From NCBI GenBank assembly GCA_011503125.2, contig WWBZ02000022.1:1736001-1800000 (forward strand): DNA of 64,000 nt, read 5' to 3'. This document shows, piece by piece, positions 1 through 64,000 of the stretch (position 1 is its first letter; each line of letters opens with the position of its first letter). The notes below the pieces were generated by a model. The model did not search any database. It worked only from the letters and a program-made list of their open reading frames with translations, and had not been told where the DNA came from. Both the position numbers and the translations under genes were made by a program. Origin of the DNA: Botryosphaeria dothidea (lineage: Eukaryota; Ascomycota; Dothideomycetes; Botryosphaeriales; Botryosphaeriaceae).

Positions 1-1830
1 CCCTCAAAATGCCGTAGTTCCTTCTCCAGCGGCGCCACCACCCCATCGTACACAGCCTGCCGGAACAGTGCGTCTCTCGGGTCAACGCGCAATGTGTCGA
101 AGGTGCAGCGCACGCAGCGCCTCACAGCATCCGAATATCCTGGGCCGGACTCGTCGCGCACTTCGTCCAGCAGCTGCCCCGCAATCGTGAAGTCAGAGGG
201 CTCGGTAGGGTCGCTGCTATCGTTCGGTGCATCACTGCTGCTGGCAGATTGTGTAGCAAGACGCTTGCGCAGCTCGGCAAAAGGCTTTCCCAGAGACAGT
301 TCAAGAAGAAGAATTCCAAGCGCGAAGACGGAGCGGTTAAGGATGCCTTGCCATTGGGACGCATTGCCATTTGAGCCAGCAGCGGCCGTAGTAGCCTCAC
401 GGATGGACTGTCTTGTGACAAATGGCTCTTTGAGCACTTCGTGATCTGCGCTCTCAACTTTGAGAAAAGAGATATCTTCGTTGTTCCATGCCTCTTCGAG
501 CCAGGGTGTATGGTGCAGTTGCAATATGCCCGACGATAGGAGTACTGCGAGGCGCAACCGGTGCAGCCGGGAGAAGCGGCGGTTTCCGATGGTTCCAGAA
601 ATTAGAATGCTACGGAGTGATAGCAACGTAGGCTTCTTGGCTTCCGACAGGAAGGCCAGGCTCTCTGGTCGATAGAGCCCAAGTTTCCGCTGGTTGCAAT
701 TGTCCTCGAAGAAACCCATGCAGCGGTCGATCCGGACTGGATTGTTCTGGCAGGTGTTCTCGCAGATGTTCTCGCAGAGATCCGTGATATGAGCAGGCCC
801 CGCAGTGATCGACATGCTTGCCGTTGCCGGGTCACTGTTTGGTGGCTGAGTTTGAATTGATGTCTGGAAGCGAACACTCTTTCTTTTCACCGCGTTCTTA
901 TCTTCAGATTGGGCCATATGCTGGTCTGCGATTGGCACGTGCTCTAGCGGACGTATGTCGATTACCTCCACCGACCATGGCGCGTCTTCAATTAGGGGAA
1001 ATTCCGAACTGTAAGACAATAAGACTCGGAGTGATGGACCAACGGGCGATGAGTTCCCGGTTCCAGAGTCTCTCCTCAAACACTTTGATATGTGCTCCAG
1101 ACGCAGATTGACTCTGTGAGCTGCCTGACACTTACAACCGAATCCCAAGCACAGGAGATCATAGACTGAAGCAGCATATTTCTGGATTATGACCAAATCC
1201 GGCAGCTGGCTTGCCGCGTGGATTCTGTGGGGCTCGAGCGCCAGGGCCTGTTTGGTCATGGTCTGGAGCGTCCTGTTATGTTGCCGAATTTGACCCACGA
1301 GACCATCGTAGTCCTGCTTCTTGAGGCTGAACTTTAGCCGGTAGTACTCTTTCCTGAACTTCGTTGTAGCATTGAATTGAACCTAGTGTCAGGCATTAGC
1401 TTGCCATCCGTATAGCTGAGCATGAACCGGGGAGAGGAACCTTCCCATCGGGATCCAGTTTCACAGGCTCTTTGATATTCTCAATTGTCTTCTGCATGTC
1501 ACCCATTGTATCGAGGTAGCAGCCATACCCTCCGGATAAGCGTCGCTTCAGTCTCGTCTCGAGCTCTGAATTCTTCCAGGCTGGACCGCCAGGATCCTTT
1601 AGCAGCGCTTCCCTTTCCTCATTGCTGTCGACAAGGCCGTTGAGCAATATCTCGCAGGTATTCAAGTATATCACTTTTTTGTTTTCGAGAGCTCGGAGTA
1701 CACTCTGCAATGGAACTCTGTACTTGAGGTATCGCTCAACTGTAGAGACTCCCTCGGCGTAGAACTTTATCGCTTCCACGAGAACTGCTAAGACAGCAAG
1801 GACCAGCCCTGCCACTTCTACGCCAGACAT
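1..1830 (-). CDS. DUF7580 family protein, 3' end beyond the left edge
   Basis: The family is fungal, of unknown biochemical function, and often found with incompatibility-type genes. Exon 1 is 1441-1830 (130 codons, from the start ATG), a 58-nt intron spans 1383-1440 (donor GTTCCT, acceptor CACTAG), and exon 2 is open from 1382 to the window edge. The N-terminus MSGVEVAGLVLAVLAVLVEA is the hydrophobic opening typical of the family. The spliced junction reads DPDGK/VQFNATTKF. Near the end the frame reads SVFALGILLLELSLGKPF (about 332-280), the late kinase-like helix typical of DUF7580. I checked that this motif and a downstream FDTLRV motif are in phase with exon 2, so the visible part is intact. 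The true stop lies left of position 1. The family call is from memory of its motifs. An allorecognition role is inferred only from the neighbours. Confidence 0.82.
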
Positions 1831-2269
1831 GTTGCTTCGCGAAGGGAGGGCAAATTTCTCAGGCGTGGATAGGTATCAAGGCTGCAGTCAGGTCTGTGAG
1901 GGCGATTGGACCTCTCCGTGGGCACGACAGTGCTGGGATAAAGTGGCTCGGCAAGGTTGAGAGCCAGTTTCCTCGACAAGGTGAGAAGCGGGGGGCGTAA
2001 GCTGCGCTCGCATCACTACCAATCATGTACTTATCACCGTGGTACAGAATGTACTGAAGCGGGGCAGAAAAAATTCACTCAGCCTCACGAAAGGCCCTTA
2101 TTCAGGGCGAACAACACAACCTTTTACTCCACCATCGAGACTGATATCACACCATTGCATTATCCAATCTCGAGAAGAACAACACGTACATCGTTCAACC
2201 ATGCAGACAAACTCCAGTTCAGCAATTTGAAGATCTTACCGCTCAAAAGAAGGGCCAGGGCACGTTATC
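1831..2269. promoter_or_regulatory. Divergent intergenic region
   Basis: This 439-nt stretch separates the start codons of the leftward DUF7580 gene and the rightward C2H2/TPR gene, so it must hold both promoters. Short open frames on the plus strand (1957-2277) have no coding character. No clear TATA box or repeat was seen. Confidence 0.5.
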
Positions 2270-5200
2270 ATGTCTGAACTCGGCATCGCGACAGCCTCAG
2301 CAGAGGCATCTGGGTCCGTTATCTCATCGCATGTCGCCGCTTGTCTCAAATTATTCGAAGGTCTTCATAACCTTGCTTGTGATTCTGAAAGCATTCCTGC
2401 AGGAGAAATTGAACGTTCTGTGGTGCTTGATGAGCGTGGTCGATTTTGTGTTTGGGCTGGCAACATCGGCGCTAATAACAAAGGTTGCTCTTCTCTGGAC
2501 TACAGGCTACGAGACGCCTCTCATATAAAGAGGCAAGCACAGCAGCTTCTTTCAGATCTCAATGATTCAATCAAGGATGGTAAGAAACCATTATTATGCT
2601 TCTGTGCAGAATTTACTCTAACATACTCCGAAGCCATCGAGATCCTTGGAGAACGCACTCCTTGGGACAAGCTGTCTCCACGGCCCGCATCCGATTCTGG
2701 ATCCGATACTACAGACGGTGACAGCGACGATGGGATTCCTGAAGGCGAAACCGAGATCAATCAGGTCATGGAAAGTATCCATGACACAATCACCCAGTTG
2801 CTGAGGTTTTCAACTGCCATACAGAATCCTGCACCGCATGATCAGCACATGAACTCCGCTGAGATCGATACCTCTTGTTTCGAGAGTTTCGATATTGATC
2901 ATGTGCGCAACAAATATCCCGATGCGCCCGAAGATCTGGCTGTCACTCTCGGGAAGGCAATTTCTAGTCGTCGTGGGTACTTCAAGTACCGAGAAGCTCA
3001 CAGCAAGAAGCTAGCGCATGGGACAATCTCCGAGCTAGCCCCCTCACATCTACCTCCTACATCTGGGAGTGATATGATCACCACTGACTACGTGAGGGAC
3101 GAGACCTTACCACAGAGCACCATCGCATCCTCCCTCCCTCTGGAAGTTAAGGAAAGCAATAACTTCATCGACCTCGACCAGGATCAACAGTCGGATAGTG
3201 GTATGACCCAGACTTCGTTTGCCTCTTCGGCTGCCAGCTTCCACGAGCTCAAGGTACCTCCAATGCCGAAGGAGGCGCGTGACGGGGAACCTTTCCCCTG
3301 CCCTTTCTGTTTCATGATGATCTCAATCAGCGCCCGACGCTCTTGGAAGTGAGTCCCTCCAATCCTGAAATCTTCAGTAGGATATTAACGAGATATACTC
3401 ATAGGAAACATGTCTTCAACGACCTACGCCCATACGCATGTACCTTTGCTTCCTGTAGAGGTTTCAAGCTCCCCTTCAAGAGACGTCATGAGTGGTTCCA
3501 GCACGAAAACAGACTTCATCGACGCTTCTGGGTTTGCATCGAAGGGTGTCAGTCTCGATTTCAATCAGAGGCAGATTTTGAGGCTCATATAAAGCACACA
3601 CCCCAGCTTTTCTGCACCTGACCGGCTGAAACAATTGACGGCCATGTGTGAGAGGCAAATGCCAAACGATGATCGTGTGGAATGTATCCTCTGCCGGCAG
3701 AAGGGCATTTTCCTCCGAGACCTCGAGAAACATCTTTGGTCAGCACCAAGAGCAACTGGCTCTCTTCGCGCTACCTTCGACTGATGAAAACGAGCCGAGA
3801 GACGAAGCCGACTCTCAAACACATGCGGCAGATAGCGCCCCCGACCAAGAGGAGCCAACCCGGTCGTTAGATGCGTCGGATGCACCATCACAGGCTTCAC
3901 AAACGGATTCGCTCCAAGCCCCGACTTACGAACACATCAGGGCAGCCGAACCCACCTCTGGGGTTGAATATTCAGCTGAGTCGTTGCTACAAAGCTCTGA
4001 AATTAACCCCGAGACCTCAATGACAATGTTACAATTGGGTGCAACAGAGCAGGAAGCCCAACAAGAAGCGTCTGGCCAAGCCTTTGTGGCTGACGACTCC
4101 AACACGGAGAATATTCGAACACAAGACAGAGGATCGGCGCCGGAAAACGAAAGCCCAGAACAGAGGGTACAGAGACACTTGCGGAAAATCCAGGAGTACG
4201 AGAGAGGAGTGGGTCCAGATGCTCTCGAAACTCTCAAAGAGAACCGAGACTTGGGAATGGCTTACCGTGATCAGGGAAAGCTTCCCGAGGCGGAGGTATT
4301 CTGCAAGAGAGCAGCTGAGGGGATGGAAAAGACGCTCAGTTCAAACAGCGATGAGACGCTACATTCTTTGGAAAGCCTTTCCACGGTCCGCACTTCTCTG
4401 GGGGACTTCGAAAACGGTCTGGAGATGCTCAACCAGGTAGTTGAAGGATACGAGAAGAGTTTTGGCGCAGAGGGCAAACCCACCCTGACTGCACTCAAAC
4501 GTCAGAGTGTTAACTTCTCTGGACTTGGTAACAATTCTGAAGCAGCGAAGCTGCTCAATAGAATTCTCAAAGGTTACGAAAAGACTTATGGCCCTGATCA
4601 TCCAGAGACAATGGATGTAGTCAAGAGGTTGGCGAGAACTTCCAGGGCACTCGGCAAGTCTTCTGAGGTAGAGCCGCTTCTGGAGCGAGCTCTTCAGCAT
4701 TACGACCATGCGCCTGATCTGGCTGGTCCAGAATATGTCAGCATACTGAACGAATCGGCACGCTGCTACAAAAGTCAAAACAGGCTCGATGAGGCAGAGG
4801 CTATATCCCAGCGAATGCTTGGAGTCAGTGAGAAGAAGTACGGTGCACAAGACATACGGACCCTCACCGCGCTATTAATACGGGGCCGAATACACGTACA
4901 ACAAGGAAGGCTATCGGAGGCTGAAGAGGCACTCCAGCGAGTGATGGATTCATTGGACATGAATGGTCAATCGGGTCAGTACACGGACGAATTCGGACCA
5001 GATTCATACACTATTGAAGGCGGAGCGCTCGAATTACTCTCAGTTGTCTACGGTGAACAGGGAAAGGCCTTGGAAAGTGAGATCATGATGGAGCGGGCGC
5101 TCGAGACTGTCAGCAACTTCAATGATGTTTGGCGCAGAAAAAGCTGGGGCAAACATCTCACCGGAATATTATTCAACATGTATACTTAGCATGGAAAGAT

Positions 5201-5297
5201 CGTCGAGGCGGAGAAAATTAAGGCTCAAGCATTCACTCAGTTTGGTCACGTTATCCAAGACAATGGGCGTCAAACAGAATCCAATTCAGAGGCATGA
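2270..5297 (+). pseudogene. C2H2 zinc-finger / TPR protein, inactivated
   Basis: Exon 1 (2270-3348) encodes a fungal N-terminal domain with the motif FCVWAGNIGANNKGCSSLDY and ends before the finger cluster. A 56-nt intron (3349-3404, GTGAGT..ATAG, branch ATTAAC) joins it to exon 2, where C2H2-like fingers begin (KKHVFNDLRPYACTFASC). The frame breaks near 3597: the conserved reading moves from frame 1 to frame 2 (SAPDRLKQLTAMCERQMP). It breaks again near 3735, where an extra T precedes GQHQEQLALFALP. The long C-terminal part (to 5186) is kinesin-light-chain-like TPR, with units such as GKLPEAEVFCKRA and NRLDEAEAISQRM. An in-frame TAG at 5187-5189 interrupts a unit that continues as HGKIVEAEKIKAQAF to a TGA at 5295-5297. 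Two frameshifts plus one stop make this a recent pseudogene. Assembly error is the alternative, but neighbouring core genes are clean. Confidence 0.75.
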
Positions 5298-6019
5298 AGT
5301 GTCTTTCAGTAGAAAATTTATTCAGATTCCACATCGATCTTGCCTTGGTATTACTTGACAGAAACACTGCCACGAAAGATAATAAATCTTCCGGCGTGTC
5401 GATTCGCTGCCGATATTTCCAATTCTCGGGCCGAGACTCAGATTCAGTTCCGACAAGCTTCTACCGAAGTATCGAGTCCTTGTTATCATTTCTCTTGTTA
5501 ATGATCAAAATCCAATAGGGGACCTCATCGGAAAGCATGTCCGAAGTGTCTGCCAAAGCGGCTGGAACGTCTCCATTGATCATGGGCCCGCTACCCTTTG
5601 GCTTGGAAGACATGGACTTTCTCATTGGTATGGTCAACTTGAGCTTCTCAATGCGCTCATCTATAGTATGCATGGCAAATAGTGGCGTTCTAATTAAGCA
5701 TGAATCAAGAACTGCTTGAAACGTAACGTTTTTGCATCATCCTCGTTGCTCTCGACCACCAAGGGTCCTTGCGGCTCGCAAATCCAAATTACTATATACC
5801 AGTTTACGAAGGGAACGGGAAAATTACGCATTACAAAACCAATACAGTCGTAAGAATTGAGGGTATCATGTTTTCCTCCGTTCCAGTCCCCAATCCGTCC
5901 CATGAACACGGGGAGACTGCAACGGATACCTACCTTCCGCGTCAAAACATCATGTAAGAAAGAAAATATCAATATCGTATTCGATCGGTGAGCGGTCGTG
6001 TTAGAGGTAGGCAAGTCGT
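5298..6019. other. Intergenic, no supported gene
   Basis: This is an A+T-rich spacer between the pseudogene and the convergent PNS1 gene. Short open frames exist on both strands (for example 5461-5673 on the minus strand and 5537-5719 on the plus strand), but none has a recognisable domain or clear splice partners. It probably contains 3' untranslated sequence of PNS1. Confidence 0.5.
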
Positions 6020-7796
6020 TCAAGCATGAATGGCCTGCTGGACGTGCGGATAAACGCTGACCATGCGGGCGTAGAGGTCTGGGTGATCGCGCACCAGCAC
6101 CTCTGGATCCCACGCGCAGGCGACGAAGATGGTGTCGATGCCGCTGCTGAGTGGGGTTGTGAAGATGTTGCAGATTTGCAGGCCGATGAGGAAGGCGAAG
6201 GCGACAACGACTGGCGTGTATGAGCCATCTTGGTTGTAGGCGGGCGAGGTGAAGATGAGGTAGAGGTAAGCCAAAAGAGCGCAGGCGTACGCAATAAAGG
6301 TAGCACCCATGCTGAGGACGGGGCCAATGAGGCACTCGTTAACAAGCGCATCGATACCGCGATCCTTGATCATCCTAAGAACGGGTCAGAGCTTGCATGA
6401 GAAGGCGAGGTATAAAAAACTTACTTCCATGTGTCCCTAGCAGCAGGGATGTAGGCCTTGCCGTAGAGGGCAATGTGGGAGAAGGCATAGCGGTTGAGGA
6501 ATTGAACAGCCCAGTCAAGGATGCCAATGAAGCAACCAAGGACGCAGAAAAGGATGGAGCCAACCAGATTACCCTCGGCGGCATTCTGTTGTTGAGCGAT
6601 GGAACAGAGTTGGCGCAGGCAGTTGATGATGGCAACAACAAGACTGCCAAAGCTGATACTTCCAAAGCTATAGGTTATAGAGCGCTTGAAAGCTCCCCTG
6701 GTCGCGCCCTTTGGCATGTTGTGAGAGCAAAAGTACCAGGAGCCATAGACTCCAGAAATGGTCGTGTGAATGGTGTTCTTGAGCCACTCAGAGATCCAGT
6801 ACGCTGCGAATGTGATGAAGACAAGCAACCCAATGACTTTTCCCTTGCCGCATCCTCCAGCACCAGTGCTGCACGCAGGATTGCTGCCTGGCTCGTACTT
6901 GACGTACACGGCGACTAGAGTTACGGAGTACCAAGCGCCGAAAGCAGCGCCAATCAAACCTCCGATCGCGCTCACCAGATAGACGTGGCCGTAGTTCTTA
7001 GAGACGTCAATGGCAGTCTGCAGCATCAGGGCGCTGAAGGGGATGCGCGGGATCCAGCTGACGAATGCGATGATCATGAAAATAGAGAAGAGGAGGAAGA
7101 CTATGCCGCCGGACCAATAGTGCCTTGAAAGCATGTAAATAGCGGTGACAAAGCCGAAGATGATGTTCAGAATGCCGGTGATCCAGATGAACTGTTTTGT
7201 AAAGGCGCGAGCCAGCCAAACATAGGCATAGCTGAAGACGATGGCGATGCAAAGACAGAAGACGAAAAGGACGATTGTGTTGGTGGTGAGGCCGAAGCTG
7301 TTGGCACCATCGTAGATCCCGCCTCCGTTGAAGCCCTTGGTATGAGCTGAAGAGGGTTAGTGGAAGCGGCGAAGCATTGGCGCTTTTTTACGGAGTGGCA
7401 CTGACCATATCCCTGAATTGCGATGCCAGACACGACGACGAAGCCAAAGAAGACGGCCAGAAACTGTTGCGACGTCAGCGCTCGGTTGCGCATTCAACGC
7501 GCGCCAAAGACAGGAACGCGTACCAGGATGCCAGCCCAGAGATCATTCCATTTCGGCTTGTCCAGCTTGAATGTCTGCTCGAAGGTGGGCTTCTCTCCGT
7601 ATGTGCCGTTCGGGGGAGCGCCGTCTGGCGGAGGGTAGTTCTGGCCATAGTTGGGGGGGGGTTGGGAGTACTGCTTCTGAGCATCGGGCGGCGGCTGATA
7701 AGGCGCATTGTTGTTGTTGTAGCCGTTCTGATAGCCGTCCTGCGGCTGCTGCTGGTAGTAGTCGGCAGCCTGGCCGTGTGGGGCGCCGGATGCCAT
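6020..7796 (-). CDS. PNS1: Choline-transporter-like plasma membrane protein Pns1
   Basis: The model has four exons: 7524-7796, 7406-7463, 6425-7346 and 6020-6374. The introns are 60, 59 and 50 nt, all GT..AG. The total is 1608 nt, 535 residues, matching yeast Pns1 in size. The N-terminus (about 90 residues) is a cytosolic Gln/Asn/Pro/Tyr-rich tail, followed by the diagnostic motif DKPKWNDLWAGIL. After that come the first membrane helix (FGFVVVSGIAIQGY) and about ten further hydrophobic helices. A Cys-rich loop (CSTGAGGCGKGK) and the conserved stretch SHNMPKGATRGAFKRSITYS are typical of the CTL/SLC44 family. The start is the only in-frame ATG before the Gln/Asn tail. Yeast Pns1 is dispensable and its transport substrate is unproven, so choline transport here is inference from the family. 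It looks like a core gene inside an otherwise accessory block. Confidence 0.95.
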
Positions 7797-8445
7797 GGTT
7801 GCGATGCGTCGTCAATGGGGAGCGGTGGAGGGCAGCAGGGGGATGTGGAGATGAGGAGGAAGGAAAACAGAGAAAGCGGAGCGAGAGCGAAGGCGACTAA
7901 GGTTTCGATGACACCACAGTGCGCACCTACCTAGGCACCACCCTTGCGATCGGCCCGCTACCATGCCAAGACGGGTAAGATGCCGGCGCCTGTGATTGGG
8001 CCCACTTTCACAAGCTTCGAGCCCGCTCCCCGCCCTGGTCGATCGTCTTCCCTAAACAACACCTCAGCAACAATCCAACATCCAAATTCCAACCCCGCTG
8101 CCCTTTGTTATTGCAGTCAGGCCAGTTGTTGCGATAGCGTCACTGTTCAGCAGCCATGCGACCCCGCGTCTTGTCAGTCGCCGCGCGGGGCCTCCCTCAT
8201 CCGGCAGCCACATCGGCGCCATCATCCAGCCATCGCCCGTGCGACCCTTCTGGAGAAATGCTTTGGAATATTTGCCACTTGGTGTTGTACTTCGAGTGAT
8301 GTGATGGTCAATGTTGTCTTTCCGCAAATAGAAATGATCGGCTCCAGGTCAGCATGATGTCAGGAACGCGCTATCTGCACCTTCCGCCACTATCTCATAA
8401 CCACCCCTTCCTGCTTTTGAATTCTCCTTTTTCTTCCAAGTCCGA
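7797..8445. other. Intergenic, PNS1 promoter region
   Basis: This stretch holds the upstream region of PNS1 and whatever promoted the decayed esterase to the right. The first 130 nt are purine-rich on the plus strand, so CT-rich on the PNS1 sense strand, as is common upstream of fungal start codons. The 137-codon open frame at 7944-8357 has no domain and looks like chance. Confidence 0.5.
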
Positions 8446-9424
8446 ATGGAACCACCACTGCCGTTGTCGAAGTCTTTCCTCAGAGTAAGAGACACTGGCC
8501 ATGAACACGCCAAGACAACCCACATCCCTTTCCTAGTCGCCCGGCAGACCCTCTCTTCAGCTCCTTTCGGCTACGACTATTTCATCAGCCTTCCCCCGGG
8601 CTACACGAAGCATCCGGACAAAGAATGGCCCCTACTCGTCTTTCTTCACGGTGCTGGCGAGTCTCAGAAGAATCCCAATGAATCCTAACCCGCCCTGCGT
8701 CATGGCGTTCCCAAAATCGTCCTCTGCTACGACAAATTGGTAAACGGCGAGGAGCCCTGTATCCAGATCCCTAAGGCCGACCGATTGCGTGAGCGCGTGA
8801 GCAAGTCTGGCCACCCCGATCTTTCTTCCACTTCCGTACCACCAGACGTTTGCCACATCGTTGCCGAAGAGTTCATAACCCTGAATCCCGTTCTCGACAT
8901 GAGTACGCCCGTCCCTCAAACATCTGATACGGCTCTTTTTTAACCAAGAAATATGTTAGGAAAAGGGCTATGGCTGGAACCCAACCATTCTGACCTCCTT
9001 GCTCGACGAAGTGCTTCCACACTTCCGCGTTGACCTCTCCCGCATCCACCTCACCGGCTTCTCCATGGGTGGCGGTGCCACTTGGGCCCTCGCATTTCAC
9101 ACACCCAACCGCTTTGCAACGCTAACCCCCATATGTGGCTACGGAGATGCGGCGAGAGCGGCGTAGATTTCGCACATCCCGGAATGGGTTCACCATGGCG
9201 AGTTGGATACCATTATCGATATCATTGAGAGCGAGCGTATGGTAAAGGCGCTGAAGAACAAAGGTGCAGACGTTAGGTTCACACAATATCCACATCTGTC
9301 ACACGATAGTTGGACGCAGGCGTATAGCAATATTGAATTGTGGCGATGGATGCTTGAAACAAGGAAAAAAGAGAAGGGAGAGCTTGAGGCGCTACCGAAA
9401 GAAGACAAAGTGTCTGTTGCGTAG
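8446..9424 (+). pseudogene. Alpha/beta-hydrolase (dienelactone hydrolase/phospholipase-type esterase), inactivated
   Basis: The reading frame starts with ATG 8446 and carries the beta-strand and oxyanion segment WPLLVFLHGAGESQKNPNES. A TAA stop at 8686-8688 interrupts it. The same frame continues with the conserved HGVPKIVLCYDKL. A GTACGC..TTAG intron seems to lie at about 8901-8959, but its phase does not fit the next exon, which implies an indel. The next segment reads GYGWNPTILTSLLDEVLPHF and then the nucleophile elbow GFSMGG. A second in-frame stop (TAG, about 9164) precedes IPEWVHHGELDTIID, which carries the acid residue, and HLSHDSW, which carries the catalytic histidine. The serine, aspartate and histidine are all still readable, so the loss is recent. 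The family call is from these motifs; substrate is unknown. Confidence 0.72.
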
Positions 9425-9565
9425 CTATCAGGTTCCAGTTCGAATCTGTAATGCCGGATGATCAGATTGCCATGACAAGGAGATGGGTGATTCATTGAAC
9501 CTTCAGAGCTCCTACGGCAATGCGGCTGATGTGAACTTCGCCTTGTTTCAACCCATTCGGTGTTA

Positions 9566-11755
9566 TTACACAAAACAGAAATTTTCCACTCTTGCGTCTG
9601 CGAACTTCAAGGCCTCTCCACTCATGATTCCGTGGAAATAGCCGTCGCCAATGAGCTGATAGCACCGCTCCGAGGTTTCCCTTCCCCCAGCTGCGCGCAA
9701 GACAAATGGAATTGGCCCTCCAAAGACCACCCCGACTGAATCCCCCACTTGCGTCGTATAAGGCACCAGGCCAAAGTATCCCCTCTCAGTGATACAGAAA
9801 CACCTCCGATACGCCCTTTGTGCGGCGTCTTGGCTGAAAACTGATGTCTGAGCCTCGATTTCCTTCATTCTTTCTGTCTCGCGACTCCGCTCGGCACCTT
9901 TCAAAAGGCGTGGCCATTCCAAGAGGCTGGAAAAGCTTTCTCTCAAAACTTCAAGATCCTGGACATCGGTCTGTGACTTTGGATCATGCCAGGGAGGTCC
10001 TCGTACAAACGTTCTCAACAACACTTCCTGGTAGTCTTCCCCAGTGGGATACTCTTGGATGCCGCACGCAAGTAGACCGCCTTTGATGATGAACTGGACA
10101 ACATGTGGGAATTCGACTGCAGGACCCAGTGCCGGCCGAAGGTGAGGGGGTAGTGTTGCCTGAGGATCAAGTGGGTCACTTAGGCTTGCCACGGAATCAA
10201 AAACAGCCCCTCGTACGCTGAGCCTGTCATCGGGAAGGACCTTGGTTTTAGGTGGAGATTCACCGGCAGCGGCAAAGGTATGGCCTGGAATTTCGAAATC
10301 GGCAATGCGAGTTACGCTGCCTGCTGGGGGCTCTGGCCAATTCTATAATGGGTGAATCAGCTTCCTGAAAATTCCAGGTATAAGCAAAGAGCAGTCACTT
10401 ACTGGAACCCAAGATGGACTTCCTGGTACCAACGGGGTACGGCGCGCCTGGTACAGCATCTCAACGCCATCACCTCGCTCCACAAATCGTTTGGCGAATC
10501 GAAGACATATATCTCGGACGGTGACTTCGGGCGAGTATGTGATGAGGTCCTTGAACGAATCACCGTCGCTTGCTATTCCCATCATGGCAAATACTTTGTC
10601 TCTCGCTTGGCTCGATAAAAGAATCCGTCCTCTTTGCAACTTGAAGATCAAGCGATTATCCGCATCGCCCCCTTCTCCCGGTTGGTGCGCATGTTTTCTT
10701 TCCACAAACATACTCTGGGCACTTACCATGCCCAAAACCGACAGACCCAGGGACTCTACATCATCACGATTACCAACGCCGGTGTAGAGCATATTCGCAG
10801 CAACGCTGTAACCCTGCAGAAGGCGGATACATGTTTCCAGGAGGCCTGTGTCTATCTCTAGACCGCCAATCATGAAAGTGATGCTCGCCGCCAAAGCGTA
10901 CTCTTGCAAAATCCATACTCTCCGGAAATAAGGGGAGGAGAAAAGTTGTCTCCACGGAAGCCAGAAGGGATCATCACCAGGCGGCAAGCCCTGATACTCC
11001 ATCCCATGTTCAGTTGATGTCAGTGACAGATTTTCGCGCACCCCTGCTGCTCGTCGCGCCTGGCGGGATTCGAGATCGTTTCCGGGTTGCGCTTCTTCCA
11101 ACGCTGCGGATTTCCGCCCGACCCGTAGGATTGTCCGGAGAATTCGATCGAGTCCTTCCTCATCTCCAAATGTCGGGGCGACGTCCGCTTTCACAAATTC
11201 GGCCTGCTGGTAGATGCGTGTCATGAGCGCCACCTGTCCTGCCTTTTCCTTGGGGTCCGATTGATTCATGCACAATGCGTCTATCCAGACTCGAAGACCC
11301 ATATGAGGTTTACGAAGGCGGCGCAGCGCAGAGTGGAGATTTCTCGTCACTGGAAATCGGTGACCTTGCAATGTGATATGTTTGGGATCCGCCGGGCTAC
11401 CCCACACATATGAAAGTGCGAAGTACCGTTGAAAGGGATGCATGTGCTGCTCACCAGTCTCGGAATCAAAGAAGATATCAAACTCCAATGGATATTGCAG
11501 TGGGGCTTGGTCCGGTCCAGATGAAGGCACCGATGCGAATGTCAGAACGTCCATGGGACGGGGGTTGTCTGGAAAGCGAGAATGGTCGCCATCCAAGTCT
11601 ATGGGCAACAATGAGCAGACTATCTCATCATCGGGTTCCCCGGGTGCAAGTACCAGAAGCCGAATTGTGTTAGGCCCTTGGAGCGGCTCGTAGACGGAGA
11701 TGCTATCTGAAGACATCGCTAAAGATCGAAGGGAGAAGCCCAAGAAGTTATCCAC
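9566..11755 (-). CDS. Heterokaryon incompatibility (HET) domain protein
   Basis: Two exons, 10403-11755 and 9566-10342, are joined across a 60-nt intron (GTAAGT..TATAG), giving 709 residues. The HET domain hallmarks are YFALSYVWGS (about residues 111-120), WIDALCMNQSD (157-167), the following V..MTRIYQQAE, and WILQEYALA further on. The C-terminal half has the usual HET-protein layout: a GRILLSSQARDKVFAMMGI segment and a late domain extending to the stop. HET proteins trigger cell death on non-self fusion. Whether this one is an active incompatibility locus cannot be told from one haplotype. A second in-frame ATG (codon 14, MSSDSIS) is an equally plausible start. It is followed downstream on the same strand by the decayed esterase on the opposite strand, and preceded by the small repeat precursor gene. 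Confidence 0.93.
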
Positions 11756-12326
11756 GAGATTGAAAGCGAAAGTTTGTAGCTCTTTCAGTCTATAAGGATG
11801 AATGAGTATGCATCATAGCTCTTTTGATGTTATGAGAAGATAGGTGGCAGTCTTATTCCATCATCGCTAGGCTGCCACCTGCATGTCAGCATGTTCGGAA
11901 ACTTGTTTTTGGTGGAGCCACTAATCCGATTACGGCAGTCAGTGACAAGAAAACCTAAAAGCACTTCAATTTCCATGAAAGGACTCAAAGCGAATTGCTA
12001 TTAAGAAAACATTCAGCTTATAGAGTCTTAGGGGAGCACTCAAAAGCCTCCAGTCATCACTTGCACCCTCCAAAGTCTTCATTAGCTTCGTGATTCAAGA
12101 ACATACACAATTCAATAGTACCATACACCCGAAGTGGAATCATTTATTAATGTTTTGTTTTCTTTAACTATTTACGAAGCTTTCAAGCCCATGCTGTACC
12201 GGTATAGCCTTAACCAGTGCCACTCAAAAACTATCATGAAGCCTCGTAACAGTATTAACAGTGGTATACAATATCCATTCCTTCTCTCCCATCATTCAGT
12301 GAGAGAATTCCGTCTCGGCCTCAGTA
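11756..12326. other. Intergenic, HET promoter and precursor 3' region
   Basis: A visibly A+T-rich spacer upstream of the HET gene and downstream of the small secreted precursor. No open frame with coding character was seen. The short plus-strand frame at 12134-12358 merely overlaps the precursor tail in antisense. Confidence 0.5.
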
Positions 12327-12715
12327 TTACACCCGGGGCGGGTTCTGGCAAGGCGTAGGGTCGTCGGGAACACAAGGCAGCGGCTCCGGCTCCGGCTCCG
12401 GCTCACGCTTCACGCCGCCTCCGCAGCTGGTCGGGTCGTCCGGGATGCACGGCTGGGGCTCCGGCTCCGGTGCTGCCTCGCGCTTGCCGATGCCGACGCA
12501 GCTCGTGGGGTCATCAGGAACACACGGCTTCGGCTCCGGCTCGCGCTTCATCGCTGCGCCGACGCCGCAGCCGCTAGTTGGGTCGTCCGGGACGCACGGC
12601 ATGGGTGCCGCCATGGCGACAGTGGCTTGGGGATGGGTCAGCTCCTCTCTGGCCGCTTCTCAAGAATGGGAGATAACATACCGAAAAGAATGGCGGCGGC
12701 AGTAGCGAACTTCAT
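12327..12715 (-). CDS. Small secreted Kex2-type repeat peptide precursor
   Basis: Exon 1 (12682-12715) and exon 2 (12327-12625) flank a 56-nt intron (GTATGT..CCAAG), giving 110 residues. Splicing creates a textbook signal peptide, MKFATAAAILFATVAMA. The rest holds four cores: CVPDDPTSGCGVGAAM, CVPDDPTSCVGIG, CIPDDPTSCGGGV and CVPDDPTPCQNPPRV. The first three are each followed by Lys-Arg. The spacers after each KR are EPEPKP, EAAPEPEPQP and EPEPEPEPLP, and APMP follows the signal peptide. All are even-length runs of X-Pro or X-Ala dipeptides ending exactly before Cys. Known biology: Kex2 cuts after KR, Kex1 trims KR, and Ste13-type dipeptidyl aminopeptidases remove X-Ala/X-Pro, as in yeast alpha-factor. 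I infer release of disulfide-looped 13-16-mers. The usual Pezizomycotina alpha-pheromone signature (WC..PGQ.C) is absent, so a divergent pheromone or another Kex2-processed peptide is possible. No UstY-type (DUF3328) gene is in the window. Confidence 0.85.
12339..12613 (-). repeat. Four imperfect tandem repeats within the secreted precursor
   Basis: The repeat unit (about 23-25 codons) is PC(V/I)PDDPT.C plus a short variable tail, KR and an acidic Glu-Pro run. The conserved part is limited to the nine or ten residues of the Cys loop. The tails differ (GVGAAM, VGIG, GGGV, QNPPRV), unlike the near-identical repeats of most mating-pheromone precursors. The GAGCCG-type codons of the Glu-Pro runs form a simple-sequence tract on the plus strand at about 12380-12405. 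Confidence 0.9.
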
Positions 12716-12816
12716 TGTGACGAATGAGTGTCGGTCGTTGGCTTCTGGTGGTTGTGGTCCTTGATTGACGATGATGGGGATGGGGACTGAACTCTGGAAG
12801 ACAGAAGAAACGGACT

Positions 12817-12825
12817 CATTTATAC
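12817..12825 (-). promoter_or_regulatory. TATA-box candidate of the secreted precursor
   Basis: The minus strand reads GTATAAATG about 100 nt upstream of the precursor ATG, followed by a CT-rich leader. A clear TATA box at this distance is more common in inducible than housekeeping fungal genes. Position and motif are seen; function is inference. Confidence 0.45.
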
Positions 12826-13332
12826 GCAACGATGGGAGAAGGACCACCTTCCCCTCCACATGCTGGACCAGCCGACTTCGGTGAAGACTTTGAGAGATGT
12901 GGAAGCGATTTACTCTGGCGGTTTCATTGCTGGCCTGGTCCTTGCGACGGTGTGGAGCCAAGAGATGCAGATTATCTCCAATCAGATAATTCGCATCAGA
13001 TAACCCGACCCCATATGACGTCGAGATTGACTTACAGGCCCCCCGGGTTACATGTTCCCCCGCGGCTGATACGGAGGCTTGTACAGAAACCTCTCGGCCG
13101 AATTAATTATGTAATTCGCTCTAGGACCTATACCATAGGCCGGACTCTTTGACCCCAGCCATAGTAGGACGATCTCTACGATATTCGTTGCTTGTTCCTG
13201 GATACAGCATGTCAGGCAGGCTAACCCGACGACAGAAAACTGGACAGCCCTTTCCTGTTCGGGGGAACAATTCACGCGACACAGCGCGCGATGTGGTCTC
13301 TGCACCGGCGAAAGCAGAGCTTGTGACGGCGG
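12826..13332. other. Intergenic, no supported gene
   Basis: Upstream of the secreted precursor's TATA candidate. Open frames at 12832-13152 (+) and 13121-13570 (-) have no domain or splice logic that I recognise. Confidence 0.45.
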
Positions 13333-13635
13333 TCAAATCTCGCTGTGGATCCAGCGGGCAGCCTGAACCCAAAGAATAGCCATCGCGGCTATTTCCAGCT
13401 CCTGTCTTGCGCCAATAATGAGCGCACCACTGGCCGCTACAGGAAGCATATGCCGGTGTAACAACCCAAATGAGACAAGAAAATGCATATCCTCGGCTGT
13501 CTGCTCGTCGGCTAACACCCCATCGTCTATGACAAAAAGCGTTTCGTACGCAGGGGACCGTGGGGGGCATTTGTTAGATGCTTGCTCGATCGGACAGAGG
13601 CATTCTTCAAGTGCTACACGTTTTGCTGTAAAATC
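13333..13635 (-). other. Orphan exon-like open fragment, unrecognised
   Basis: The minus strand is open from about 13635 to a stop at 13333. Its amino-acid make-up looks genuine: VALEECLCPIEQ, then LFVIDDGVLADEQTAEDMH, then PVAASGALIIGARQELEIAA. Just upstream is a good 3' splice site (branch TACTAAG, then TTTTACAG), with a possible donor GTGAGT about 75 nt further up. That suggests the last exon of a gene whose 5' part I could not find in the A+T-rich 13636-13900. It could be a decayed gene or a small multi-exon gene. I do not recognise the family. Confidence 0.35.
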
Positions 13636-13902
13636 TTAGTACAGGCGTGAAGCTTCCTCGCCACTGTCGCATCGTTCTTGGTCATCACTCACGCCGAAAT
13701 GCCTCTATCACCTTTGTGACCCTCTACTGACGCTAATGTTGTTTTTGAGAACCATCAAGCACTCTATTATGCGATAACTATCTATATCAGGTACTAAAAA
13801 TACTTCGTAAGTTCATTATAAAAGGATAGTAAAGCGGTACATTAGGTGTGTAAAACAGCGAGCGTCTTGCTTGGGAAATCAGCAACATAATGACTTCGAA
13901 AC

Positions 13903-16418
13903 TTACCGCCAACTCACACTCGCCTGCGAATGGCTCTTTCGATGCCCGGGCAAAAAGACCGGCGCCTCCCTCTCCCTCGACCCTCCTTTGCCCGACGCCG
14001 CCCCCACAACCGCCCTCCTCACAGGCTGCTGCACCAAAGCCTTCAGCCCATCACCCCCCACGACCGCGCTACCCCGCCGACCAGTACTACTACCTGCGGA
14101 GCTCACGGGGCTGACCCTCCCCACGCGTTCTGCCCTCACCACCGCGGTGGACGGACTCGTCGACAAGCTGACCGAGCCCCTGATACAATGCCTCGGCGAC
14201 TGCGCCCTCTCGGCATCAGCACCAACGCCAGCACTCGACCCCTTACGTATATGCAACGGGCCCGCCGCCCTCCTCTTAACCGCGCCCGCAACAACGACCT
14301 CGCCCTCCCTACTCCTCTTCCCACGCGCAACCTCCATCTCTCCCCCCACGCCGGCATTCCACTCAATCTGACCCATCTCACCAGCGCCAACAAGAGCGCT
14401 TCCTAACCCAGCAATCCCCCGGACCGTCCGCGCCCAAACCTCCTCCCTCGGCGCCATCCAATCCAGCCTATTCCTGTTCCGCCACCGCAGCTGCTCACGC
14501 ACCAACCATGGAAGCAACCGCGCCTCGAAGTTGTGCCGTCCGGGCACCTCGCGGATGACCCACTCGGGCAGCTCGACCTGTCTTTCGTAGCCCCATTCAA
14601 GGCCGCCGTTGCCTCGACCACCGCCTACACCCGCGCCCATAGTCGATCGTCCGACGAACGCGGAAGCCAGGGCGCGGCAGACGAGCAGGAGGGATCCGAA
14701 GAGGAGAGACGGCAGCAGCGGAGTTGAAGATTTCGGAGAGGAAGAAGCGAAGAAGACGGACGACCGCGGCACGCTGGGGCGCTTCCACTTCGCGCCGTCG
14801 CCGTGCGCACTCTCGCAGTACGTCCACTCGGGGTGGGGTTTGCGCAGAGGATTGTCCTGGAGAAGCAGGTGGTCTGCTGCGGCATTGATGGCGTTGGATC
14901 CCTCGTCTCCCTTGGTGGTAGCGTGGTCGTCCTTGAGAAGTGAAGATATGAAGGACACGTTACTCCATAGATGATGGTGATTGCGGGGCTGCGAGGTGCT
15001 TTCGATAGGCCACTCACGCAGCGGTGCAGGTGAGTATGGAACACGGGCCAGTGCGAAGAGGTCCTGCCTGTGCTTGACGGATGGGTGGACGGACTCGTTG
15101 GTCGCGAAGTCGTCAGGCCGGGAGCCCGCTTCGAACTCGAGGTTCTTGTGGTACTGTCCGGGGGTGCGGATTGCGAGGTTGGGTTCATCTTCATCGGATC
15201 CCTGCGAAGCGCTCTGATCGAGGAGTGCGGTACTGTGGTTCAGGAAGGCGGTGATAGCGGTAAGGAAGGTGACGACGTGGGTAAGCACGGCGATGAGCAG
15301 CGAATTCGCCTTCTGGTTAGCAGACCGCGTACTTCGTGGCTTTGAACCCTTGCGTAATTCGGTGTTAGCGGTAGTGCTGTACGTCTGTGCAATTTGCTCC
15401 GCATTCAGGAACTCAGCAACGGCTGTCTCGTCGAAGGTCAGCAACCCATCCACTTGATCACACATCCATGCCAGCGTTATATCCGCGATATCGGTCCCGT
15501 CTTTCGAATCTGCCGTGTCACCATCACAACTGCCGGCTGTTTCATGAAAGCCTGGGAACCAACACTGTTTGAGAACAGTAATTCGTTCTTCTGGCGAGAT
15601 GTCGTCTTTCGGATCAAGGCGCCAAAGTGCAGGTGCAAAATCCGCGCGGCTTTCATCCAAAGCCAAGGCCTGGAAAGCGTTTTCGATACCTGATGAGATC
15701 AGAGGGGAAGTGCCGTAAGTTACCAGGAACCGATCTACTCACTCGAGTTCAGTGACAAGTCAGGCAGCCTGTACTGCTTGTCCCCACCTCCTAGAGTCTT
15801 ACTCGACTCCTCAACCTACAAACTCACCGGCGTCAGCCCTCAAATCCCCCCACTCCAAACAAAAGGAACAAGCAGTTACCAAACACTCACCGTGTCCCAA
15901 GCACCAATCACCATTACCCTAATACCCGTCCATACCTTGCCCCTCAACTCCTCGATCGCATCCAACTCCCCGCGACTCCGATGCGCCAGCACATCCTTCC
16001 AGAAGGACCGCCTCTCCCCTCCGCTCTCCCTCTCCTTCTCTCTTCGCATCCACAAGGCCCAAGCATCCGCCCACCTCCCCACCTCGCCCGCCCTTAGCAC
16101 GCCGACCTCCGTCACCAGCGCGACGACCAGCCGCGCCACCGTCGCACCCCTGCCGGCACCGAAGACGGCGATCTCGTCGTCAGGTGCGTAATTCGCAGCG
16201 AGAAAGAGGTAGGCGGAGGCAACGTCGTGCTCAACAGCGGTGTTGCGGCCGGGGACGTAGAAGACGATCTGCGGGACGTCGTCGACGGCGTGGCGGGCGA
16301 GCATGCGGGAGATGCGGGCGACGTTGGACGGACGGTACGCTGTTGCCGGGGACGAGGATTTCGAGGGCGTCCAGCTGCCGTCGCAGCAGAGGATGAGGCG
16401 TTTCGTTGCGGAAGGCAT
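13903..16418 (-). CDS. DUF2235 (Tle1-like alpha/beta-hydrolase) protein with degenerate nucleophile elbow
   Basis: Three exons, 15891-16418, 15743-15815 and 13903-15689, with introns of 75 and 53 nt; 795 residues. The start MPSATKRLILCCDGSW fits the family, whose hallmark is an early LxLCCDGTW; an upstream in-frame ATG (16508) only adds a basic tail. Later hallmarks are SNVARISRML, QIVFYVPG, DVASAYLFLAANY, then GAWDT, DKQYRLPDLSLN and FQALALDESRADFAPALW. The nucleophile elbow, normally GFSRGAYTAR, reads GAGRGATVAR: the catalytic Ser is Gly. A hydrophobic segment (LLPSLLFGSLLLVCRALASA) and a basic, low-complexity C-terminus follow. Family members are predicted phospholipases or lipases; this copy is probably non-catalytic or diverged. 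No stop or frameshift was seen, so the gene seems maintained. Confidence 0.88.
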
Positions 16419-17026
16419 ATTGTCGTGACGGTCGTGATCGCGTTTCGTGTAGCGGGGTATCTTACTATGCAGGGAAGACGGAAAGAAACTAGAAAAACAA
16501 GAAAGCAAGTCGTCAAATCATATACGAATGTGTGCTGGATCTCTGTACAACCAAGTTGTGGGACCCTTCCGGAGAAGGTTTGTGCACGGTGAGGGAGGCG
16601 AAGCGAGGTCAGAGACAGCGGAGCAAGCGTGAAGATAAGAACCTGGTATGTTTACCACCAAAAGGGCTCGCACGGGGCCCCACAGAAAATCAAAACTGTG
16701 ACATGTGAAAGAAGGCCCGTGGTAACTGGAGAGCGCTAGATTGAGGATGTGCACGAAGGCGGTGAGGGCGAGGAATGAAATGTTCGGGACCCGGTGCTCC
16801 CTTAGTGGGCCGGAGGCTGATGGACACCTCACCGGACGGAGATTGGACAGCGTATCTAAAAATTAGCGAGAGAGGCCATGAAACACGGATTTGGACACCA
16901 GGATTTCGATCAGGATTTGAGGGATTGTCTTGATTCTTGCTGAAGCAACGCCCACTGTTGAGTCTCAGTCTTGAGTTCAGGGCAGGCGGGACATGGACCA
17001 CACTCAGGAATGCACAATCTTACCTC
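16419..17026. other. Intergenic, DUF2235 promoter and aminopeptidase 3' region
   Basis: Both flanking genes run leftward, so this holds the 3' end of the aminopeptidase transcript and the DUF2235 promoter. Open frames at 16518-16832 and 16690-17001 lack domains. Confidence 0.5.
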
Positions 17027-18590
17027 CTACGCAGCCACAATCGTCTCAACGTCCGCCGTCTCCTTCGGCGTCTCAGTCAAGTTCTCATATCCGTCCTTTG
17101 TAATCAGCAGGTTGTCCTCGATTCTCACGCCACCAACCTCCCAGTACTTCTCCAGCACCTTCTCGTCAATAAAGCCCTTGTGCTTCTCATCCTTGAGGTA
17201 GGGCTCGATGATGAACCTGCAGAAGTAGATACCGGGCTCAACGGTAATCACCGCGCCAGCCGGTAGCGTGCCACGCTTACGCAAGTAACGAAACATGGGG
17301 TCCTTGTCAGCGTAGTTGGGGTGACCACCGCAGTCATGCGTGTCCTAGAGACCACATCAGCACAACAGGACCAGAACTTTAAGAAATGAGGAAGACATAC
17401 CATGCCAAGATAATGGCCCAGACCGTGAGGGAAGAAGGCTACAGAAGTGCGAGAGTCAAAGATGGCCTTTGCGTCACCCTTCAGGATGCCCAATTCCAAC
17501 AGGCCCGCGATAGCGGTGCGGTGCGCTTGTGCGTGTACCTCATCCCAGTCGACACCCTCCTTCAAGCTCTCGATTGCTTCCTTCTGCATGCGCAAGACAA
17601 TCTCGTAAATGGCGCGGCTCTCGGGGGAGAACTTGCCGCTGATGGGGAAGGTGCGGGTAATGTCGGAAGCGTAGCAATCCTTCTCCGCGCCAGCATCGAC
17701 CAGAAGGTTCAACTTGCCAGCGAGCGGTTGGTCATTACGCACGTAGTGCAGCGTTGCTGCGGCCGTGCCGCTAGCCATGATAGATCCATACGCTTGGTTG
17801 CGACAGCCGCGCTCAATGCAGCTCTTCAAGAAGATGGCCTCCAGTTCCCGCTCGTTCGTAGCGGACTTCGCTGCAGCCATGACAGCGGTGTGGGCGGCAG
17901 TCGAGACGTTGTTGGCGTGGGTGATAAGCGCAACCTCGTAAGGGGTCTTGATGGCACGGCATTCTTCTATGGCCGTCTTAAGGGTGTCGAAGTTTTTGTT
18001 ATTGAAGGCAAGGAAAGTCGTCTCATCCGAGACCTGGTTGCTGATGGCATACACCGTCGACTTCGCAGTAGTGGAGCCGGAGAGGTAGGAGTTCACCTCG
18101 TCCGAAGTCTTGCAGTCGTCAATTTCAAACTTCTGAAGCGCTTCTTCCGGGCTCAACGGCAGGCCGGACCAAATGACCTCGTCCGGGTCGACGGGCGGAA
18201 TGAACAGAGTGCTCTTCTCGGTCTTCATGTCGAACGCGAGATAGCAGTCCGGCAGGTTGCATCCGGTCAGGTAGAAGAAGTACCTACGTTGACGGAAAGG
18301 CACCTCTTGATCGTTATCCTGCGCATAGAATTAGTCGCCGTATCGAAGTTCCATTCAGCAACCCTAGATCAAGGCCTTCTCCTTTCAATCGATCGATTGA
18401 CGATGGATGCGAAATGAAAGCAGAGCCAGGAACTCACCTCGTTCATCTTCGTTTTCTGTCCCTCCAGATAAACAACGCCGTCCGCATCCCCGCCATTCGC
18501 CACAATCCATTCCTTCACCTTCTTCGCATGTAACTTGGCGGGGTACTTCCCCTTCAGCACCTCCCGGACGTTGGGCTTGTTGATAGACAT
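17027..18590 (-). CDS. pepP: Xaa-Pro aminopeptidase (aminopeptidase P, M24B)
   Basis: Exons 18438-18590, 17401-18318 and 17027-17344, with introns of 119 and 56 nt, give 462 residues, the normal size for fungal PEPP. It removes the N-terminal residue before proline using two metal ions. Recognisable segments are [11 protein letters not shown] (N-terminal domain), [29 protein letters not shown], and the pita-bread metal ligands: Asp259 in LLVDAG, Asp270 in ASDITRTF, His353 in GLGHYLG, Glu in VEPGIYF and Glu in VGGVRIEDN. The frame stays open upstream to an ATG at 18866, adding 92 residues that include RYFSSTTPSLKQQ, which resembles a mitochondrial presequence. The conserved part fits a start at 18590. 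Confidence 0.96.
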
Positions 18591-18866
18591 GTCGAAACCA
18601 ATCTTCCTCTCGTTCTTGCCTCTTGTGAGCTGATATTCCTTGACGCGGTCGAGCAGCTGACGGCGACGGACGAGGTCTGCGCCACGTTGCTGTTTCAGTG
18701 ACGGGGTTGTGGATGAAAAGTAGCGCGTTGGAGGTGGTGGGGTGTGTTGATGATGACAGGCCGCTGATAGCCGGCTCGCGTTGAAGGTGGGGCAGCAGCA
18801 AACGAGCAACGACCTGCCAGAGCCGGCAACAAGGCGACTTGGCGCTAGAAGAAATGGGGAGGGCAT

Positions 18867-19215
18867 TGAAGTTTTGAAGCAATTTCTGATGATCGGCCCC
18901 CACTAACTTGACATTGCTCGGTTGGATGAAGTCTCTGAGATGGTCCATCTTTTGCGGAGACTGGATGGGCATTGACGTGCACGTGACCTAGCGATCTGAT
19001 GCAGATGCCCCAGGATCTCATTTTTTCACATTACTTCCGATCGCTATGTATACTCGAATTGTACTGATAAAATTGCTCCACCTGGTATGATTCGAAAACG
19101 CAACGCCCGCTTGCTGCCAGCTGATGGGGAATGCCCAAATTCCAAAACTCCACCGTTTGTTCGTAGTCGTACAGTCGCAATGATCGTCAACAAAGTCGTT
19201 TGCAATCGCTTTCCT
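18867..19215. other. Intergenic
   Basis: A short spacer between the aminopeptidase gene (upstream side) and the 3' end of KRE9; both are leftward. It contains the aminopeptidase promoter. No gene was seen. Confidence 0.5.
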
Positions 19216-20228
19216 CTAGTCCTTCCATCTCGCCAAATACTTGGCCATATCATCGGATGGCATGGGCGCAGCCGCTTGCTATAGGATTTGATTAGCAGTA
19301 ATCCTACATGATGGCATCAGCTTGGAGCACTCACTGTAGCTTCTTTGCTGGTGGCCGTGAACGTCCCGCTCTGCGTGACGGTCATCACTGCAGTTGGTGT
19401 TGGAGCGTACGTCGTGTAAGCCGTGTAGGCGCTTGTAGGGAACTGCGCGCTCGCAGTCTTCATGGTGATCTTGGAGCTCGGCACACGCTGCATAGGCGCG
19501 TACCTGGTCGCGCCCGTCTGCATGGTGTATGGTATGGTGTAGCTGCCCGCAGCTCCCGCAACCGTGTTCGCGGCACCACCGATGGGCGCGGCGCCTTGTC
19601 TCTTCTTCAGCTCTGGCTCCTCTTCTCCGGGAACGATCGGTGCGTTCGTGTCGATTATGGGGTCTGCGTCAAGGGCTTCTTGGACTGATGCCGGAAAGCC
19701 TCCTGCCATGCCGAACAACGTGAAGCGCGAGGAGTAGTTCGTGACCGTCTCGCCATTCTTCGTCTTCGAAACCATACGGAAGAAGCTATAGACCTTTCGT
19801 CAGCGGCAGGCGCAGCGATTGGGGACGCTCGTGGGCACATACTACGCGTTCTCAGCGTCTCCGCCGTCGGTCGGGAGAATGATTCCCTTCGCGATGGTTC
19901 CAAACGAATGCACGCCGTTCGAAGTTATGGTCTTCACGGATGCCTGCGACAAGTCTGCGTTAGACGCGCGATAAGCTTCGGGCGAGTCAGCCCGGGAGTT
20001 CTTGTTACCCACAAAGTTCTCGTTTGTTCCCGCGCACAGGTCCAGCACGTAACTTTCGAGTTCCGAGATCTTAGGTTCATTGCCGGATTCTGCCCATTCG
20101 ACGGTGATTGGCGATGGTCCGTAGCCCACGGTCAGGGAATCGCCGCCGGTAACACTGGTGAATTTAACGTCGGCACTGGCAAAAGGGATGAGCGAGGCGG
20201 CCAAGAGCGCGGAACGAGAGAGCCTCAT
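19216..20228 (-). CDS. KRE9: Cell wall beta-1,6-glucan synthesis protein Kre9/Knh1
   Basis: Exons 19843-20228, 19335-19785 and 19216-19278, with introns of 57 and 56 nt; 299 residues. A signal peptide (MRLSRSALLAASLIPFASA) leads into the Kre9/Knh1 N-terminal domain: DVKFTSVTGGDSLTVGYG, SPITVEWAESG, a LDLCAGTNEN core, then NAYFFRMVSK and YSSRFTLFGMAGGFP. The C-terminal Kre9 half is unmistakable: YTIPYTMQTGATRYAPMQ, VPSSKITMKTA and a Ser/Thr-rich stretch, ending in DDMAKYLARWKD from a small last exon. Splicing the first intron at CTATAG rather than the nearer GAAAG avoids an immediate stop and restores NAYFF. Kre9 proteins are secreted O-glycosylated factors needed for beta-1,6-glucan assembly. 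Confidence 0.95.
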
Positions 20229-20738
20229 GGTGGAAGAGATGCTGGTGAGAACGAGAGGCGTGCGCGAAGCGAGAGACTGCGGTCAGGGACAGCTGAGAGG
20301 GCGGATTGCGACGTTGGTAGGAGGCACTTCGCGACGGATATGGGGTGGCTGCAGTGTCGCAGTAGGCACACCTACGGCGGCAATGGTGTTTCGTGATCGG
20401 GTGGCGTGCCTTACGATTAGCGCGGATGCCGATCAGATGTGGACCCTTTACTGGACCGACCTCCGAACAAAAGTAGTCGCTGGTTGTTCCGTAGATCAGG
20501 AGAAATTCCCATTTTACCATTCACAAAGAATAATGTAGAGCTATGAAGAGGACTTTGTTGTTCGCATTCCATCAAAAAGCCGCCCAGCAGAGACACACAA
20601 GTGTCCGGTGTATCCCTCAAAATGATTCTGTCCAATGCTCCCAAAACTCCCAGCAACAGCCGTGGCAAAGATACATTACACATTCGGTTTCCCCAACATA
20701 GCAAACAAATGGCTGGACGAATTTGAAAGGGCGTCTCA
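20229..20738. other. Intergenic, KRE9 promoter
   Basis: Upstream of KRE9 and downstream of the cyclin gene. Open frames here are antisense or short, without a domain. Confidence 0.5.
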
Positions 20739-21698
20739 TCATGCCGTCACCTCTGTTCGTGCGGCCTCGGGCAAATTTGGTCGAAAAGACGGTGGAAGCT
20801 TCGCGCTGAAAGCGGCTGCCTGCACGCCCGCCTGCTGCAACCGCAGCGTGTTTTTGTACAGGCTCTCGCGCGATACCTGCAATTCAAAGTCCATCAGATA
20901 GCAAACACTAATTTCCAACTTTTGCAACTCCGTCTCCCGTACGCCGCCCACGCCGGCAAAGCGAGCCTGCGGATAGCGCAAGTCCTCTAGTGCCTTCATG
21001 GCAACGCGCAAGGTACCCAGTAGCAGTCTGTGCACCGTGCGGCCCGTCACTGGGACCACCTTCTCCTCCACCGCCAGTTTGTATATGTACGAGGCTGCTG
21101 CGAGATAGACACCTGTCGACATGGGGCAGTAGCGCTGCAGGCGCATGAGATAGGCCAGCAGGGTGATGGGCGGGGGTTTTCTCGAGTAGAACTTGCGCGC
21201 AATGGCAACCTGCTGGACGCGCACCGGTTCGGCGTCGGCTCCTACATCGCGTGCTGACGGCTCATGGTGATGAGCTTCGGGGCTGCCCATGTCGATACCA
21301 CGAAACTTGGGGCCTTTCAGGTCGTCGGACGGCACCGGTGTGGCAGGCCGTGAGCTGCTTCGTGAGCGGTAGCCAGTCGAGGCGGGCAAGGGTGAGGCTC
21401 GAGGCGTGCCTGGGCGGCTGATGGGAGGCGTTGGAGGGATGTCGCCAGTGACGCTTGCGAGTGCTACGACAGCGCGACATAGCATCTTCATGGCAGCCTC
21501 TGGCTTGAGGGTCGAGGGATCCCACTCGACATCGGCAGGCGGGGTGGGGGCATCCTCGTCTGGGGTCGAGATACGCGGTATCACACCCGTGTCGGCAGAG
21601 GGGTTAGGTGGGGGAGGGAGTTCGAGATGGAGGCCGCGCGAGGACTGTGCCTCGTCGGCATGCGGCTGGTGGTGATGCTGGTCCTGGTGAGGATCCAT
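20739..21698 (-). CDS. Pho80/PCL-type cyclin
   Basis: Single exon, 319 residues. The N-terminal half is His/Pro/Ser-rich and probably disordered, with TP and SP sites that could be CDK targets. The cyclin box lies at about residues 165-280: FYSRKPPPITLLAYLMRLQR, YCPMSTGVYLAAASYIYKLA, then RTVHRLLLGTLRVAMKALED and ELQKLEISVCYLMDFELQVS. This arrangement is that of Pho80-like cyclins, which activate Pho85-type CDKs in phosphate, glycogen and cell-cycle signalling. Which PCL subgroup it belongs to is not clear, though the CPMST in place of the Pho80 CP.T segment suggests the Pcl6/Pcl7 side. No frameshift was seen. Confidence 0.88.
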   Translation of the reverse strand: MDPHQDQHHHQPHADEAQSSRGLHLELPPPPNPSADTGVIPRISTPDEDAPTPPADVEWDPSTLKPEAAMKMLCRAVVALASVTGDIPPTPPISRPGTPRASPLPASTGYRSRSSSRPATPVPSDDLKGPKFRGIDMGSPEAHHHEPSARDVGADAEPVRVQQVAIARKFYSRKPPPITLLAYLMRLQRYCPMSTGVYLAAASYIYKLAVEEKVVPVTGRTVHRLLLGTLRVAMKALEDLRYPQARFAGVGGVRETELQKLEISVCYLMDFELQVSRESLYKNTLRLQQAGVQAAAFSAKLPPSFRPNLPEAARTEVTA

Positions 21699-23808
21699 GG
21701 TAGAGGAGAACTGTCTAGAAGGGGACTTTTTTCGAAGGTTCGGGGAGCTCTTTTGGGGCGGTCGTGGCTACCTATACTCGGACCAAGGTACAGCTCCTGC
21801 TGCACTCATGGGCCATCGGAGGATGGGGAAGCGTGGTCGAGCGGTGGCTCCTGCGTGGGAACATGGGCATAGCGGCCTCGTTTGGGGAGATGGTTAAGGG
21901 CAGCGAAAAAAAAAAATGAGCTGCGCACGCGGTGGGTTATTGGCAAATCTCCGTGGCGGGAGTGGAGTCGGCTTGGGCTTGGGGGTCAGGTCCGGGTGGT
22001 GTGAAGGGCGCCGCACCACCCAACGGGCCGAAGAAGGGCGGCGACGCAGGGGCGACAGCAGGCGGCGCGTAGGTGACAAGCAAAGCAAGCAAGGCGAGAC
22101 TCTGCGCAGACGAGTGGTTGCTCCGCTTCTTGTGGCCCCAGGGCAACAGGCCGGCGCTGGGCTGCGTCTTGTAGCGCGCGCGCGGCGGGGAATCACCTCA
22201 TGGCCGCAAGCCCGGCCGCTGCTGGCTGGCAACCGCGGTGGCGGCGCGCGCGCTGCATTGCCCTTTTGGCTCCATTGTCGCTGGCCTGCCGATTCCAGCC
22301 CGCACGTGGGCACCACCTCGCCAGTCCAATCTGTTCTCGAGCGCTGCTGTGCGAGGGCCGCTGCCCTCCTTGCTCGACCGCCGCCTGATGATGGCCGCAT
22401 CGCGCTCAACTGGAAACGACGAGCCACGCAGAGCTGGCGACTTGGCTGGCAGATCAGCCCCGCGGGGGATCGCGCGCATCGCATCGAACCCTTAACATCT
22501 TCCGGCGAACAGCCGTCTCCTAGCTGCCTCTGGTTGGCACACAGCCTCGTTTCGCCTTGCTTTCTTTTTCCTGCTCTCCTCAATATCGGCTTGTGGCGGT
22601 TAATCAGAGCCGAGGTCACTATGGCGCTTTCGAGCTGCCTGGACCGCAACCCGTGCTGTCCCCGGCTTGTTCACCTCCTCAATTCCCCATCGTCAACAGA
22701 GCTGCAATATTTCGGATTCCAAAAAACGACAGCCCGCTTACCATTCTCCAATGACGTTGCAGCCCCTTGTGGGCCCCTCCATTCCAAGGACTGACATGTG
22801 ATGCGGGAATGCTGCTAACCTCAGCTTTCCGCCCTCTGCCATTCGCCAGTGCCTTTCTTCCTCAGCCCGCTCCACATGTGATACGCGACGAGCTCTTCTT
22901 AAACTTTGCTCAAAACTCACACTTGCAGTTCCTTCAAGCCGGTGTACGCGTCCCCGGTTTTCATTGACTTCGACGTCTCGCTGGCTTACGCAGGTAGCAT
23001 CTGCCAATGGTACAGCTACACATTGTCATATGCACGTCTCGCGCTTCGAATGGGACTTTCACCCTGGCCTGACATGCATGCGAGTGCCTGACTCCGCTTA
23101 CCGCTGCAGGAACGCCTTTGGATTCGCCGACACCGAGCGAATGATATGCACCCCAACCATGGGGTTCGCGGCATGACGTGCGGCCGCCGGGTGCCCTGCC
23201 TTCGACTAGCTGTGCGGAGTTGAAGACCCGGCTGGGCGGTCGCCCTATACTTCAAGGTGCAGGCAGACGGCAAATAAACGTTACCCGGCGACTGCGCCAT
23301 AGCAAATCAACCGCCCACAAATTGACGAAGTCTAAGCGACGTAAACTATCCGACCGAGATGCTGATCTTTAATGCACGGTCCGCTCCCCGATTTCGCAAC
23401 GTCAGGAGAAAAGCTCTATACCGGAACCTGCGGAACCGGTTTTCATTCTATGGGGTCTTTGGACCACATCGCATATTGCAACTGCCGAACGATGGGAGCT
23501 TCCCTATGCCCTCAGAACAGGAAGAAGATCTGCTTGCAGGCTCGATATATTGCTCAAGATTTGGTTGGGGCTAGAGGCAAGCACTGGGCGGTCTCCCCCT
23601 TCCATGTGCATGCGAAAAGGTCAAGACAAGATTCAGCAGCCATCAAAGATGCAGACAAAATTGTGGACCATAGGATATCCCCGGTGCAGCATAGAACACA
23701 TCACTCATTTAAGTGGGCCAACGCGCAATTATGGAACCTTCTAAATTCTAACCTCTCCCACATACACACACGTGCTCCCGCCGCTTGCATCTTGCTCTCG
23801 TATTCTCT
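21699..23808. other. 2.1-kb gene-poor region upstream of the cyclin
   Basis: The region is G+C-rich at 21.9-22.5 kb and carries long overlapping open frames on both strands (for example 21916-22794 + and 21894-22649 -). Their Arg/Pro/Ser/Ala composition and mutual overlap mark them as chance frames in G+C-rich DNA. A run of eleven A lies near 21906. It probably holds a long cyclin leader or promoter and the 3' region of the next gene. No RNA gene was recognised. Confidence 0.45.
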
Positions 23809-26491
23809 TCACTCCTCGCGCCGGTCCAGATTCTGTAGCTTGCTTCTCAATTCTTCAAGATCGACGAATCCATCCACACCTTCCTTGTTGCCCTCATTAT
23901 CCACTCGGTTCCCTTGCTCGTCTAGTTCTGTCATCCGTTGGAGATCGTTGTTAATATCTTCCTCAACAATGTTCTCGAAATCTTCATAGCTGCCTTTACC
24001 ACTCTCGATCGGTTCTCCATTGAAGAACACGTCAGACAATTTCTTCAGGCTCTCTTCGATCGCCCCAAAGACATTCCGGCAAACCGTAGCAGTATAAGGC
24101 TTTTTCTCCTTCTTAATCGGATCCATAGAATTTTCATCGTAACCCTGCCATTTCTCCTCTGCTACTTTCATTGCATCCTCCATGTGTACCAGGATTTCCG
24201 TCTCATCGAACCAGTTCCGTACAGCTTGAGTAACCTCGGGAACGGTACTGAAAAACCATGCCGTCTCGACAAGATGTCGAAGAAGCGCCATAGCGCGACG
24301 CCATGAGAATATCTCATCAACGAAGCTCTCATCTGCGACCCAGAACTTGTACCCTGTGATGTGAAGATGGACCTCCTTGAGGTAGTCTTTCACACGTGCA
24401 GCTGCGACGATGGGTCGTTCTTGCACGTCCTTTCGCCTCAGTGGATTGTCGTCGAGGGCCCGCAGCAATTCGAAGATCCGATTTCCGCCTTTGTATTCGA
24501 AGTCGGCGTCCTTTTCATCGCCTTTTGCCGCAGCTTCCTCTACACGGCGAAGATAGTCTGGCTCCATCTTTTCCTCAACCCTTTGGCAGAAGGATGTGAT
24601 GGCCTCCCAGCTCGGGCCAATATCGTCTGTGAGTCCTTGAGGATCACGCTTGGCGCCCAAATGGTAGAATCGCCGAGAAGCGGTACGGGCGAGTGGAATG
24701 ACGTAGCAGAAGGGGGTTTTGGTGTCGTCGGGTTCCTGCTCTCCGGCGTTGATGGCGTGTGCGCCAAAAGCATAGTTGCTGTTGAGGAGCTTCGTGTTGA
24801 TATATGGATCGTCAAACCAGATGTCTAAGTGCTCCAGCGCGGTCGTGCAGAGACCACCGACGGTCATTAACTCAGCTGAGGAGTCGAAGAACTTCTCGGG
24901 GTCGGCGTTCATGCGTTTGGCAACCTCAACGGTAGAATCGCAGAAGCTGACCTAAAGGTAATTCATCATGTGTCAGCTGCCTTGTAATTTTGAAACGGAG
25001 ATTGGGATTACTGACGAAGTTCACTATCTGTTCGTTGTCGTGGTCCTTTAGCTTTTGCGTGCCATCACTCAACTTTCTCTTATACTTTGCAATCACATGC
25101 TCCTGGTCCTTTACCTTCTCTTTGTCTTTGTAAGACGTCTCAACTAGTTTCGCGATTAGACTTGTTGTTTCTCTAGATTTCTTAGACATCCGCTCTGTTC
25201 GGTTCTCTCGGTCCATCTTCTCATTTGCAAGCTCCTCTTCCAAGTTCTTGATACGCCCAATAAAATTCTTTCCGGCGCTTTCTATACTCTGATGGGCTAC
25301 TTTCGTCTGCCGCTCATAGAGGCTCTTTTTTTCGCGAAGGTCTCTCCCGAATCGCCAGCTTCTCCCGGGCCTGGTCTAGTTCTCTCCGGATCCTCGCAAG
25401 ATCTGCATCCTTCTCCCAGATCTACTTTTGCAGCCTGTCAACATCTTCCGAATCCTGCCTATGGCGTTCGTTCAACATTTCGATCTCCTGATCGTTCCTC
25501 TCAACCTCCTTGCCCACTTTCAGCCTCGCCCGCATGCCCGCGCCTCGCTCGCCTCCGCGCGGTTGATATCGCGCCGCAGCCGGTCGTTGTCCTCGCGCAG
25601 CATCTCCACTTCCTGTGCTGCGCCGTCGATGTCGTCCTGCGCCTCCCGCAGCGCCGTATGCACGTTTTCCTGCGCTTTGTGGTCCAGATTCCGACTTTGG
25701 AGGCGCGCGTGTCCTTCCTCGAGAGCCGGCTCGGCCATGGCGGTGGGGCGAGTGAAAGTGACGAGTGGTTTGCACAGTCGCAGGAACTGCTTGACAGACG
25801 TCTTGAGACTCTGCAACCTGGCGGTTGTGGCCAATTTTGTGCAACGCCACTGATTGTTTGCGGCGAGTCTGCTGTCCGTCCATTGTCTCCGTATGGTGGG
25901 TTTGATGAGCTCGACTGCATTGCCCGGGCCCCTCTCGATGGCGGTGATGAATAAATCGTGCCAGAAGATGACCAGCGGGGCGGTGCAGTAGAAAATAAGC
26001 AGCCAGACGACGACTTTGAAGACGATAAGCAGACATATCCCTCCGAATGCATAGCTTAGTGATTCTTTGTCGAGCAACCACGGGACTTGCATCTCCAGAA
26101 ACCTCTCCAATGCCGCAATATACGTGGATAGCCAGCCAATTGGCAGTTTCCAGAAAATGCTAAGCGTTGTCAGGTATGGTGTGATGAATCGCACCCCAGC
26201 TGCGGCGACTTCAAGTTTGTCGGGAAAGTAGGCCGGATAGCGCATCATGATGTCGTTGGCGCCGTAGGCGCCGTATACAAAGAGCCAGCCGAGGAAGAAC
26301 ATGGAGATGTAAAGTGGGTGTATGTCGTGCACTGAGATTGGGTTCGGGATGGTGTAGAAGGGACGGTAGTCAATGAGGTTGGTGATGACGAGGACGATGA
26401 AAGTGAGGAGGGATCCGAGGGATAGGAAGGCCTGCAATTTTGCGGCCGAGATGGCGCTTGCATCGTCGATGATTTGGGCAGTGGCGGCCAT
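23809..26491 (-). pseudogene. Membrane / coiled-coil protein of unknown family, disrupted
   Basis: From ATG 26491 the frame encodes three or more hydrophobic helices (FLSLGSLLTFIVLVITNLI; YISMFFLGWLFVYGAYG; LLIVFKVVVWLLIFYC). A charged coiled coil follows (EVEMLREDNDRLRRDINRA). Near 25535 the coil jumps frame, continuing as RLKVGKEVERNDQEIEML. A TAG at about 25420 interrupts it (DRLQK, stop, IWEKDADLARIRREL). It shifts again near 25345 and continues as LREKKSLYERQTKVAHQSIE. A clean 64-nt intron (24952-25015) then joins QIVNF to VSFCDSTVEVAKRMN and a 370-residue C-terminal domain ending at 23809. Both ends are long and undamaged, so inactivation seems recent, or the sequence has local errors in a repetitive coil. 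I see no intron that would remove the lesions. Family unrecognised. Confidence 0.6.
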
Positions 26492-27675
26492 GGTGCAAGC
26501 TCTTCCAGGGCCCGGGTCACTGCGAAAGGGGTGGGAATTTAGGCCTGTTTTGTGTACCCCTTCAACGACAATGTTATCCGGTGGTACTTTATTCTTTTGT
26601 TGGAATGTAGTTCTGCTTTTCGGACGCTTCAAGGGAGGATGAAGAAGTTGCAATTTCCTCTTGGCGGTACCGGCAGGTGTTGACTGCTGAGGTTGTCAAC
26701 TAAGCAGTAGTAGCCAGCACGGTAGATTAATTCCACACCCAATTCATCTCTCTCGGAAGGTTTCGAGACATGTTAAATGCTTTGAGGTCTGCTGCGTGTC
26801 TGTGTGAAGATAAGGAAAGTTGGAGAACAAAGAGCGCCTGGCGTTACCCTATCCGGACATTCATCCTGAGACAACAAAGAACCGGATCCGGAAATGCAGG
26901 ACCCTTAATATCGACAATGAATTGATGCTCGTAGGTAAGTATATCCGGTTATAATCATAGCCTTTAGCACTCTCATTCATCACAGGTCTTAGCATGGTGT
27001 GCTGCCCCGTATCATCTCAACAGTTGGCCACTCGTGGCTTAGCTTCATCTTGTACCCGGCTATATCATGAATAGACGATCTTACCCAGATATGAGGAGAC
27101 CTTTATACATGGGAACACTTACTTAATTGGAAGGGCACAGGATCTTGAAGATATGCGATAGGATGCATTTCGCCTCTGAATAAGCATAAAGTGAATCTCT
27201 GAGATAACCCTGCCTACAGAGAATGGTAGGTTTCTTCGTGATTCATTAGACTGTGTTATAATTGTACTTGAAGATCCGGAGTAGTTTGTCGCTGTTGCCA
27301 TGATGTCTGCCTAGGGTGCCATAGGTAAATTCAGGATTCAAGAGACACTTTTAGCGCATAAGCGCTAGGGAACACTATGTATCATCTTTAAATCCGCCGA
27401 AAACCTTCTCCGCACGAAAGACGTCTTGATGTCCGTCGAAGAGCAGGACAGGATGTTCGGTGTTAACGCCAGCCCATCTACCCGGAGATAGCCCCATAAC
27501 CCCGTCACTACTTCCGCCGGCCGCTTTTGTCCACGTCTGCTGAAAGTACGCATAGCGGGCCCTTAAATAAAGCATGAAGTAGAAATCAGCATTCAATAGA
27601 ACGTAGAACTTTGGCACCACGTTTATCCAACCCCAATTGTCTTCATCAACGCACCACACAACTTCATTAATTGCA
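26492..27675. other. Intergenic, A+T-rich
   Basis: A divergent spacer of about 1.2 kb between the disrupted membrane gene (leftward) and the dehydrogenase (rightward). It is A+T-rich, especially from 26900 to 27350, with no recognisable coding sequence or transposon ends. Open frames at 27119-27301 and 27375-27707 have no domains. Confidence 0.5.
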
Positions 27676-28720
27676 ATGGCTTCCCAATCCCTCACATGGC
27701 TCATCACAGGAGCCTCGTCCGGCTTCGGCCTGTCTCTTTCCCTTCAAGCCCTCCGCTCTGGACACAATGTCTTTGCTACTGTGCGCCATCGAACAGGTGA
27801 ACGCTACGCGCAAGCCGTCAAGGCGATTGAAGATGCAGGGGGCAAGTGTGTCGAGCTGGACGTGAGCAACCTTAACGCGATGCCCAAAGTCGTCGAAGAC
27901 ATCCTAGATGGAGGAAAAGGCAAGATTGATGTGTTGGTAAACAACGCTGGATACTCGCTGTTGGGCGCAGTTGAAGACATAAGGTGAAATTAACTGGACC
28001 GAGGAAGACAGCGTACAAGGAGAAAACATGCTGACGAGGCGCGTGGCACGCAGCATCGAAGAAGCCAAACGCCAAATGGACACCAATTTCTACGGACCCC
28101 TCCGCATCATCCAACTGGTGACTCCGCACATGCGGACCCGGAAGTCTGGTACCATTGTTAACGTTAGCAGCGTCGCCGGTCTCTACGCGCTGCCATCATG
28201 CGGTCTTTACTCTGGCTCGAAGTTTGCGCTTGAGGGTCAGTTAATATCCTGTTATGCCCCCTCTTCAGCTATTTGCTAACGTTAATCAGGTCTTTCGGAG
28301 TCACTCCGCCAAGAATTAGCCCCCTTCAATATCAATGTACTCATCGTCGAGCCTGGCGGCTTCCGTACCAATTTCATCAACACTGGTGTTTACACTGAAA
28401 AACAGCTCACGGAAGCCTACTCCAATCCCGATCATCCGCTCGCCAAGACTTATGGCCGCTTCAAAAACTATAGGGAGTATGGGCCCCCAGGGGACACGGA
28501 CAAGGGGGCGCGTTTGATGTATGAAGTGATCGTCGGCAACGCGAGCCAAGAGGACAATGGAGAAGCGGGTGAATTGAGGGGCAAAGTACAGCGGTTGTTG
28601 CTTGGGAAAGACGCAGTTAAGAGGATGGAGATGAAGATTGCGAGTCTGCAGGAAGATCTGGAGAAGGCGAGGGTAGTGGCATCTTTGACCGACGCGGAAG
28701 ACGCAAGATCATATATCTAA
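27676..28720 (+). CDS. Classical short-chain dehydrogenase/reductase
   Basis: Exons 27676-27983, 28054-28235 and 28290-28720, with introns of 70 and 54 nt; 306 residues. The cofactor loop is TGASSGFG, followed by LDVSN, NNAG, the catalytic Ser in VNVSSVAG and the YSGSK motif (Tyr and Lys active site). The [12 protein letters not shown] segment after the active site is typical of SDRs that act on hydroxy or keto groups of lipids or steroids; the actual substrate is unknown. ATG 27676 ([16 protein letters not shown]) gives a normal short lead before the Rossmann fold; an upstream ATG at 27637 adds 13 residues. The C-terminus carries a charged helix. All motifs are intact. Confidence 0.92.
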
Positions 28721-29047
28721 GTCCGACTGAAAAGTCTACTGTGGTGTCTATTGCTGCAAATGGACAAGATAGCAGCCTACATCATCGATTCCATTGTGTG
28801 TCTCCAAGGTTAAGTAAGCAAAAGGCACTATCACTTGCCCTTCCAATGATCTTGACACTTTTGATGTTTAACAAGGAGAAATGGAGGCTGCAGCCTATTC
28901 TCATGTACCGCTACCTACTCTTCCCCAAACTTCTGCATTGAAAATATACGTGCCAGTCGTCTTTTAAAAACCATGCCAACTGTTCCAGCAAATACTGCCC
29001 CATTTCAGCAAAACGATGCTGAAATCAAGATATTTATGAAGGAAAAA
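28721..29047. other. Convergent intergenic spacer
   Basis: Holds the 3' ends of the rightward dehydrogenase and the leftward F-box gene. No gene was seen. Confidence 0.5.
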
Positions 29048-30217
29048 TCAGCTGATACCTCCAGAGTGGCCTTGGCACATCAAACGTTTGCTTCGCCTCA
29101 AGTTCTTTGGTCGAGCATACTTCTTATAAATCAGCTCTGTCTCACAAGCCAGCTTCTCCAGGTAATCTATCCAGCTTGGGAAAAAGTCTCCATATTGAGG
29201 CTCGCCTTCTCTATTCAGCGGAATCCAACCGCCATCAATAGTTTCCAGCACACAACCGTGAAATGGGTTTCCTTCTTCACAAATGAGCATATGTGGCTCA
29301 ATTGTCGTTCCTGAGTCTTCGTCATCGGCATCTCTGGTATAGCCTTGGTTCATCACCTGGAGCGATCGCCCCTCGATGAACCATTCGCCGGCCGCCTGCT
29401 TTTCTGCGGAGAGTGGGTGGAAACCTGACCATTTGGTGTTCTTTTTGAACCGCAGTTCTTCATCGGAAGTCGGCTCGAGGAAGGTACCGTCACCAGGCAC
29501 GTCGAAATGGACGTAATCTTCTTCGTAGTGATCCAGTTCTCTTGTTGAGAGAGCATTCTGTCCGCTCGGTTCCAGCCACTCTAGTTCTGCCGGCATCTCA
29601 ATTTCACGCGGTAGACCTGGCCAAGTCCACCTGAAAGCGGCTGCAGAGGGCCACTCAAAGGCCCAAATCTTGAACTGGTCAGGCAGGTGGTCATAGTTCC
29701 GAAAGCACTCGGCCCACCGATAGCGATGAGTTTGTCGCTCAAGTTGCCGTGTTTCTGGCGACTTGGTATCGTTAAACTCATAGAATGTATCGAGATGGGA
29801 TATCGTGAATTCTCTGCTCTCAAGGAACCACGGTTTCTTGATTATGCGGTAGTAGAGAGAGAGAAGGGCCTTGCGTGCTGGATGGATTGTTTTGGGATCC
29901 TTCTCTAGAGACTTGATGAGATTCCTCCAGTACCGAGAAACCCCATGCATTCTGATGAGAGAAGTTAGACTCAGGTAGCTGACTATGTTGACTTGGAGCT
30001 CCACAGGCAATTCGCCGAGAGAACTAGAGCCAGATACATGTCTTGTACTGATGATTTTCTGTTGTGAGGGGTCGAAGCCACGATGCATGGCTGAAGATAT
30101 TACCTCCTGAGCATTCTGTGAAGGTAGCCCTGTGCGGCCTTCTATTTCTTGAGAAGAGAGGCCAAGCGAGGCAAGTGTCAGGATTTGAGCTCGGGTTGCT
30201 AGATCGTAAGGTGGCAT
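29048..30217 (-). CDS. F-box protein with N-terminal helix-turn-helix-like segment
   Basis: Single exon, 389 residues. Residues about 4-48 (LATRAQILTLASLGLSSQEI, then GRTGLPSQNAQEVI) look like the helix-turn-helix that opens fungal Tc1/Tc5-type transposases and some regulators. The F-box follows: LGELPVELQVNIVSYLSLTS, LIRMHGVSRYWRNLI. The C-terminal third (HGCVLETIDGGWIPLNREGE, then SWIDYLEKLA) resembles the end of an SMI1/KNR4 (SUKH) domain. F-box proteins recruit targets to SCF ubiquitin ligases; the target is unknown. The HTH and SUKH-like readings are my pattern impressions; the F-box is firm. It diverges from MOB3 over a 453-nt shared upstream region. Confidence 0.85.
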   Translation of the reverse strand: MPPYDLATRAQILTLASLGLSSQEIEGRTGLPSQNAQEVISSAMHRGFDPSQQKIISTRHVSGSSSLGELPVELQVNIVSYLSLTSLIRMHGVSRYWRNLIKSLEKDPKTIHPARKALLSLYYRIIKKPWFLESREFTISHLDTFYEFNDTKSPETRQLERQTHRYRWAECFRNYDHLPDQFKIWAFEWPSAAAFRWTWPGLPREIEMPAELEWLEPSGQNALSTRELDHYEEDYVHFDVPGDGTFLEPTSDEELRFKKNTKWSGFHPLSAEKQAAGEWFIEGRSLQVMNQGYTRDADDEDSGTTIEPHMLICEEGNPFHGCVLETIDGGWIPLNREGEPQYGDFFPSWIDYLEKLACETELIYKKYARPKNLRRSKRLMCQGHSGGIS

Positions 30218-30670
30218 TGTGAGGTGACGCTTACGAGCGACATTTGCGATTGATGTTTGGTGGCAGGTTCCAATGCGGTGGGTTTTACCAGACGAGCCTC
30301 CAAAGTAGCAAACTCAGTCGCGGGTACGACCGCGAGCAATAGCTCAGAGGTGAGCGGGGGGGAGCTGAGTTGGCGAAACGAGGGTGGCATGGGCGGGCAC
30401 AGGCTGTGGACGGCTGCCTCCCGCAGTTGGGGCTTTTCCAATGCGAGGAGTCAGCTGGAAAGTCGACGCGCTCTTAAGCGTGGACTGGGCGTGGTGCCTC
30501 CAAAGGAAGTGGAGCTGGGCAACGGGCCGAATTGCGCCGCAGCCGCAGCTCAGGGCATCTGTCGACTCGCGGTTCCCGACGCATCGCTGGCCACCGTCCA
30601 CGCTCACATCCGCCACTACCCACCTCCTCCGCCGTCAATTCCAGGGAGCGTATTTCGCGCCTCCTCCACC
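30218..30670. promoter_or_regulatory. Shared divergent promoter of the F-box gene and MOB3
   Basis: The two start codons face away from each other across 453 nt, so both promoters must lie here. An open frame without a gene-like product crosses it (30257-30919 in the plus direction). No TATA box was evident. Confidence 0.55.
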
Positions 30671-32288
30671 ATGGCTGCCATGTCGCCCTCGAGCTCGCCG
30701 CGGCTCCCCAGCCCGCCGCCAATCGCCGAAGACCAGCTGGGGCCAAAGTCGCCTATTGCTGAGGAGCACTCCGAAGAAGCCAAGGTCGACCAAGGTTCCG
30801 CGAGGAGAATACGACCTGGAACGAAGGCTCAGGACATGGCTGATGGCCCACCGCTGGCTGATCTTAAAGACGTGCGTTCCCGTGCACAATGGCTGCTGCC
30901 ACCTCAACAAGCTATCTGACAGCTGTCTCCAGATTGAGTCTGCCTTCCAGCTAATGGAATACCTCAAAGCCCTCCATTACTCTGCCACCCATCCATCCGA
31001 CTCCCACACCTCCATTCCGCTTGATCGCAACGCCGCCATGAAACTCGCCGAGCCTCCGCCTGGAGTCGAGCGCGCGCTCTGGCTCTACGAGTTGTGTCGC
31101 TTCCTGACCGAGCACGCCAACTCCATCCTCATCGCCCTCTTCGCCGACGATCCTCCCTGCTCCGCCCAGACATGCCCCGAGATGCGCGCCTCGGAATGGC
31201 AGTACCTCTGCGCCGTGCACGATCCACCCAAGTCGTGTTGCGCTATCGACTACTGCTGCCACACGCTCGACTGGGCCGCCAACACTCTGACCTCGCCCAA
31301 GAACTTCCCCAGCCGCCTGGCCCTCGGCACCGAAGCCAATACCGCGCACCAGCAAATACGCCAGTTGACGAACGTGTTCCGCCGCGTCTACCGCATCTTT
31401 GCGCACGCGTGGTTCCAGCACCGAGACATGTTCTGGAAGGTCGAGAACAAGACGGGGCTGTACTCGTTCTTCAAGGTCGTGTGTGACACGTACAACCTGA
31501 TTCCGAGCGACAACTACACCATTCCACCGGAGGCCGAGGGCATCGAATCGACGCCGACTGAATCCGCACAGATGGTGCCGACGATACTGAAGAAGGAGAG
31601 CAAAGGCGAGGGCGATGCCGGCGACGTTGATGTGGCTGGGAACTCGACGCTTGTTACAGGCAACACGACGAAGCGGCATAGGCATACCCCATCAGCAAGC
31701 GCCCACCAGATCAGCGTGATTGAGGAGAAGGAGGAGGAGGAAGGATCGGCTGCCAAGGCTGCTGAGAAGCCAGCGGAGAAGCCAGCGGATGAGTCTCAAT
31801 CAGAGTCAGAGTCAGCTGAAAAGCCCCAGGAGACGTTGGAGGAGCCTCCCAAAACTGAGGAGGAACCGTCCGAGCATGCTGAGGAAACAAAGGAGAATTC
31901 CACAGAAAATGAAACCCCAGTGGTTGAAGTCACTGAAGCGTCTCCGGACCAGGAAACGGATGATCCGATCAAGGAAAATGTGCCTGAGAAGGTCGAGTCT
32001 AAGCCTGAAAGTGATGGAGCATCTGAGACGGAGGATAGTAAAGACGAATCAAAGGACGAGGCTGGGGAGTCTGCTTCTGAGAGACCCGCGGAAGATGATG
32101 CGGCGAAATCAGAAGAGAAAGCAGATGAGAAGCCCAGTGATAAGGTCGATGAGAAAACGGAGGAGAAGCACGAGGAGAAGGATACTTCTGACAAGGCAGC
32201 GGAAGATAAGATGGATGGCGAGATTACGAAGCCTGATGAGAGTGCAGCAGCAGATGCGGAGGAAGCAGCGAAGACAGTCGGCGATTAA
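30671..32288 (+). CDS. mob3: Mob1/phocein family protein (MOB3, STRIPAK subunit) with long acidic tail
   Basis: Exon 1 is 30671-30871 and exon 2 is 30933-32288, with a 61-nt intron; 518 residues. The Mob domain spans about residues 65-290: SAFQLMEYLKALHYSA, LWLYELCRFLTEHAN, then the zinc-site region CPEMRASEWQYLCAVHDPP and SCCAIDYCCHTLDWAANTL. The second half reads RRVYRIFAHAWFQHRDMFW, with the His ligands. This is the phocein/MOB4 branch, called MOB3 in Sordaria and Neurospora, a subunit of the STRIPAK phosphatase-kinase complex needed for hyphal fusion and fruiting-body development. The C-terminus (about 200 residues) is an unusual Glu/Lys/Ser/Pro-rich low-complexity tail. The start fits the conserved RRIRPGTKAQDM lead. 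Confidence 0.92.
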
Positions 32289-32682
32289 CTTCAATCATGT
32301 AATTTTTTGTGGAAGATTTGGGGTAATAGCAGGACGATATACCCAGCCTGATGGGCACGTATGATAATAGCACTATTCAAGCATGATTATATCACTGAAT
32401 CCCTAAGGTTGCGCTCCCGTCTTGCGGTGCGAAGCAACGAGGACCCAAAGCACACTGTGGAGACAGCTACTTCCCCGAAACGGTTAAGCGCCAGCGACAT
32501 CAAACGCCAAGCCCGCAACGCGGCGGCAGGCAAGCTGGTGCATCATCACCGACCACCGACCTTCACATCGTCCAACATACGCCTCCTACTGAACTGCATA
32601 TACCCAACGAACGTGATCCCACTTCAACCGACTCCTTTGTCTAGCCGAGTCCCAAGCAGTCCCGCGCAAACGAACTCCCGAG
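32289..32682. other. Intergenic, MOB3 3' region and VMA9 promoter
   Basis: Two same-strand genes flank this 394-nt spacer. Nothing else was seen. Confidence 0.5.
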
Positions 32683-33477
32683 ATGGCAAACGGGTGAGCC
32701 CAACTACCGCACCTCCGCCCATACATCGCACCCTCCGCTTTCCAACCACGAATGCACTTTTTCGCAGTCCCCGAAGTCACTGCGTTGGCTATATGACGGA
32801 TGGGCTAACAAGGAATCTTGGATCCGTGTAGCTGGAGCTTGATCATCGGCCTCGTCTTCATCGTCGCTTTCTCGGCCGTCTCGTGGTTCGCCAGCCCCAA
32901 GGGCGAGAATCAAACGTCAGTGCCCTTCCTCTCGTTTCCGTCATCTGCACCTCGATGTGTCTGCGCAAAGACCGGCGTTGGGTTAGGTTGGATCGTGGGG
33001 CAGTTGGACGAACGGGAGAGAGCTTGCGCCTGGATGCGTTACGGGATACACACCAGCTGGGCCATTCCGTGCAGAGGGTGGCAGGTAGCTGCTGCGCCTG
33101 CATGTGCAGGTTACCGCTTGTCCGCGGACGTCAGAGGCGGTTCAGCTCTACAGCTCGTGGATGCTGCTTTCAGTCCTCGCTCTTCGTCCTGTCCGCCCGT
33201 CGTTCTATCATCAACGTTCCACGCCCGTCTTGTATCCGCCGCTTCACTCAGCCTGTCTACGTCCTTTCCAATTTTGGCCTGCTGTTTTACGTGAGATAGA
33301 CCTGAAACGCTAACATGAATTCCTCGAAACAGAGTATGGCGCTCCTCGCTCATCCTCTCGGCCTGGTCCTGCTACCTGATGTGGGCCATCACCTTCCTCG
33401 CCCAGTGGCACCCTCTCATCAACCCCAAGCGGTCGGATTTGCGGCCTGAGGCCGAGGGCCACAGCGTCATGTTCTGA
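32683..33477 (+). CDS. VMA9: V-type proton ATPase subunit e
   Basis: Three exons: 32683-32693 (only 11 nt), 32832-32915 and 33333-33477, with introns of 138 and 417 nt. The spliced 240 nt encode 79 residues, the expected size. The protein begins MANGWSLIIGLVFIVAFSAV (first membrane helix) and has a WFASPKGENQT loop. The second helix is SLILSAWSCYLMWAITFLAQ, and the conserved ending is HPLINPKRSDLRPE. Subunit e is a small two-helix component of the membrane Vo sector, needed for assembly. The ATG is placed by splicing: only this exon supplies MANG in phase. The gene is too short and fragmented to show as one open frame. Confidence 0.95.
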
Positions 33478-33975
33478 GGGTCCTTTAAAGCTGGATCACC
33501 CGAGTTGCTAAGCCGGTGTGATGGCTCTTGTGTGCGCAGAAGAGCAAGCCATGCAAAAAGGATAGAAAGGAGTGTTCTTTTGGAGGGGTTAGTGACCAAG
33601 CGGTCAGAAGCCTACACGCGCAGTGCATAAGGCCGAAGCTTCTTATCAGGGCGTTTCATGGGGTTCTGTTTGTAAATCATCGTCGTGTACAAATTTCACC
33701 TTTCACGCAAACAACGAGCATCTGATCGGATGAACGAAGCTGGAGCTATAAATAGACCGGCACTTCGTCTTTACATGAATGGTCTGTATGAACCTATACA
33801 TAGCTTCTCAGACTGCCGCACAACCTGCTCTTGCTTCTGGCTTGTTCGACAATCAATAAGTTTCAATTACATTGCCTGTGACTGTTCTCCCCATCTTTTG
33901 GACGCTTCGATAACATCAACAAAAATCAAGACATATCTGGGTATCAATCTCAGCCTCCGCCCTATTCTTTTCATC
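33478..33975. other. Convergent intergenic spacer
   Basis: Holds the 3' ends of VMA9 (rightward) and ARV1 (leftward). Open frame 33685-34176 is antisense to ARV1 and has no domain. Confidence 0.5.
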
Positions 33976-35234
33976 TCACCCACCCCTGACGCCCCACCCC
34001 CAAACCTCCTCTCCTCCCCCCGCGTATATCCCCCTCAACCCCACGCTCGCCAGCACCACCTCGCCTACGACTGCCCGCACCGCTGCCCCGACGCCCACCA
34101 GCACCGCTGCGCGCACGTACCCACAGTCCATCAGGATCTCGAGCGCCGCGATGTTGTTGACGATGACGGCCCATGACACGGCTGACGCCGAGCTAGGCAG
34201 GTCATAGTCCCAGATGATGAGCAGCAGAGGAAAGAGCTTGGTGCACGATGAGACAAGGAGCGCGGTTGAGAGGGGCGTTGGGTGCGGGTAGTGCGGAAGT
34301 AGGGGGATGGTGTTGTTGTTGGTGGGTTGGGATGAGGATGGAGGAGCGGATGTGGGAGGGGAGGTAGATGGGATGCTTGTTGCCGTGGGTGCGGTGTTGC
34401 TGGTGGTGGATGTTGAGGAGAAAGAGGCGGTAGGCGTGGTGGTGCCGGAGGCGGAGGGGGTGACTGTTGTCGTGGGTGGTTGCTGTTGGCTCAGAAGGGT
34501 GGTCGATGACGATGCAGAAGAACCCGTTGTAGTGCTGCTTAAGGTAGGGTTTAGTCGCAGCCGGTTGGCCAGAAAGGACGGGAGCCGTATCCGCGGTGGG
34601 TGTGAGCACAGTAGGCGGATAGGCAGGTGGAATGCCAGGGTCTGCGCGGTGCAGAGGCCGAGGAAGAAGATGTATTGGAGGACGAGAGGTTGACTGGAGA
34701 GGATAGAAGGCGGCTCAACGGCATTACCGAAGCCAGATGAGGATGGATCAGCGGAGAAGGGTAGGGGCGCGGCCTTCTCAATGCGAGCCCAGGTTAGGTA
34801 GACATCGAAGAGAAGGAGCAAGATGCCGAGACGGATTATGGAGGGCTGTTGTGCATACGTGTCAGCGCTCATTTCTCATGCTATCAACCAGAAGCCTAAG
34901 CAGTGGAGGAAAGCTGTGAGACTTACGTCGAATCGATCATCTTCCCTCCCCAAACGATTGAAGAGTAAATGCCGGTAGACCTTCGCATAGCAATCGTTAG
35001 CCATCCCGTTCGCTCGCAGCCAAGCGGTTGTGCACTCTTCCATACCTGCGGCTTAATCAAGACGAGGTCGATGAACAAGACCACGAAATCATGCTCGACA
35101 TATTTATCCCCAAACCGTTTACACCGCGGGCATTGTGTCAACCGGACACCCTTTCCCAACGAGCGATCGTCTGCCTTGCTGTATGTCGTGTATAGCGTCC
35201 GAAGCGGGTATCTGCACTCGATACATATGGGCAT
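33976..35234 (-). CDS. ARV1: ER sterol homeostasis protein Arv1
   Basis: Exons 35046-35234, 34927-34980 and 33976-34845, with introns of 65 and 81 nt; 370 residues. The N-terminal Arv1 homology domain carries its zinc cysteines in MPICIECRYP and LTQCPRCKRFGDKYVEHD, followed by VVLFIDLVLIKPQ and YRHLLFNRLG. Membrane helices follow (IIRLGILLLLFDVYLTWARI; LQYIFFLGLCTAQTLAFHL). After the second helix comes a Ser/Thr/Pro-rich insertion of about 100 residues, then two more helices. Arv1 handles sterol and GPI-intermediate movement at the ER. The start is MPICIEC, the canonical N-terminus; an in-frame ATG at 35291 is upstream and not conserved. The insert lies between conserved helices and makes the protein longer than typical. 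Confidence 0.95.
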
Positions 35235-36102
35235 GTTCGATGTCCTGAAAGCCCACGCGCAGGTGTGGCTTAGTGGCGGGTGCCAGTCCAAGGATGATTT
35301 GCGACGTCGTGGGTGGATGCGCGGCGGCGGAGCGATGGATGTGGGCTCAGCGGGTCATGTTGCGGTATGAGTATTCGAGTCGCCAAGGTTGTATGGCATT
35401 GGTGAGACAGTTGCAAAATATAAACGACCACAGGAAGTGTTGTTTGAGAGGACTGGTGTTGTTGAAGCGTAGTCGCGATGCTCGGCGCCGTCAGGTCGCG
35501 ATCCGGGGAACATGGGCCGGTCCGAATTGCCTACCCGGCGAACTTGGACCCACTTCCACATAGAGACAGCAGAAGACGATCAAGTCTTAGGAAACACAGC
35601 AAAGATTGCACCAGAGCTATTGAAAGCTCAGTTGGTTAAGCTCCGCGAAGCTCACTGCAAGAACTCCACTGTCTGCAAGGATCACGACTGCTTGGCTACT
35701 GATAAAGACATTATCGCAATCATTTGGATTGTTCAAAGTTGCCGTTAATGATATGTAGTTTGTGCCATCTATGGTATTTTGAAAAGAGAAGGCCAATCCC
35801 AAAACTGCTACTACAATGTTCACCAAACTAATAAAGAAATAATGAAACACGTTTATCCAAATTGAAGTCTGCCGAGGCGTAATCCAACGAAAATAAATCA
35901 TCTCCCAGCTGCTTCCGAGAATGTCATGCCAGTGATCATTTCGGAAAGAAGAGCATGATGTCGCAAAAGTTTGCCTTTGGACTCCGGTGCTGGGTATTGG
36001 CAGGGAACTCAGGTGAGTGTCGACATCATTGCGGCGACGAGCTTTGGGTTTGGCGGTCTCGAGCGAGACCTCACTGTTTCCACCAATCCATCAACCCCGT
36101 TC
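35235..36102. other. Intergenic, ARV1 promoter; possible small relic
   Basis: ARV1's promoter occupies the left end. On the minus strand an A+T-rich open frame (35617-35901, 94 codons) begins MIYFRWITPRQTSIWINVFH and has one hydrophobic segment. It has no recognised family and may be a gene relic. Confidence that it is coding is low. Confidence 0.35.
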
Positions 36103-37950
36103 TTAATGAGAGGATCGGACCAGGGCTAACCTACCCTTTCGGTCCTTATCAACGCGGACCACGTTCCGCTCGCGCGGCCGTTCTTCGATAATTTCGTATT
36201 CCGTCTCGCGGTATTCGATGGGTGCAAGACGCAGGTCTTCAGCCCGGCGTTCAAGCTGGAGTGCCTTCCGTTCATTCTCGAGTCTCCGGATTTCTTCCTT
36301 GATCTCGCGGTCACTCCGACCACGCTCCGGTACCACAACGGTCAAAGGTCCACCAATGTGATTGGACTCTTCGATGCGCTCCTCGATGATCTCGCGCCTA
36401 GGTGGTGAAACACTCCGTACTGAACGTGCGTCGTGGACCGACCGCACTTCGTGCACTGAGCGCGGTGGAGGCGGTGGATCATAATGTGAGCGCGGTGGGG
36501 GTGGCGGATCGTAATGTGAGCGCGGTGGGGGTGGCGGATCGTAATGTGAGCGCGGTGGGGGCGGCGGGTCGTAGTGTGAGCGCGGTGGAGGCGGCGGATC
36601 ATAATGCGAGCGAGGGGGAGGCGATGGGTCGTGATGAGAATGATGCGTATGATGAGTGTGGTGAGAGATATGAGAAGGAGGCGGTGGAGGAGCTACTATG
36701 ACCGGCTCCGCAACCGCTGGCGGCGGCGGAGGTGGCGGAGGCACCTCAATGATTTGTGTGGCCGGTGGTGGAGGGGGTGGTGGAGGAGCAGCAACGTCAA
36801 TCACTTTCTCCTCTTCATACTTGTAAGTTGTGCGCTCTGAAAATTTGTCAGTCTGAAATGTTCAGCGAAGAGACACAGCTGTTCTTACTGCCGTCTTCAT
36901 TCTTGTACGTCTCACTGATCTTGATGACCTCGTCGATCTGAGGTTTCTCAAGGGCGCGCTTGACGATGATAAAGTCGTCCTATACTCGGGTCAGCGCTGT
37001 CATATCGAGTCAGGATTAGCGAGTCCCACCTCCTCTTCGAACGGATAGCCGAGTTGAATGATGGCGCTTTTGTGTACGAGACGTTTCGGCATTCTTGTCT
37101 TGCCCTTCTTGCCCGGAAGCGGGGGCGGCGACACCTCCCTAATCTCCTCAAAGCTGGAGGAGCTGGAGCTAGAGCTCTTGCTCGAGGGTGCTCTGAACCT
37201 GCTCTCACTCCGTTCGCTGCGATCGCTGCGACGAGACTTGCGTGCCCGGCTCTTCTCTCTTCGGATCTCGACTTCTCGGTAATCCTCGCGGTACTCAGGC
37301 TCAGCATCTCTGTACTTGATTTCTTCGAAATCATCCTCTCTGTAGCGGTCCCGAGGAGGCGATCGGCGGCGACGTGACGGTGATCTGCGGCGGATTGGCA
37401 GAGGAATGTCAACGTTTGCTGGAGGCCGCCATTCTTCCCTGTCTCTCTCTTCGTAGCGACGAAGAGGACGGCGATCAAAGGTGTCGAGTGAAGACTGTCT
37501 GCGGAGCATGCCTGGGCGAGTAGGTCGTCGAGCAGGCGGGCTCAAGTCTCTCTCTACTACTGTCTTGCGGCGGTAGGGTGCCAGAGCACGGCTCGCAACC
37601 TCGGCCGGGGATGGTTCCTCACGATCGAGAAACTCCGGGCGACGGCCAGGACGGCGGTCGAGGATATCATCGTCGTAGAAACGCTCACGCTCATCCAGAC
37701 GTGAGCGAGAGCTTCTGATGTCGATGCGGTCCTCGACGGAAACATCAGGGCGGGACCTCGGTGGGGGTGGAGGGTAGTCCTCGCGCTCACGTTCAAGGTA
37801 GCGGAACGTCTCCCGGTCGTCGTAAGGCGGGCGACGACTACTCATGCGCTCGAACTTCTCGCGATCCCATCGCTCAGGACGACGAGATGGAGGCTCGTGA
37901 TCATCGAATCGATCGAGCGCTCCAGTAGAGGAGCGATATCCAAATGCCAT
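36103..37950 (-). CDS. DUF8035 protein, Arg/Asp/Pro-rich
   Basis: Exons 37030-37950, 36889-36979 and 36103-36836, with introns of 50 and 52 nt; 581 residues. The N-terminal half is Arg/Asp/Glu/Pro-rich and resembles RNA-associated or scaffold-type low-complexity sequence. The conserved centre runs KRLVHKSAIIQLGYPFEEE, then across the splice junction DDFIIVKRALEKPQIDEVI. After that come PPPPP runs and a His-rich stretch (HHTHHTHHSHH), a minisatellite-coded block, and a charged helical end (REIKEEIRRLENERKALQLE) finishing DRKGRLALVRSSH. The DUF8035 name is from memory of this conserved centre; function is unknown. Start ATG 37950 opens MAFGYRSSTGALDRFDDHE, typical of the family. Confidence 0.8.
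36458..36637 (-). repeat. 30-bp coding minisatellite (six units)
   Basis: Six near-identical 30-bp units on the plus strand, GAGCGCGGTGGxGGxGGxGGxTC plus TAATG/ATAATG-type spacers, encode RSHYDPPPPP on the minus strand of the DUF8035 gene. The unit is exactly ten codons, so copy-number changes keep the frame. The first and last units differ most. Confidence 0.9.
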
Positions 37951-39759
37951 GGTGAGGGTTGAGGTGTGGTGAAAGTGAAATGGTGAATCCGGGGCGGACG
38001 GGAAAGTTGGCAGCGGAGGCGGGGGTGTTCAGTGAGCTTGGTCTTAGTGACTTGGGGCCCCGAAGGGCTGTGGAGAGCGGACGTGGGGGATTGAAGAGCG
38101 CTGGAGAGGCTGCGGGAAGGGAGCGAGGGCGAGGTATATCTGTCAGCACTGGAGCGACAGCCCAACACTCGGCGCGGCTCTCCGGGCGCGAAAGAAGAGG
38201 TGGCTGGCAGTTGTCGTGGTGGACGTGGATGACGCACGGGCCGTGGCCTATGACGCTGGGCAGCTATCGTCGTGGAGGATGTGCAACAGGATTGGCAGAC
38301 CGCCCAAAACCGGCCCTCAGCTGCCCATTGCGCCCCTCTTGCACCTGTTTCGTCGGGCGCGAACGTGCACTGCTGCATGACACCCGCTCCAGCGCCGGGT
38401 AAGCTCGCCGGCGGTGTCGTCGTCGTCGCATGGCAGCTGCTCGAGTCCGCCTCTCCCACACACGCGCCGTTGGGCACAAATGGGGCCGGTGAGCAGGTCA
38501 GGCCGACAGACTCCTCAATATCCGCGGCCGCACGGCTCGAAGATGGGCTCAGCGCGTGTTGTTTCGGGCAAAGGTACCCTCTTGCACGCATGGCTATCCC
38601 AGACTCGCCCACGATAGCGCCCGCCCAGACGCAGTCTGGAGCATGACGCGGTGGCTCGGCCCATTCTTTGCCTTCGCCTCACCGAACGACAGGCCACCGC
38701 CTGCTCGCTGCCCACAGCGTCCCCACTCCGCCCGCGCATGCCGCTTGCTGAGACAGACATAAAGGCAGTCAGACGTGCTCCGTATCTGCAGCCGCCCGTT
38801 GTCCAGACATTGAAAAGTGGCGAAGAGACCGGCGGCGGCAGCGAGTGGGAGAAGGTGAATGCGTTGACAATACTGCAGGTACACCTCGCTCTTCCAATCT
38901 GCCCAACGCCGACATGACAAAATCTGGACGACTGCAGCCAGCCATGACGTCCACGGATGGAAGACGCCAAATCAGAAACCCGGCAGGACAACTGGCGTGC
39001 CAGGCATGAGCGGTTGGAGCGGATGTTGAGAAGCACAAGATTCAACACGCAAATCAGGACGAAGGCAGGAGCATGCTGTGTGCCAGGAAGTTCATGTGAG
39101 GGAGGACAGCACAGCGAATAGGAAAGAAGAACCTGAATCTGGTTGGTGCTGAGTAGCACCGGCTGCAGGCCACTAGAGATGAGAAACGAAGCAACATACC
39201 ACAAAAACCCGCATCCCAGGACTCAATTCGCGGATGGACGCTCAAATTAGGCCATGGAGCTGCAGGATTCGAGCACCTGGCGTTCTCTTAGAGATTTCTT
39301 GAGCAGTACGGCTGCCTGCGTCATCGCGCCGCTTTAGGCCAATAGCGCGGTCTTCCCCACCTACCTTCTTGCAACTTCCAGAGATGCACTGAAGCCTTCA
39401 ACAACCACTTATACATCGTCTTTGCCCCAATCCCAGCTGATCGCCAGGGTCCAAGATGCTCCAATTATGTCGTTCCGGGATGGATGGATGTGCAAGACCT
39501 CGCCTCACAATATCACTGGAGGGAGGGGAGCAATATCCTCATGCAACATACGCGCCTTCTCCACACATGCTTCTTTGGTGCCGAATATCGTTCAGCCAAT
39601 GCCAATGCCTGGTACGGAACGGACCGCGCAGCCTCCTCGTAGCATTCTGCTTGTACATAGACGCTTGTAAGAGAAACCTCATCACGCAGAGAGCCTTGTG
39701 ACAACGCACATACGAAGCTTCACCGAATTCAGTGTTGATTCCCAATCCGAGTCACTTAT
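37951..39759. other. 1.8-kb gene-poor region upstream of the DUF8035 gene
   Basis: Long frames on both strands (38515-39204 -, 37842-38612 -, 38272-38646 +) overlap each other and lack domains. They look like chance frames in G+C-rich DNA. The left end is the DUF8035 promoter. Confidence 0.45.
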
Positions 39760-40213
39760 CTACATGAAAATCAAAGTCAAGGCCACACCGTAAAATGTGC
39801 CTTCGACCGCCATTGAAGTAAGAATCCCAAGCCGTGGTCTCGAAGGGATGAGGGAATTAGAGAATGTATCTGCCATTGTGGAGAAGCTAGCAATATCTAG
39901 GAGTAATTCAAGTTGTCTCCTTATTATTTGGTTATAGTTAAATACTGGACTATTTGCTAGGTTCTTCGACGGCAGTATACCAGGTGCCAGGTACTTCTGC
40001 ACTCGTTATGAGGTTGGGTCTTTTGTCAATCACTTTTGCAGCTGCTACATCAGCAGCTACTATTCCAAAAGCAAATTCTGGAGAAAACAGTAGAGCTTCA
40101 TGCTTCAACATTGGAAGGATTTCACGGAAGTGACTTTTTTCTTTTATGATGACGCTGCCAGGACTGTCAAGAACGAACAGGGGTCTGTCTGTAGCTGGGT
40201 TGGCAATGACCAA
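39760..40213 (-). other. Possible small or decayed gene, unrecognised
   Basis: Two minus-strand open frames, 39950-40213 (contains LPMLKHEALLFSPEFAFGIV) and 39760-40002 (contains LGILTSMAVEGTFYGVALTL, one membrane helix), have natural-looking residue use and lie in A+T-rich DNA. I could not join them with a convincing intron. They could be exons of a small gene, or a relic. Confidence 0.25.
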
Positions 40214-40357
40214 AAATTGGGCTGTGGATTAGAGACTAATGGTGGGTGAACAATCTGAAAGTTGTCAAGTTGCGAGCCTAATCAATTGAAGGTCCCTTTT
40301 CTTGGGTGGTGAGTGAAGGTGGCTATATCTCATAGTCAGGCAATAAGGACGGCTTTT

Positions 40358-40862
40358 ATGCTTGTCATAGCAATCCTACCAGCAATATGGAGTTGTACCT
40401 CCACCCGCAAAAGGATGAGAATTGCCAGAAGGTCTACGCCAAGAACAGCTATGCCAGAAACCCCCTGTGAAGCCATGCGATCGACCAGATATCCATCCAT
40501 ACTGTCTTGGAAACACACCTGGAGGCCATCAACCGCCGTATCCCCCTCCTCCCAAACATACACCGCCGCAGCCACCTAAGAACAAACCATCCCAGCCTCC
40601 AATCCTGCCTCCACCATGCCACAAGTGCGCTCCGCCCAAGCCTCCCAAGACGCCACAATCTTGCCCCAAGTGCGCACCACCGACACCGGAACCATGCGGA
40701 GACAACCCGCATAACTCCTGCGAAAAGAAGCCTCCAGTTCAGAGCAAACCAAATTACGGGCAGAACTCTGATCACTACGAGTCCGACTTTCAAACTACAG
40801 ACCTCGTACAGGATGGATCAAATTCCGAGCATTATAAATCCGACTACAAGACCTCGGGCTGA
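40358..40862 (+). pseudogene. Secreted Pro/Cys-rich protein gene, 5' frame unresolved
   Basis: A signal-peptide-like start (MLVIAILPAIWS, ATG 40358) is in frame 2. Gene-like residues NCQKVYAKNSYAR follow in frame 1. The long C-terminal part is in frame 3, up to the stop at 40862: KPCDRPDIHPYCLGNTPGG, then CHKCAPPKPPKTPQSCPKC, then a Ser/Asp/Tyr tail with a repeated HYESDF/HYKSDY. No intron explains the frame changes (spacing is too short), so I favour two small indels in a decaying gene. Alternative: a real 5' exon lies further upstream and the frame-1 and frame-2 readings are coincidence. Family unrecognised; the cysteine spacing resembles a cell-wall or chitin-binding protein. Confidence 0.4.
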
Positions 40863-41294
40863 TATCTCCAGCCACTACAGCGATGAAGAGGCGGCTAATT
40901 CTTAGCACATTTTGCGTACAGAAAATTCCGCTGTGTCCATTCACAGAAGGGCATCAAAGTGTCACTTTCTACTCAATCCAGTCTGGAGACAGAGGCATTC
41001 TGATTTCTGGACCACGCTTGGAATACATGGATTTGCCTGTGGTGTGCATTGGAAACTCGTTCCTTCTTGAGTAGCATTCGGCGGGGCCGGCTCTTGATAA
41101 TCGTTGATGTGAAGTAGGGTGTGGTTCCTTTTGTATAATACAAACGTCTTACACTTTCGGCCCTGGACACAAGCTTGTGCAGAGCCTCTGGTCGACTGTC
41201 CTGCGATGTGGCGCCATTGCTATAGATCGGAACCAAGAAAATGCCTTGTAAAAGGCCTCAGTGTATGTAGGGCGCCTTTCTTTGTGGAAGAGTA
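40863..41294. other. Intergenic, A+T-rich
   Basis: Between the Pro/Cys-rich locus and the 3' end of AIM41. No gene was seen. Confidence 0.5.
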
Positions 41295-41867
41295 TCATTT
41301 GCCCAAGGCCTCCTTGACGGCCTTTGCCAGGTCGCCCTTCTCCACCATGCGGCCGTCTAGCGCGCCGCCCGGTCCCGTAATCTTCTCCATGACCTTGCCC
41401 ATCACAAGCTTTCCGTCCTGCCAGCTGTCGACTGTCTCCTTGACGACACGCTGTAGCTCCTCAACTGCGACCAAGCCTCCCATCGAATCCTCAATCTCGC
41501 CAACATAAGTCTTCATCACCGTCGCACTGCTGTCCTCCTTCTCTGCCAGATCCTCGCGCCTGGCATCGCGGAACTGCTGGGCGGCATCCTTGGACTGATT
41601 GATCTTCTTCAGCAGCAATGCGCGCAGCTGCACATCGTCGGAGATGGGCTTCGCGGTCTTTGAGGCATTCGTGATGTCGTTCAGGATGCTGCGGACAACG
41701 GCGAGCTTGGCCGAGTCCTTGGAGCGCATAGCGGTCTTCATGTCGTCGCGTAGGCGAGAGAGAATCGGAGACGGGGAGCTTGCAGTGGAGGAGGGGCGAA
41801 CAAATTCGCGCATGCAGCGCAAGCAAAGGCGCGCGGGGCGCAGGCGGGCAGACAGAGAGAATGACAT
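41295..41867 (-). CDS. AIM41: Mitochondrial Aim41-type GatB/YqeY domain protein
   Basis: Single exon, 190 residues. The N-terminus MSFSLSARLRPARLCLRC is a basic, hydroxyl-rich mitochondrial presequence. The GatB/YqeY domain follows: LSRLRDDMKTAMRSKDSAKL, AVVRSILNDITNASKT, QFRDARREDLAEKE, and a helical end with LVMGKVMEKITGPGGALDGR and the VKEALGK terminus. YqeY domains bind tRNA-like surfaces in amidotransferases; in yeast Aim41 deletion affects mitochondrial inheritance, and the biochemical role is not settled. It diverges from NUP170 over 495 nt. Confidence 0.95.
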   Translation of the reverse strand: MSFSLSARLRPARLCLRCMREFVRPSSTASSPSPILSRLRDDMKTAMRSKDSAKLAVVRSILNDITNASKTAKPISDDVQLRALLLKKINQSKDAAQQFRDARREDLAEKEDSSATVMKTYVGEIEDSMGGLVAVEELQRVVKETVDSWQDGKLVMGKVMEKITGPGGALDGRMVEKGDLAKAVKEALGK

Positions 41868-42362
41868 GGTCGAGGGTGGACGATGGTGAGAGAAGATAAA
41901 TGGCGCTGTCTTTGTCTGGCTATGCCGTCAATGGACGTTCGAGATTTCTGACAGGACCTCGAGTGATGCCGCTGGCCTCCAGAGACCAATGTGAATTCGT
42001 GCTGAGAACAATTGATGTCGTGTGAAAGCGGGCGAGGGAGGTGCAGAAAAGTGTAGCTTGGTGACCTCGCGCCAAGACTTTTCGGCCGTGGAGCTCTCTT
42101 CTGCTGCGCGGTCCTGGTCCTTCACCACCGCAAAACAGCCAGCGGCGCCAGCTCTTGTCGCCGACGCCCCAACCTCCTCCGTCGCGCCGCGCACCGACCT
42201 CTGTTCTGCTCCTAACCCTTTCTTCTGCCGTCTCTTTTATATGCATGTTCTTCGAGAAACCATTGCCTCGACCTTGACTCCCTCAGCTCCGCCGTTTGGC
42301 GACCTCTTAATATCCCAGACTCCGTCGCCTGCATCGCGCTCTCGACGCATTTGCCCGCAGAA
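41868..42362. promoter_or_regulatory. Shared divergent promoter of AIM41 and NUP170
   Basis: The two start codons are 495 nt apart and face outwards, so both promoters lie here. No obvious TATA box. The sequence just before the NUP170 ATG is pyrimidine-rich. Confidence 0.6.
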
Positions 42363-45300
42363 ATGAACCCCGCGACCCCAGTGCGCCCGCTTCCTGGCGG
42401 CTTCGCGATAACACCTGGTCCTGGTCCGCGTCCAGCTCAGCCTGTCTTCCGCGTCGGCACCGCGCCAGTAAATCCTCCACCGCAACCTCAGCAGCCCGTC
42501 GTGCCCGCACCTGCGCCTACGGTAGCTGCTCCTGTAGTCCAACAGCAACAACAACAACAACAACAACAGCCCGAGATCAAACCAATTGAGCGCGCCGCAA
42601 GGACTATCAACGACACGTTGACCCAGGAAGCGAGATACCCGGATCTGGACAGCTATATTACGCGTGAGTTCGCCTGCAGCTACGCGCTTTCTGGACTTGA
42701 GGCTGACCGAAGTGACAGAGGGAATATCATCCGACTATGACATCCCAAAGAGCAACGCGTTGGCGCCCTTTCAACAGGTCAAGACCTACAACATCCCTGA
42801 CCGGATCTTTGAGCAGTACAATGAAGCACAAGTTTCCACCATGATGGGCCTCTTCGCCGAGCTCAGCCATGCTTGGGTCGTCATAGATAACGCGCTATAC
42901 CTATGGGACTACACACTCCCAAATCCCGAGCTCATCGGCTTCGAGGATCAACCAAACATCATCACAGCCGTCAAACTGGTCAAGCCCCGCGCAAAGGTCT
43001 TTGTCGACGCGATTACGCATCTGCTGGTTGTCGCTACGACCACTGATATGGTTCTTATTGGTGTCGCTCATAAAAAGACTCCGGAGGGTATCAACGAGGT
43101 TGCGTTATACCAGACGAATATGCGGGCGTCCATTCGGGGGCTTGGTGTCAGGTGTATTGAGGGTTCTGCAAAGACAGGAAGAATCTTCTTCGGCGGCGAG
43201 GTCACAGATGATGTGTATGAGCTCACTTACCAACAAGAGGAGAGGTGGTTCGGCAGCAAGTGTGGCACCGTCAACCATGTCAACAAGTCCATGGTCAACT
43301 ACGTCAACAACACCCTCAAGCTATCATTTACCTCTAGCATGCTTACGCCCGTCGTCAAGCTTGTCAAGACGGCATCTAAGGAGCACGTGGTGCAGATGGT
43401 TGTGGATGATAGCAGGAATCTTCTTTACACGCTCTCGAGCCAGTCCTCAATACGCGTTTTTCATATGAAGAACATGGCTTCCCTGGACTGCGCTATCACC
43501 AGAAGCTTCCAGACCATCCGGACACAGATTGGTCATATGGTGGCTTCTTCAGACCTGATCACGTCACAAACCGAACTGGCTTCCATTACTCCCATCTCCG
43601 CCACAGAAGCCTCCAGACTGAACCTCATGGCAGTTACGAACAGCGGCTGTCGTATTTTCTTGAGTGCCACCTCCGGTGGTTTCTATTCTACTGATGTCAC
43701 CAGTGCCCCCACGAGTATGCAGGTTCACCACGTTAAGTTCCCTCCTGGCAGGAATGATCCCGCGAACAATCCTCCTGTTCAGCAGATCGGCGGCTACCAG
43801 GTGACTCCCATCGATACAAACTCTCGCAATTTGACCATCACAACAAAGGCATCGCGTTTTCCTCCAGGGTACTTTCTCTGCTTCGTCCGTGACGAGGCTT
43901 CGCAAGCTGAGAAGCTTTTTCTTTCATCTCCTGATTCTGGAAGAATTGCAAGACCCGCAGAACCTGCTCAAATCCCCAGATTTTACGAAAAGGGCCAATG
44001 GATCCCTCTGGGAAGCAACATGCAGGACGTTGGCTTGGTTACCGCACCCTTTGGCGCCACGAGCACACCGCTTGGGTTTGGAAATGAGCTCGCGGTCCAA
44101 TTCGACCAATCCACGGGCGAATTTGCTATTCTCACCAACACAGGTGTGCACACGATTCGTCGTCGCAGACTTGTTGACGTTTTTGCGGCAGCGATTAAGG
44201 CTGGTGGGGGCGAGGATGGATTAGAAGTGGAGATTAAGAATTTCGTGAGGGTGTACGGACGCAGCGAGACATGCGCGACCGCACTGGCCGTTGCATGCCA
44301 ACAGGCTTCTGATGTGACTCACGATTACCGCGTCACCAAGCTGACGGATCAGGACACCTTGGAATTCGCCCGCAAGGCTTTCATTGAGTACGGAGGCAAG
44401 CCCACATACAACGAGAACTTGCAGCTGGACAATAATGCGGATCGTCTCGACAACGTACGTCCCTCGCCTCGCCACGATGGTGTCGCTCTCTACATCTCTC
44501 GTCTGCTTCGTTCGGTCTGGAAGGCTCCAATCCTGAAGGAGGGTGTGTCCGCGGCGGGTGGGTTCGAGGTCAAGCCTACTGTTGAGCTTCCGAAGCTTCA
44601 GAGCATCCAGAGGGATCTCACCCACCTTCAAGAATTTCTTGACAAGAACAAGAGCTTTATTGAGGGTTTGGCTGGTCCCGACGCTTTGGGCCGCGTGGCG
44701 ACACCGCAGGAAGAGATCGCGCTCCGGGGTGAACACCGAGCGATGAACTCGCTCATCAAGCTACTCACGAATGTTATCGAGGGTATCTCTTTTGTTCTCG
44801 TCTTGTTCGACGAGAAGGTGGAAGAGATCGTACTTACTCTTCCTGATAATGTCAGGGAGCACGTCCGTCAGCTGACTTTCGAGAGCCTGTTTGCTGGTGC
44901 GCAAGGCAGGGAACTGGCAAAGGAGTTGGTTAAGGCTATTGTCAACCGTAATATCGAGAAGGGCTCGAACGTCGACACTGTCGCTGAGGCACTTCGGAGG
45001 CGGTGCGGCAGTTTCTGTAGCGCTGACGACGTTGTCATTTTCAAGGCTCAAGAGAAGTTGAGAAAGGCTCAGGATGCTGGCGCAAATTCTGAAATCGGTC
45101 GTCAGCTGCTCAATGACAGCTTGAATTTGTTCCAGAAAGTGGCTGCCAGTTTGTCCATGGAACATTTGCAGGCAGCGATCGAGCAGTACATCTCCATGTC
45201 TTTCTTTGCCGGTAAGTGGAACTATGTCTCTTCACCTGACATGGCAAGCTGACACAGATAGGTGCCATCCGTCTCAGTCTCAGGGTCGCTCAACAACTGG

Positions 45301-46714
45301 ATCGCGGCAACAAGGCGCTCGGCTACATTAGGGACAACATGCTAGATACGGTATGGGTTTACTTTCCATCAATGACCCCCGACAAAATTAACGCATCACA
45401 GGATCCAAGAAAGAAGGAGTATGAGAGTCGCAAGGCTTGTTACAATCTTGTTCATATGATCATCTTGGCTGTTGACGCCGCAGCGAAAACCGAACCTGAA
45501 ATGGTCGATGGTCAGCTCACACCAACCGCAAGAAGAAAGATAGAGGCCTACGACGAAATCAACAATTCCGATGACGAGGTTTTCCAAACCAATCTTTACG
45601 ATTGGTACTTGGACCAGGGTTGGAGCGACCGTCTGCTGGAAATCGACTCGGAGTACGTCATTAAGTATTTGGACCGGAAGTCAAAGGACGAAGCCAGGCA
45701 TGCAGATCTGCTGTGGAGGTACTACGCACACCACCACCGCTTCTTTGATGCTGCCAACGTCCAGCTACAGCTTGCCAAGAGTGGGTTTGACCTATCTCTG
45801 GAGCACCGGATACGCTATCTTAGTCAAGCCAAGTCAAACGCATCGACGCGTTTGACAGGTCTGGGAGATCTGCCGTTGTCGAGACAGTCTCGTCAAGAGC
45901 TTCTTCGCGAAGCTTCTGATCTTCTTGATCTCGCCAATATCCAGAGTGATATCTTGGACCGCATGAAGGGTGAGCGTCGTCTTTCCCCTGACCGGAAGCC
46001 GGAAATTATCAGGTCACTCAATGGCCCGATCCTACCACTGGACGACGTAAGTTGCATCGCTTCCTACCATTTCTCTATCTACAACGACTGACATTGTTTG
46101 TACAGCTCTACGGCAACTTCGCTGACCAGGCTGGCTACTACGACCTTTGCCTTCTAATTTATCAAGTCGCCGACCACCGCGACCTGGCGAACATCCGCGC
46201 CACCTGGCAGAACCTCCTCGAGCAGACACACGAGTCGGCGACGCTACAGAACCAGCGGCCGTGGGAAGTCGTCGCCGAAACGGTGCGCGAGCTAGGAGCG
46301 CGCCTCAATCTGTCCGACACGACCTTCAACATCCCGACCGTCTTGCCCCTGCTCGAATCGTACGCCTTCACGCACCAGCGCGGCATCGGCCCGCAAACGT
46401 GGGTCGTTGACGTCTTCCTCGACCTGGGCGTCGCATTCGACCAGGTCGTCGTGGTGCTCGAGAGCGTCTTTTACAACAACGAGGCGCCCTTTGTCGGTCG
46501 CCAGCGCAAGTGGATCGCGCACGATCTGGTTCACGTCGTGGATGCGTGGTTCAACGATAGCACCAGGGGTGGCGGGTATGCGTTCGGTGGCGTGGAGAAC
46601 GCGGCAATGGTGCAGGAGCTCCTGAGGGTGCTGGAGGAGAGCGGTACGCTGGAGAGGGATTGGATGGGTATTGCAGTCGATCTGAGGGCACGGATCGCGA
46701 TGGTTCTGAGGTAG
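42363..46714 (+). CDS. NUP170: Inner-ring nucleoporin Nup157/170 (Nup155 family)
   Basis: Five exons: 42363-42663, 42719-45211, 45262-45350, 45402-46046 and 46106-46714. The introns are 55, 50, 51 and 59 nt, and 4137 nt encode 1378 residues. The N-terminal tail is Pro-rich with a poly-Gln run coded by mixed CAA/CAG (about 42540-42569). The beta-propeller opens with SDYDIPKSNALAPFQQVKTY and continues with NALYLWDYTLPNPELIGFED. The alpha-solenoid half includes ISRLLRSVWKAPILKEG, IRLSLRVAQQLDRGNKALGY, QDPRKKEYESRK and, in exon 5, LYGNFADQAGYYDLCLLIYQ. Nup170 anchors the nuclear pore inner ring to the membrane. ATG 42363 opens MNPATPVRPLPGG, giving a sensible tail. All junctions keep phase, and no lesion was seen in more than 4 kb of coding sequence. 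Confidence 0.96.
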
Positions 46715-47712
46715 ACGCAAGATGGGTAAAACTTGGTTGGAGAAGGGGGTGTGCAGGCATTTAGCAGTTGAATAAGATCGCGACATGGGAGGGAGGCATG
46801 ACGGAGGCGTGTTCGGCGTGGAATCAGTTTTTTTCCCTCTTGCTGTTACTTTGGATTCATGGCTGGCGGAGCAGAAAGAAAAAAGTTTCCTTTTTCTCTT
46901 CCTATTCAAATATTCAATGCTTCTAATTCGTATAAGAGAGCGCTGTGTTTTTTTCAAATTTGGTTTCTTTCTTTTCTTTGGCTTTGTTTAGTGGTTGCTG
47001 TTCTCTCCAGGTTTGTTTTTGCGTCTGTAAATGGGGAGTGGTGTGCGGTTCGTTGATCTGTTGGAATGGCCTGGCTGCATGGGTGCGGTCAGGAAGGATG
47101 CTATGGCGAAGGGTGATGGGAAGAATACTTGAAAGATTGAGGTGGCTGTGTGTATAGATGAGAAATGAATGGGAATGGGAATGGGAGATTCTTCTGATGT
47201 ATCGGCGGGGGCGGGAACCGGTGGTCTTCCGGTTTCAACATGATAGATACGTGCGCGTTCCAAGGTCGTGCAGAGCCGTGTGCGACACTAATCAGATCTG
47301 ACATTCTTCCGCACAAATAGTCTCAATAACTGTCCGTGTCTAGATAGTGCGGCGTATTCCAATGGTTCTAGCCTTTATGTCCGCCTATAAATTTGAGCAC
47401 TGTAGCGCGACTATAGTTTTGCGTAGAGATTATGAGTACCTTGCTTGTTTCTCAGTTCCAGAGAAGAGCTACCCTTAGGCAATTAGGTGATCATCCAATA
47501 TAAGCTCCTGTTGAGTTCTTCAAAGCGAGGTGATGGTCCAAGACAGACATCTTTCACGTGACTGAAAAACTCGCTTGTGCAGTTTAGCCGACGCACAGCC
47601 GAAACGACATCTTTTCGGACAGCAACTCGCGCTTCTTCGACCTCGACGACGACGACCTGCAGCCGTACCGGACCAGCCTTTTCCTTTCAACCACCACCGC
47701 TAATCAGACAAA
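46715..47712. other. Intergenic, NUP170 3' region and RPS17 promoter
   Basis: About 1 kb without a supported gene. The stretch from 46820 to 47010 is T-rich (runs of TTTCTTT) and may carry the NUP170 3' end. The 100 nt before the RPS17 ATG are pyrimidine-rich, common for ribosomal protein genes. Confidence 0.55.
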
Positions 47713-48268
47713 ATGGGTCGCGTTCGCACCAAGACTGTCAAGAAGTCCGCCAAGGTCATCATTGAGCGGTACTATCCTAAGCTCACCCTCGACTTCGAGA
47801 CCAACAAGGTTCGTCTCCACGTCCGCTATCAGGACGTTTGCGCAGAAACTGATTCGCATTGTAGAGGATTTGCGATGAGATCGCTATCATTGCCTCGAAG
47901 CGCCTCCGCAACAAGATTGCCGGCTACACCACCCACTTGATGAAGCGCATTCAGCGCGGTCCCGTCCGCGGTATCTCCTTCAAGCTGCAGGAGGAGGAGC
48001 GTGAGCGCAAGGATCAATACGTTCCTGAGGTCTCCGCTCTCGACTTCACCCAGAACACCGACAGCGGCCAGCTCGACGTTGACCAGGAGACCAAGGACCT
48101 GCTTAAGAGCCTGGGCGTATGTTATCCCGCTGTGCAGCTACCTCATGCCGCAGTTTGCCTAACACCCCAATCTAGTTCGACTCCATCCCTGTCAACGTTG
48201 TCCCCGTTGCCCAGCAGCAGGTTGCTGAGCGCCCTCGCCGCTTCGGCGACCGCCGCCCCGGCCAGTAG
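47713..48268 (+). CDS. RPS17: 40S ribosomal protein S17 (eS17)
   Basis: Exons 47713-47808, 47865-48116 and 48176-48268, with introns of 56 and 59 nt; 146 residues, the family size. Sequence: [20 protein letters not shown] at the start; [20 protein letters not shown], then [20 protein letters not shown]; the last exon begins [10 protein letters not shown] and ends FGDRRPGQ. eS17 sits on the beak side of the small subunit. The first donor is the less common GTTCGT, chosen because it keeps phase and the conserved LDFETNK/RICDE join. Intron positions early in the gene are usual for fungal ribosomal genes. Confidence 0.97.
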
Positions 48269-51200
48269 ATGGCTTCGAAAAGGAAATGAGGGAGGGTATA
48301 TAAAAGGGCGAACAGTGCTTTGTGGTTCAGATACCAGGGACGGCGAAAATTATGATCTAGGCATAGAGCCAATGAAGGTTCCTTCCCCAACCAAGGTGTC
48401 GCCGAGTCTGACGGGTATAACCCGAAAGATGACGCTTGATTGCCAATTTTTATCCCCTTTATTGTTGTGATGCTGCCACTAACATCAGGTTCCCGTGAAA
48501 CAACCGTTGAGGCGATCTCGTGGAGCAACGTGATCACCTTTTACACGCCACAAGCATGTGGATTCGGATCTGTCGACTGCGTAAACACGAAAAGGAATCT
48601 TTGGATGTTTGAACGGACCCATCCGCAAAGCACTCACTGTCACAGCATGTAAGGCTTAACAGCGCTCTTTGGATAGCCTTCAGATCAGTTCTACACGCAC
48701 TCTAGGCCGCCGGTTCCCGTCCCGTATGAGGCTCGGCTTTGGCTTAGCAGTGCTTGGAGGCGTTCGTTGAACACCTCAGCCATCCCGCCTTAGGAACGAC
48801 TGGACGTATGTACTTTATCTGACGATGCGCTTTTACCCTCCTGTTTCAATCTCATCCATTTTCTTGAGTCTTCAGGAGGAATCGAGATATTGGCATTCTC
48901 CGTGCTTGATTATTAACATGCTCAAGAAAGCATGCGTGGAGTGAGCCCTCGCTCTGAGACTTTTCTTATTTCTCAGAAGCTGCCACATGGCTGCGGCAGG
49001 TCCTTGCTTTGTATCATTACATGGTAGCAACCTCCAATAGAAACTACATATAATCACCATCGTGTCTACCTTGACGAGCACCTATGGTCACGTACGTGGG
49101 CGCACATTCCCACGTGTCAGATGAAACGGCATTTACCATGTCTTGGCTCTGGCCGCTCATGTTATTCGTAGAATAATCATATCGTAGCCTTTACTCTTCT
49201 TCAAGTCTTGTCTGAAAGTCAATGCTTTCCTTGAACTTTCGGATTTGATATACTTTCACTCAAGTCTCCTCTCCAAGGCCCTTGGCGGCTCTTAAAGTCT
49301 TGGCTGACGCTCGAGCTGCTTTCACGTTTCCCATGTTTCGTTCGATCACCCGATCTTACCGAACTCCCTCGCATGCCGAGGCGCTTCGGGCCCTTCTTCC
49401 CTCGCTTTTGCTCCTTGGCAGATCGAGCCAGCCGCCATGGATAGAGAGAGGGAAAAAAAGTTTTCATGAACTCGACCCTGTGGTGCAACGCGCGGCCCTA
49501 CCAAGCCGCCGGTCCGCGAGCCGACGACGCAATCTGGCTGGCCAGAAGGGGGAGCCAAGGTCTTGTCCCTACGTTGGAAGTTGTCGAGGTGTTGCCTCGG
49601 ACGGCTAGAGGCGTTGGCCTCGATACCTGAGTGGGAGGTGCGGGTACAATAACCCGTTCGCTGCAGCTGCTTCCAGGTAGCCTCTTGCCATCTTGGGCAG
49701 TTTACGTGGACAGTGGGGGAGGTTGCACCTCGGCTTTTCCGAACGGTGATGCCTCTCGCTCTGGATGTTTGTCGTCGCTGCGCTGGCGGATGAGATGAAG
49801 ATGTGCCTTCAATACGAGATTGTTGGCCTTAATATCTCTCGTGCACATTCGCTATACTTTGCGCAAGGAGACACATGAGTCACACTCCATTTTGCCAGAC
49901 CAAAGGTGTGGGCTTTGCGCTCCATCGTGGCTAAGCACGAAGAGAGAATTTCAGACCCTGGTGAGTAGATGTATCAACGTTTCTCGCCATGCGAAGTCCA
50001 ATAGATATTACATAAATAGACTTTCCCTCAGATCTCGATCCATCATGGGCTATTGCCTGGCCATGCATTTGTTCAAATGTCATAAATCCGGGATACTCGA
50101 AGAAAAACGTTCGTCTAACAGTGCAGCGGTATACCAGTCGTGCGGAGTGGAAATTATCATTGTCCAAGCGCATTCGTGCTACCTCTTCTCAGATGTCTTA
50201 ACTGGGGATAGCCAACTGAATGCCGGCTTAGTAGAACGCAGTATAGACGATAGTCGGCAAATACACATTCTTTCAGCCTCTGAATCCTCCACGCCACGGA
50301 AATCAGCCAGCATGAATTTCCAACAACGGAACATCCATGGACCGTCGCACCACATATCCCGCTACAAAAGCCTCAATGGCGCTGGTGTTTCTCACATAAG
50401 CTCAATGCAAAACATTATTCCTTGTCGTTTTTACTGACAACACGCACAAGACAAGGGTAGCAGACCAGCTTTGGTCGAGCCACCGAAAGCCGCCGGCGCG
50501 CGCAAAAGGGAAAGGCCCGGCCGGGCATAATGCCGCCGCAAGGCACTTCTATTTTTTTTTTCTCCTGCTCCCTTGTCGATGTGGCACGCACGCCCACGCC
50601 CCGGCCTTCCAATAAACGGCCGGACCGAAAAGCCAGCACCCATAGTCTACCATAGCGCCGCCTGTCCCCTGGCTTCGAGGCGGCTTTGACCGCTGTCCGC
50701 TAACATCACGGCGCTCGCTATTGGCAGAGCGCATCGCAACTTCCAACGTCGCAAGTTGAAGACATGGGGGTGTGGTGAAGGGCGCTCGGGTGTGATTGGC
50801 GTCGGCGATGGACCGTGGGAGACACCATGGGTGCTAGGGAACGAGAGGGTGCGGTGTGGCTGAACGACGTGGGCAGTCGGTGGGGTGGAGGCTCGAGAGA
50901 CGCAGCGGCTCGATCCAGCACCCGCATTCACACGGGAAGGGAGCCGGTGAGAAGAAACACGGGTGGAATGTCCAGAAATGACGTTGTAATCTCAGTTAGA
51001 ATAGCGAGATGTCTGTACAGTCGAGATGCAGCAGCCTCTTTACTGTACTGCTCTGTGTTGCTGCGATGCGGTGAGAAAAGGGAGGAGCCGACTCCGGCGA
51101 CATCGCCGCTTACACCTCTTCACAGGGCTAATGCTGTCCCTCCACGCATTTCAAAGGTAGGGGACCCCGAGGTAAAGCACTGCATTTACCACATCCTCCA

Positions 51201-51886
51201 TCCAGCGATGCGGTCCAACCTTTTTGCCACCTCACGGACAGCGACCGAAAGGGCTCTCGCCGCCCTTCCTTCCCCTTTTCAGATACCACACCCCAGACGC
51301 CCAAACAAGCATATACCCAGACCCATTGTACCCCACCACCGACCTCTCCGTTTTCATCAGCCACCTTTTTCTCCACACCAGTACTTCCGATAGTGGTTCC
51401 GCGCTGCAATTGGTTGAAGACCGCCAACTTCGAACGTCGGATCTGCGTGCCACAAAAAAGTTTGTATAAAGCCAATCAGCTTCACAGACCTTCCAAGCGC
51501 GGTGTAGGTCTGGGGATCGATTGCCGATTCTTTGGTCTTTCTACGTGGTGTATTGCCAGTATGCTGCTTTCAGAATAGAAGTACGCCTTCGGATGGAAGC
51601 AGCCGATGCGGCCAAGCAACCTGTTCCCCGCAGGAGCCAGAGACAAGAAGTATGCAGCCCGGAAGAGCATGGACACATGGTAGTCTGTAAAAGCCCACGG
51701 TGGCAATTTATTAAGATACTTGCGCTATCCACTGCCAGTAAAATTATACCATGCTCCCAAAAAAACATTCGGTGGTCAGTCCCTAATAGCAAATCTGACC
51801 AGCAAGCCCAGAGGTATATTGCAGCGCCGCCAACGCCATGAACAAGCCGTATCCGCCATGTACACCCTGTACCCAGATAATAAATT
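48269..51886. other. 3.6-kb gene-poor region
   Basis: The longest stretch without a gene I can support. Open frames at 49820-50437 (+) and 50815-51393 (+) have no domain and look like chance. A G+C-rich patch with a short palindromic element (GGCCCGGCCGGGC) lies near 50511. A T-run lies near 50551. No tRNA or 5S rRNA fold was recognised by eye. It may hold long untranslated regions or an unrecognised gene with many introns. Confidence 0.4.
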
Positions 51887-53585
51887 CTAATCCTCCATAA
51901 CTACTTTCTTCGTCATGCAATCGACCACCTTTGCATAAAATTTGGCGGCGCTGCTGCGTGGGAAGCAGATCTCTTCGGTCAGATAGTCGGGCAGGATGTC
52001 GAGGAGGTCGCGATCTCGGCTCTCGTCTAGCAGCGGAGTGTACGCAAACTCAGCCTCTTCGTAACTCTGGCTGGATGCGCTATCGTCTGAGGCAACAGCA
52101 AGGTGGAAGTGCAAGGCTTTTTCAACAATCAGTCATCTCTTGATTCAATGCTTCGGGTCGCGGAAGAACTTACTGCCATTGCGACCGGTCTGGATGCAGT
52201 CGTAGATGTCCTCGTCCTCTCCGCGCTTCACACCTCTGACAATTAGGCCAGTGAGGTCACTGTAAAGGTCTTCCTTCAACTGCCTGATCTGTGAATCTTT
52301 GGCAGCTTCCACACCGCCAGGCATGGCGCTCCTTTGCGCCTTCACAGCGCTTCCGGGAACCTTGGAATCGAGGTTCGCCGAAGAGGCTCTGGTAGCAGCC
52401 AGCTTCGCCGTAAGCGTCTTCACCTCGGCTTGCGATTCAGAAAGCTTAGCATTGAGAGACTTGCTTTCAAACGAGAGTTGCTTGTTCTCAGATGAAAGTT
52501 GCTTGTTCTCAGATGAAAGCTGCTTGTTCTCAGATGAAAGCTGCTTGTTCTCAGATGAAAGCTGCTTTTTGGCGGCGTTGAGCTCGGCCACCTGGTTCTT
52601 CAGCGATTTCGATTCTGCGGCTAGAGAGCGCTGAGCCGCCAGTTCCTTTTTGAGTGATGCAATAAGATCATCCTGAGCTGTCGTAACTGTAAGCATTTGA
52701 TAGGTATCATTGGCTTTTCTCAAACTCACCCTTCGCTCTCTGGTCTGCAGTCCTCTTGAGCTTTTCAAAATTTGTTTCGGCGTCGCGCATGCCCACATCG
52801 CGCATATTCTGGTATTTGACGTCCAGATTCTCAAACTTCTTCGTCAAATCACCCAGTCTCCGGCGGAGAGCTGTGTCATTTCCCGACCTCTCGGCGTCGG
52901 AAGCGATGCTACCAGCCCTCTTGTATGGGACTGAGGCACGTTGCTTAGACACAGATCTAGCGCGGCTCTGTTGTCTGGGCAGCGGCTGGGTCTCCGGGAG
53001 CTCCGGGATATCTTCAATCGATGGCTCGACGTCCATGAGGTCGGTTTCGTCTTGTGTCTCGGGGATAGCCATAGTCAAAGGCTCTGGCGAGGGCTCCTTC
53101 TTCGTCTGGCGGCCTCTTCCCTTGGGAGCAGCCTTGGGCTTTTTCGTCGGCTCGGGCGCAATCGCGCTGTCATCGACCTGCTTCGGACGGCCTCTTCCCT
53201 TCTTCAGAGCCGGCGCACGTTCTGGTTCCTCCTCTTCTTCGGGTATGTCGTAATCCTCAATCTCGTCGGTTTCGCTGGCATTGGGCTCGGATCTTTCGGC
53301 CAGCGCCTTTCTCTTCGGCGGGGCCTTCTTCGCAACTTTGGCCTTTCCCGCGACCACGGAGCCACCGCTGGTCCTGCGAGTTGTCCGCTGCGCTCTGGCT
53401 GCGGGTGGCTTGGCAGCAACGGCAGCCTTTGGCCGACCGGCGGTGCGCTTTTTCGCGGGAGCGGCGTTCTCGATGAGCGAGTCGGAATTCATGCTGTGGG
53501 CGATCGAGTCCTTTGCGAATTCGTCTTCGGAGGCCGATTCATCGACCATATAGGAAAGCGAGGATGGAACGGCGCGTCGGGGCAT
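51887..53585 (-). CDS. CSM1: Monopolin / chromosome segregation protein Csm1 (Pcs1)
   Basis: Exons 52730-53585, 52174-52686 and 51887-52116, with introns of 43 and 57 nt; 532 residues. The N-terminal 270 residues are Lys/Pro/Ala/Glu-rich, with AT-hook-like cores (GRPKAAV; KKGRGRPKQV). A long coiled coil follows (LGDLTKKFENLDVKYQNMRD, then the SSENKQL repeats). The C-terminal Csm1 globular domain reads LYSDLTGLIVRGVKRGEDED, IYDCIQTGRNGTLHFHLAVA and LLDILPDYLTEEICFPRSSA. Csm1/Pcs1 is a dimeric kinetochore-associated clamp that cross-links microtubule attachment sites; in yeast it also acts at rDNA. Start 53585 (MPRRAVPSSLSYMVDESASE) is favoured; an upstream in-frame ATG at 53717 would add a non-conserved tail. 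The 43-nt intron is short but keeps phase (AK/VTTAQDD). Confidence 0.9.
52478..52564 (-). repeat. 21-bp in-frame repeats in the CSM1 coiled coil
   Basis: Four near-perfect 21-nt units (plus-strand GCTTGTTCTCAGATGAAAGCT) encode tandem SSENKQL heptads, plus a diverged copy (SFESKSL). Each unit is one coiled-coil heptad, so gain or loss changes the coil length by exact heptads. Confidence 0.9.
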
Positions 53586-53901
53586 GGCTTTGCGGTTTGT
53601 GCGCACGATAACGCGGGTTGTGAGGGGTGGTTGTCGTGTTGACTTGCCTGAAGTTTGGCGGGGACAGACGAGCGTAAACAATGAAATGCCGCCTCGGCAG
53701 GAAGCGCGTCGCGCCACGCTAGGCCGCCTTAAGAAACACTCTCTGGCACTCTTTCTCTTTTCTTCAGGTTCATGCCAGACCCCACGCTTGCATGAATTCT
53801 CATGCAGTCTATTTCTGGTCTATTCATAGGATACAATGGCTCTACGACGATGATTAGAACGATGCATTCCCTTCCTTTCCCATCTCAATTCCGCTCCCTC
53901 A
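53586..53901. other. Intergenic, CSM1 promoter
   Basis: A 316-nt spacer between CSM1 (leftward) and the 3' end of the second dehydrogenase (also leftward). No gene was seen. Confidence 0.5.
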
Positions 53902-54705
53902 CTATTTCCCGCTCTCAGCGTTCGCGTACTGTTCTCCGAACGCTGCATACCACTTCTCTACCACATCAGCGCCCATGCCCGCTCCAATCGTGTCATCGCC
54001 CTTCTCAAGCTTCCTGCTGACCTCCTCCATGAACTCCTCCACGCTCAGCGCATTTGGATTCTTATCCTTTTTGTTGTCGTCAGGATCATCCCGTTCGCGG
54101 TGCAGGTCCGTCGCAACCGTTGGCGGCGCGATCTCGACGACGCGGATCTTGGTGTCTTTCAGCTGGGACCGTAGGTTCATCGACCAGAAGTGCAGCCATG
54201 CTTTTGTGCCGTTGTAGACCGGATTGATTATGCTGAACGGGATGTATCCCAACACGCTCGACAAGTTCATGATGACAGCGCCATTGGCTTTCGACTTGAA
54301 GTGCGGCAGCAGGCTGAGTGCAAGATGCATCGGTCCACGGATGTTGATGTCGATTTCCTGATCGGCCTTGTTGAGGAAGTCGGTCGGATCGCTCCCGAGG
54401 ACTTTGAGAGGCCGCTGAACGCCGGCATTGTTGATGAGGCAATCCAGCTCGGGGTGCTCGGAGGTAATTGTCTTCACGAAGGAAGGAATAGAGGAGGGCT
54501 TGCCGGTGTCAAGCACGTAGTACGCTGTTGCACCAATTGCCTTTGCTGTAGATGCGAGATTGGACTCGGTACGGCCGGCGATGATGACCTTCTTGCCCTG
54601 CTTGATGAGGTATTCCGAGAGCGCTTTGCCAATTCCACCGCCGCCTCCCGTAACCAAAGCACAGGAGAAGTTGAGCTTGTCGGATGACATCGCTGTTGGT
54701 GCCAA
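53902..54705 (-). CDS. Short-chain dehydrogenase (DltE-like)
   Basis: Single exon, 267 residues. The Rossmann start is ALVTGGGGGIGKALSEYL. Then come CLINNAGVQRPL, the catalytic Ser in MNLSSVLGYIPF, and Tyr/Lys in VYNGTKAWLHFW. The end VEKWYAAFGEQYANAESGK is in the usual place for the DltE-like fungal SDRs. It reduces a carbonyl with NAD(P)H; the substrate is unknown. A second in-frame ATG at 54690 (MSSDKLNFSCALVTGG) is an equally good start. It lies downstream of the type I membrane protein gene, also leftward, with no sign of an operon-like link. Confidence 0.93.
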   Translation of the reverse strand: MAPTAMSSDKLNFSCALVTGGGGGIGKALSEYLIKQGKKVIIAGRTESNLASTAKAIGATAYYVLDTGKPSSIPSFVKTITSEHPELDCLINNAGVQRPLKVLGSDPTDFLNKADQEIDINIRGPMHLALSLLPHFKSKANGAVIMNLSSVLGYIPFSIINPVYNGTKAWLHFWSMNLRSQLKDTKIRVVEIAPPTVATDLHRERDDPDDNKKDKNPNALSVEEFMEEVSRKLEKGDDTIGAGMGADVVEKWYAAFGEQYANAESGK

Positions 54706-55385
54706 GGTTTAACAATGACAGAGGCGAAAAGAGAACGAGGTTTGAAGGTTTATCCTCCCGTCTAACTTCTACTCTATCTCTACTCTAGACACGCTGGACG
54801 ACTTGGCCATGAGGACTGATTTATAGATTTAGCGGAACATGACGTCTGGGTGTCGCAAAGGAGTCCATACGTTACCGATTCTTCGCGAATCACCACAACC
54901 CAATCGGCGCCATCGCGAACTATGCCTTATTCGCAAACTTTGCCCGTCAAAATCTCACATCTCAGCTATCCGATCAGCCGCATATGCGCGATGCTTACCA
55001 ACTACAGAAAACCGCATTACCGATTGTAGCCCTCTCAGCAGACTGTTCCCGTTCGCGGCATGGACTTCAAACCTCCGTTCAAAGGCTGATTTTCGAGCGG
55101 ATGCGAGACCGAGGTTATGCGCTGCATTGGCGATTCAAATTGCAACTAGGATGGCATTGGGATAGTTGGCTGTGAACTCTGCATGAGCCACTCGTTTTCC
55201 CGAATTCTCTCAGATGGAAGCCTGAATACACCCGGGGAGCATTCATAAGCATATTACGTGCAGTCGACTTTGTGAATAGATTCATCTCATAAACACACTC
55301 GATGTCTGCATCATTGTTTCAAATTCTCACGCGCCACCTTCTGATTTCACTCGCTGGATCCAAGCCTCAACTTGACCAAGTATCT
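54706..55385. other. Intergenic
   Basis: Upstream of the second dehydrogenase and downstream of the type I membrane protein gene, both leftward. The open frame at 54839-55165 (+) has no domain. Confidence 0.5.
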
Positions 55386-56378
55386 CTATTCTCTCCGAAT
55401 TACGTCCTCCCTAGATTCTTCGTCATCAAGATCATGCACACCATAATCATCCGGACATATTAAGTGTGCGGTCCGCCTAGCCACTACCACGCAAGCAATG
55501 ACAACACCAAACGTAATGACGGCGAAGCGAATCCACTGAGGTTTTCGCGGTTCTTTGAACAAGGGTTCGTCGGTATTGTCTTCCTCACCTTCGTCGATGT
55601 CCTCCAATCCAAGCAGCTTGTACTCCAGGCCGACGGGAATTTGAGGATCCGAAGTATCTCCATGGTAGTCGTGGATATCCTGGATCTCCCACCACACAAT
55701 CTCGAAGGGTCGGCTCCCATTCTGGAACAGATAGATGAGGGCAACCGAGACATCGAATATCTCTTGGCCAGGTCCAGTGTAGGCTAGGCCGTTGACGTAT
55801 GAGATGCGAGTGATATTCCAGTGGTGTCCGTTGGCGATTCCGACGTCTGCTACAGCACCAGGCACACGGAAGGGTTCTGTACTCTGAATTGTTCCATCAA
55901 GGTATTCAGACACGGTTATGGAAGGCGGAGCAACGAGATTGATTCCTCGGGCGAATGGCGAGAGGGACCCGAAGTCGGCAGGCGGGTAGAATGGTATCCG
56001 GCGATCGGGGTCGCTAGGATCTGTTGGAGTCCAAGCCAAGGTCCCTTCCGCCGGATTGACGAGCATGATATCGTAGATCTGCAATCGTCAGTGGTTGGTT
56101 CGTGAGTAACCATGAAAAAGGCCAGAGCTTACAAGGGCAGCAGTATTGCCCTTCCAGCTTTTGCTGGCGCCTAAATCGAACACCGGACAAGCTCTGCATT
56201 CGACTTGCACGACAAGGCGCGTCGAGTTGATGATTCTACCGTGGGTGGAGGCATTCTTTGGATCCAGCATTCTTCCTGGATGTGATGTCGATGCCAGACG
56301 GCCTTCGGAGAAGATGACGAACAGGAGAAAGAGGCAAAAGGCGAAGGGATGAGAAACCATGATGCATACTCGTCGCAT
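55386..56378 (-). CDS. Predicted type I membrane glycoprotein, unknown function
   Basis: Exons 56133-56378 and 55386-56078, with a 54-nt intron; 312 residues. The N-terminus MRRVCIMVSHPFAFCLFLLF is a signal peptide or anchor (ATG 56360, MVSHPF, is equally possible). The lumenal or outer part has a CRACPVFD motif and N-glycosylation sequons (NSTR, NITR, NGSR). It then reads IYDIMLVNPAEGTLAWTPTD and FEIVWWEIQDIHDYHGD. A single hydrophobic helix (FAVITFGVVIACVVVA) precedes a short acidic cytosolic tail. I do not recognise the family. Intact frame and good splice signals argue that it is real. Confidence 0.8.
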
Positions 56379-57603
56379 CCTGATGGAGATTGGGAAGATG
56401 GGAGTGGAGTAATGGAAGCGGACTGAAAGAGATCTGGACCCTAGGAGGTGCACTGTGGCTTGGCGGGAAATTCCCTCGTATTGAGTAGGCGCAGCCTTCT
56501 ACAAGAGGGCAGCGAGAAGAAAGTGTTAGCGAGCAGAGATGCACTGCCTCTCAATCAAGCATGAGCACCATGGCCGACAAAAGGCAAGCGCAAAGACAAG
56601 CCTTGGGGCAAATGAGCTTGTCTGTCTTAAAGAGTGGGACTATGGTCGGGATCCGAGCATTTTCAGTAAGGCCACGGCACAACGGCGCTGCTCGGATGCC
56701 GCGGATGCAACCATTTTTGACTTAGGCGGGGCCAGGCACGCCGTACAGATGTCATGGCGCGCAGCCATTCTCGTGGAAGACAGGCTTCAGGGGCTAATTT
56801 GGAATACCCCAAGGTGGTGGACTTGTAGAACAAGGTGCATCGATAGTGACTGGACCATAACTCAATGGTGGAGTCTCCACTGGGACAGCAGCTCTGGGGA
56901 CGCGCCATGGACGTAGGCACCTTGGAGTACATCAAGTGCGGCAGTGACAGACATGTGATGGCGCCGCGGCATTTGTGGCAAGCGTGTTCAGGAGCGGCCG
57001 GCGGAGGGCCGATGTGCGGCTGAAACGAGTCGGTGCCGGTGCCTGAGGCTGAAATAACACACTGCGACTTTAAGTGAGCAGGCAGGTGGGGAGGTGCAGG
57101 TGGCAGAAGACAAGCTTCGGGAGATCGGAGGGCGGCTCGGGATGGGCGTGGCTGGCGGGACCGGGGCCACAGCAGGGAGAGAGGAGGGAGGGAGCGCGCG
57201 CGAGCCGAGAGCAGGGGTCGCCTCAGGCAGAAAGGCCGCAGGCTCGGGAGCGAAAGTGTGAGGCTAGCGGGGCGGGTAACTACGTAGCCGGGTGGTGTTC
57301 GTAGGGCTGTTTCCCCGGCAACCGCGCCTGCGTTTCCCTGCCGCTCCCAGCCTCCCAGCCAGCTCACAACTTCCCGTCCACGCAGCCTCTCCAATTTTCT
57401 CCCACACCTGTCTTGCTTTTATTGCGCTGCTCACTTTGCCACTCCGTCCAGCATTCCTGTCTGTCTTTTTCGCTCGCTGCGCCGCCAAACCGCCCACCTC
57501 GAGTCCCGCCGAGCTGCCGCCAGCGATCCCCCACACCTGGCGCGCATCAAACCACCACCGCGTTCCCACTTACTCGCCCGCGCTCCGGGCACGGTCGCCC
57601 TCC
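56379..57603. other. Divergent intergenic region and chitin synthase leader
   Basis: Holds the promoters of the type I membrane protein gene (leftward) and chitin synthase (rightward). From 57292 to 57603 the chitin synthase frame is open without an ATG and without a stop. This is pyrimidine-rich leader sequence rather than proven coding. The rest, with overlapping open frames at 56663-57394, shows no gene. Confidence 0.5.
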
Positions 57604-60600
57604 ATGGACAGGCCTCACACCCCAAATGGCGGTCTTCCGCAGTATGGCGCGCCGCCAGACTACGGCTACTATGAGGACGAGTACTCGCCCGAGCCAGACC
57701 GCTACTCGCACCACACTGCCGGCTCGTCCATGCGCCTGCTGACCCACGGCGACAACAACAACATCGACTACAGCCCGTTAGTACACCCCAGTCCTTCAGC
57801 AACGCTACCGCTGCATTCCAGTCCAACCTCGGGAGCCCATTCCTCCCAGCCCCGGGGACCTGGCCTGAGCTTCGGCTCTCGCCCTCCGCCGGGTGCAACC
57901 CACGCTACAGCAACTCCGCATTCCGAAGATCCCATGGCGGACTTTTTGCGAGAAGCAGAGCAGACCCTGTCCAACCCTCAGCCTGTATCGCCCCCAGAGC
58001 CTGCCGCAGAGCCTTCTGCTTTCAAGCGCGGCACCGACAGAATCAAGAAGACTATCAAGCTCAACGTCAAGCGCAAGCCTGCCGCCAATACACAAGACTC
58101 ACAAGAAGTTCCTGACAGGCCGGCTCCGCAGTCTTCCTACCACCCTTCCACCACCTCGCTGCCGCTCTCGAGAGCTCCCTCCATTCTGGACACTGCTCCG
58201 CAAATCCCTCCCCCCAACCTCGAAGAGGCCTACATGCCCTATCGCGCTGCCACCCCCTCTAATCGCGCCGGTTCGCCGACGAGACCCTGGACGCCATCCA
58301 TCAGACCTCCTGCATCTAGCGCCGCCTACGAGCCTCTCGACCTGAACGGCAGCCCAAGACCGGGTACCCCATCTTCTCACTACGGCGGAAGCCCCAAGCG
58401 GCCCCTCCCACCCCAGCCGCTTTTTGCTGGCGGCCGCCCCCTGTCCAGCGACTCGAAACACAGCGAAGCCACTATCGCCATCGAGGATGACGATGTCTTC
58501 GCGCCCGATGGCGACATGGGTTCGAGACCTGATCTCCATACCATGGACTCCTTCAACAGCCACTCAACCTTCACCGATGAGTTTTACGACGAAAAGCACA
58601 TGGGTCCAGCACCAAGCCCCGGCAAGCAGGAGAGACGTGGTGCACGTATGCAGCGCGTTGAGAAGCGAGAGGTTCGCCTTGTCAACGGTGAACTGATTCT
58701 CGAGTGCAAGATACCCACTACTCTTCACAGTTTCCTGCCCCGGAAGGATGGAAGCGAATTCACTCACATGCGCTACACTGCTGTGACATGTGACCCCGAT
58801 GATTTCGTTGACAAGGGCTACAAGCTGCGTCAAAATTTTGGTTCCACTGAGCGCGAGACCGAGCTGTTCATTGCCGTCACCATGTACAACGAGAACGAGA
58901 TCGACTTCACCCGCACCATGCACGGCGTCATGCGGAATATTTCGCACTTCTGCTCCCGCGCTAAAAGCAGGACCTGGGGGAAAGATGGATGGCAAAAAGT
59001 TGTGGTCTGCATCATTGCTGATGGTCGAACAAAGGTTCATCCTCGCGTGCTCGACGCGTTGGCTGCCATGGGTTGCTACCAAGAGGGCATCGCCAAGAAC
59101 ACGGTTAACGAAAAGGAGGTCACCGCGCACGTCTACGAATACACCACTCAGGTCTCGCTTGACTCGGATCTCAGATTCAAGGGCGCAGAGAAGGGAATCG
59201 TTCCTTGCCAGATCATCTTCTGTCTGAAGGAAAAGAACCAGAAGAAGCTGAACTCGCACAGATGGTTCTTTAATGCCTTTGGGCGCGCCTTGAACCCTAA
59301 CATTTGCATTCTTCTGGACGTTGGTACCAAGCCTGGTTCCAAAGCCCTCTACTACCTTTGGAAGGCTTTCGACACGGACTCCAGCGTTGCTGGTGCGGCT
59401 GGTGAAATCAAAGCTGGCAAGGGCAAGGGATGGCTCGGTCTCCTGAACCCCTTGGTTGCTTCTCAAAACTTCGAATACAAGATGTCAAACATCCTGGACA
59501 AGCCGCTAGAGTCTGTCTTTGGTTACATCACTGTGCTTCCAGGAGCTCTGAGTGCCTACCGCTACCATGCACTGCAGAACGACGAGACAGGCCATGGCCC
59601 GCTGAGTCAATACTTCAAGGGAGAAACACTCCATGGTCAAGATGCAGATGTCTTCACGGCAAACATGTATCTGGCTGAAGATCGTATTCTCTGCTGGGAG
59701 CTGGTCGCCAAGAGGAGTGAGCGATGGGTTCTGAAGTACGTCAAGAGTGCAACCGGAGAGACGGACGTGCCTGGTAGGTTTTCCACGGATTCAATTTCTA
59801 TGAATATTACTAAATAAAATATGCAGATGCCGTGCCTGAGTTCATTTCTCAGCGCCGTAGATGGCTGAACGGAGCTTTCTTCGCTGCCGTTTACTCGCTT
59901 CTGCACTTCAGGCAGATCTGGGCGACGGACCACACGCTGTGGCGCAAGATCTTACTCCATATCGAATTTGTCTACCAGTTTGTCAGCTTGCTCTTTACGT
60001 ACTTCTCTTTGGTGAGTGCTTTCGAAAGATCTCGTGAAAAATTCCAAGCCACTTACTATATGCATAGGCCAATTTCTACCTCACATTCTACTTCATCGCC
60101 GGATCTCTGAGCGACCCCAAGCTGGATCCTTTCGGTCACGGCATGGGACACATCATCTTCCAGGTCTTACGGTACTCCTGCACCCTCCTCATCTGCATGC
60201 AGTTCATCCTGTCAATGGGCAACCGTCCTCAAGGTGCAAAGAAGATGTTTATGTTCTCGATGGTCGTCTATAGTGTCATTATGATGTACGTGACGTTCGC
60301 GTCAATCTACATCGTGGTGGACCAACTGAGGGATCCGAAGACGAAATTCGAACTGGGTAACAACATCTTCACAAACATGATCGTCAGTACAGGCAGTACC
60401 ATAGGGTTGTACTTCCTCATGTCCTTTCTCTACTTGGATCCATGGCATATGATCACCTCCTCCGGCCAGTATTTTGCCCTTCTCCCGGCCTACATCTGCA
60501 CTCTTCAGGTCTACGCTTTCTGCAACGCCCACGACGTCACGTGGGGAACCAAGGGAGACAACGTCCAGAACCGCGATCTCGGCCAAGCTAAGGGTAGCGG

Positions 60601-61117
60601 CAACACGGTCGAGCTCGAAATGCCGTCGGAGCAACTCGACATTGATTCGGGCTATGACGAGGCGCTCCGCAACCTTCGCGACCGCATTGAGGTGCCCTCT
60701 CCCGGCGTTAGCGAGTCCCAGGCCCAAGAAGACTACTACCGCGCCGTGCGCACATACATGGTCGTCGTCTGGATGATCTGCAACGCCATCCTGGCCATGG
60801 CCGTGTCGGAGGCGTACCCCGTCGGCGACGTCGGCGCCAACTTCTACCTCAAGTTCATCCTGTGGAGCGTCGCCGCCGTCGCGCTCTTCCGTGCCTTGGG
60901 CTCCAGCGCTTTCGGCATCATCAACATCATCCAGATGATCGCAGAGGGTCGCCTCAAGTGGCGCGGCCGCTCCAGCAGCAGCGGTCCTCGCACGAGGTTT
61001 GGCCGCAGCAGCAAGTTAAGCTGGCTGCCTACCTTCGGCACTCCAAGTTGGGTCAGCAGCAGTGGGAGCTGGATGAGCAGTAAGGCGAGCAGCGTTGGTA
61101 GCAAGTTTAAAAGGTAA
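57604..61117 (+). CDS. Chitin synthase, class III type
   Basis: Exons 57604-59773, 59827-60011 and 60068-61117, with introns of 53 and 56 nt; 3405 nt, 1134 residues. A long Pro/Ser-rich N-terminus (about 350 residues) precedes the glycosyltransferase domain: [57 protein letters not shown], then [19 protein letters not shown]. The acceptor-site motif EDR is at residues 692-694 and QRRRW at 732-736. Multiple membrane helices follow, then [20 protein letters not shown] and a Ser-rich end. The [18 protein letters not shown] and [13 protein letters not shown] segments match class III (chsB/chsG-type) enzymes, which support polarised growth. Class assignment is by motif memory. The N-terminus is longer than is usual for class III. 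Confidence 0.93.
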
Positions 61118-61996
61118 AGAGAAGGGGTCGTAATGGCGAAGACAAGATGGAGCTGCACTTTCCGGCAAGGGTGCTTTCGGAGCGTGAGCGGAGTAATAGG
61201 AGCGACAAAGGAGGTCTATCGATCATGACTGTATGATAATTTTCTCTGGGGTTTTGTGATGACTGCATGGGTCTCATTTTATGTTCAGTTCATGTTCACG
61301 ATCATGAAGGAGGGTGGATGGATTTCGGGACAAGGCACGGATTGGTATTCGGATTTGGTTATGCCGGGGTTTGTCGGTTGTCATGGAGGTAAAACATTAG
61401 CATTCTCCTGTGGAGTAGTGATACCACTATACTTATTACATCATCTTTATCCAAACCTGTGCGCGAGTTCAAGTGTACTGCTTTCTGGGTGAAGGAGACT
61501 CGATTCAGCCTCTGCACTGTCTGGCTCTTTTGTATGTACTTGCCTTTAATGTCTGTTCTCGGGTCAAAATACAGTTCTTACGCTAAGAATGAGGCATTTT
61601 CTGTTTTATCGAGTCGCATCGGGCAGACAACTAGAGAGAACAAACATATTTATGTAGAGGAGTGAAGATGGAAATGGCATTCAAGAGCTACATAAGCGGG
61701 GAATCATAAAACGGATGGGTTGTTGGTACATGCCATTTCCTTCAGGTCGTGAATCATGAGAAAAAAGGGAGAAAAATGTAAACAAAGTAGGATGGGGAGA
61801 TATCGATGAACTCTGAGAGAGTACAATGCTTTGGCCGGCAATGCTTTCTTTACATCCGCAAATGCCCAGAGAAAAAAAGCCGATGCAAGTTTCGACTCTT
61901 GTCCAATGCCACAATCATCATCCAATGCCAAAATGTGGTCTTTGAAGAAAAGGCAAGATAGAAATAGGGGGAATTCGCCGTGCTCTGTTAAAAAGT
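61118..61996. other. Convergent intergenic spacer
   Basis: Holds the 3' ends of chitin synthase (rightward) and the tandem-repeat protein gene (leftward). No domain-bearing frame was seen. Confidence 0.5.
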
Positions 61997-64000
61997 CTAG
62001 TACCCCTTGGCAACCTCTCCAGCAACGCCAGCAACATAGCATGCAGCGGTAGCCCAGATCAGGGTGGTAAGAACTGTCTTCACGCTTTGGCCCTTGCTGC
62101 CTTCTCTGCGGGAACGTTCGCCAGAGAAGACAGGCTCGGTCTTGCGCACCTTCTTATCATCCTTGCTGCGAAATGAACGTTTAACGACAGCAGGGTTTTC
62201 CATGACGGGGTCAAGATTCATGTAGCCCGTGGGAGACATGGATGGGGTTGGTGGTAGAGGAATAGTTGTCCCGTCTACGGGATTGGGACGACTTCGGCGA
62301 TGAGTCTCCTTGACTGCCTTATCGTCACGAAGACGGAGGACCAGGAGGTTAGAAGCAGATGCAACGGGCTCGTAACCATCTTTTTGGAGGGAAGTGAGTT
62401 GCGAGATAAACTTTGCAGGATGGGCCAGGTTTGAGAGCGCGACGCTTAGGGGAATAGGATGTTCGCCGGCGCTGTGGACGGTCGAGGATGTTTGAGAAGT
62501 CGTGAGTGATTTTGTGGTTGTGTCGAAGGCAAGGAGCTTGTACACGCGCGGCTTTGCGGCGGGAGTGTCTGATCTGGTAGTTTCGGTGACGTCGCCCATG
62601 GATTCCTGTTGAGAAGTACTTATTGACTGGTGCTCAGCTGAGAATTTCTCAGACGTCGGGTTTTGAGTAATGTGAGAAGTTGACGGAGAGTTCTGAGCGG
62701 CAAGTTCAACTTCAAGGTTATCAGGTGTGAAGTTGTAGGCACTTGGATTCTTTGTATCATAGGCAGACAGACTCTGGTGGACGTCCTCGTCTACGCGGCC
62801 CTTGCGCTCCGAAGCTGGGGGAGAGGTGGCCTCAGGGGCTGTCGAAATCTCCTCGGCCTGACGATGGGTAGAAGTGATCTTGCCGTAGTACTTTTCGTAG
62901 ATCTCGCGCACTTCTCGCACAAGAGCGATGTCGTGCAGGCGCTGCTCCCGTGCTGCCTTGAACTTGGCCGCCTCTTCTCGTGTGCTCATGGTCTCGACAG
63001 CACCGCCGTCGACCGGGGATGCCAACTCCTCCAAGGATTTCTTCTTATCACTAGCACAAGCATCCATCTCTCGCTGAAATGATGTCTCAAGACCTGTCGG
63101 TTTGCGCGAGTATCCCTGTTCATCGAACTCTGAAGAACCATACGCCGTGCCTGAAGCCTGCTGTTGGAGCTCCTCTTCTAGAGATCTACGTTCACCATTT
63201 TTGCAGGCTTCGATCTCCCGCTCATACGACGTCTGTAATCCTAACGGTTTCAGCGAATATCCATACCAATCTTGGACCTCATCCGGAGCTGCTCCTTGCT
63301 TTCTCCGTTGCTCGACTGACCTCGGGGCCGCTGTGGCTGGTTTTGTTGAGCCGTTGCTCGCGAAACTGTCAGGCGCTTGTAGAGGACACACGTCTGAGTA
63401 CGAAGCTGCACCGATGGACATTTGGCTGAGCTCTTCCTCCAGTGACTTCTTCTCTCCATTCCTCACTGCCTCAAGCTCGCGGGCATAGGAAGATTGGAGA
63501 CCTGTAGGTTTCCGAGAGTATCCGTCATCAAGGGGCGTGAGATGAGCAGTGTCCCGGGACCGGATCTCTTCCTCGAGACTCTTCCCAGATGCCAGTTCAC
63601 GCTGATAGGAAGTCTCAAGGCCAGTTGGTTCCCGTGAGTACCCGTCATCAATCAAGTACTCCTTGGGGTCTGTCTTGGCTTTGATCTCATCAGCGAGTGA
63701 GCGGCCGGAGGCCTGTTCTCTGGCGAAAGACGTCTCAAGACCCATGGGTTCACGGGAATATCCGTCATCGACGATGTAATTCTGTGGGTCTGTCCGGGCG
63801 CGAATGTCCTCCGCCAGAGATTGCCCAGAAGCCTGCTCTTTCTCAAAAGACGTCTGGAGACCCATCGGCTCCCTCGAATACCCATCATCATACTGTATCG
63901 GTTCGGTTCTAGATTGAATATCAGCAGCTAGATCACGCCCAGAAGCCCTTTCTCTCTCGTAAGACGTCTGCAACCCTGTTGGCACGGTGGAATAACCATC
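61997..64000 (-). CDS. Tandem-repeat, tail-anchored protein of unknown function, 5' end beyond the right edge
   Basis: The minus strand is open without a stop from the window edge to the TAA-type end at 61997, at least 667 codons and one exon as far as seen. The start lies outside the window. It begins in mid-repeat (DGYSTVPTGLQTSYERE) and carries at least seven units of about 38-50 residues with the core GYSxxPxGLxxSY/F.RE. A low-complexity middle follows, then a conserved-looking block (VYKLLAFDTTTKSLTTSQTS; LSNLAHPAKFISQLTSLQKD; GYEPVASASNLLVLRLRDD). The C-terminus ends in a hydrophobic helix (VLTTLIWATAACYVAGVAG) and GEVAKGY, as in a tail-anchored membrane protein. I do not recognise a named family. 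Confidence 0.8.
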   Translation of the reverse strand, partial: DGYSTVPTGLQTSYERERASGRDLAADIQSRTEPIQYDDGYSREPMGLQTSFEKEQASGQSLAEDIRARTDPQNYIVDDGYSREPMGLETSFAREQASGRSLADEIKAKTDPKEYLIDDGYSREPTGLETSYQRELASGKSLEEEIRSRDTAHLTPLDDGYSRKPTGLQSSYARELEAVRNGEKKSLEEELSQMSIGAASYSDVCPLQAPDSFASNGSTKPATAAPRSVEQRRKQGAAPDEVQDWYGYSLKPLGLQTSYEREIEACKNGERRSLEEELQQQASGTAYGSSEFDEQGYSRKPTGLETSFQREMDACASDKKKSLEELASPVDGGAVETMSTREEAAKFKAAREQRLHDIALVREVREIYEKYYGKITSTHRQAEEISTAPEATSPPASERKGRVDEDVHQSLSAYDTKNPSAYNFTPDNLEVELAAQNSPSTSHITQNPTSEKFSAEHQSISTSQQESMGDVTETTRSDTPAAKPRVYKLLAFDTTTKSLTTSQTSSTVHSAGEHPIPLSVALSNLAHPAKFISQLTSLQKDGYEPVASASNLLVLRLRDDKAVKETHRRSRPNPVDGTTIPLPPTPSMSPTGYMNLDPVMENPAVVKRSFRSKDDKKVRKTEPVFSGERSRREGSKGQSVKTVLTTLIWATAACYVAGVAGEVAKGY
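63020..64000 (-). repeat. Protein-coding tandem repeats, at least seven units
   Basis: Units share GYS(R/L/T)xPxGL(Q/E)(T/S)S(Y/F)xRE, then usually ASGxSLxxxIxxxTxP. Units 2-4 (about 63.5-63.9 kb) are most alike; units 5-7 carry an ACKNGE/AVRNGEKKSLEEEL variant. The repeat runs off the right edge, so the total is unknown. Confidence 0.85.

Follow-up and report, generated by a model that had tools for sequence, protein, structure and literature searches.

The minus-strand gene at positions 12327–12715 encodes a putative secreted precursor that is best explained, with about an even chance of being right, as a non-mating Kex2-processed repeat protein (KEP) of alpha-factor-like design, trimmed by Kex2, Ste13 and Kex1 and releasing disulfide-ring peptides, perhaps as an extracellular fungal signal. 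The window, that is, the whole stretch of DNA that was analysed, comprises 64 kb of contig C18 in a genome of 51.7 Mb. KEPs are a described class of approximately 7,900 members in 1,345 strains (PMC7329392), and KEPs with Ste13 signatures have also been described (PMC6339444, PMC7329392 and PMC9769878). The novel system proposed in the first-pass annotation therefore stands for the family, which is undescribed as far as searched, but not for the class. What appears to be new is an apparently non-mating ascomycete family with an alpha-factor-style precursor, a predicted N-terminal-Cys ring common to two classes and two processing designs. A wider reading is put forward tentatively, as possible rather than probable: Pezizomycotina would have a second family of peptide signals, outside mating, that reuses the alpha-factor processing line. 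Its PDDPT ring with N-terminal Cys would be conserved in both Dothideomycetes and Eurotiomycetes, being laid bare by Ste13 ladders in one lineage and by cleavage directly at Arg in the other, and its receptor would not be Ste2.

After removal of the 56-nt intron, the gene reads as 110 residues with a signal peptide-like N-terminus, four C[VI]PDDPT[SP](G)C cores and three Lys-Arg (KR) sites (Table 1), in the order MKFATAAAILFATVAMA-APMP-CVPDDPTSGCGVGAAM-KR-EPEPKP-CVPDDPTSCVGIG-KR-EAAPEPEPQP-CIPDDPTSCGGGV-KR-EPEPEPEPLP-CVPDDPTPCQNPPRV. Coordinates, intron, frame, cores and KR sites were all as the first-pass annotation had described them, and the cores are indeed unlike the WC..PGQ.C alpha-pheromone. 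Core 1 carries one additional residue (PTSGC) and is C-x8-C, cores 2–4 are C-x7-C, and KR directly follows three of the four. A KEP has at least three near-identical repeats parted by Kex2 sites, three being the pipeline minimum in PMC6339444; here four cores are parted by three KR. The putative signal peptide, read by eye (K, hydrophobic stretch, A-x-A site), is retained in homologs. Across the splice junction, the Lasiodiplodia protein P0001 begins with MKFSTAAALLFATLAVASPMPC and the window protein with MKFATAAAILFATVAMAAPMPC, of the same length by eye, and this homology supports the predicted splice. An AAG acceptor is an uncommon 3′ splice site in fungi and counts against the predicted intron. 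The start codon context CACAATGA and the upstream TATAAA would fit a real promoter. The Pfam and NCBIfam scan of the precursor assigned no family (the sole match, TonB at E 5, was noise), and the search of solved structures gave no match at E up to 10.

Table 1 Features of the precursor gene in the window
Feature	Position	Strand	Basis or remark
TATAAA	12819..12824	-	109 nt upstream of start codon; consensus match only
Exon 1, holding the start codon and the beginning of the putative signal peptide	12682..12715	-	Sequence; homology to P0001
Intron, 56 nt, GTATGT...GCTGAC...AAG, branch-like GCTGAC	12626..12681	-	Predicted from sequence
Exon 2, signal peptide end, four cores, stop codon	12327..12625	-	Sequence
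Putative signal peptide MKFATAAAILFATVAMA, intron inside	12609..12715	-	Read from sequence
AP-MP dipeptides, signal peptide to core 1	12597..12608	-	Sequence
Predicted peptide 1 CVPDDPTSGCGVGAAM, C-x8-C	12549..12596	-	Processing inferred
Lys-Arg (Kex2 site) 1	12543..12548	-	Sequence
X-Pro ladder EP-EP-KP	12525..12542	-	Sequence
Predicted peptide 2 CVPDDPTSCVGIG	12486..12524	-	Processing inferred
Lys-Arg (Kex2 site) 2	12480..12485	-	Sequence
X-Ala/X-Pro ladder EA-AP-EP-EP-QP	12450..12479	-	Sequence
Predicted peptide 3 CIPDDPTSCGGGV	12411..12449	-	Processing inferred
Lys-Arg (Kex2 site) 3	12405..12410	-	Sequence
X-Pro ladder EP-EP-EP-EP-LP	12375..12404	-	Sequence
Predicted peptide 4 CVPDDPTPCQNPPRV, last core, of TPC type and not followed by KR	12330..12374	-	Processing inferred

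The search of the spliced protein against other proteins, which the first-pass annotation had suggested, yielded 18 relatives from Botryosphaeriaceae, Aspergillus and metagenomes by single-sequence and profile searches. The precursor matched P0001 at E 4.3e-24 in phmmer and is therefore not a chance reading. Six proteins were found at E at most 1 in the single-sequence search, and a profile built from seven sequences gave 19 proteins at E at most 10; one of these, P0019 (E 4.1), was rejected as an unrelated chance match. A second profile, built from 13 sequences, returned the same 18 relatives and none new, which is no proof of completeness because both profile searches scored only about 8,000 candidates sharing most words. 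The named Botryosphaeriaceae sources are Lasiodiplodia theobromae (three proteins) and Diplodia corticola (one), and the Aspergillus sources are A. avenaceus, A. melleus (two), A. minisclerotigenes, A. pseudotamarii, A. hancockii, A. affinis and A. wentii (two); the records of five further relatives (P0006, P0011, P0012, P0014 and P0016) give no organism. As the best annotated relatives are Botryosphaeriaceae, this fungus probably belongs to that family as well. By eye, P0002 appears to be P0001 under another gene model, and P0018 stands in the same relation to P0017. The gene is single-copy in this genome as far as an exon-by-exon search, which may miss some candidates, reaches. Two weak paralog matches (E 0.098 and E 2.6) were rejected as they are without the repeat architecture, and two further DNA-pattern matches elsewhere in the genome were due to chance. 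Lasiodiplodia also has a paralog, P0013 (LTHEOB_5978), in which the spacers are EA-AP and the rings C-x8-C (PTSNC), as large as the ring in core 1 of the window gene.

The cores are under strong purifying constraint. Among the four cores of the window gene, synonymous differences amount to 0.87 per site and nonsynonymous differences to 0.071 (six non-independent pairs pooled, nine codons each); the core DNA has thus drifted while the peptide was kept. Family-wide, C-x-x-D-D-P-T is kept with few exceptions and the tails and spacers vary, and the ring is common to two fungal classes, Dothideomycetes and Eurotiomycetes. The TPC-type core stands last in eight of the nine proteins that have one, in both lineages, a pattern suggesting that the precursor as a whole descends from a common ancestor and that its peptides are of two types. 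In the metagenome proteins P0006, P0011, P0012 and P0014, Cys-ring cores alternate with a second repeat of the type EAGI.SDIK.G.EDAG.KIK..FTKR, amphipathic-looking by eye, and one precursor may hold two different peptides.

The spacers point to two processing designs. In the Botryosphaeriaceae proteins, all 10 spacers from cleavage site to core Cys are of even length. Read in phase, 35 of the 36 dipeptides in these 10 spacers are X-Pro or X-Ala, as against 5 of 26 out of phase; the count covered four proteins (the window protein, P0001, P0005 and P0013), P0002 being left out as a near-copy of P0001. None of 100,000 shuffles reached 35 such dipeptides, although the simplicity of the EP repeats contributes to this result. 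The window protein alone shows the alpha-pheromone-type X-A/X-P ladder in 13 of 13 spacer dipeptides. Two exceptions occur in P0013, in which one ladder ends in AS and the first spacer follows QR, not KR. The final dipeptides before the core Cys are KP, QP, LP, EP, VP, VP, KA, AP, AP and AS. Given how simple the EP repeats are, the most telling observation is that this final dipeptide varies while its second residue hardly does. With P0002 and the cores behind the signal peptide added, the residue before the core is Pro or Ala in 13 of 14 cases. Ste13 prefers X-P and X-A (PMC6339444). In the other 14 proteins, from Aspergillus and metagenomes, Arg stands directly before the core Cys in 33 of 35 cores, 24 of them after KR or RR and 9 after ER or GR, the latter being single-Arg and hence weaker Kex2 sites; the remaining two cores have CC (P0010) or a lost Cys (P0014). 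Both routes, Ste13-type trimming in the Botryosphaeriaceae proteins and cleavage directly after Arg in the other proteins, would thus lead to the same N-terminal Cys, and both designs predict mature peptides that begin with Cys and usually hold a C-x7-C ring.

The genome contains one kexin P-domain locus and two DPPIV-N genes, so that Kex2 and a Ste13-type enzyme are available. Under the preferred explanation, the precursor would be secreted into the Golgi and cut by Kex2 after KR, a Ste13-type dipeptidyl aminopeptidase would strip X-Pro/X-Ala dipeptides until Cys is N-terminal, Kex1 would take off the C-terminal KR, and the two Cys would close a disulfide ring. The expected product is four peptides of 13–16 residues whose ring hardly changes while their tails vary. 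Less confidently, they may serve as an extracellular signal, either between fungi or autocrine; their target would be conserved in both Dothideomycetes and Eurotiomycetes and is probably not Ste2. The proposal that the gene encodes a secreted repeat precursor of Kex2 type, built like that of alpha-factor, is thus borne out at the level of predicted features, and the likeness to alpha-factor is strengthened by the X-Pro/X-Ala ladders, which the first-pass annotation had not mentioned. Ste13-type non-mating KEP peptides detected in mushrooms provide a precedent, but kep knockouts in C. cinerea had no detectable phenotype, which we count against the preferred explanation (both PMC9769878).

The Pfam neighbourhood scan covered 30 of the 181 window ORFs of at least 110 residues and identified DUF7580, TPR, choline transporter, HET, Tle1-like/DUF2235, aminopeptidase P, cyclin, F-box, Mob1, Arv1 and nucleoporin proteins; the rest of these 30 gave no family or a sub-threshold match. 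The precursor gene is flanked, as noted earlier, by a HET gene (PF06985) and, in two pieces, a gene of DUF2235 type (PF09994, a family since renamed Tle1-like); a recognition context would follow from this adjacency only. The aminopeptidase P (AMP_N and Peptidase_M24; window 17251–18330, minus strand), an Xaa-Pro enzyme, lies about 4.5 kb from the X-Pro-rich precursor, probably by coincidence. The DUF7580 protein is at window 3–1382 on the minus strand (E 3.5e-23).

A further mating pheromone of alpha type, with Ste2 as its receptor, would explain the putative signal peptide, Ste13-type ladders, Kex2 sites and two-Cys core, which together form the Ascomycota alpha-pheromone architecture (PMC6339444, PMC10569646), and two-Cys alpha-pheromones are known from 13 Dothideomycetes (PMC6339444). 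We nevertheless regard this role as quite improbable. A separate two-Cys precursor, which fits better, is present at C3:1620908 (L034) and C12:3320394 (L045), with identical 3-kb stretches; it has 323 residues from Met, a signal-like start, five YC[HR]FRGS[AV]C cores followed by PKKR, AP-EP-EP spacers and the flanking motifs CDEPGQPC and CHDEGQPC. Judged by architecture rather than by homology search (it has no significant Pfam family), it is likely the alpha-pheromone of this genome, and given this precursor the window gene is not the best pheromone candidate. The window cores lack a pheromone-type core (WC..PGQ.C or a GQ/PG turn), the turn of most Leotiomycete alpha-factors (PMC10569646); the main L034/L045 cores likewise lack it, but the flanking motifs of that precursor have PGQ and GQ. 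In addition, the window family's ring is nearly identical across two classes. The C..PGQ.C pattern gave 32 matches in the whole genome, of which 30 with loci were read and two on C78 without loci were left out, and it was the identical pair L034/L045 among these matches that led to the separate precursor. The WC..xGQ.C pattern matched just two short ORFs, both due to chance, and the control gave five matches. Since the separate precursor exists beside one Ste2 locus (C47:1866202-1867091), the window gene is probably not a mating pheromone, and the mating or Ste2-linked role raised in the first-pass annotation is weakened by these two findings together with the ring shared between two classes. 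If L034/L045 is the alpha-pheromone, one processing line would serve two genes, the window gene being the second. A separate pheromone, PpgA, is present in Aspergillus too, that of A. fumigatus being cited in PMC7329392. Pheromone, Ste2 and Kex2 are not mentioned in the main text of PMC8905617, and the pheromone core strings returned nothing relevant by title in the literature searched.

Antagonistic or defensive peptides against microbes, nematodes or rival fungi are an unlikely reading that nonetheless deserves weight, since this is a patchy accessory family of saprotrophic Aspergillus and plant-associated fungi, several variant peptides occur per precursor and P0006, P0011, P0012 and P0014 carry, by eye, the amphipathic-looking repeat between rings. 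Typical antimicrobial peptides are cationic and diversifying, whereas these rings are acidic and very conserved. A fungal signal is preferred because the ring is more constrained than expected of antagonistic peptides or species-specific pheromones; the patchiness of the family is as compatible with antagonism or effectors as with signalling. That the precursor yields a plant-directed apoplastic effector is improbable: the Lasiodiplodia and Diplodia members belong to a plant-pathogen family, but relatives occur in Aspergillus, in species that are mainly saprotrophs. We give very little credence to a whole, uncut Cys-rich secreted protein, for which the several Cys of each protein and the UniRef name of P0009 ('Chitin-binding type-2') might speak, as Pfam chitin-binding matches were absent at E up to 10 in the window protein and in P0008, which has the layout of P0009, and KR or Arg sites and ladders are kept around each core. 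A modified RiPP precursor of the ustiloxin/dikaritin type is just as hard to credit. It shares the KEP architecture, and a DUF3328 (UstYa) gene neighbours 22% of KEP genes, at a mean distance of 3.09 genes (PMC7329392), but of the 18 exons that matched UstYa (DUF3328, PF11807) in this genome those closest on C18 are 565 kb and 1.66 Mb away, and none lies within the 64-kb window, in agreement with the earlier statement that no UstY-type gene lies there. The nearest match at 565 kb disfavours an ustiloxin-type product, a nearby UstYa gene being a mark of ustiloxin/dikaritin-type RiPPs, and no typical tailoring enzyme was among the 30 scanned of the 181 ORFs.

Compared with known systems, the window precursor shares a putative signal peptide, repeated cores, Kex2 sites and X-A/X-P ladders with Ascomycota alpha-pheromone precursors (S. 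cerevisiae MFalpha1, PpgA, Ppg1/CCG-4 and the two-Cys Dothideomycete type), and two Cys in the core with many Pezizomycotina pheromones. Its core differs in having Cys first and C-x7-C with PDDPT and no GQ/PG turn, whereas the usual alpha-pheromone core WC..PGQ.C and the YC[HR]FRGS[AV]C core of this genome are C-x6-C. Like ustiloxin/phomopsin-type RiPPs (dikaritins), it is a Kex2-processed repeat precursor, but without a nearby UstYa/DUF3328 gene or a Tyr core. To our knowledge, non-mating peptide signals are scarcely known in filamentous ascomycetes. Basidiomycete Ste13-signature KEPs resemble it in architecture and non-mating character (PMC6339444, PMC9769878), although the peptides named in the available parts are linear and without Cys, in contrast to this Ascomycota family with a Cys ring. 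Ste13 signatures in Ascomycota are generally reserved for alpha-pheromones according to PMC6339444, and a Ste13-laddered precursor that is not a pheromone would, if true, break that annotation rule. Because the mature peptides are predicted exactly, the question is open to mass spectrometry and to work with synthetic peptides. In the literature searched, the core string had no fungal-peptide match by title, and the family may carry a number in KEP-survey supplements; the gene tags of six relatives had no match, and the only match for Kex2 with Botryosphaeriaceae concerned Huntiella. Identical pattern matches were also observed on the contig pairs C3/C12 (with equal spacing), C47/C76 and C36/C78, which suggest redundant contigs or duplicated assembly segments.
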